Positions 1 to 23,747 of a stretch of 23,747 nucleotides of DNA are shown here, piece by piece (the stretch's first letter is position 1; each line of letters starts with the position of its first letter). A model generated the notes under the pieces. It worked only from the letters and a program-made list of their open reading frames with translations. It made no database searches and was not told where the DNA came from. The position numbers were made by a program, and so were the translations under genes. The stretch is from positions 1 through 23,747 of IMG/VR virus record IMGVR_UViG_3300027779_000162; one strand, written 5' to 3'. The stretch comes from a virus.

Positions 1-834
1 CGGGACATACATGCTGTTCTGAAATCTAATATGTTTTACCCAATGGTAATCACTGGTCACTCCGGAAACGGAAAAACCTTTCAGGTTGAGCAAGCATGCG
101 CTCGCCTGACAAAAGAATGCGTCAGGGTCAATTTCACAGTTGAAACTGATGAGGATGATTTGCTCGGACATTACGTCTTAATTGACGGCAAAACTGTCTG
201 GCAAGATGGTCCCGTGCCGACTGCCATGAAACGAGGTGCAGTCCTCCTTTTAGATGAATATGACTTGGCGAGTTCCAAGATCATGTCCCTCCAATCAGTC
301 CTTGAGGGTAAACCTCTTTTTATTAAGAAAATCAATACTTACGTCTATCCGAAAAATGGATTTAATATCATAGCGACTGCCAATACCAAAGGTAAAGGTA
401 GCGAGGACGGTAGGTACATTGGAACAAACATTCACAATGAGGCATTCCTTGATCGCTTCCCTGTTACATTTGAGCAACCATATGCGAGCAAGTCTATGGA
501 AATCAAAATGATACTCAACCATATGCGTGCCGTCGGCAAGGTCGATGAGAACTTCGCCACCAAACTGGTCGATTGGGCGAATATAACTCGTGTAACTTTT
601 TACGAGGGAGGGATCGATGAAATGATTGCTACTCGTAGACTGGTACATATTATCAGAGCATACTCCATCTTCGGAGACAAGATGAAAGCAATCGGGCTCT
701 GTACTAATCGATTCGACGATATCACTCGACAATCCTTTTTGGATTTATATGAGAAAGTAGACGAAGGGATACATGCACAAGAGGAACCTGTCAGTCCTAC
801 AGATGAAGAAGAACCTCAGGATAGTCCTTATTAA
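1..834 (+). CDS. cobS: CobS-like AAA+ ATPase (5' end outside window)
   Basis: The reading frame is open to the left edge and the codons before the first ATG (position 31) read as protein, so the gene starts upstream. Counting from that ATG, a Walker A motif GHSGNGKT (residues 9-16), a Walker B AVLLLDEYD (about 70-78), a sensor-1-like NIIATANTKG and an arginine-finger-like FLDRF are visible. This is the layout of the MoxR/CobS branch of AAA+ ATPases. CobS is the ATPase subunit of aerobic cobalt chelatase in cobalamin synthesis. T4-like phages of marine bacteria often carry a homologue without the other chelatase subunits, so its phage role is uncertain and may not involve cobalt. The C-terminus is acidic and proline-rich, a probable flexible tail. 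The family is secure; the specific function is inferred from family membership only. Confidence 0.85.
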   Translation, partial: RDIHAVLKSNMFYPMVITGHSGNGKTFQVEQACARLTKECVRVNFTVETDEDDLLGHYVLIDGKTVWQDGPVPTAMKRGAVLLLDEYDLASSKIMSLQSVLEGKPLFIKKINTYVYPKNGFNIIATANTKGKGSEDGRYIGTNIHNEAFLDRFPVTFEQPYASKSMEIKMILNHMRAVGKVDENFATKLVDWANITRVTFYEGGIDEMIATRRLVHIIRAYSIFGDKMKAIGLCTNRFDDITRQSFLDLYEKVDEGIHAQEEPVSPTDEEEPQDSPY

Positions 835-835
835 C

Positions 836-843
836 CCTAAATA
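836..843 (+). promoter_or_regulatory. CCTAAATA motif, possible late promoter
   Basis: CCTAAATA begins just after the stop codon of the CobS-like gene and sits about 27 bases before the TTG start of the zinc-finger gene. It resembles the T4 late promoter TATAAATA in its last six bases. Thirteen bases around it (CCTAAATAATGAG) recur exactly at 14351-14363. Promoter activity is inferred from recurrence and position. Confidence 0.4.
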
Positions 844-869
844 ATGAGTCGATCGACAGGGGGCAGACA

Positions 870-1139
870 TTGTGTGGCGCAGAACCAATTAGGACGAAAC
901 CTCACACAGTAATCTGTCCCCACCAAAATTATATTATGTTTACTAAAGAAGCGAAAAGAGCAGGTGGAAAACGATCTGCCAATAAATTATATCAATGTCA
1001 AGTATGTGGACTCATCTCCAAAATCGGTGGAATAACATCTCACTGCCGATCCTCCAAGCATTTTATTTACAACAACTACGATAACAGTAAAAACTTGACA
1101 AATCCTCAAAAATCAGTTATACTTAATGCTGATGATTGA
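870..1139 (+). CDS. small C2H2-type zinc-finger protein
   Basis: An 89-residue basic protein of unknown function. The middle contains C-x2-C followed by H-x5-H (core CQVCGLISKIGGITSHC, then KH), the spacing of a C2H2 zinc finger. An additional Cys-x-His pair lies near residue 17. The start is a TTG at 870, chosen because AGGGGG (858-863) lies 6 bases upstream; a downstream ATG near 936 is possible but would remove the first Cys/His pair. Zinc-finger modules occur in phage HNH and homing endonucleases, but no HNH core is visible here. A sigma70 promoter for the next gene lies inside its last 15 codons. It could bind nucleic acid; this is inference. Confidence 0.55.
   Translation: MCGAEPIRTKPHTVICPHQNYIMFTKEAKRAGGKRSANKLYQCQVCGLISKIGGITSHCRSSKHFIYNNYDNSKNLTNPQKSVILNADD
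1095..1123 (+). promoter_or_regulatory. sigma70-type early promoter
   Basis: TTGACA at 1095-1100, exactly 17 bases of spacer, then TATACT at 1118-1123. It lies within the 3' end of the zinc-finger gene and about 50 bases before the glycosyltransferase start, so it can drive the glycosyltransferase and the replication genes downstream. It matches three other promoters in the window in spacing and -10 type. Confidence 0.75.
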
Positions 1140-1173
1140 TAAAAAAGAAACTATGATTATGAAAGGCAAGTGA

Positions 1174-2313
1174 ATGGAAATAAAGTTAGATAAAGAAACC
1201 TTAGGTGGCAAGTCAATGATGATAGCCACACCGATGTATGGCGGACAATGTCACGGAATGTATGCGAAAGCATGTATCGATCTGGCAATGCTTCTTGGAA
1301 TGCAGTCAGTTCCCCATAGGTTCTACTACATTTTTAACGAATCCCTGATAACACGGGCACGCAACTACTTAGTTGACGAGTTCCTTCGATCTGTAGATAA
1401 TGACGGAAAACCTCTTGAGTATCTTCTGTTTATTGATGCTGACATACATTTTGATCCACGTGATGCTCTTGCCATGCTTGCTTTAGCAGGTCCGGGTAAA
1501 GATGACAGACGAATAATCGGAGCACCTTATACAAAGAAAACTATCGCATGGGAACAAGTCCATGCTGCTACACAACTTGGTGTTGTAGAAGATAACAAAG
1601 GTAATGCTGATGTACTAAAACGATTTACGGGTGATTTTGTATTTAATCCATCTGTCGAAGATGGTGGATCAGAAGTCAAATTGTCCGAACCTGTACCTGT
1701 ACTTGAAGCAGGCACAGGATTTCTTCTTATTCATAGATCTGTATTCGAGGAATATGAGGTGACGTATCCTAAGTTCAAATATCGTCCTGATCACAATCGT
1801 TCGGAACATTTTGATGGATCTCGTTACATACATGCGTATTTTGATACACTTATTGATAATGAAGAGTGGCTACCAAAAGAAGCAACTAATAATACTGATC
1901 GTTATCTCTCAGAGGATTACCTCTTTTGTCAGATGGCCAGGAAAATGGGTGTTAAGATTTGGTTCTGCCCTTGGATACAGTTGCGCCATATCGGATCCTA
2001 TATATTCGAAGGACATATGGGTGCTATAGCGGAGATTCAAGGTAGGCAAATGCACCTGAAAAAGCACGGGACTATCCCAAAGGCAAGTGATAATGATCCA
2101 TCAGGAAAAGCACAGTTTCCAGGATCCCCTGCCTCACAGATGAATCCTGCGCAGGCAGATATGAAAGATGGTGAGCTATTCTCTTTGACTCCGATGCCTG
2201 AATGGAAGAAAAAGGAAATCGAAGACAAGAAGAAAGCAGAAATTACTAAGGAGGGTGCTCCTCCTGCTCCGAAGAAAGCAACAGCAAAAAAGAAAAAAGG
2301 TAAAAAGAAGTGA
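1174..2313 (+). CDS. GT-A type glycosyltransferase-like protein
   Basis: A 379-residue protein with a GT-A-like layout: an N-terminal strand (MMIATPMYGG, about residues 15-24), R-A-R-N near 61-64 in a region likely to bind the nucleotide sugar, the metal-binding D-x-D within LLFIDADIHF (84-93), an acidic SEDYLF (246-251) as the likely catalytic-base region, and H272 in LRHIGSY. Such enzymes transfer sugar from an activated donor. In phages they glycosylate modified DNA bases, virion proteins or host surface molecules, and the acceptor cannot be read here. The last 25 residues are a Lys/Ala/Pro tail unrelated to the catalytic domain. A promoter at 1095-1123 precedes it, and its stop overlaps the GTG of the next gene. 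Fold class is fairly sure; acceptor unknown. Confidence 0.75.
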   Translation: MEIKLDKETLGGKSMMIATPMYGGQCHGMYAKACIDLAMLLGMQSVPHRFYYIFNESLITRARNYLVDEFLRSVDNDGKPLEYLLFIDADIHFDPRDALAMLALAGPGKDDRRIIGAPYTKKTIAWEQVHAATQLGVVEDNKGNADVLKRFTGDFVFNPSVEDGGSEVKLSEPVPVLEAGTGFLLIHRSVFEEYEVTYPKFKYRPDHNRSEHFDGSRYIHAYFDTLIDNEEWLPKEATNNTDRYLSEDYLFCQMARKMGVKIWFCPWIQLRHIGSYIFEGHMGAIAEIQGRQMHLKKHGTIPKASDNDPSGKAQFPGSPASQMNPAQADMKDGELFSLTPMPEWKKKEIEDKKKAEITKEGAPPAPKKATAKKKKGKKK

Positions 2314-2591
2314 CCAAATTTGCCAATTCTTACCACGAGACTGAAACACTCAAGGAATTAAGCGAGTATATTCAGTCCACGTATGGTCAGCATTATGTTG
2401 ACACTGACAGAGATATTCAAATACAGGATGTCTTTGATTCTATTGGCATTGCCGAAGATTTTACAAGAGGGTGCGCTATCAAATATCTGATTCGATTCGG
2501 AAAGAAGGACGGCAAAAACCCTAAGGATTTACTGAAAGCAATGCATTATCTGGTGCTTATGTACCATTATGCCTTTAAGAAAGGGAAATGA
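2310..2591 (+). CDS. DUF3310-like small protein
   Basis: A 93-residue protein with the DUF3310-type signature: a His-Tyr pair (QHYVD, about 27-31), a central helix containing D-V-F-D-S-I-G, then RGCAIKYLIRFGKKDG and KDLLKAMHYL (about 54-82). This family is common in phages next to replication or nucleotide genes and has no firmly established function. Translation starts at a GTG that overlaps the stop of the glycosyltransferase (GTGA), and its own stop overlaps the region of the sliding clamp start, so it is translationally coupled on both sides. No membrane segment is visible. Confidence 0.65.
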   Translation: MTKFANSYHETETLKELSEYIQSTYGQHYVDTDRDIQIQDVFDSIGIAEDFTRGCAIKYLIRFGKKDGKNPKDLLKAMHYLVLMYHYAFKKGK

Positions 2592-2593
2592 TT

Positions 2594-3265
2594 ATGAAAT
2601 TAAGTGATGAAACAGTAGCTATTCTGAAAAACTTTTCGACCATTAACGAGTCGATAGTATTTGAAGAAGGAACAAGACTGCGAACTGTAGCAGTAAATAA
2701 GTCAATCCTCGCTGAGGCGAAGATCGAAGAAACGATTCCAACTCGTTTCGCAATATATAATCTCAATCAGTTCATCGGAGCAATGTCAATGTTCGATCGT
2801 GCTGATCTTGAGATGTCAAATAAGCAGGTCAAGATGCAGTTTACTGGTACTACGATAAACTACACTTGTGCCGACGAATCTCTCGTTGTCAAGCCACCCG
2901 AAAAGGAAATACAGTTCCCAGAAGCAGAAGTGAACTTCATCCTTTCATCTGACAATCTAGAGAAGATTCGTAAAGCATCGGCGACTCTCAGTTTACCTGA
3001 AGTTGTCTTCATTGGAAATCCAGGAACCGAGTTTATTGCATCCGTGCAGGATCTCAATAATACTTCCTCGTCTTCTATGGAAGTTCCTCTAGGAACTCAA
3101 TCCAGTGTGACCTGCAAAATGATTTATAAGGTCGAGTCGTTGAAAGTAATTACGACAGACTATAATGTTTCAATCTCTTCTAAAGGTATCGGGAAATTTA
3201 CTTCAGGTTCAGATAAGTACAAGTACTTCATCGCGACTGAAGCAACCTCCACATTTGGAGCATAA
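2594..3265 (+). CDS. 45: DNA polymerase sliding clamp (gp45)
   Basis: A 223-residue homologue of T4 gp45 (228 residues), the trimeric ring that tethers DNA polymerase to the template and in T4 also activates late transcription. The N-terminus MKLSDETVAILKNF aligns position for position with T4 MKLSKDTTALLKNF, and later blocks (AIYNLNQFIGAMSMF; the C-terminal KYKYFIATEA) also match. An ATG six bases upstream (2588) would add two residues. I prefer 2594 because AAAGGG at 2580-2585 is then properly spaced and the alignment with T4 begins there. The next gene, gp44, overlaps by one base (TAATG), and gp44/gp62 load this ring. If CCTAAATA is the late promoter, this clamp is its likely co-activator. 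Confidence 0.93.
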   Translation: MKLSDETVAILKNFSTINESIVFEEGTRLRTVAVNKSILAEAKIEETIPTRFAIYNLNQFIGAMSMFDRADLEMSNKQVKMQFTGTTINYTCADESLVVKPPEKEIQFPEAEVNFILSSDNLEKIRKASATLSLPEVVFIGNPGTEFIASVQDLNNTSSSSMEVPLGTQSSVTCKMIYKVESLKVITTDYNVSISSKGIGKFTSGSDKYKYFIATEATSTFGA

Positions 3266-4212
3266 TGGACAAAAACATTCTCTACGTAGAAAAGTATCGA
3301 CCTAAAATTATTGACGACTGCATTCTCCCTGCGCACATGAAGAAGGTGTTTAAGGAGTTTTGTGCTCAAGGTAAAATGCCGAACCTTCTTTTATCAGGAG
3401 GAGCAGGCATCGGTAAAACTACGGTTGCGAGGTCACTTTGTAACGAATTGAAATATGACGTAATGTTCATAAACTGTTCGGAAGAAAGAGGCATCGACAC
3501 ACTTCGTACGAAGATGATGGGTTTTTGTTCTACAGTCTCGATGACTGACGACCGGAAATGTTTAATCCTTGATGAGGCAGATTACCTTACGCCAGATGCA
3601 CAGGCAGCACTTCGAGCATTTATTGAGCAGTTCGCTGCTACTTGTTCTTTTGTGATGACATGCAATTTCAAAAATCGTCTGATCCCACCATTACACAGTC
3701 GAACGACTGTCATTGATTTTAGGATTAATCATAAGGAAAAACCAACTCTTTGCGCAGATATGATGAACCGAGTTATGAACATCTGCGAAAAGGAGAATAT
3801 CGAGGTCGAGGATAAAAAGGTCGTCGCTGAAGTAGTGATGAAATATTTCCCAGATTTTCGTCGAACGTTAAATGAAATTCAGAGATACTCTATTGGTGGT
3901 CGCATCGATACAGGAATCCTGGCACAAATTCAAGAACTTAACACAACAGACTTGATCCCTGCGATGCGAGAAAAGAACTTTAAGATACTACGCAAGTGGG
4001 TATCTGACAATTCTGATGTGGAAATGAGTTCTTTATACAAAAAACTTTATGAAGAATTTTATCAAGCACTTGATCCCACGAGTTCTGCTATTCCTCAGAT
4101 GGTCTTGCATATGGCAAAATACCAGTACCAATCTGCTTTTGTTGCCGACCAAGATTTGAATCTGACAGCATGCCTCATTGAGATTATGAGCGATTGTAAA
4201 TTTAAGGATTAA
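3265..4212 (+). CDS. 44: clamp loader large subunit (gp44)
   Basis: A 315-residue AAA+ ATPase matching T4 gp44 (319 residues). Residues 9-13 read EKYRP, the N-terminal RFC box. Walker A is GGAGIGKT (45-52), Walker B/DEAD box LDEAD (102-106), sensor 1 TCNFKNRLIPPLHSR (132-146) with S145-R146 as the arginine-finger position, and DFRRTLNEIQ (sensor 2) lies in the second domain. Four copies with one gp62 form the complex that opens gp45 and loads it at primer ends using ATP. It is coupled to gp45 by a one-base overlap. An extra gene at 4214 separates it from gp62, unlike T4 where 44 and 62 are adjacent. Confidence 0.94.
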   Translation: MDKNILYVEKYRPKIIDDCILPAHMKKVFKEFCAQGKMPNLLLSGGAGIGKTTVARSLCNELKYDVMFINCSEERGIDTLRTKMMGFCSTVSMTDDRKCLILDEADYLTPDAQAALRAFIEQFAATCSFVMTCNFKNRLIPPLHSRTTVIDFRINHKEKPTLCADMMNRVMNICEKENIEVEDKKVVAEVVMKYFPDFRRTLNEIQRYSIGGRIDTGILAQIQELNTTDLIPAMREKNFKILRKWVSDNSDVEMSSLYKKLYEEFYQALDPTSSAIPQMVLHMAKYQYQSAFVADQDLNLTACLIEIMSDCKFKD

Positions 4213-4213
4213 A

Positions 4214-4504
4214 ATGACAGATTATTATGAACACCCAACTTATCGGTTTGAATGTTCTACTGCTGATGGCGATAGAACTGAAATGGAATTTAGCTCAGAA
4301 ACACTCACAGAAGTCACAGGCAAGTTTGTTGATTTTCTAAGAGGTGCAGGGTTTTCCTACGTAACAGGGATTTCTATATTAGCAAAAGGTAATGAGCAAG
4401 ATCCTATTAACTGGACTTACCATGTTGATCAATGGGGTGAATACGAACATCCTCCATTAGACCAATTTGTTGACAAAATAGCACAAAAGGTAGCCGATGA
4501 GTAA
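4214..4504 (+). CDS. hypothetical protein between gp44 and gp62
   Basis: A 96-residue acidic protein that I do not recognise. It is rich in aromatic and acidic residues (MTDYYEHP at the start; WTYHVDQWGEYEHPP near the C-terminus) and has no Walker, cysteine-cluster or membrane features. It starts one base after the gp44 stop and overlaps gp62 by eight bases, so it is translated as part of the clamp-loader operon. That placement suggests, but does not show, a role linked to the replisome. Confidence 0.7.
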   Translation: MTDYYEHPTYRFECSTADGDRTEMEFSSETLTEVTGKFVDFLRGAGFSYVTGISILAKGNEQDPINWTYHVDQWGEYEHPPLDQFVDKIAQKVADE

Positions 4505-4901
4505 ACCGTCACCCTTTAAAATGATTCAAAATTTGAATGATAAGAGTGGTGGCCATTACCTTGATGGCGATGAAGGGGAAGAGTACGAAAGAGCATACTC
4601 GCCCTTTATCATCAATCGTGGACTTGGCATGCATGAGGAAACTGTTCTTCCTGCTAATCTTATGAATATGAGACCAGATATTCCTGCTCGTTGGCAGTAT
4701 GACTTTCTCTATTACGGATTGCGTGCTAAAAAACGATGGGGTAGATGGGCTAAAAGAAATACATCTAAGTATCAAGATTCTGTTAAGAAGTTTTTTGGAT
4801 ATTCTAACGAAAAAGCGAAACAGGCAATCAAGGTACTATCAAAAGATCAACTAAAAGAGATACTCGAATGGTTTGAATCGTCAGAAGGCGGAAAAACCTA
4901 A
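4497..4901 (+). CDS. 62: clamp loader small subunit (gp62)
   Basis: A 134-residue protein, shorter than T4 gp62 (187 residues) but carrying landmarks of the short gp62 forms I recall from marine T4-like phages: YSPFIINRGLGMHEETVL near residues 34-52, NLMNMRPDIP, WQYDFLYYGLR, KKRWGRWAK (about 78-86) and a C-terminal FFGYSNEKAKQAIKVLS. gp62 is the non-ATPase subunit that completes the gp44 complex and contacts primer-template DNA. Position downstream of gp44 and upstream of regA agrees with T4 order. It overlaps the preceding unknown gene by eight bases. The assignment rests on order plus these conserved blocks; similarity to T4 itself is weak. Confidence 0.82.
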   Translation: MSKPSPFKMIQNLNDKSGGHYLDGDEGEEYERAYSPFIINRGLGMHEETVLPANLMNMRPDIPARWQYDFLYYGLRAKKRWGRWAKRNTSKYQDSVKKFFGYSNEKAKQAIKVLSKDQLKEILEWFESSEGGKT

Positions 4902-4904
4902 ATA
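4897..4904 (+). promoter_or_regulatory. CCTAAATA motif, possible late promoter
   Basis: CCTAAATA straddles the gp62 stop codon and lies 38 bases before the regA ATG. It is one of five junction copies in the window. If active it would restart transcription just before the regA hairpin. Confidence 0.35.
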
Positions 4905-4914
4905 AAGGGTGATT

Positions 4915-4937
4915 ATCTCTATTGTTTTAATAGGGAT
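4915..4937 (+). promoter_or_regulatory. hairpin covering the regA ribosome binding site
   Basis: ATCTCTATT (4915-4923) pairs with AATAGGGAT (4929-4937) across a five-base loop GTTTT: nine pairs including one T-G wobble. The 3' arm contains AGGG (4932-4935), the only Shine-Dalgarno-like sequence before the regA ATG at 4943. Folding would therefore hide the ribosome binding site. In T4, RegA represses translation of its own and other early messages by binding near the start codon, so this is a plausible autoregulatory operator (inference). Confidence 0.55.
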
Positions 4938-4942
4938 TATAT

Positions 4943-5344
4943 ATGGAATTAATTGAGTCTTTTGTCGAGATACGACTCAAACACCCTGACGATTTTTTGA
5001 AGATCCGAGAAACTTTAGGTCGCATTGGAATTGCATCCAAACGTGAGAAAAAGTTATACCAATCGTGTCATATTCTTCATAAGCAGGGTAAATACTATCT
5101 CGTACATTTTAAAGAATTATTTAAGTTGGACGGTAAACCTTCAGACTTTCATGAGAGCGAAACCGATATGGCAAGGAGAAATTCCATTGCCAATCTTATC
5201 TCAGAATGGGGTCTATGCGAGTTGGTTGATCCATCTAAATCAGAGAATCCAACAACTCCTGTGAATACATTAAAAATCCTTTCATTCAAAGAAAAGGGTG
5301 AATGGACATTAGAGACCAAATATAACGTGGGTAACAGTGAATAG
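4943..5344 (+). CDS. regA: RegA translational repressor
   Basis: A 133-residue homologue of T4 RegA (122 residues), an RNA-binding protein that blocks initiation on early mRNAs. The match is strong throughout: HPDDFLKIRETLGRIGIA (T4 KPEDFLKVKETLTRMGIA), LYQSCHILHKQGKYYLVHFK (T4 LYQSCHILQKKGLYYIVHFK), SIANLISEWGL and the C-terminal EWTLETKYNVGN. An insertion of about eight residues lies near position 100 before KILSFKEKGEW. Position after gp62 is as in T4, but gene 43 does not follow directly. Its ribosome binding site sits in a hairpin (4915-4937), which fits autoregulation. The downstream dUTPase starts eight bases inside its 3' end. Confidence 0.95.
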   Translation: MELIESFVEIRLKHPDDFLKIRETLGRIGIASKREKKLYQSCHILHKQGKYYLVHFKELFKLDGKPSDFHESETDMARRNSIANLISEWGLCELVDPSKSENPTTPVNTLKILSFKEKGEWTLETKYNVGNSE

Positions 5345-5876
5345 CATTACATTAGGCAGAGAATCTGCTACATTGAAATGCTACCCTGTGCATCTTCTAT
5401 CCGTACTGCCACATTATGGTAGTGAGCAAGCATCATGTTTCGACATACATGCTTGCTGGAGTGATGGGCAATCAATAAAAACGTATAACGGGTTTTCCGA
5501 GGATACTAAAGGAAAACTTGTGACTGCCACTGAACATGTTACGTTAAGACCCCACAGTAGAGCATTGATACCCACTGGTTTAATATTTGACATTCCAGAT
5601 GGGCATTCAATAAGGATACATCCAAGATCAGGCATGGCAATCAAAGAAGGATTGTCATTGATAAATTGTACAGGAATAATTGACTGTGATTATGTTTTAG
5701 AATGCATGATACCTGTCGTAAATCATTCCGAACGTGACATTATTATTAAATGGAACGAACGAATCGCTCAGGGTGAACTGTTACGAGATGGCCCAAAGGT
5801 GAAATTTGAAACAATTGATCAACCTCCAGCTAATAAGACTGACCGCAATGGTGGTTTTGGTAGCACTGGAGTGTAG
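5337..5876 (+). CDS. dut: dUTP diphosphatase (trimeric dUTPase)
   Basis: A 179-residue protein with all five motifs of trimeric dUTPases, which hydrolyse dUTP to dUMP and diphosphate to keep uracil out of DNA and supply dTMP synthesis. Motif I is ASCFDIHA (32-39; usual A-G-Y/F-D variant with Ser-Cys), II HPRSGMA (95-101), III GIIDCDYVLE (113-122) with catalytic D116, IV ERIAQGEL (141-148) and V RNGGFGSTG (170-178). The GTG start overlaps the regA 3' end with no strong Shine-Dalgarno, suggesting coupled translation. It is longer than the usual ~150 residues because of an insertion at about 40-62, between motifs I and II. T4 itself uses a different enzyme (gp56). Confidence 0.92.
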   Translation: MNSITLGRESATLKCYPVHLLSVLPHYGSEQASCFDIHACWSDGQSIKTYNGFSEDTKGKLVTATEHVTLRPHSRALIPTGLIFDIPDGHSIRIHPRSGMAIKEGLSLINCTGIIDCDYVLECMIPVVNHSERDIIIKWNERIAQGELLRDGPKVKFETIDQPPANKTDRNGGFGSTGV

Positions 5877-5912
5877 GAGAAATATGATATTCATAAAAAC
5901 AGAAAGAAATAA

Positions 5913-6134
5913 ATGAAGAAGCTATTGTTAATTTTTATAATGATGGCGACATGGACAGTTGTTGGGTGTGAAACAGTAAGACAAATTAAAACAGGATGCT
6001 TCGGTTATTGGATGGGAACAGAAGGGCACAAAAGAGGTACGAGGATAGATAATCAAAATAATGTTAATCCTTATCGTCAATGCGTAGATAAGAATGCTCC
6101 CCATCGAAACACAGAAAAAAGACCTTACGGATAA
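5913..6134 (+). CDS. small predicted lipoprotein
   Basis: A 73-residue protein with a clear lipoprotein signal: K2-K3, a hydrophobic run (residues 4-17) and a lipobox V16-V17-G18-C19. The mature part (about 55 residues) is basic and polar with Cys29 and Cys57 that could pair in the periplasm. It is close in the map to the holin-like (6565) and endolysin (7619) genes, so an outer-membrane lysis role (Rz1-like) is possible, but it lacks the proline richness typical of Rz1. Superinfection exclusion is an alternative. No family is recognised. The start is fixed by the signal peptide; upstream ribosome-binding sequence is AAAGAAA, weak. Confidence 0.6.
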   Translation: MKKLLLIFIMMATWTVVGCETVRQIKTGCFGYWMGTEGHKRGTRIDNQNNVNPYRQCVDKNAPHRNTEKRPYG

Positions 6135-6172
6135 GGAATAAAATGAAAACATTTAAAATATAAAGGATTAAA

Positions 6173-6565
6173 ATGGCTTACAGCGAAAAAGTGCTCAGAC
6201 ATTTTGAGAACCCCAGTAATGTTGGAACATTAGATAAAAATGATCCATCTGTTGGTACAGGTCTGGTTGGTGCTCCAGAGTGTGGTGATGTAATGCAACT
6301 CTCAATAAAGGTAAACGATGAAACTGGTCAAATCGAAGACGCGAAGTTCAAAACTTTTGGGTGCGGTAGTGCTATCGCTAGCAGTTCCCTTGCTACTGAG
6401 TGGGTTATTAATCGAACTATTGATGAGGCGGAAGAATTCAGCAACGTGGAAATTGTGGAAGAACTCTCTCTCCCCCCTGTTAAAATTCACTGTTCTGTTT
6501 TGGCAGAAGATGCAATCAAGTCAGCCATCGAAAATTATCGTAATAAACAAAATAAAAAAGCATAA
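6173..6565 (+). CDS. iscU: IscU-type Fe-S cluster assembly scaffold
   Basis: A 130-residue protein that looks like a complete bacterial IscU (E. coli 128 residues). IscU takes sulfur from the desulfurase IscS, builds a [2Fe-2S] cluster and passes it on with HscA/HscB. Cluster ligands are all present: C37 with D39 in APECGDVM, C64 in FGCGSAIASSS, and H106-C107 in KIHCSVLAED. The HscA recognition motif LPPVK is intact at 100-104, so the protein should be able to use the host ISC chaperones. No iscS, iscA or hscA is near it. It ends in a Lys/Asn-rich tail and overlaps the holin-like gene by one base. Phage-carried IscU is an auxiliary metabolic gene; its benefit to the phage is inference. Confidence 0.93.
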   Translation: MAYSEKVLRHFENPSNVGTLDKNDPSVGTGLVGAPECGDVMQLSIKVNDETGQIEDAKFKTFGCGSAIASSSLATEWVINRTIDEAEEFSNVEIVEELSLPPVKIHCSVLAEDAIKSAIENYRNKQNKKA

Positions 6566-6843
6566 TGATTAACGAAACCCTCCATAGGCATTGGAGAGAC
6601 TGGCTAGCACTTTGCTATATTGCCATTTGTGTTTTTGATTTCATGGTTGGTGCTACATGGTGGAATCTTTCTATTCGAGAAATGTTCAATGAGTGCCTTG
6701 TGAAATATGATCAAGCGATTTGTTACGCAAACCTCCCTCCAATGTGGCAACCATACACACTACAAAATGGTGGCATGTTTCATATTGCAATGGGTGCCAT
6801 TCTTGGTGCTACCGCATGGAAACGTGCTGACGAAACAACTTGA
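6565..6843 (+). CDS. holin-like small membrane protein
   Basis: A 92-residue protein with two hydrophobic segments (about 13-31, LALCYIAICVFDFMVGA, and 70-85, GMFHIAMGAILGATAW), separated by a polar loop with Cys44 and Cys53, and a charged C-terminus KRADETT. Length, topology and the region around WQPYTLQNGG and FHIAMGAILG resemble holin-type proteins I recall from phages. It lies with a lipoprotein and an endolysin gene, fitting a dispersed lysis cassette. A holin would permeabilise the inner membrane at lysis and let the M15 endolysin reach peptidoglycan. Overlaps iscU by one base (TAATG), and the TTGACA of the next promoter overlaps its stop codon. Confidence 0.6.
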   Translation: MINETLHRHWRDWLALCYIAICVFDFMVGATWWNLSIREMFNECLVKYDQAICYANLPPMWQPYTLQNGGMFHIAMGAILGATAWKRADETT

Positions 6844-6868
6844 CATTTCTACAAAATTCAGGTATAAT
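6840..6868 (+). promoter_or_regulatory. sigma70-type early promoter upstream of hsp20
   Basis: TTGACA at 6840-6845, 17-base spacer, TATAAT at 6863-6868: a perfect consensus. The -35 box overlaps the stop of the holin-like gene. Transcription should begin near 6875 and produce a leader of nearly 200 bases before the hsp20 start. Confidence 0.8.
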
Positions 6869-6894
6869 TGTTACATACAATGAATAATCCAAAC

Positions 6895-6902
6895 CCTAAA
6901 TA
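6895..6902 (+). promoter_or_regulatory. CCTAAATA motif, possible late promoter
   Basis: CCTAAATA, here within AACCCTAAATA, the same eleven bases seen at 833-843 and 14348-14358. It lies 174 bases upstream of the hsp20 start and just downstream of the sigma70 promoter, so the same structured leader could be made both early and late. Confidence 0.4.
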
Positions 6903-6916
6903 TTTATTGAAATGCG

Positions 6917-7038
6917 ATGCTGGCACCTATGCCACAGACAGCATTTTACATCTCTGCTGGGTAATATTTATCCACAGACTCGGACATTTCCTCAAAGGTG
7001 AGGGATTCCGAGATTAGCCGAGTCGCCTTATGGGACTC
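6917..7038 (+). promoter_or_regulatory. structured 5' leader of hsp20
   Basis: This non-coding stretch holds several complementary segments. Stem 1: ATGCT (6917-6921) with AGCAT (6940-6944), continued by GGCA (6922-6925) with TGCC (6930-6933) around a CCTA loop. Stem 2: GACTCGG (6977-6983) with CCGAGTC (7018-7024), seven perfect pairs enclosing CCTCA/TGAGG (6990-6994, 6999-7003). CCGAG at 7008-7012 competes for the same GACTCGG arm, and GACTC at 7034-7038 can pair with GAGTC (7020-7024). No tRNA or ORF explains it. Small heat-shock genes often carry RNA thermometers, so a regulatory leader is plausible; the switching itself is inference. Confidence 0.5.
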
Positions 7039-7069
7039 AATTTTCTAACACTGCCTAAAAGGAGTGAAT

Positions 7070-7576
7070 ATGGTAACTTACCGCAATCAGTGGTCACACG
7101 ATTTTCCTAAAGATTTCAATTCTGCTCTCAACAATGCTGTTGGGTTCGATAATATGATCCAGAGACTTTTCGAGGTTTCGGATACTATTTCTACAGGAAA
7201 AGGTGGAACACCACCAAACTATCCACCTTACAATCTTATTAAAGAAGGCGATCAATATAAGATTGAAATGGCTCTTGCAGGGTTCCACGAGGATCAGCTG
7301 GAAGTCAAATTTGAAGAAGGTGTCCTTACAGTTGGGACAATAAAAGGATGGGAACAAGACCTTGATGAAGACAAGTACATTCATCGTGGTATCGCGGCAC
7401 GTACATTTACCCGCAAGTTTACCCTATCTGACGATGTCGTCGTGAAGGGAGCAGACTTCAAAAATGGTTTGCTTATTGTTACGATGGAACGCATCCTGCC
7501 CGATGAAAAGAAGGCAAGAAACATCCCGATAGGGGGATCAGATTCTACTGCACAAATGCTTCAAGAATCTAATTAA
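7070..7576 (+). CDS. hsp20: Hsp20 family small heat-shock protein
   Basis: A 168-residue alpha-crystallin-domain protein of the IbpA type. The domain spans roughly residues 50-145: it opens with NYPPYNLIKEGDQYKIEMAL, continues with AGFHEDQLEVKFEEGVLTV, then a turn with RGIAARTFTRKFTLSDDV and closes with the GLLIVTME strand (near 134). Such proteins are ATP-independent holdases that keep unfolding proteins soluble. Phage versions may aid folding or assembly of virion proteins. The start at 7070 is chosen because AAAAGGAG (7057-7064) is then five bases away; a GTG at 7064 overlaps the ribosome binding site. It has its own early promoter and a long structured leader upstream, and a strong GC hairpin follows its stop. 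Confidence 0.92.
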   Translation: MVTYRNQWSHDFPKDFNSALNNAVGFDNMIQRLFEVSDTISTGKGGTPPNYPPYNLIKEGDQYKIEMALAGFHEDQLEVKFEEGVLTVGTIKGWEQDLDEDKYIHRGIAARTFTRKFTLSDDVVVKGADFKNGLLIVTMERILPDEKKARNIPIGGSDSTAQMLQESN

Positions 7577-7583
7577 TCATGTG

Positions 7584-7603
7584 GGGGAGGTAACTGCCTC
7601 CCC
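7584..7603 (+). terminator. GC-rich hairpin after hsp20, possible terminator
   Basis: GGGGAGG (7584-7590) pairs perfectly with CCTCCCC (7597-7603) over a six-base loop, and a G-T pair can extend it. It lies between the hsp20 stop and the endolysin ribosome binding site. The downstream sequence (TCTAATAAGG) lacks a T tract, so it would be an inefficient intrinsic terminator or a 3'-end stabilising hairpin. Confidence 0.45.
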
Positions 7604-7618
7604 TCTAATAAGGAAATC

Positions 7619-8086
7619 ATGCGCATTAGTCAAAATTTTTCATTAAATGAATTAACAAAATCGAGTACAGCAATGAGACTTGATATTGATAATACTCCAT
7701 CGATGGAACATCTCGTTTCCATGACGGCACTTGTACATAAAATCGCGCAACCTATTCGCGAAGAGTTTGGTGTGGTCACAGTCAACTCATGCTATAGAAG
7801 TCCTGAATTAAATACTGCAGTAAAAGGATCTAAGAAATCCCAACACTGTAAAGGGCAAGCGATTGATCTTGAGGTGATGAGAGTTCCCAATGATGAGCTG
7901 GCAACATGGATCTATAACAACTTAGAATTCGATCAACTCATACTTGAGTTTTTTGATCCAAAAGCAGGCGACCCTAATATGGGTTGGGTGCATTGTTCAT
8001 ACAATCACGAGGGAGCACAACGCAAAAATGCGATGCTCATAAATAAACACTCGAAAGGTTATAAACCATGGGAACCGAAAAAATAA
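7619..8086 (+). CDS. peptidase M15 family endolysin
   Basis: A 155-residue peptidase of the M15 (D-Ala-D-Ala carboxypeptidase / L-Ala-D-Glu endopeptidase) type. The zinc site is complete: H76 and D83 in S-Q-H-x2-G-x-A-x-D (SQHCKGQAIDLE, 74-85) and H125 in GWVHCSY (122-128). N57-S-C-Y-R-S-P is the usual substrate-side loop. The N-terminal ISQNFSLNELTKS resembles the helical start of this family. No signal peptide is visible, so export would need a holin, and a holin-like gene lies at 6565. It would cleave peptide stems of peptidoglycan at lysis. The start is set by AAGGA at 7610-7614. Structural (tail-associated) use is a less likely alternative. Confidence 0.88.
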   Translation: MRISQNFSLNELTKSSTAMRLDIDNTPSMEHLVSMTALVHKIAQPIREEFGVVTVNSCYRSPELNTAVKGSKKSQHCKGQAIDLEVMRVPNDELATWIYNNLEFDQLILEFFDPKAGDPNMGWVHCSYNHEGAQRKNAMLINKHSKGYKPWEPKK

Positions 8087-8109
8087 TTAAGATTCTAACA
8101 AAAATAGAC

Positions 8110-8138
8110 TTGACACTTGGTACCTTTCGTGGTATAAT
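8110..8138 (+). promoter_or_regulatory. sigma70-type early promoter for gene 43
   Basis: TTGACA at 8110-8115, 17-base spacer, TATAAT at 8133-8138: a perfect consensus pair in the only gap (8087-8186) before DNA polymerase. The eight bases before the -10 box (TTCGTGG plus flank) are shared with the uvsX promoter at 10696. The rest of the gap shows nothing else clear. Confidence 0.82.
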
Positions 8139-8186
8139 TAATAAGTGGATAGATAAATTAAAAGAGGAACAACGCATAGAAAATTA

Positions 8187-10691
8187 ATGGATTTTTATAC
8201 ATCAGTCTCAAAAGATCACAATGATATTGTCGTACGTGGATACAAAGACGGCAAACGCATTAAAGAAAGAATCAGGGATTATCAACCTACCTTATTTGTC
8301 CCTGATTCCACAGGTAAATCAGAATGGCGCACCTACGATGGTAAATGCGTCGCTCCACTCAAAGTCGGCAACACTCGAGAACTAAACGTCTGGAAAGAAA
8401 GATACAAGGACGTAGAGAACTTTCCCATATATGGATATGAAAGATATGCTCAGCAATGGATAACTGAGAACTTTCCCCCAGAGATCGAGTTTGACTTCCA
8501 ACTATTTCGCACAGGATTTATGGATATTGAGGTATCTTCGGAAGAAGGTTTCCCGGATCCAGAAGGTGCAAACTATCCTGTAACTGCCATTACCCTTTGG
8601 GTACAGGGCAAGTATTACATTTGGGCATCCCAACCATGGGAAAACAAAAAGAACCTGAACGCAGAGTTCTTTCTGATCCAGGATGAGAAGGCATTGCTCG
8701 ATGATTTTATACATCGCTGGGCACAACTTGATATCGATATTATCACAGGATGGAACGTACGTTTCTTTGATTTGCCTTACCTTCATAATCGTATTGCAAA
8801 ACTTTGCGGTGGCGACACAAATAAAAACTGGTCACCCTGGGGTAAAGCATCGATGCGAGATACATACGGTTCTATGGGTAAACCTCAAAAGTACCTTAAC
8901 ATACTTGGCATTGCTACGCTCGATTATATTGAATTATACAAGAAGTTTACCTACCAAAACCAAGAGTCGTATCGACTTGATCACATTGCCAATGTTGAAC
9001 TGGGTACAGGTAAACTGTCCTTTGAGGAATACGGCAGTCTACATACATTATGGAAGTCTGATTTCCAACTGTACCTTGACTACAATATACAAGACGTAGA
9101 CTTGATTCTCCAGTTAGAGGATAAGATGAAACTGATTGAGACAGCTGTGACTCTGACAATGTCGATGAAGTCTATACCAGATGCTTGTTTTACTCAGGTA
9201 CAAATGTGGGACAATAAAATCTATGATGTTCTTTGGAGAGATAAGATTGTAGTTCCTCCCAGACATGACTCAGAAAATAGAGATAGTGTTGAGGGAGCAT
9301 TTGTGAAAGATGTACATCCTGGTATGTATAACTGGGTGATGTCCTTTGACTTAAACAGTCTGTATCCTCATTTGATTATGCAGTATAATATTTCCCCTGA
9401 GACATACCTTGGAATGGATGATACTCCTGGTGTACAAGCATTTCTAGATAAGAAAGTCAAACGACCCGAGGGTTACACGATGACTCCAAATGGGGCAAAG
9501 TTTAGCACAGATAAGCAGGGGTTTCTGCCTAAACTGATGCAACAGTTCTACGACGATCGTACGATTTTTAAAACAAAGATGCTACAACATGAGCAGGAGA
9601 TGATAGATACAGATGACCCTGTAGAAAAACAACGACTGGGTAAACTTGTCTCAAGTCTGAACAATCTGCAGATGGCTCGTAAGATTTCTCTTAACTCTGC
9701 TTACGGTGCCCTCGGTAATGTGCATTTCCGTTGGTACAATCGCAACCTTGCTGAAGCAGTTACTTTGTCAGGACAGTTGTCTATTAAGACTGCTGAGCGA
9801 GCAGTAAACAAATGGATGAACAATGTTTTTAAAAACGAAAAAGATTATGTTATTGCTGCCGATACAGATTCGTTATATGTTAGTATGGAAGATATGGTTG
9901 AGGATAGATATAAGGATGTACCTTTCAATCCAATGGAAACTGCTATTGTTGAGTTTCTGGACAAGTTGGGCGAAGGACCAATTCAAACTGTTATTGATGA
10001 GGCATATAAAGATCTGGCCGAGTACGTAAATGCCTTTGAACAAAAGATGAGTATGAAACGGGAAAGTATTTCCTCCAAAGCTATTTGGACTGCCAAAAAA
10101 CACTACATTCTCAATGTTTGGAACAACGAAGGTGTTCAGTATGAAGAACCTAAACTGAAAATGATGGGGATCGAGGCAGTGAAATCTTCTACGCCAGCTG
10201 TTTGTCGTGCTAGTCTCAAAAAATCCTTTGATGTAATCATGAATAAAGATGAAGATAATTTACAGGCATTTGTAAGTAGGTTCAAAGAGGAGTTTCATGA
10301 GATGCCTATTGAGGATGTTTGCTTTCCGAGATCTGTAAAGGGACTTACCAAATACGGTGATCGACAGGACATTTACAAATTAGGCACTCCTATTCACGTC
10401 CGAGGTTCTTTGCTTTACAATAAACTTCTCAATGATCACAAAGTTGAGAAGAAGTATGCGAGGATCCAAGAGGGAGAAAAAATCAAGTTTGTCTATCTCA
10501 AAATGCCGAATCCAATCCGTGAGAACGTCATCGCTATGGTCGATGGTTTACCTCCTGAGTTTGGATTAGATAAATACATTGACAGAGATTTGATGTTTGA
10601 CAAAACCTATAAATTACCTCTAGATGACATTGTTGAAAAAATTGGTTGGTCTCTTGAAAAGAGGAATACCATCGAAGATTTCTTCGGATAA
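8187..10691 (+). CDS. 43: DNA polymerase, family B (gp43)
   Basis: An 834-residue replicative polymerase with 3'-5' exonuclease, homologous to T4/RB69 gp43 (about 900 residues). Exonuclease motifs: Exo I D113-I-E115, Exo II GWNVRFFDLPYL (188-199), Exo III Y299-x3-D303. Polymerase motifs: A SFDLNSLYP (386-394, D388), B K499-x3-NSAYG (503-507), C DTDS (559-562). All catalytic residues are present, so both activities should be intact. The C-terminal NTIEDFFG matches the position and type of the clamp-binding tail of T4-like gp43. The N-terminus MDFYTSV aligns with T4 (MKEFYISI). The nearest Shine-Dalgarno-like AGAGGA (8163-8168) is 18 bases from the ATG, unusually far, which hints at structured or regulated initiation; T4 gp43 represses its own translation. 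Confidence 0.96.
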   Translation: MDFYTSVSKDHNDIVVRGYKDGKRIKERIRDYQPTLFVPDSTGKSEWRTYDGKCVAPLKVGNTRELNVWKERYKDVENFPIYGYERYAQQWITENFPPEIEFDFQLFRTGFMDIEVSSEEGFPDPEGANYPVTAITLWVQGKYYIWASQPWENKKNLNAEFFLIQDEKALLDDFIHRWAQLDIDIITGWNVRFFDLPYLHNRIAKLCGGDTNKNWSPWGKASMRDTYGSMGKPQKYLNILGIATLDYIELYKKFTYQNQESYRLDHIANVELGTGKLSFEEYGSLHTLWKSDFQLYLDYNIQDVDLILQLEDKMKLIETAVTLTMSMKSIPDACFTQVQMWDNKIYDVLWRDKIVVPPRHDSENRDSVEGAFVKDVHPGMYNWVMSFDLNSLYPHLIMQYNISPETYLGMDDTPGVQAFLDKKVKRPEGYTMTPNGAKFSTDKQGFLPKLMQQFYDDRTIFKTKMLQHEQEMIDTDDPVEKQRLGKLVSSLNNLQMARKISLNSAYGALGNVHFRWYNRNLAEAVTLSGQLSIKTAERAVNKWMNNVFKNEKDYVIAADTDSLYVSMEDMVEDRYKDVPFNPMETAIVEFLDKLGEGPIQTVIDEAYKDLAEYVNAFEQKMSMKRESISSKAIWTAKKHYILNVWNNEGVQYEEPKLKMMGIEAVKSSTPAVCRASLKKSFDVIMNKDEDNLQAFVSRFKEEFHEMPIEDVCFPRSVKGLTKYGDRQDIYKLGTPIHVRGSLLYNKLLNDHKVEKKYARIQEGEKIKFVYLKMPNPIRENVIAMVDGLPPEFGLDKYIDRDLMFDKTYKLPLDDIVEKIGWSLEKRNTIEDFFG

Positions 10692-10695
10692 AAAC

Positions 10696-10724
10696 TTGAC
10701 AGGTATCCATATTCGTGGTATACT
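10696..10724 (+). promoter_or_regulatory. sigma70-type early promoter for uvsX
   Basis: TTGACA at 10696-10701, 17-base spacer ending ATTCGTGG, TATACT at 10719-10724. It follows the gene 43 stop directly. The leader it would produce (about 120 bases) carries a hairpin and a short reading frame before uvsX. Confidence 0.8.
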
Positions 10725-10755
10725 TATTACAGTACAAAATCCCAAAGACCCGAAC

Positions 10756-10854
10756 ATGGTATACAAGCATACTTGTCGCACTTGGGATGACCTGTATGTG
10801 TTTTTTAATCTCTCGCCATATAATTGGCGAGTTATAGAAATAAGGAAATTATAA
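10756..10854 (+). CDS. possible 32-residue leader peptide upstream of uvsX
   Basis: A short frame starting at ATG 10756 ([12 protein letters not shown], ending EIRKL) and stopping with a TAA that overlaps the uvsX ATG by one base (TAATG), the same coupling used at gp45/gp44 and iscU/holin-like. It lies wholly downstream of the uvsX promoter. No convincing Shine-Dalgarno sequence precedes it, and no homologue is recognised. It may be a real micro-gene, a leader that couples translation into uvsX, or chance. Confidence 0.25.
10812..10831 (+). repeat. perfect hairpin in the uvsX leader
   Basis: CTCGCCA (10812-10818) and TGGCGAG (10825-10831) form a perfect seven-pair stem with loop TATAAT. It sits 22 bases before the uvsX ATG, just upstream of AAGGAA (10843-10848). 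It lacks a following T tract, so an attenuator or mRNA-stabilising structure is more likely than a terminator. Confidence 0.5.
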
Positions 10855-11942
10855 TGGATTATTTTGATGATCTCGTAAAGGAGACAAAAAATGAATATGC
10901 TGGAAAAGTCGCCGAAGGTGTTGCTGCTGGCGATGTTACCGATTTTATTGATAGCGGGAGTTTTGTACTTAATGCTTTGGTATCTGGCTCAATATTCGGG
11001 GGATTCCCCTCGAATAAAATTACTGCTATCGCAGGTGAGCAATCAACGGGAAAGACTTTTTTTGTGCTGGGCATGGTGCGATCCTTTCTTGATAGCAATC
11101 CAGATGGTGGGGTTTTATACTTTGAGAGCGAATCTGCATTAAGCAAAGAAATGGTAGAAAGTCGAGGCATCGACTCTAAACGTATGTACATCATGCCCGT
11201 GACTACGATACAGGAGTTCCGATCACAGGCATTAAAAGTCATTGAGTCTCACTTCAAAACTCCTGAGAAAAATCGTCCTCCTTTGGTTATGTGTCTCGAC
11301 AGTTTGGGAAACCTCTCAACAGAAAAAGAGGTGCATGATATGCAGGAGGGTAAAGATACTCGGGACATGACTCGTGCTCAACTTATCAGAGGTGCGTTTC
11401 GTGTCCTGACTCTTAAAGCAGGGCAAGCAAATATTCCTATCTTTGTCACCAACCATACTTTTGACGTTATTGGTTCTTACTATCCAATGAAAGATATGGG
11501 TGGAGGCGGAGGTCTCAAATATGCGGCATCTAATATCATTTTTCTAAGTAAGAAAAAGATCAAGGATGGCACAGAAGTAATTGGAAACATTGTTAGGGCG
11601 AAGAACTACAAGTCTCGTCTGACCAAGGAAAATAAACAAGTGGAAGTTGCTGTTAGATATGACTCGGGACTGGATCGCTATTATGGTCTTCTTGATCTCG
11701 CCATTCGTTATGGTATATTCAAAAGTGTATCTACCAGGATCGAACTTCCAGATGGTACTAAACAGTTTGGTAAAACAATTAATGATAATCCTGAAAAGTA
11801 TTTTACTCAACAGGTTCTTGAACAAATAGACATGGGAGCATCTAAGGAATATCTTTATTCCTCAACAGATCCTATGCCAGAAGATGACGAGGAGAATGAA
11901 GATGGCGAGTTACCAGCAGAGTCCACCACCTCTACGGACTGA
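10854..11942 (+). CDS. uvsX: UvsX, RecA-like recombinase
   Basis: A 362-residue homologue of T4 UvsX (391 residues), the strand-exchange ATPase for recombination-dependent replication and repair. Walker A is GEQSTGKT (residues 61-68 from this start), followed by the E-S-E-S-A catalytic glutamate region after VLYF. Walker B is LVMCLDS (144-150), and the DNA-binding loop region contains [12 protein letters not shown]. The start at 10854 (MDYFDDL) is chosen because AAGGAA is well placed; an upstream ATG at 10824 lies inside the hairpin. The C-terminal 25 residues are highly acidic, as in RecA-type regulatory tails. In T4 uvsX also precedes gene 41 with one small gene between, and the same arrangement is seen here. 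Confidence 0.94.
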
Positions 11943-12333
11943 AGTGGATCCCTTGTATGAGGGGCGAAAAGGCATGGCTCAAGCAGAAATTAAATGGGCA
12001 TGGTGCTTAAATCCTGTAGACAAAAAAGATGAGCAACATTGTATAGATGTCCGTCACCCTAAATATGATGGAACGATTATTCGTCTAAACAACATAGGCG
12101 TAATCGGAGATGATCCTCATCCAGAGACTGGAGAAATCCATCCTAATGCAGGACGTCTCCATTTGGATTATGATGTCGTAGCGATTCAGGGAGGATCGCT
12201 TGCCGATAAAAAAGCAGAATGGACGCAGGAGGACAAAGAAGAATTTCACGAAGTAGTTGAACATATAGCAATTCAAATTTTAGCGAGAGATGGACTTGAT
12301 AGAGCAAACAATACTCCGGAATCTATTAACTAA
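11902..12333 (+). CDS. hypothetical protein between uvsX and gp41
   Basis: A 143-residue protein of unknown function, overlapping uvsX by 41 bases and gp41 by 44 bases in different frames. I start it at ATG 11902 ([11 protein letters not shown]) because AGGAG at 11890-11894 is seven bases away; an ATG at 11884 is possible. It has a proline-rich N-terminus, a central region with [21 protein letters not shown] and an acidic C-terminal helix. In T4 gene 40 (a head-assembly factor) occupies this slot, but I see no similarity to gp40. The double overlap makes coupled translation with the recombination/helicase genes likely. Confidence 0.7.
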
Positions 12334-13696
12334 CGAACCTTACATGAGGAAGACAATCCCCTTCCTCAGAAGCGAATACTTTCACGACACGATACAAAGG
12401 ACCGTCTTTAATGAAATGTTTACCTTTGTTGATAAATACAATAAATGTCCAACGCAAGAATCACTGAGTATTGATCTCAGTAAAAAGAATTTAGCAGAGG
12501 ACGTTTTTAAGGGAGCAGTTGGGTTAGTCAATGAGTTGACACCCGAAGATCCTGCCTCCGATCTGCAGTGGCTTTGTGATCAGACTGAACAGTTCTGTCA
12601 AGACAAAGCAGTCTATAATTCAATTATGAAATCCATCGAGATTTTTGATGGCAAAACAAATGAAGATAAGGGAGCGATACCACAACTCTTATCTGATGCA
12701 TTAGCAGTATCTTTCGATCCGAATATCGGGCATGATTATGTGAAAGATTCTGAAGCAAGATTCGACTGGTATCATTCAAAGGAAAAGAAGATCGAGTTTG
12801 ATCTCGATTACTTAAACAAAATTACTGATGGTGGGTTGCCAGATAAAACACTAAACATAGTGATGGCAGGTACAGGTGTTGGTAAGTCCCTTTTCATGTG
12901 TCATTGTGCAGCAGCAAATTTGTATGCTGGCAAAAATGTTCTTTACATCTCTATGGAGATGGCAGAGGAACGAATCGCTGAAAGGATTGATGCAAACTTG
13001 CTCGACATTCCTATCCATCAATTACGAGAGTTACCACGCGACGTATTCGATAAAAAGATCGCGAGCCTCCGTAGTACAGTTAAAGGCAATTTGATTGTCA
13101 AAGAATATCCGACTGCCACTGCGCATGTCGGACACTTTCGTCATCTTGTCAACGAATTAAAAATCAAGAGAAATATCCGACCAGATATTATCTACATTGA
13201 TTATTTGAACATTTGCGCATCTTCTCGTATGAAGAACATGGCCAATAATCTTTACCAATTGGTGAAGTCCATTGCCGAAGAACTACGAGGATTTGCAGTA
13301 GAGATTGAGGTTCCCATCGTCTCGGCGACACAGTTGAATCGTGCAGGATTCATGTCGTCTGACATTGACCTTGGAGACACCTCAGAAAGTTTTGGGCTGC
13401 CGGCAACGGCAGACTTTTTCATCGGCATCCAAACATCGGATGAACTAGACGAAAAAGGTTTGCTTCTTATTAAGCAACTCAAAAATCGATACAATGACCC
13501 GTCTCTGCATAAGAAATTTGTCATTGGAGTCGATCGTTCAAAAATGCGTCTGTTTGATGTTGCAGATCAGTCACTCATTAATCGCCCAGGTGAAAAGGCG
13601 AAACAAGATAAGGAAAAAGATGATACTCCTGTCTTTGATAGAGGAACTGATAACAGAATGACAAACAAACGTGAATTCGGTAACTGGAATTACTAA
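12290..13696 (+). CDS. 41: replicative DNA helicase (gp41, DnaB family)
   Basis: A 468-residue homologue of T4 gp41 (475 residues), the hexameric 5'-3' helicase that drives the fork and assembles with primase. Residues 1-140 form the N-terminal domain (PFLRSEYFHDT; T4 PYMDSEYFES). The RecA-like motor follows: Walker A AGTGVGKS (193-200), YISMEMAEE with catalytic glutamate (219-227), Walker B DIIYIDYLNI (about 299-308) and the Q of SATQLNRAGF. The ESFGLPATADF block matches T4 ESAGLPATADF. The C-terminal 40 residues are polar and presumably flexible. The start codon is inside the 3' end of the preceding gene. No separate primase gene (gp61) is seen in the window. Confidence 0.95.
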   Translation: MDLIEQTILRNLLTNEPYMRKTIPFLRSEYFHDTIQRTVFNEMFTFVDKYNKCPTQESLSIDLSKKNLAEDVFKGAVGLVNELTPEDPASDLQWLCDQTEQFCQDKAVYNSIMKSIEIFDGKTNEDKGAIPQLLSDALAVSFDPNIGHDYVKDSEARFDWYHSKEKKIEFDLDYLNKITDGGLPDKTLNIVMAGTGVGKSLFMCHCAAANLYAGKNVLYISMEMAEERIAERIDANLLDIPIHQLRELPRDVFDKKIASLRSTVKGNLIVKEYPTATAHVGHFRHLVNELKIKRNIRPDIIYIDYLNICASSRMKNMANNLYQLVKSIAEELRGFAVEIEVPIVSATQLNRAGFMSSDIDLGDTSESFGLPATADFFIGIQTSDELDEKGLLLIKQLKNRYNDPSLHKKFVIGVDRSKMRLFDVADQSLINRPGEKAKQDKEKDDTPVFDRGTDNRMTNKREFGNWNY

Positions 13697-13704
13697 TATG
13701 GCCT

Positions 13705-14349
13705 ATGTTCGAAGAAAAAAGAATGCATCGTATCTTTGGTACGATCGATGCTGCGCATATATGCTGGGATCATTTCGTAAATCATCATGCTACTTCGTGG
13801 CAACAGGTTGAGGCAAATCTAACACGCGACCTCACAGAAATTCTCTCAGTCAGTACCAACTTCAATGTTAAGATCGCTTCACGTCTTGAGGCAAACGAGT
13901 GTTATCTTGATGGGTCTACCTATGCCCCCAAGAATAGTAAAACACCTAAGATAGATATTGGTTTCTATTGTTCTCAGCCAATCTATCGACGAGAAGTTGC
14001 GATCACTCTCCCAGTTCTAGCAGAACTATCCCACGAGTTTGCAAAGGTTATTCTCCACGAATACTCTTGTGCAGATCAAGCAGATATCAATACAGCAGGT
14101 GATCCCCTGTACGATTTTGTTGATCCCTTAGAGGTTGATGCATATTCAACCGAACTCGCCTATGACTACGTTCGCCGAGGCACTCTCGATGATTCGGATG
14201 TTTTTGTCCGATTCCAGAAAGTAAACTCGGTTGAAGTCAAGTCCGAACTCTATCATCTTACAGCACTTAAAGTAGAAGTATTGCAGAAAATGATGACTGT
14301 TGCATCAAATGTGGTTACTACTGTGCCTACTGTGGCAACAGTTCGGTAA
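13705..14349 (+). CDS. unknown protein with degenerate zincin-like motif
   Basis: A 214-residue protein of unknown function. Residues 112-124 read FAKVILHEYSCAD, similar to the metal-binding helix of zinc peptidases (H-E-x2-H), but the second histidine position holds Cys122. About 25 residues later EVDAYSTELAYDYV (143-156) resembles the third-ligand region of such phage proteins (E-x-D-A-Y). It may be a metallopeptidase-like fold that has lost or changed zinc binding. The start is uncertain: ATG 13705 or ATG 13723 (MHRIFGT), the latter preceded by GAAGAAAAAAGA. The C-terminus is Val/Thr rich (VVTTVPTVATV). It lies between gp41 and the CCTAAATA motif. Confidence 0.6.
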   Translation: MFEEKRMHRIFGTIDAAHICWDHFVNHHATSWQQVEANLTRDLTEILSVSTNFNVKIASRLEANECYLDGSTYAPKNSKTPKIDIGFYCSQPIYRREVAITLPVLAELSHEFAKVILHEYSCADQADINTAGDPLYDFVDPLEVDAYSTELAYDYVRRGTLDDSDVFVRFQKVNSVEVKSELYHLTALKVEVLQKMMTVASNVVTTVPTVATVR

Positions 14350-14350
14350 C

Positions 14351-14358
14351 CCTAAATA
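14351..14358 (+). promoter_or_regulatory. CCTAAATA motif, possible late promoter
   Basis: CCTAAATA directly after the preceding stop codon and 26 bases before ATG 14385. CCTAAATAATGAG (14351-14363) is identical to 836-848. A TATAAT at 14381-14386 also occurs here but has no matching -35 box and overlaps the start codon. It marks the beginning of the virion/cargo gene block. Confidence 0.5.
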
Positions 14359-14384
14359 ATGAGCAAATCTTTATAAAGGGTATA

Positions 14385-15641
14385 ATGTTAGCATTTTCGT
14401 CATTTCGTGCTCCAGAGACAGGGTTTATTGTCGAAGGTAAAGAAGGCAAAAACCTCCATCTCGAGCATCTTGAGGATGAAGTCCTTAACGGAGGTGTTGA
14501 GGGAGTCTCGACAGCATTCAAGTTTTTGGATGCTCTAGAAGAGATGATGAGAGGGAGTTCGAAATCTTCAGTAAAAATAACTACCAAATGGGACGGAAGT
14601 CCTGCTATCTTCTGTGGTAAGGATCCTGCTGATGGGGTGTTCTTCGTAGGAACGAAATCCATTTTCAATCAGAATCCTAAACTATGTAAGACTGTTAAGG
14701 ACGTTGACGAGCATTATTCTGATTCGGGATTAAACCCGAAACTCAAAATCGCTCTCGCCAAACTGAAAGATATTGGCATACCCGACGGACACGTATTCCA
14801 AGGGGATATGATGTTCACGTCTGAAGATCTTGAGAATAAAACGATAGATGGAACAGACTACGTTACGTTTCAACCGAATACTATAGTCTATGCCATTCCA
14901 AAAGGCACTCCCTTTGCCAATCAAATAAAAGGGTGCAAACTCGGTGTAGTTTTCCATACTGATTATTCAGGATCTGGAGAACTCGCAGAATACCGAGCAT
15001 CATTTAATCCTGCCGTAAAGAAACTGCGGGCACCGAAAGATGTATGGATTCAGGATGCTGAGTATTCTGATGCATCTGGTACTGCGATGTTTACTGCTAC
15101 AGAAAGCAAAAAGTTTAGTGGAATGCTTGATGGTGCGAGGAAGATAGGCAAAAAGATAGATCATTCATTAATTGAGCGATTCGCCAAAGACGAAAAGTTG
15201 AGGGTTGATGTAAAAGCATTCATGAATTCTAAGATAAGGCAAGGTCAGAAAATTGCTAATACAGCAAAAATGGCAATAGAACTGCTGGCATACCTAGAAG
15301 AAAAGCAGATGAAAAAAATTGGTAAACTTAAAACCCAAAAGACCATCGATGCTAAAACAACTGACTTAAAAAAGTTTATTAAAGACCTGTCATCTTCGAA
15401 AGGAAAACTTAAAATAGTGTTTGATTTGATGAATGCTATTCAGCAAGCCAAAGACTACATTGTCAAGAAACTGGAGAAAGTAAAACAAATGACAGATACC
15501 TTTGTCAAGACTGAGACAGGATTCAGGGTTACCGGTCCAGAAGGTTTTGTTGCCGTGGATAAGATGAAAGGTAATGCTGTCAAAATAGTAGATCGCTTGG
15601 AATTTTCCATGGCGAACTTTAACGCAATCAAAAGTTGGTAA
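14385..15641 (+). CDS. conserved phage protein with ligase-type KxDG motif
   Basis: A 418-residue protein of a type I recall from marine T4-like phages (LEHLEDEVLNGGVEG near residues 26-40; possibly DUF6267). Residues 68-71 are K-W-D-G within TTKWDGSPAIF, like the nucleotide-binding motif I (K-x-D-G) of the DNA/RNA ligase and capping-enzyme superfamily. FFVGTKSIFN (86-95), VFQGDMMF (137-144) and LGVVFHT (186-192) fall where motifs III, IIIa and IV might be expected. The C-terminal half (about 240-400) is lysine-rich and helical. The N-terminal IVEG (15-18) could be a prohead-protease site. A ligase-like or nucleotidyl-transferring role is inference; no activity is proven. AAAGGG (14375-14380) is the ribosome binding site. 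Confidence 0.65.
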   Translation: MLAFSSFRAPETGFIVEGKEGKNLHLEHLEDEVLNGGVEGVSTAFKFLDALEEMMRGSSKSSVKITTKWDGSPAIFCGKDPADGVFFVGTKSIFNQNPKLCKTVKDVDEHYSDSGLNPKLKIALAKLKDIGIPDGHVFQGDMMFTSEDLENKTIDGTDYVTFQPNTIVYAIPKGTPFANQIKGCKLGVVFHTDYSGSGELAEYRASFNPAVKKLRAPKDVWIQDAEYSDASGTAMFTATESKKFSGMLDGARKIGKKIDHSLIERFAKDEKLRVDVKAFMNSKIRQGQKIANTAKMAIELLAYLEEKQMKKIGKLKTQKTIDAKTTDLKKFIKDLSSSKGKLKIVFDLMNAIQQAKDYIVKKLEKVKQMTDTFVKTETGFRVTGPEGFVAVDKMKGNAVKIVDRLEFSMANFNAIKSW

Positions 15642-15644
15642 AAT

Positions 15645-16070
15645 ATGAGACTTGAACACGCAATAAAAAATGTAGTTACTAATCAAAGGGAAGAGAATTC
15701 CGTAGAGAGGAAACCTCTTATGAGTTTTGCGCATGCAATAAGAAATGTAGTTAATAATGTAGATGAGCAAAAGTCTAGTCATACTCCTGGCCAAAAGGAC
15801 GGTATACAAGAGCATCCTCTTTCAAAACAAACATCTGATTACGAAGAAAAATACTTCACCAATAAGGACGATGGTGAAGGCAAGGACGATAGAGAAAAAT
15901 TTATTACGGGCAAGAAACCTGAGCAAAAGGCAAATGTCGAAGATACTGAGGGACACGTAAATCCCACTAAGAAAGTAAGCAAAGCTGCTCCTGTAGCAGA
16001 AGAGTTAGATTCTCTTAATCAACAACGAGTCCAAGAACTTCTTGAGAAGTACGGACCAACGCAAGGATAA
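15645..16070 (+). CDS. small charged protein with duplicated N-terminal motif
   Basis: A 141-residue, strongly charged protein, mostly predicted disordered (Lys/Asp/Glu/Gln rich between 40 and 120). Its N-terminus holds two copies of one motif 25 residues apart: HAIKNVV (5-11) and HAIRNVV (30-36). The second copy is preceded by M26 with AGAGGA (15706-15711) upstream, so an internal start (15720) giving a shorter product is possible. The C-terminal 20 residues (SLNQQRVQELLEKYGPTQG) look helical. It starts four bases after the preceding stop. The function is unknown; the position between likely head proteins suggests a virion component. Confidence 0.6.
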   Translation: MRLEHAIKNVVTNQREENSVERKPLMSFAHAIRNVVNNVDEQKSSHTPGQKDGIQEHPLSKQTSDYEEKYFTNKDDGEGKDDREKFITGKKPEQKANVEDTEGHVNPTKKVSKAAPVAEELDSLNQQRVQELLEKYGPTQG

Positions 16071-16071
16071 T

Positions 16072-16422
16072 ATGAATTTAGAATTAAAGCAGGTTAAAGA
16101 CCTAACCGAAAAAAAGCAGGTGAAGGATTCCTTCATGGGAGCAGTTGCTCATGCTGCGTCAAAGGGCGAAAAGACAGTAGAAATTGATGGAAAAACCCAT
16201 CCTGTCACTATGAAACCTGAGACCCATAAAGCAATCAAAAAATCCAAAAAGGATAATGGAACTGGTGGCAAAAATATGGCCAAAGAAGAGATTACTTGGG
16301 AACAAGCAGTCCGTAAGGCACAAGCTACTGCTGTCCAAACTTCCAAAGAATATTGGGAAGAGGAAATCAGAAAGAATCAAGAAGGTTGGGGTTCTAAACC
16401 AACTACTAAAGTGAAGTTGTAA
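16072..16422 (+). CDS. small conserved-type phage protein, function unknown
   Basis: A 116-residue basic protein starting at ATG 16072, two bases after the preceding stop, with AAGGA (16063-16067) well placed. A longer frame from 16042 exists but overlaps the upstream gene. It contains FMGAVAHAASKGEKTVEIDG (about 21-40), KTHPVTMKPETHKAIK and a C-terminal helix with WEQAVRKAQ. No catalytic motif or membrane segment is seen. Proteins of this look occur near head genes in marine T4-like phages by my recollection, but I cannot assign a role. Confidence 0.6.
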   Translation: MNLELKQVKDLTEKKQVKDSFMGAVAHAASKGEKTVEIDGKTHPVTMKPETHKAIKKSKKDNGTGGKNMAKEEITWEQAVRKAQATAVQTSKEYWEEEIRKNQEGWGSKPTTKVKL

Positions 16423-16430
16423 GTAGACGC

Positions 16431-17033
16431 ATGAAGTCATACAACAGTTTTATCAAAGAAGCAAAAAACGAAAAGGTAGCAGTAGTTACTTTTGGTAGAC
16501 TGAATCCTCCAAGCATTGGTCACAGCAAACTGATCGATGTAATGTTGGGAGTTGCCAAACGTAACTCAGGCACGCCAATGGTTTTTCTTTCTCACACTCA
16601 AAATTCTAAAAAAGATCCTCTTGACTATAGAACTAAAGTCAAGATCTGTCAAAAGGCATTTGGACGTGACATCATTAAAAACGACACCGTCAATAATCCT
16701 TTTGATGTAGTCTATAAACTGCGTGACGAAGGTTATACTCACGTTTATTTTATAGCAGGATCAGATCGAGTCCCTCAGTACACTACGATGTTTAAGAAGT
16801 ACTCGGGACATCCTGACAAGGATAAGGATATTGGTGTTAAGTTGCAGGTTGTCTCTGGAGGTGATAGAGATCCTGACGCTGATAATGCTGAGGGTATGTC
16901 AGCAGGTAAAATGCGAACATTCGCAATGGAAAACGACTACGAGCATTTTGTGCTTGCTAGTCCTGATAAACTAAGTGTACCCGATGTCAAAAAATTGTTT
17001 ATTGCAGTAAGAAAAGCAATGGGTGCAAAATAA
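16431..17033 (+). CDS. HIGH-type nucleotidyltransferase with capsid-targeting-like N-terminus
   Basis: A 200-residue protein of the cytidylyltransferase/NMN-adenylyltransferase superfamily, which joins a nucleotide to a phosphorylated substrate with release of diphosphate. Residues 21-31 (FGRLNPPSIGH) form the nucleotide-binding loop and H-x-G-H-like site with Ser at the first His. GSDRV (110-114) and EGMSAGKMR (154-162, the ISxTxxR-like motif) complete the fold. The substrate cannot be told: NMN, glycerol-3-phosphate and others are possible. The first 11 residues MKSYNSFIKEA strongly resemble the T4 internal-protein capsid-targeting sequence MKTYQEFIAEA, with a possible prohead-protease cut after E10. 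If so it is packaged in the head and injected. No strong Shine-Dalgarno is visible. Confidence 0.82.
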   Translation: MKSYNSFIKEAKNEKVAVVTFGRLNPPSIGHSKLIDVMLGVAKRNSGTPMVFLSHTQNSKKDPLDYRTKVKICQKAFGRDIIKNDTVNNPFDVVYKLRDEGYTHVYFIAGSDRVPQYTTMFKKYSGHPDKDKDIGVKLQVVSGGDRDPDADNAEGMSAGKMRTFAMENDYEHFVLASPDKLSVPDVKKLFIAVRKAMGAK

Positions 17034-17046
17034 TGAAGGAGTTTGA

Positions 17047-17184
17047 TTGATTCGACGTGGTATTTTTGCGCATGAAGAAACAGGAATAAAGAAACGGACG
17101 AGCATAGGTAAATCGCCGTTTTCTAGACCAACCAATAAGCATAAGAGAAGAGGTTGGAAAAAATACAGAGGACAGGGGAAGTAA
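17047..17184 (+). CDS. 45-residue basic protein (TTG start)
   Basis: A short gene starting at TTG 17047 with an ideal AAGGAG (17036-17041) five bases upstream and ending at TAA 17182-17184, six bases before the next gene. The product has Arg/Lys throughout and finishes NKHKRRGWKKYRGQGK (residues 30-45), a tail I recall in small proteins of marine T4-like phages. It fills the gap between the nucleotidyltransferase and the RimK-like gene exactly. The basic tail suggests binding to nucleic acid (packaged DNA or RNA), but this is inference. No zinc or membrane motif. Confidence 0.6.
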   Translation: MIRRGIFAHEETGIKKRTSIGKSPFSRPTNKHKRRGWKKYRGQGK

Positions 17185-17190
17185 ATCCTA

Positions 17191-18537
17191 ATGAAAAAAT
17201 TCAAGACTATATTTGAAGAAGTCAAGGAACCTACGTTTCTTATACTCACAATTTCAAATCCTCAAGATAGCAATCCTCAGAAATTTTGGGGTGCGATGAA
17301 AAATACCTATATCGTTTACGTAGATGAATGCTATTTGGATACCAAGAAGATTAGATCAGGTAAAATTACCATCAATAATTATAATGGTAAACTTGATAAT
17401 CTTCCCATAACTGTGAATGAAACTTTTGCTATTCCTTTGGGGTCAGTATTGGTTGATGAGTCACGATTGGGTATTGTTGAGTCTCTTGAGACAATTGGTG
17501 TAGCCATGCTCAATGAGATCAGTAGCATGAAAAATGCGAGAAACAAACTCACGACTTCCCGTATTCTTGTTGAGGCCAAACTGCCAACACCGATTACTTC
17601 TATCGTCCACCCTGCCGTGTTAGATGATGCTATGAAGACAGTTGGTGGCAAGTTCCCGATGATTCTCAAAACTGTGACAGGTTCTCAGGGCAAAGGGGTA
17701 ATGAAAATTGAGTCAATGGACTCTCTCAGATCTGTCGTTGATGCCTTTGACATAGACAAAAAAGAAATCCTATTACAGCAGTACCTTCCTATCAAATATG
17801 ATATTCGTGTTGGTGTTCTGATGGGTGAAGCAGTTTTCGCTATGAGAAGATTTAAGGCAGATAAAGATTTTAGAACAAATATTAAACTTGGTTCAGCTTA
17901 TGAACCTTTCCGACCAACTCCTGAGATGGTTAGGATGGCAGAACTTGCTGCCAATGCTATGCATATGAGATTTTGTGGTGTTGATATCGGAGTTGGCGAA
18001 TTTGGAAATACTATTATAGAAGTGAATGGATCTCCTGGTGTATCTGGGAAATATTATTTCATCAAAGATAAAAAAGATATTGTTGGCACAGATCTAGTAA
18101 AATTTATGCACACATATTTTCAAGACGAAGAGAATTGGTCTAGAAATAAAACCGAGATTGGGGTCATTGAACCTGTTAAATTTGCCTGGGGCGATATGCT
18201 GGCAAAAATGGATACAGGTTGTGGTGGTTCATCTACACTTGATGCTAGAAATCTCAAGGTAACAAAGAACAATCGTGCCATTTTCAAAGTTGGCCGAACA
18301 GGCAAAACAATAACAATGCCAGTTGACGAATTTGAGACTGTTCAAGGTGCAGTCGGTACAGAAAAGGAAAGGCGACCCGTGGTCACCATTCCGATGACCT
18401 TTCGTAAAAAAGAATATCCTGTCCGTTTCTCTCTAGCAGATCGTGGTCATATGAACTACCCTGTACTAATGGGAACAGGATGGATGCAAAAAAATGGATT
18501 CGTTGTGAATCCAGACATACGCAACGAACCTAAATAG
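17191..18537 (+). CDS. RimK-like ATP-grasp ligase fused to RimB-like retropepsin
   Basis: A 448-residue two-domain protein. Residues about 90-310 form a RimK-type ATP-grasp ligase: FPMILKTVTGSQGKGVMKI (155-173) is the phosphate loop, LLQQYLP (194-200) and DIRVGVLMGEAVFAMRR (204-220) line the ATP site, and IIEVNGSPG (275-283) carries metal-binding E277 and N279. RimK adds glutamates to the C-terminus of ribosomal protein S6. Residues about 325-448 match the RimB/'ATP-dependent zinc protease' retropepsin family: catalytic D341-T-G and LADRGHMNYPVLMGTGW (415-431); RimB is reported to remove or limit those glutamates. The N-terminal MKKFKTIFEEV resembles a T4 capsid-targeting sequence. Domains are well supported; target protein and packaging are inferred. 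Confidence 0.85.
   Translation: MKKFKTIFEEVKEPTFLILTISNPQDSNPQKFWGAMKNTYIVYVDECYLDTKKIRSGKITINNYNGKLDNLPITVNETFAIPLGSVLVDESRLGIVESLETIGVAMLNEISSMKNARNKLTTSRILVEAKLPTPITSIVHPAVLDDAMKTVGGKFPMILKTVTGSQGKGVMKIESMDSLRSVVDAFDIDKKEILLQQYLPIKYDIRVGVLMGEAVFAMRRFKADKDFRTNIKLGSAYEPFRPTPEMVRMAELAANAMHMRFCGVDIGVGEFGNTIIEVNGSPGVSGKYYFIKDKKDIVGTDLVKFMHTYFQDEENWSRNKTEIGVIEPVKFAWGDMLAKMDTGCGGSSTLDARNLKVTKNNRAIFKVGRTGKTITMPVDEFETVQGAVGTEKERRPVVTIPMTFRKKEYPVRFSLADRGHMNYPVLMGTGWMQKNGFVVNPDIRNEPK
18529..18536 (+). promoter_or_regulatory. CCTAAATA motif, possible late promoter
   Basis: CCTAAATA overlaps the stop codon of the RimK-RimB gene and is 16 bases before the next ATG. It precedes a run of probable structural genes (18553 onward). 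The short distance to the start leaves a leader of only about 10 bases, but AAGGA still fits. Confidence 0.4.
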
Positions 18538-18552
18538 TAGAGAAAGGAACTT

Positions 18553-19476
18553 ATGTCTAAGTATGTAAATCTAGCCAGCAAGATTGTCGACCTGGTTCAT
18601 GCAGAGCATAAGGCAGGTTTACGTTCTGAACGTAAGAAAACTGCCGAGGCTAAAGCAAAAAAAGTGAAATCACTCGATCCTTCTGTTGAAAAAGAAATGG
18701 ATCCTAATAATCCTGGATTCAAATCTAAAGAACAACAAGAAGAAAAATGTGATAAGTGTGGCAAAGAACCATGCGAGTGTGTGGAAGAAAAAAAAGATAA
18801 GGGTAAGGATAAAGATAAAGAAGATGCGCCAAAGGACGATGAAAAAAGTGATCCAGTAGGCGATAAATCTGCTCCACCCGAAGATGCTGCTGCTCCACCC
18901 GAAATGCCAAAACAACCTGATCCCGAAAACGTATTGAGCACAGGTTCAGTGGATATTCAAAAGAAACCCTCACCTCCGATGCCTGGAAATAAAAAGAAGG
19001 GCAAGAAAAAAGTGGAGATGTCAGGAAAAAAGGAAAAAGTGGAAACAAAACCCAAAAGTGAATCAATCGATGATCAGATTCGCCGAAGAGAACAGGCATT
19101 ATCTAAGCCAAGATTTTCGGTTGAGTCCTTTAAACATCGAATTCAAGTAAAAGAAAAATTTCTCAGACTTGATGAAGAGACAGGTATCTCTAAGAAGTTA
19201 ATCTCCGAAGGTATGTGGGATGGAACACTTCAAGCAGATATGGAGCTCTATGGTAAACCTGAGATTACACAACTGCAACTCTATCGAATGCTTGAGTTGT
19301 ATCGTGCCGCAGGAATGAACTTAGAACAGTCTTGCGATACAATCGAATATTTATATGGAGTTCGACCTGTTTCCGATGAAGATGGAAACATGAATTTTGA
19401 TGGAACTCAAATGGATATTCAAAAGTATGGTAGAAATGACGGCGAAAATCGTGCCGCATACTATCAAGGCAAGTGA
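18553..19476 (+). CDS. low-complexity charged protein, probable virion component
   Basis: A 307-residue protein of unknown function in three parts. Residues 1-60 are a basic helix-forming segment (SKIVDLVHAEHKAGLRSERKK). Residues 60-175 are low-complexity Lys/Asp/Glu/Pro sequence with a four-cysteine cluster C66-x2-C69-x4-C74-x-C76 that could bind zinc. Residues 175-307 look folded, with ITQLQLYRMLELYRAAGMN and CDTIEYLYGV. LISEGMW near residue 215 contains I-S-E-G, a possible prohead-protease site. AAGGA precedes the ATG and CCTAAATA lies just upstream. Position before the fibre-like gene suggests a head or neck protein; this is not shown by homology. Confidence 0.6.
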   Translation: MSKYVNLASKIVDLVHAEHKAGLRSERKKTAEAKAKKVKSLDPSVEKEMDPNNPGFKSKEQQEEKCDKCGKEPCECVEEKKDKGKDKDKEDAPKDDEKSDPVGDKSAPPEDAAAPPEMPKQPDPENVLSTGSVDIQKKPSPPMPGNKKKGKKKVEMSGKKEKVETKPKSESIDDQIRRREQALSKPRFSVESFKHRIQVKEKFLRLDEETGISKKLISEGMWDGTLQADMELYGKPEITQLQLYRMLELYRAAGMNLEQSCDTIEYLYGVRPVSDEDGNMNFDGTQMDIQKYGRNDGENRAAYYQGK

Positions 19477-19518
19477 AATGTTTCGCGATCTTTTAATTAA
19501 CGTAAGTCAAAGGAAAAT

Positions 19519-21189
19519 ATGGCTGATAGGAAAATAACCGACCTGACTGAGATTTCAGCAACGTCGGCAGATGATGTACTTCATCTAATTGATTTTAACC
19601 CGAGTGCGAGAAACACCAAGATTTCCTTGGCTAATTTTTTCTCATTCATCCCTGCTAACGTAACATTCGGTTCTGCTTCTTCTCCGTGTAATCTGACGAT
19701 TTATGGATCAAGTACAAATGCGAACCAGCAGTTTGTTACAGCAAACGATACTCATATTTTTAACGTAAATACATCTTTCCAACAGTCAATGACTGTCGGG
19801 GATGCTACTCTGAATCCACAAGTCGTTCTAAACCATTATGGTTACAATAACCTTACTGGTTATATGAATGCTGCTGCTGCCAACGTTGTTGTCGGTGCTA
19901 CTGGTGTAGGAAACGGCAAGAAGATGGAAGTTTACGGAGACACTGGGCATATCACAACTGATGGTGACCAGCATGTAGAAATCTCCGGTAGACTCAATGT
20001 TATAGCAAACAGCGTGATGGTCGGTAACTCAACAGTCGGTCAAGATGTACAGGCAATGGGTGCTGACGGAGTTGCTACTGACATGATGCACTGGCAGAAA
20101 ATGACCTCAACATTAATGGCCGCAAAACCTGCTCAAATAGTTGCTAATACAACTGGAGCAATGTATGTACAAGGTGCTACACAGCTCGGTGACGATACTA
20201 CAGGATCTGATCTTAAAATTCAAGGATCTTCAAGTAAGTCCATCTATTTTGACAGTGCTACTAACGGACTGAATGGTAACATCACTTCAACCAATTGGTT
20301 TGGTGAGTGGACTTTCGGTGATGGTGCAACTCAAAATGACATTACCTTTTCTGGTGTTTCCGGAAATATGGTATGGGATGCTTCTGCTTCTACTTTAATA
20401 AATCAGAATGACACAAGCATGTTAGGTGGTCTGTATCTCGGTACTGCAGGTGGAACAGCTAACCCTGTTATTCAAGCATGGGGATCAACTGGAGCCAAAG
20501 GTATTTTTTGGAATGGGGCAACTGATGCTTTAGTAGCAAACGTTGCTGATTCAAATGGATTCCAACTTCATGGTTCCTTTACCATTGGAGCAGACGGAAC
20601 TTCAGGTGCCAACGTATCCTGGTTCACTGATACAGCAGGCGAGTCCTTAACATTTGATGGAGACCTCAGAGAAATGAAGTACACTTCTACTTCTCAGGAT
20701 GGTTTCATCATGGCCTCAAATACTAGTATAGGTGCATCAGTATCAGGTGGCGTAGGATTTCACCACTATGGTCCTGGCAAATTTCGTTTCGATGCAGTTC
20801 CTGTTATCGTAGGTAACTCTTCGGTAGTTTCTTCATCACTGTCAAATGGCGGTGCTAGCGATATTAAGGGTGCAGTAATTCTCCAACAGATTACATCTGG
20901 TTCAGGTTTACCTGATGGTACTACAGTCGGTAGCGCATCTGGTCTTCAAACTCAAGCATATATGTATGCTAAGTTGGATGGTGGTGATTCTGCTGTTCAC
21001 GTTATGGACTCAGCAGGAAACGAAACAAAGATTTCTGCTCACACAGATGACGCAGCAAGAGACTATGAGATCCATGATCTCTGTCCAGTCGGCGGTAAGT
21101 TGAGACATAGAAAAATTAATATTGTCAAACTTGCTGAAGCACTTGAAGCAGTGACGGGCGAAAAACTCATACAGGAGTGGTTCGAGTAA
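19519..21189 (+). CDS. probable tail fibre or virion surface protein
   Basis: A 556-residue protein rich in Gly, Ser, Thr, Asn and Ala with few charged residues, typical of beta-structured phage fibres. The N-terminus (KITDLTEISATSADDVLHLID, then KISLANFF) matches the attachment-domain style of phage tail fibre and baseplate-associated proteins. The middle (about 45-480) has repeated short strands such as VVGATGVGNGKKMEVYGDTG and GLYLGTAGGTANPVIQAW, suggesting a beta-helix or trimeric shaft. The last 50 residues (HDLCPVGGKLRHRKINIVKL) are charged and distinct, possibly a folding or trimerisation segment. It likely contacts the host or decorates the virion. AAGGA at 19508-19514 sets the start. 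No sugar-hydrolase motif is recognised. Confidence 0.65.
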   Translation: MADRKITDLTEISATSADDVLHLIDFNPSARNTKISLANFFSFIPANVTFGSASSPCNLTIYGSSTNANQQFVTANDTHIFNVNTSFQQSMTVGDATLNPQVVLNHYGYNNLTGYMNAAAANVVVGATGVGNGKKMEVYGDTGHITTDGDQHVEISGRLNVIANSVMVGNSTVGQDVQAMGADGVATDMMHWQKMTSTLMAAKPAQIVANTTGAMYVQGATQLGDDTTGSDLKIQGSSSKSIYFDSATNGLNGNITSTNWFGEWTFGDGATQNDITFSGVSGNMVWDASASTLINQNDTSMLGGLYLGTAGGTANPVIQAWGSTGAKGIFWNGATDALVANVADSNGFQLHGSFTIGADGTSGANVSWFTDTAGESLTFDGDLREMKYTSTSQDGFIMASNTSIGASVSGGVGFHHYGPGKFRFDAVPVIVGNSSVVSSSLSNGGASDIKGAVILQQITSGSGLPDGTTVGSASGLQTQAYMYAKLDGGDSAVHVMDSAGNETKISAHTDDAARDYEIHDLCPVGGKLRHRKINIVKLAEALEAVTGEKLIQEWFE

Positions 21190-21206
21190 ACCATCACTTT
21201 TTCGTT

Positions 21207-21611
21207 ATGAAACCATTTGACGACATCAGTAATGAAAACTGGTTGTTGTTTGCGAGTTTGAACTATAAACTTAAAGAGCATTCAACAACCAGAGAGTTCA
21301 TGGCTGATCTAAACACTACAAAATATATCAATCGACACTTCAATAACTATCGTAGAAAAGGTTATTTGAAGAGTCGATTGTGTATGAACCATATAATAGT
21401 TTACTTTAACGTCTTTCAGACACCTGCGGCACAAAGGTTACTATTCTTCAAAGTTCCACCAGAGAACTGGGCACTGCTCAAAATGTTTCTGGTATTTTTG
21501 GAGAGGTGCCCCCAGCAAGTGAGAGGTGTTAACGGAAGCACGATTAACGTGGGCGAAATCGAAATAGAAAAGAATGCTTTGGAAGTAGCAAGGGAAGAAC
21601 TTAATGGTTAA
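21207..21611 (+). CDS. conserved phage protein of unknown function
   Basis: A 134-residue protein starting MKPFDDISNENW, with KYINRHFNNYRRKGYLKSR and LCMNHIIVYFNVF in the middle and RLLFFKVPPENWALLKMFL near residue 85. I recall similar proteins (NHIIV..NVF followed by LFFK) in T4-like cyanophages near structural genes, with no known function. A GTG at 21177 would add ten residues, but AGGAG (21173-21177) overlaps that codon, so I prefer ATG 21207 even though it lacks a close Shine-Dalgarno; coupling to the preceding gene (stop at 21189) is possible. The next gene overlaps it by eight bases. Confidence 0.65.
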   Translation: MKPFDDISNENWLLFASLNYKLKEHSTTREFMADLNTTKYINRHFNNYRRKGYLKSRLCMNHIIVYFNVFQTPAAQRLLFFKVPPENWALLKMFLVFLERCPQQVRGVNGSTINVGEIEIEKNALEVAREELNG

Positions 21612-23079
21612 ATCGTATAAGCAACTTAATGAGGGATTACTATCAGGTGCCTTTAATCTGGCAACTGCTTACTTTTTTGTTAAGAAAATGGCTACCCCTT
21701 TTGAGAAAACTGAAGCATACAAACTCGGCATTATAGACAAAAAAGGCAGAATCCTCAAGAAGATGAAGGAACTTGTATCCGAAAAGGAACGCAAGGCATA
21801 TACTCTTCTCGACAGGGTTATTTGGAATATTAAGAAATTAATGTCATTCATACCAGGAGGTGGTAGCATGCTAGCAGGTGTTGCTGCTGCTACAGCACTC
21901 TTAATGAAGGAAGAAATGGATTACGCAGTATCAGATAATCTGGTTCAAGTTATGCTTGAGGCAGCAAAAAATCCAAACACAGATGAAGACATGATCCAGA
22001 AGATTTCCGACATATGGGAAAAAGCAAAGGGTAATGTCAAAAAATTTAAAATGGATATGAAACGAGCAAGACTTGATGATCGTGCTTTGAACAAGGCAGG
22101 ACTTCAGGATTTTGTTGATGAGCTAATAGGCGGTGGAATTTCTGAGATTGAACCTGTAGAACAAGAAGAAGGTGCGCCAACGAATAATGCTGGTTCTGGG
22201 CAAATCAAAGGATTTACCGAACCTTTTAGGAGAAAGAAAATGAAGAGTGAATCTGTCGATACGGCAATGCTAGAACTCTTCGAACGAGAGGAATGGACAC
22301 AAACTACAGTCGATTCAGCACTGACTTTCTGTGAGGCTATCGGTCTTGATATAGAATCTCTCGATGAAGAAGAATTTGTGACAGTTGTAAATGCTCTAGA
22401 TGATTTCCAAAGACAACAAATATCAGAGGCACTCTGGATGTCAGAAGCACAGTTAGTAACTGAGGCTGAGGTGGAAGAAATCGAAAAGGAAAATGAGGAG
22501 CAAGTAGAACTCGATGAATCTCCAATCGAAAACAAAATAGACAAGTTGCTCAAGAAACTGAAGGCACCTGGTGAAGTTATGGGTTCCAAAGGTGACGATG
22601 TTATTATTGATCATCCTAAGTATGGTAAAGTTTTCTACAATCCAAAATCTGATAACTTTTCCTTTGATTCCAAAAAAGCAAAACCTTTGATGAGAGTATG
22701 GAAAAAACATACGGGCGAGAACTGGAAAGATGCTGTTCTGGGAATACGGGTTCTTGGTGGAACTATGGAAACAATGATTAAATTAATGAGAGAGGGTATC
22801 GAGGAGACTGGTACTCCTATTTTTAAAGTATCTCCAGAAGTCTACGACCAATGTAAATGGGGTCGTGAGAAATACCAACGATGGAATAAAGTTGTTGGTG
22901 AATCTAATGGTGTTGAGCAGATCAAAGAATATGGTAAAAAGAATCCTTCTGCCCCGATCATTGTTCAGAATAAACAATCAGGTGAAATGCAATATTTGAG
23001 ATTTGGGAATATATCATCGGAATTGAAGGAAAGATATTATGTTGAATGTGAAACAGAAAATAAATCGAGCAACTTATAA
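21604..23079 (+). CDS. conserved phage protein with capsid-targeting-like N-terminus
   Basis: A 491-residue protein of unknown function. It begins MVKSYKQLNEGL, resembling the T4 capsid-targeting sequence, with L8-N-E10 before G11 as a possible prohead-protease site. Next come AYKLGIIDKKGRILKK (38-53), RKAYTLLDRVIWNIKKL (about 63-79) and a Gly/Ala hydrophobic stretch GGGSMLAGVAAATALL (85-100), a block I recall in marine T4-like virion-region proteins. Residues about 170-300 are acidic and low-complexity and contain several further (I/L/V)-x-E-A sites. Residues about 305-480 look like a separate folded domain with KYGKVFYNPKSDNFSFD, a potential peptide- or DNA-binding module. Probably a head-internal protein (inference). 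Confidence 0.65.
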   Translation: MVKSYKQLNEGLLSGAFNLATAYFFVKKMATPFEKTEAYKLGIIDKKGRILKKMKELVSEKERKAYTLLDRVIWNIKKLMSFIPGGGSMLAGVAAATALLMKEEMDYAVSDNLVQVMLEAAKNPNTDEDMIQKISDIWEKAKGNVKKFKMDMKRARLDDRALNKAGLQDFVDELIGGGISEIEPVEQEEGAPTNNAGSGQIKGFTEPFRRKKMKSESVDTAMLELFEREEWTQTTVDSALTFCEAIGLDIESLDEEEFVTVVNALDDFQRQQISEALWMSEAQLVTEAEVEEIEKENEEQVELDESPIENKIDKLLKKLKAPGEVMGSKGDDVIIDHPKYGKVFYNPKSDNFSFDSKKAKPLMRVWKKHTGENWKDAVLGIRVLGGTMETMIKLMREGIEETGTPIFKVSPEVYDQCKWGREKYQRWNKVVGESNGVEQIKEYGKKNPSAPIIVQNKQSGEMQYLRFGNISSELKERYYVECETENKSSNL

Positions 23080-23107
23080 TAAACCTGAAAGTTTGGAAGA
23101 GAGTGAC

Positions 23108-23452
23108 ATGGCAGAGGAAGAACAAAATTCGAGGTCGAAAAATCCTCATACTCAATTAGATGAGATTGCAGATGCAATTAACGCAGGTGTTCCTGCTGAA
23201 CTTATAGTCCATGAGTCAGAACTTGAGGAGCGAACACGTACTCGGCAATTTGCTGCAAGACTTACAATAAGTCTTATCACAATAAGCATTTTCATTATAG
23301 TTGTGATTTTACTTTTCTTTTTTGAAATCTCGGATTCATTCAGAGATTTATTAAATATTTTAATCGGTGGCTTTCTTGCTACCTTCACGAAGATATCAGA
23401 TTACTGGTTTAAGGGAGATGGCGGTGACCCTCCTGCTATTACAAAAGGATAA
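23108..23452 (+). CDS. small two-segment membrane protein
   Basis: A 114-residue protein from ATG 23108, preferred over an earlier ATG (23039) that lies inside the previous gene; GGAAGAGAG precedes it. A charged N-terminal half (1-50) with ELEERTRTRQ is followed by a strong membrane segment at about 52-72 (SLITISIFIIVVILLFFF) and a second at about 81-95 (LLNILIGGFLATFTK), then a short Gly/Pro-rich tail. The topology suits a holin or a phage inner-membrane protein. A second lysis gene in addition to 6565 is possible, but the location among virion genes keeps the role open. Confidence 0.6.
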   Translation: MAEEEQNSRSKNPHTQLDEIADAINAGVPAELIVHESELEERTRTRQFAARLTISLITISIFIIVVILLFFFEISDSFRDLLNILIGGFLATFTKISDYWFKGDGGDPPAITKG

Positions 23453-23455
23453 AAA

Positions 23456-23747
23456 ATGAATACCTATAAAACATTGAATCAAATGGAAAATGAGGCAAGT
23501 GAGCAAACATTGGATCACGTTCTTTCGCATCCTTTTTTCGCTAAAAAGTCCTCCCTCCAAGAAAAAATATCGACTCCTAAAGAGGGTGACGGTCATGACC
23601 ATAGTTCTGAGACAATGAATCAGTACAAAGGTCAACATGAAAAACATGGTGTAGACGTTACTAAGTCTAAACCTAAGAAACGACCTTCAGAGTCAGGCAA
23701 CGTTGACCAACAAAAAAATGATGTTGCTGATATCGACGAACTTGTTG
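23456..23747 (+). CDS. unknown charged protein, 3' end outside window
   Basis: The first 97 residues of a gene that runs off the right edge. AAAAGG (23444-23449) precedes the ATG with good spacing. The N-terminus MNTYKTLNQMENEASEQ begins like the capsid-targeting-like proteins in this window but lacks a clear (I/L)-x-E-A/G site. The remainder is polar and His/Lys/Asp rich (GDGHDHSSE, SKPKKRPSES) and probably disordered. No family is recognised. Confidence 0.55.
   Translation, partial: MNTYKTLNQMENEASEQTLDHVLSHPFFAKKSSLQEKISTPKEGDGHDHSSETMNQYKGQHEKHGVDVTKSKPKKRPSESGNVDQQKNDVADIDELV

What the first reader, a model, noticed from the sequence alone, without database searches (positions are those of the whole stretch)
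14385..23079. A set of proteins with T4-like capsid-targeting N-termini, candidate injected cargo
Seen: 16431 starts MKSYNSFIKEA, 17191 starts MKKFKTIFEEV, 21604 starts MVKSYKQLNEG and 14385 contains FIVEG at residues 14-18. Each has (I/L)-x-E followed by A, G or E within 18 residues. Known: T4 internal proteins use an N-terminal capsid-targeting sequence (MKTYQEFIAEA) cut by prohead protease gp21 after (I/L)-x-E. Inference: these otherwise unrelated enzymes (nucleotidyltransferase, RimK-RimB, KxDG protein, 21604 protein) are packaged in the head, trimmed and injected with the DNA as an early takeover kit.
Basis: partly seen in the sequence, partly recalled or inferred. Interest (0 to 1): 0.78.

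Follow-up and report, generated by a model that had tools for sequence, protein, structure and literature searches.

The report
Head-packing tags on phage enzymes
Several unrelated enzymes of this marine T4-like phage begin with a short address label that very probably sends them into the virus head to be trimmed and carried along, and the same label marks dozens of other protein types in related phages.

Summary
In the window alone they are only suggestive (P 0.046 over 29 genes); comparison settles it. Tagged proteins fall into 54 sequence clusters. The residues kept are those that T4 work found to matter for targeting and cleavage. Nine major capsid proteins of T4 and relatives carry a similar L-x-E site. 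A tagged homologue of 16431 was reported in cyanophage S-SM1 virions. The prefix is kept in relatives of 14385 (67 of 75) and 17191 (76 of 79, the rest cut), in 4 of 11 aligned relatives of 16431, and in 2 of 23 relatives of 21604, which is therefore weak. Packaging and trimming: well supported for three proteins. Injection and early takeover: inferred from T4. Best read as T4's capsid-targeting sequence used on a much wider enzyme cargo.

The parts
14385..14435 (+). Predicted targeting prefix of the DUF6267 protein, MLAFSSFRAPETGFIVE, cleavage predicted after Glu17
   Evidence: Lies before the conserved domain start KNxHLEHxED (A2); core prefix in 67 of 75 DUF6267 proteins; pLDDT about 45 in the model
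14385..15641 (+). DUF6267 protein, probable covalent nucleotidyltransferase of the RNA/DNA-ligase type (invariant K68-x-D70-G71)
   Evidence: PF19782 6.8e-100; KxDG invariant in the 28 sequences of A7; structural matches mainly to RNA and DNA ligases, best Z 7.1
16431..16460 (+). Predicted capsid-targeting prefix MKSYNSFIKE, cleavage predicted after Glu10
   Evidence: Same register as the T4 prefix; nearest relative L007 has MKTYTQFIGEA
16431..17033 (+). Adenylyltransferase of the nucleotidyltransferase superfamily ('cytidyltransferase', PPAT/NadD-like fold)
   Evidence: phrog_3041 1.1e-47; model pLDDT 86.6; Foldseek PPAT and NadD
17191..17220 (+). Predicted capsid-targeting prefix MKKFKTIFEE (cleavage after Glu9 or Glu10)
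   Evidence: 76 of 79 viral relatives carry a prefix of this kind, the other 3 being cut at the 5' end
17191..18537 (+). RimK-type ATP-grasp ligase fused to a RimB-like (PF05618) domain with a conserved DTG, as in aspartyl proteases
   Evidence: PF08443 3.3e-29, PF05618 4.7e-9; PDB matches named S6 glutamate ligase and ATP-dependent zinc protease; DTG in all 3 sequences of A4
21604..21633 (+). Tag-like N-terminal extension MVKSYKQLNE, uncertain
   Evidence: Precedes the point where untagged homologues begin; two close relatives keep LxEG, 21 of 23 have no extension
21604..23079 (+). Phage protein of unknown function; its first 110 residues have relatives near gp61 in many T4-likes
   Evidence: phrog_18642 7.1e-30; tblastn in 177 phage records
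12290..13696 (+). gp41-type helicase by position and by eye, landmark at the start of the block
   Evidence: Homologous position in L003, L004, L017, L019

Best explanation
The N-termini of 14385, 16431 and 17191 are capsid-targeting sequences of the T4 type. During prohead assembly an aromatic residue near position 4 and a second hydrophobic or aromatic one near position 7 dock the protein on the scaffold core; the gp21-type prohead protease then cuts after the Glu of [LI]-x-E, freeing the enzyme inside the head, from where it leaves with the DNA into the next host. Shown here: the prefix is a modular, conserved N-terminal signal shared by non-homologous proteins; its cleavage core resembles the predicted maturation site of the major capsid proteins of relatives; every named relative checked encodes the protease; one tagged homologue is reported in virions. 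Inferred: docking on the core, actual cleavage, injection, early action. The cargo is probably a zero-hour kit: an RNA-ligase-like enzyme (DUF6267), an adenylyltransferase, and a RimK-type ligase with RimB-type domain that may modify ribosomal protein S6 or another acidic tail.
For: 84 of 84 matches to the tag pattern at ORF starts (two of them cut by the contig end) versus 1 of 26 for the reversed-order control. Genes other than the selected ones in the fetched loci: 21 of 973 starts versus 8 of 3029 internal Met, and 31 of 843 versus 13 of 4085; after firmer exclusion and thinning of duplicates 21 of 846 versus 7 of 2815 (p 8e-9) and 28 of 694 versus 11 of 3457 (p 3e-14). Ten phage genomes plus the window pooled: 17 of 2351 starts versus 9 of 7992 internal Met, p 4e-6. 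DUF6267 prefix in 67 of 75, 19 of 23 after thinning at 70% identity, with F, F/Y, L/I and E preferred; T4 work assigns targeting to residues 4 and 7 and processing to 8 and 10 (PMC9026906 passage). RimK family 76 of 79, three cut, including 36 of 36 with intact start that do not match the search pattern containing the tag; 6 of 6 relatives with intact start in cellular MAGs untagged. L-x-E site aligned with T4 Glu65 in 9 of 9 capsid proteins found. S77 protease in 11 of 11 named phages. T4-GC190 detected in S-SM1 virions (PMC3037559 passage); SSM1_190 is T4-GC 190 and begins MKKFSAFLNEA. L288 fuses adenylyltransferase, RimK and RimB-type domains into one polypeptide with one tag, whereas the window has two genes and two tags.
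Against: No proteomics of this phage. Of 11 adenylyltransferase relatives aligned, 4 have a clear prefix, 4 a doubtful one and 3 none (L008, L010, P-HM2), so packaging of that family is not universal or has another route; S-PM2 virions did not yield T4-GC190. The RimK relative annotated as structural in YerA41 has no T4-type prefix. Taken singly, only C48C1, T4 and the window exceed chance at 0.05 in the genome screen; HTVC008M, DLP6, phiM12 and Syn9 gave 0 strict matches. The 17191 prefix has Phe, not Ile or Leu, at position 8. A loose [FILVM][LI]xE match also occurs elsewhere in the first 90 residues of 7 of the 9 capsid proteins. The window's own gp21 and gp23 lie outside the record.
Confidence: 0.8

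Rival explanations
1. The prefix directs the proteins to the prohead core, but they act there (assembly, maturation, DNA packaging) or are left behind, and are not injected effectors.
For: T4-GC190 is called a virion structural protein, and one tagged island (L188) sits among genes that read by eye as portal, tube and sheath. Nothing computed here bears on injection.
Against: Tagged cargo includes enzymes of kinds used against hosts: ADP-ribosyltransferase (ART-PolyVal 1.5e-12) and GNAT (1.2e-7), RimK ligase. T4 internal proteins with this prefix are injected (PMC9026906 and PMC9391042 passages).
Confidence: 0.15
2. The N-terminal similarity is chance: a short amphipathic helix with a Glu is common.
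For: Within the window alone P is only 0.046 over 29 genes and UvsX matches the strict pattern by accident.
Against: 84 of 84 against 1 of 26 at ORF starts; prefix kept in two protein families across dozens of loci.
Confidence: 0.02
3. 21604 is not cargo; its LNEG is a lineage-specific extension of no consequence, and only three proteins of the set are packaged.
For: 21 of 23 intact relatives begin at the domain itself, as do those of HTVC008M, Melnitz, C48C1, DLP6 and phiM12; the aromatic position shifts among the three extended proteins.
Against: L318 and L319 keep LNEG and YLKEG directly before the domain; T4 gp61.1, next to gp61 like many relatives of 21604, begins MKTFKEFIKED.
Confidence: 0.5

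Closest known systems
T4 internal proteins IPI-IPIII and their capsid-targeting sequence (Mullaney and Black 1996, as cited in PMC9026906)
   Same: Prefix of about 10 residues, F/Y near 4, hydrophobic near 7 and 8, Glu at 10 followed by a small residue; found in T4 itself by the same screen. PMC9026906 already says such sequences may serve T4-like phages to carry various proteins (passage)
   Different: Cargo of T4 named in the passages are small basic or anti-restriction proteins and Alt; here they are multi-domain enzymes in the gp41-gp61 block of a marine phage
T4 Alt
   Same: A packaged protein with cleaved ends (PMC9026906 passage), an ADP-ribosyltransferase by recall; a tagged ART-PolyVal protein occurs in L188
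   Different: No ADP-ribosyltransferase was found in the window block; sequence relation to Alt was not tested
Cyanophage core protein T4-GC190 (SSM1_190)
   Same: Homologue of 16431, tagged, reported in virions
   Different: About 70 residues between tag and catalytic domain; no targeting role appears in the passages seen
Head ejection proteins of giant phages such as SPN3US and phiKZ
   Same: Prohead protease removes N-terminal propeptides of head proteins (PMC5694885 passages)
   Different: Mostly much longer propeptides; A-x-E motif in SPN3US, S-x-E in phiKZ
Polyvalent proteins injected by some phages (Iyer and co-workers, as told in PMC7824862 passages)
   Same: ART and GNAT domains delivered with the DNA
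   Different: Large multidomain proteins there; single tagged enzymes here

Membership tests
T4-type capsid-targeting sequence | N-terminal prefix of 10-20 residues with aromatic at 4, hydrophobic at 7 and 8, Glu at 10 | tested here: met
   16431 exact, 17191 with Phe at 8, 14385 with an insertion; family data
T4-type capsid-targeting sequence | Prefix shared by otherwise unrelated proteins, at true starts | tested here: met
   84 of 84 at ORF starts; 133 tagged proteins in 54 single-linkage clusters, at least one (L112:4442-4684) an accident
T4-type capsid-targeting sequence | Cleavage motif like that of the phage's prohead protease | tested here: inconclusive
   L-x-E site aligned with T4 Glu65 in 9 of 9 capsid proteins found, but these sites are predicted, the T4 one recalled, and the window's own gp23 is not in the record
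T4-type capsid-targeting sequence | gp21-type S77 protease encoded by the same phage | tested here: inconclusive
   11 of 11 named relatives; 5 of 14 large tagged contigs, most of them fragments; the window does not reach that region
T4-type capsid-targeting sequence | Protein present in the head | not testable with these tools
   Only by homology: T4-GC190 in S-SM1 virions
T4-type capsid-targeting sequence | Prefix removed in the mature particle | not testable with these tools
   Needs N-terminal proteomics
T4-type capsid-targeting sequence (21604) | Prefix kept across the family | tested here: not met
   2 of 23 intact relatives have an extension
RimK ligase with RimB-type domain | ATP-grasp domain and PF05618 domain with DTG | tested here: met
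   PF08443, PF05618; DTG invariant in A4
RNA/DNA ligase nucleotidyltransferases (DUF6267) | KxDG motif and ligase fold | tested here: inconclusive
   KxDG invariant; Z up to 7.1, at least 38 of the 50 rows shown are ligases; Foldseek alone not significant

The most novel reading that the evidence does not exclude
Marine T4-like phages use one short, sequence-readable address label to load dozens of different enzyme families into the head, so that the injected payload can be read directly from genomes and metagenomes. In this lineage the payload is an RNA-end-repair and ribosome-modifying kit (ligase-like DUF6267, with tagged HAD phosphatase-like proteins and neighbouring P-loop kinases in relatives, plus RimK-RimB) that acts before any phage gene is expressed.
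Probability: 0.45. Interest if true: 0.86.

Novelty: new variant of a known kind. Interest (0 to 1): 0.75.

Why it matters
Which phage proteins enter the cell with the DNA is known for few phages, and marine myoviruses are hard to study by genetics. If the tag is what it seems, a ten-residue rule predicts head cargo from sequence alone, would explain why a cytidyltransferase was found in cyanophage virions in 2010, and points to T4 gp61.1 and to tagged ADP-ribosyltransferase, acetyltransferase, phosphatase-like and peptidase-like proteins as candidates for first-minute counter-defence or host takeover. The prediction is testable with existing phage stocks.

Tried and rejected
Chance similarity: rejected by the reversed-order pattern and by internal-methionine controls. 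A signal special to DUF6267: rejected, because unrelated proteins share it. Cellular origin of the prefix: 8 RimK relatives came from genome contigs (one of its two search patterns contained the tag); 6 with intact starts in bacterial MAGs are untagged, L314 has no clear start, and L310, labelled Thaumarchaeota, is tagged but its neighbours resemble by eye the window's own 3265 and 4943 proteins, so I read it as a phage contig. Sequence search of the PDB with the adenylyltransferase and DUF6267 profiles gave nothing; Foldseek on the DUF6267 model gave no match at E 0.001, which shows little. Two large tagged contigs (L122, 106.8 kb; L141, 87.6 kb) have neither S77 protease nor gp23 and remain unexplained. 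Alignment A5 has no meaning as an alignment; it only served to scan its 55 members. Syn9 gp23 was not found by my BLAST against the gene calls and is missing from the capsid comparison. Counts from loci are of related, partly near-identical contigs and are not independent.

Literature. By title and abstract start none listed a paper on capsid-targeting prefixes in marine phages; the library lacks most subscription journals. Papers seen only as passages: PMC7354516, PMC9026906, PMC9391042, PMC3012670, PMC3037559, PMC5694885, PMC7824862. Table S8 of PMC3037559 was not seen.
Full report
What is in the window. The record is a 23,747-base viral contig of a T4-like phage: by eye gp45, gp44, gp43, UvsX and gp41-type genes, then a block 13705-23747. 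A like block lies between gp41 and gp61 in Melnitz (L003), HTVC008M (L004) and P-HM2 (L017), and after gp41 in S-SM1 (L019, fetched only to 152 kb). The window carries DUF6267 (14385), an adenylyltransferase (16431), a RimK-RimB fusion (17191), DUF7207 (21177) and 21604 there. In Melnitz and Mosig the RimK gene lies elsewhere, near gp43.

The observation. By itself the loose motif is weak evidence: 4 of 12 block genes, 0 of 17 others, background 4.7% per 18-residue stretch, P 0.046 over 29 genes. The window's UvsX also fits a stricter pattern and is taken as an accident.

A true N-terminal signal. I scanned viral contigs for codons of M-K-x-[FY]-x-x-F-[ILF]-x-E-A. All 84 matches in them open a reading frame, with at most 27 codons to the upstream stop; two are cut by the contig end after 13 and 30 codons. 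The same codons in reversed order gave 26 matches and 1 ORF-start-like one (Fisher p 7e-24, though related contigs are not independent). In these loci and in the DUF6267 loci, genes other than those selected carry the stricter motif at starts far more often than after internal methionines: 21/973 against 8/3029 and 31/843 against 13/4085; with firmer exclusion and duplicates dropped 21/846 against 7/2815 and 28/694 against 11/3457. After removing the first 12 residues, 133 tagged proteins fall into 54 single-linkage clusters, the largest (51) mixing multidomain proteins and at least one (L112:4442-4684) a regex accident.

Whole genomes. In ten named phages plus the window, my simple gene caller finds 17 of 2351 starts against 9 of 7992 internal methionines. 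Singly only C48C1 (5 of 200 against 0 of 850), T4 (3 of 273 against 1 of 905) and the window pass 0.05. T4 gives two ORFs beginning MKTYQEFIAEA (IPII and IPIII by recall) and gp61.1, MKTFKEFIKED, which lies beside gp61. The five of C48C1 lie within 57.3-68.4 kb, where its relatives of the window genes lie. HTVC008M, DLP6, phiM12 and Syn9 give none by this strict screen; Syn9 does have MKKFSAFLSEA on its adenylyltransferase, missed by the start choice.

Family by family. DUF6267: the conserved domain begins at KNxHLEHxED, and what stands before it is a variable prefix. From 80 loci 75 proteins had a start in hand; 67 carry the core prefix by a fixed pattern, 19 of 23 after thinning. Of the eight others, L241, L244 and L265 begin practically at the domain and five have altered or mis-started prefixes. 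Among 60 with the core spelled out, F is favoured at the first position (52), F or Y at P4 (52), L or I at P3 (60), Glu at P1 by definition, and A, D or S after it (44) (the pattern limits the choices but not to these). These correspond to the positions where amber-suppressor work on T4 IPIII placed targeting (4, 7) and processing (8, 10) (PMC9026906, passage). RimK: 79 viral loci, 76 tagged by a lenient pattern and 3 cut at the 5' end; one search pattern contained the tag, but the 36 intact ones not matching it are tagged too. Adenylyltransferase: of 11 relatives aligned, L007, L003, L015 and L019 have clear prefixes; L004, L009, L011 and L016 are doubtful; L008, L010 and P-HM2 have none. 21604: 26 loci, 23 with intact start; L318 and L319 have short extensions ending LNEG and YLKEG, 21 begin at the domain.

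Fusion test. L288 encodes one 683-residue protein with adenylyltransferase, RimK and RimB-type domains and a single prefix MKKFRDILAEA. The window encodes the same domains as two neighbouring genes, each with a prefix. That is what a per-polypeptide address label predicts; it is one case.

The protease. All 11 named phages searched encode an S77 (gp21-type) protease. In the nine major capsid proteins found (Syn9's was not), the stretch before the conserved shell region holds FLTE, ILTE, VLTE, FLGE, LLGE, FLTE, LLQE, FLSE and FLSE, aligned with T4 Glu65, the known T4 site (recalled). Seven of the nine also hold another loose match in their first 90 residues. Tag and capsid protein thus share a similar predicted cleavage core. 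Of the 14 tagged contigs longer than 31 kb, the same 5 hold protease and gp23; of the nine without, two are over 80 kb.

Link to virions. Sullivan et al. 2010 (PMC3037559, passages) report T4-GC190, a putative cytidylyltransferase, among proteins detected in purified S-SM1 virions, though it was not detected in S-PM2. SSM1_190 is annotated T4-GC 190, is homologous to 16431 and begins MKKFSAFLNEA. A RimK-like protein is annotated as structural in YerA41; the paper marks a 'ribosomal protein modification protein' as particle-associated (PMC7354516, passages). That the two are the same gene is my inference, and it lacks a T4-type prefix.

Cargo. 16431 models well (pLDDT 86.6), with the prefix as a short helix before the first strand; nearest folds are PPAT and NadD adenylyltransferases. 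DUF6267 models moderately (pLDDT 76.4); at least 38 of the 50 rows shown are RNA or DNA ligases, best Z 7.1, a range that the tool warns may mean only a common arrangement; with invariant KxDG a ligase-type nucleotidyltransferase is probable, not proven. Other tagged proteins include an ART-PolyVal ADP-ribosyltransferase and a GNAT acetyltransferase, an HExxH protein and a second GNAT-like one read by eye, and a HAD phosphatase-like protein, by eye, with weak similarity (5.5e-4) to a polynucleotide kinase family. Most of the singly scanned tagged proteins had no Pfam match. Of 55 scanned against PHROGs, 2 match an 'internal virion protein' family (best 1.7e-45) and 3 weakly an 'internal head protein' family (best 1.3e-4).

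Mechanism and limits. Best reading: the prefix docks the protein on the prohead core, is cut off by the gp21-type protease, and the freed enzyme rides with the DNA. Docking, cutting, injection and early action are inferred from T4. I rate packaging and trimming of three of the four proteins at about 0.8, injection with early function lower.

Novelty. The prefix belongs to a known kind, and PMC9026906 (passage) already suggests that T4-like phages use it to carry various proteins. New, as far as the searches named in Tried and rejected show, are its breadth in marine T4-likes and the enzyme cargo.

Noticed in passing
L188:3442-9422 (IMGVR_UViG_3300025288_000189): Island of seven tagged ORFs between genes that read by eye as portal/tube and sheath, including ART-PolyVal, a GNAT-like protein and a protein with HELTH.
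   Followed up: partly
L109:1467-1631 (T4 gene 61.1): T4 gp61.1 (54 aa, hypothetical) begins MKTFKEFIKED; by eye its body resembles the C-terminal part of the 164-aa Mosigvirus ORF L002:6001-6495, which is a relative of 21604.
   Followed up: partly
L288:1737-3788: One tagged polypeptide fusing adenylyltransferase, RimK ATP-grasp and RimB-type domains.
   Followed up: yes
L008:7989-11582: 1197-aa fusion of adenylyltransferase, DUF5824 and an HD_4 domain, without an N-terminal tag.
   Followed up: no
L310: Contig filed as a Thaumarchaeota MAG looks like a T4-like phage contig and carries a tagged RimK relative.
   Followed up: partly
L004:12186-12848 and L008:13100-14290: P-loop kinase (Zeta_toxin/AAA_33, weakly polynucleotide-kinase-like) in the same block, with possible degenerate prefixes.
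   Followed up: partly
L241, L259, L261, L266: Tagged HAD phosphatase-like genes close to DUF6267; the one scanned (L241) is weakly similar to a phage polynucleotide kinase family.
   Followed up: partly
window 6173-6565: Small protein that reads by eye as an IscU-type iron-sulphur scaffold, not far from Hsp20-like and M15 peptidase-like genes.
   Followed up: no
L122 and L141: Large tagged contigs (106.8 and 87.6 kb) without detectable S77 protease or gp23.
   Followed up: partly

What the first reader, a model, noticed from the sequence alone, without database searches (positions are those of the whole stretch)
17191..18537. RimK ligase and RimB-type retropepsin fused in one phage protein
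Seen: ATP-grasp motifs at residues 155-283 and a retropepsin D341-T-G with LADRGHMNYPVLMGTGW at 415-431 in one uninterrupted frame. Known: RimK adds glutamates to ribosomal protein S6 and RimB, a retropepsin-like peptidase, opposes it; their genes are often neighbours. Inference: the phage carries writer and eraser together, possibly to set a defined tail length on S6 or on a phage protein, and the capsid-targeting-like N-terminus would deliver it at the start of infection. This links phage infection with ribosome reprogramming.
Basis: partly seen in the sequence, partly recalled or inferred. Interest (0 to 1): 0.8.

Follow-up and report, generated by a model that had tools for sequence, protein, structure and literature searches.

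The report
Head-packaged phage RimK–RimB fusion enzyme
This phage gene makes one protein that joins an enzyme adding glutamate tails to proteins with the protease that trims such tails, and it starts with a tag that in phage T4 loads proteins into the virus head, so many marine T4-like phages may inject a tail-editing enzyme with their DNA.

Summary
Window 17191-18537 is one uninterrupted 448-aa frame with a RimK ATP-grasp ligase (116-287) followed by a RimB/RloA-type retropepsin (about 320-443, DTG at 341-343). Sequence profiles and predicted structures agree for both halves. It is neither an artefact nor a one-off. I found the same RimK-first, RimB-second fusion in one frame in 162 of 166 fetched loci: T4-like marine contigs, Pelagibacter phage Mosig and Yersinia phage YerA41. 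Two gut-phage contigs also carry it. Catalytic residues are invariant, and dN/dS is about 0.04-0.11 in both domains.

The N-terminal tag is the strongest new evidence. Of 43 non-redundant members, 41 begin with a T4-type capsid-targeting/gp21-cleavage motif (background 2 of 855 windows), at the positions (4, 7, 8, 10) mapped experimentally in T4 IPIII.

RimBK hybrids are already published in bacteria, but with RimB first. All five intact bacterial fusions I found have that order and form a separate clade. So this is a new, phage-specific, reversed-order, probably virion-packaged variant.

Not shown: enzyme activity, and that ribosomal protein S6 is the target. Co-occurrence of phage-encoded bS21 (21/35 records against 0/35 controls) hints at the ribosome. 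The window's own lineage has altered putative specificity residues.

The parts
17191..18537 (+). RimK-RimB fusion gene, 448 aa (called RimKB here)
   Evidence: Open frame; both domains detected; dN/dS 0.06-0.07 against L001/L002.
17191..17220 (+). Residues 1-10, MKKFKTIFEE: capsid-targeting/gp21-cleavage-like tag
   Evidence: F4 near-invariant and E10 invariant in 40 aligned members; motif in 41/43 N-termini against 2/855 internal windows; residues 1-8 disordered in the model; T4 IPIII determinants are residues 4, 7, 8 and 10.
17233..17472 (+). Pre-ATP-grasp region (about residues 15-94)
   Evidence: Whole-model Foldseek match covers nearly all of RimK (302 columns against 290 target residues, TM 0.78). 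The Pfam Rimk_N model is not detected here, although it is in a bacterial RimBK.
17437..17439 (+). Leu83 codon: position of E. coli RimK Arg64, a poly-glutamate contact
   Evidence: R in 42/44 members, L only in the window and L001; role of R64 from PMC10092738.
17536..18051 (+). RimK ATP-grasp domain, residues 116-287
   Evidence: PF08443 3e-29; E. coli K100, K141, D187, R189, R203, R211, N213, D248, E260 and N262 equivalents invariant in 44/44.
18019..18021 (+). Glu277 codon, equivalent of E. coli RimK E260 (metal-site glutamate)
   Evidence: Invariant.
18148..18534 (+). RimB/RloA-type retropepsin domain, residues 320-448
   Evidence: PF05618 5e-9; domain model pLDDT 89.8; best PDB fold matches 2pma (DUF785), RloA2 and RloA, then HIV-1 protease.
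18211..18219 (+). D341-T-G catalytic motif
   Evidence: D and G invariant in 40/40, T or S at 342.
18433..18483 (+). LADRGHMNYPVLMGTGW, RimB-family C-terminal signature (residues 415-431)
   Evidence: R418 and L426 invariant in 40/40; T429 is Arg in 35/40.
16431..17033 (+). Upstream neighbour: cytidylyltransferase-like protein with its own textbook CTS, MKSYNSFIKEA
   Evidence: phrog_3041 1e-47; same gene just upstream of the fusion in L001, starting MKTYTQFIREA.

Best explanation
It is a virion-packaged, bifunctional protein-tail editor of T4-like phages. Steps: (1) the N-terminal tag loads the protein into the prohead core and the prohead protease gp21 clips the tag (inferred from motif conservation and the T4 precedent). 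(2) The protein is ejected with the DNA and is present before any phage gene is expressed (inferred). (3) The RimK domain uses ATP to add alpha-linked glutamates to the C-terminus of a target protein (inferred from invariant catalytic residues and closest homology to true RimK). (4) The retropepsin domain dimerises and trims poly-glutamate, limiting tail length, and may also stimulate the ligase as RimB does (inferred from RimB biochemistry). The most likely target is a host translation component on the 30S platform, S6 being the leading but unproven candidate. In the window's own lineage both catalytic centres are kept, but several putative glutamate-contact residues are changed, so its substrate may differ. 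Shown here: the fusion, its conservation, purifying selection, both folds (predicted) and the tag motif. Everything about activity and target is inference.
For: One frame with two significant domains. The A2 profile hits RimK structures first (7qyr 1e-57) and RloA (3e-10); the A3 profile of the C-terminal domain hits RloA2, RloA and 2pma. Foldseek: RimK TM 0.78-0.81 for the ligase part and RloA/2pma TM 0.7-0.8 for the peptidase part. Ten catalytic RimK residues are invariant in 44/44 and D341/G343 in 40/40. dN/dS is 0.04-0.11 in both domains. The CTS motif is in 41/43 members against 2/855 background windows; the T4 determinants are residues 4, 7, 8 and 10 (PMC9026906); in Mosig the fusion is one of only 2 of 179 ORFs with the strict N-terminal motif, and Mosig encodes a gp21. 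The YerA41 member is annotated 'structural protein' in a genome whose virion proteome was done by LC-MS/MS. RimB cleaves tails of six or more glutamates and stimulates RimK (PMC11957791). bS21 is in 21/35 fusion-bearing records against 0/35 control records.
Against: No activity data for any phage member. The YerA41 member lacks the CTS-like motif, so mass-spectrometry evidence and tag evidence come from different members; particle-associated lists can contain abundant carry-over enzymes; and I could not open its Table S2. The published bacterial RimBK hybrid showed protease but no S6 glutamylation. S6 in MAGs into which related phage contigs were binned ends in Glu in only one of three, though those MAGs may not be hosts. 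Phage Melnitz keeps a tagged RimK without RimB, so the eraser is dispensable in at least one relative.
Confidence: 0.6

Rival explanations
1. Packaged anti-defence or takeover effector acting on a non-ribosomal host protein. Like T4 internal proteins (IPI inhibits a restriction enzyme), the injected fusion glutamylates or trims a host defence or regulatory protein.
For: T4-type CTS proteins are a varied set of defence proteins sharing only the tag (PMC3012670). Related gut-phage members sit in MAGs whose S6 does not always end in Glu. The fusion lies in different gene neighbourhoods in different phages, as accessory weapons do.
Against: No similarity to known defence or anti-defence models (PADLOC, no hit). 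The bS21 co-occurrence points to the ribosome instead.
Confidence: 0.25
2. It acts inside the assembling head on a phage protein, adding or trimming glutamate on the acidic scaffold/core peptides, and is not an ejected effector.
For: The tag places it in the prohead core. RimB cuts internal poly-glutamate runs as well as tails (PMC11957791). The Mosig core protein is Glu-rich.
Against: Ligation needs ATP and glutamate, which are unlikely to be sustained inside a DNA-filled head. No Mosig or window ORF contains a run of five or more Glu.
Confidence: 0.1
3. Only one half works: either RimB is just a RimK activator or dimerisation module, or RimK is just a docking module for the protease.
For: RimB stimulates RimK synthesis about fourfold. 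The Desulfotalea RimBK is protease-active without observed S6 glutamylation. In Bacteroidota L174-L177 the RimK half of a same-order fusion is gutted, and Melnitz has lost RimB.
Against: Both sets of catalytic residues are invariant over lineages about 30% identical, and both domains are under purifying selection.
Confidence: 0.2
4. A small-molecule or peptide ligase (glutathione synthetase-like, as annotated in Mosig and YerA41).
For: Database annotation and a weak GSH-S_ATP match, 2.6e-11.
Against: RimK profiles and structures win by a wide margin, and the partner domain is a polyglutamate-type protease.
Confidence: 0.05

Closest known systems
RimK (S6--L-glutamate ligase, E. coli/Pseudomonas; PDB 5zct, 5zk6, 7qyr)
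   Same: ATP-grasp fold over nearly the whole of RimK (TM 0.78-0.81), all catalytic residues.
   Different: Only about 25% identical; Arg8 absent; Rimk_N not detectable by Pfam; Arg64 replaced by Leu in the window lineage; carries a head-targeting tag and a C-terminal retropepsin.
RimB / RloA retropepsins (PF05618; PDB 2pma, 9g58, 9g59)
   Same: Retropepsin fold, DTG, the R418 and L426 signature.
   Different: Fused behind RimK; no signal peptide (unlike RloA); phage family motif DTGN..LHAD (the RimB motif DTGA is from memory); window lineage further altered (DTGC, D351, R353, T429).
Bacterial RimBK hybrid (Desulfotalea psychrophila DP2392; Flavobacteriales, Rhodobacterales; PMC11957791)
   Same: Same two domains in one polypeptide.
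   Different: RimB is N-terminal there; all five intact bacterial fusions I found have that order and form a separate clade (92/85). No CTS.
T4 internal proteins IPI-III / Alt (CTS-tagged, injected)
   Same: N-terminal tag with matching positions 4, 7, 8, 10 and a gp21-type cleavage site.
   Different: Cargo is a RimK-RimB enzyme, not a known internal protein. T4 itself was not compared here.
Phage stand-alone RimK (cyanophage S-RIM12, phrog_2599) and Melnitz RimK
   Same: RimK ligase encoded by a T4-like phage.
   Different: S-RIM12 has neither tag nor RimB and sits on the bacterial side of the tree; Melnitz has the tag but no RimB and nests inside the fusion clade.

Membership tests
RimK alpha-L-glutamate ligase | RimK-type ATP-grasp sequence and fold | tested here: met
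   PF08443 3e-29; profile 1e-57 to 7qyr; TM 0.78-0.81. The NCBIfam rimK_fam subfamily cut-off is just missed (131.8 against 143.4 bits).
RimK alpha-L-glutamate ligase | ATP/Mg and terminal-glutamate residues (K100, K141, D187, R189, R203, R211, N213, D248, E260, N262) | tested here: met
   Invariant in 44/44 members including the window.
RimK alpha-L-glutamate ligase | Poly-glutamate chain contacts R8 and R64 | tested here: not met
   R8 not conserved in the family; R64 is R in 42/44 but L in the window.
RimK alpha-L-glutamate ligase | Adds Glu to the C-terminus of S6 | not testable with these tools
   Needs an in vitro assay.
RimB/RloA retropepsin (PF05618) | Retropepsin fold with D-T/S-G | tested here: met
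   Domain model and Foldseek; D and G in 40/40.
RimB/RloA retropepsin (PF05618) | Equivalog-level RimB (NF052261, cut-off 200 bits) | tested here: not met
   22.4 bits: a family relative, not an orthologue-level RimB.
RimB/RloA retropepsin (PF05618) | Homodimer that cleaves poly-glutamate | not testable with these tools
   Inferred only.
Bacterial RimBK hybrid | RimB at the N-terminus of RimK | tested here: not met
   Order is reversed; bacterial hybrids are RimB-first and in another clade.
T4-type CTS internal (ejected) protein | N-terminal motif with determinants at positions 4, 7, 8 and 10 | tested here: met
   Motif 41/43; F4 and E10 conserved. Window has F4, I7, F8, E10.
T4-type CTS internal (ejected) protein | Tag cleaved by gp21 during head maturation | not testable with these tools
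   Needs semi-tryptic virion proteomics; the window fragment does not include a gp21 gene.
T4-type CTS internal (ejected) protein | Present in the virion | tested here: inconclusive
   YerA41 homologue labelled structural protein in a genome with an LC-MS/MS virion proteome, but that member lacks the CTS and its table entry was not read.

The most novel reading that the evidence does not exclude
A widespread family of T4-like phages injects, with its DNA, a writer-plus-eraser enzyme that installs a length-controlled poly-glutamate tail on the host 30S platform (S6, next to the phage-supplied bS21), retuning translation initiation before any phage gene is read.
Probability: 0.3. Interest if true: 0.9.

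Novelty: new variant of a known kind. Interest (0 to 1): 0.72.

Why it matters
How T4-like phages of abundant ocean bacteria take over translation is largely unknown. A head-packaged enzyme that both adds and removes glutamate tails would be an unusual kind of injected effector. It would be the first phage use of the RimK/RimB system that I could find in the papers searched, and it gives a concrete, testable link between virion cargo and host ribosome modification. The reversed domain order and a clade separate from bacterial RimBK indicate a phage invention rather than a borrowed bacterial hybrid.

Tried and rejected
Frameshift or assembly chimera: rejected; independent contigs and about 160 relatives carry the same frame. 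Glutathione synthetase: rejected as the primary identity, because RimK profiles and structures score far better. Derived from a bacterial RimBK: rejected on order and tree. A stand-alone phage auxiliary RimK of the cyanophage type: rejected; S-RIM12 RimK falls on the bacterial side of the tree and lacks the tag. Phage proteins with poly-Glu tails as substrates: none found in Mosig or the window. T4 late promoter TATAAATA upstream: none in the window beyond chance. Defence-system match: none. YerA41 protein as a direct query of IMG/VR: no relatives retrieved. S6 C-termini of MAGs carrying related phage contigs: mixed and not decisive. An earlier attempt to centre genome searches on loci failed for technical reasons.

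Full report
What is in the window. The window is a 23.7-kb IMG/VR fragment of a T4-like myovirus; it has a sliding clamp and clamp loader, a RegA-like repressor and a DNA polymerase (by reading the translations) and a DnaB-like helicase. ORF 17191-18537 is open for 448 codons. Pfam finds RimK at 116-287 (3e-29) and Zn_protease/RimB at 338-441 (5e-9, above cut-off). NCBIfam places the second part nearest RloA3 and RimB but far below equivalog cut-offs.

It is a real, conserved protein. Close relatives L001 and L002 (86-87% identity) have the same frame with dN/dS 0.06-0.07 overall against the window, 0.04-0.06 in the RimK part and about 0.11 in the RimB part. Of 166 loci then in hand, 162 carry both domains in one frame; the exceptions are the RimK-only phages Melnitz and S-RIM12 and two contigs ending inside the gene. 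Pelagibacter phage Mosig and Yersinia phages YerA41/GN1 have it at about 30% identity, and two gut Clostridia/Erysipelotrichales MAG contigs with phage-like neighbours carry the same order (their RimB half is recognised by the family alignment rather than by Pfam).

Structure and catalytic residues. AlphaFold2 with a 40-sequence family alignment gives mean pLDDT 84.5 with residues 1-8 disordered. Foldseek ranks RimK first (5zct, 4e-21; 7qyr TM 0.81). The C-terminal 129 residues modelled alone (pLDDT 89.8) match 2pma (DUF785), RloA2 and RloA first, then HIV-1 protease. Ten RimK catalytic positions are identical to E. coli in 44/44 members, and D341 and G343 are invariant in 40/40. Thus both active sites are kept. 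However, Arg64 of RimK, a contact of the poly-glutamate chain in the P. aeruginosa structure (PMC10092738), is Leu83 in the window and L001 but Arg in 42/44; and in the retropepsin part H351, D353 and R429 of the family are D, R and T in the window lineage. Substrate preference in this lineage may have shifted (inference).

The tag. 41 of 43 non-redundant members carry [FYL]xx[FYLIM][LIVMF]xE within the first 22 residues, against 2 of 855 internal windows of the same proteins. F4 is near-invariant and E10 invariant. In T4 IPIII, residues 4 and 7 direct packaging and residues 8 and 10 direct gp21 cleavage (PMC9026906). In Mosig the fusion is one of only two of 179 ORFs with the strict form, and Mosig encodes a prohead core/protease protein. 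The window's own tag fits the looser form only (FKTIFEE). The window's upstream neighbour, a cytidylyltransferase-like protein, has a textbook tag, MKSYNSFIKEA. The YerA41 member lacks the motif but is annotated 'structural protein' in a genome whose particles were analysed by LC-MS/MS (63 particle-associated proteins; PMC7354516). I could not read that paper's Table S2, and such lists may include carry-over, so packaging is likely but not proven.

Relation to bacterial hybrids. RimBK hybrids are published: RimB at the N-terminus, poly-glutamate protease active, no S6 glutamylation seen (PMC11957791). I searched 16 genomes of the order of G001, 148 of its phylum, 299 of the phylum of G002 and 195 of the phylum of G005 with the retropepsin profile. 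The intact fusions found among the loci read (L213, L219, L221, L255, L256) are all RimB-first; not every weaker hit was fetched. The only cellular RimK-first cases (L174-L177, L183-L186) have a gutted ATP-grasp half. In a RimK-domain tree, phage fusions and the tag-bearing Melnitz RimK lie on one side and all bacterial RimK, RimBK and cyanophage S-RIM12 on the other (100/97). RimBK forms its own group (92/85), and Melnitz nests within fusions (96/93), implying a loss of RimB. The tree is unrooted and some long branches make fine placement unsure.

What it may act on. bS21 is encoded in 21 of 35 fusion-bearing phage records and in none of 35 clamp-loader-anchored T4-like records, of which two carry a fusion match. 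Melnitz also has bS21; S-RIM12 does not. bS21, bS18 and bS6 form one pocket on the 30S platform (PMC9976891 abstract). The records are not independent and many are fragments; YerA41 and a 108-kb contig with the fusion lack bS21. S6 C-termini in MAGs associated with related phage contigs end in Glu in one of three. So a ribosomal target is plausible, S6 specifically unproven.

Literature. Searches for RimK/RimB with phage, virion or S6 glutamylation returned no account of this fusion in phages; the library is open-access only. Verdict: a new, phage-specific variant of the known RimK/RimB pair, with reversed order and a head-packaging tag; function well constrained, target open.

Noticed in passing
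16431-17033: Cytidylyltransferase/NMNAT-like protein (phrog_3041) directly upstream with a near-perfect T4 capsid-targeting tag (MKSYNSFIKEA; MKTYTQFIREA in L001): probably a second packaged enzyme.
   Followed up: partly
14385-15641: DUF6267 protein; PHROG 455 holds DUF6267 and the cytidylyltransferase at different places of one profile, suggesting they are fused in other phages.
   Followed up: no
L004 (Mosig) and 20 IMG/VR records: Phage-encoded ribosomal protein bS21 occurs in 21 of 35 fusion-bearing records against 0 of 35 control records; needs a tree-aware test.
   Followed up: partly
L174:4227-5408, L175:1295-2476, L176/L177:4272-5483: Bacteroidota proteins with the same RimK-first order but the ATP-grasp core lost and an intact retropepsin very close to the phage type: a possible domesticated or repurposed relative.
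   Followed up: partly
L253:467-2461, L257:1859-3766, L258:1584-3470: Pseudomonadota frames of 628-664 aa with two or more tandem RimB-type retropepsin matches in one chain.
   Followed up: no
L006:82-1131: Methylophilales phage Melnitz has a RimK without RimB that still carries the tag (KFSQFITEE) and nests inside the fusion clade: apparent loss of the eraser.
   Followed up: yes
6173-6565: Window encodes an IscU/NifU-like Fe-S scaffold protein (by eye) between a small lipoprotein-like ORF and a membrane-like ORF.
   Followed up: no
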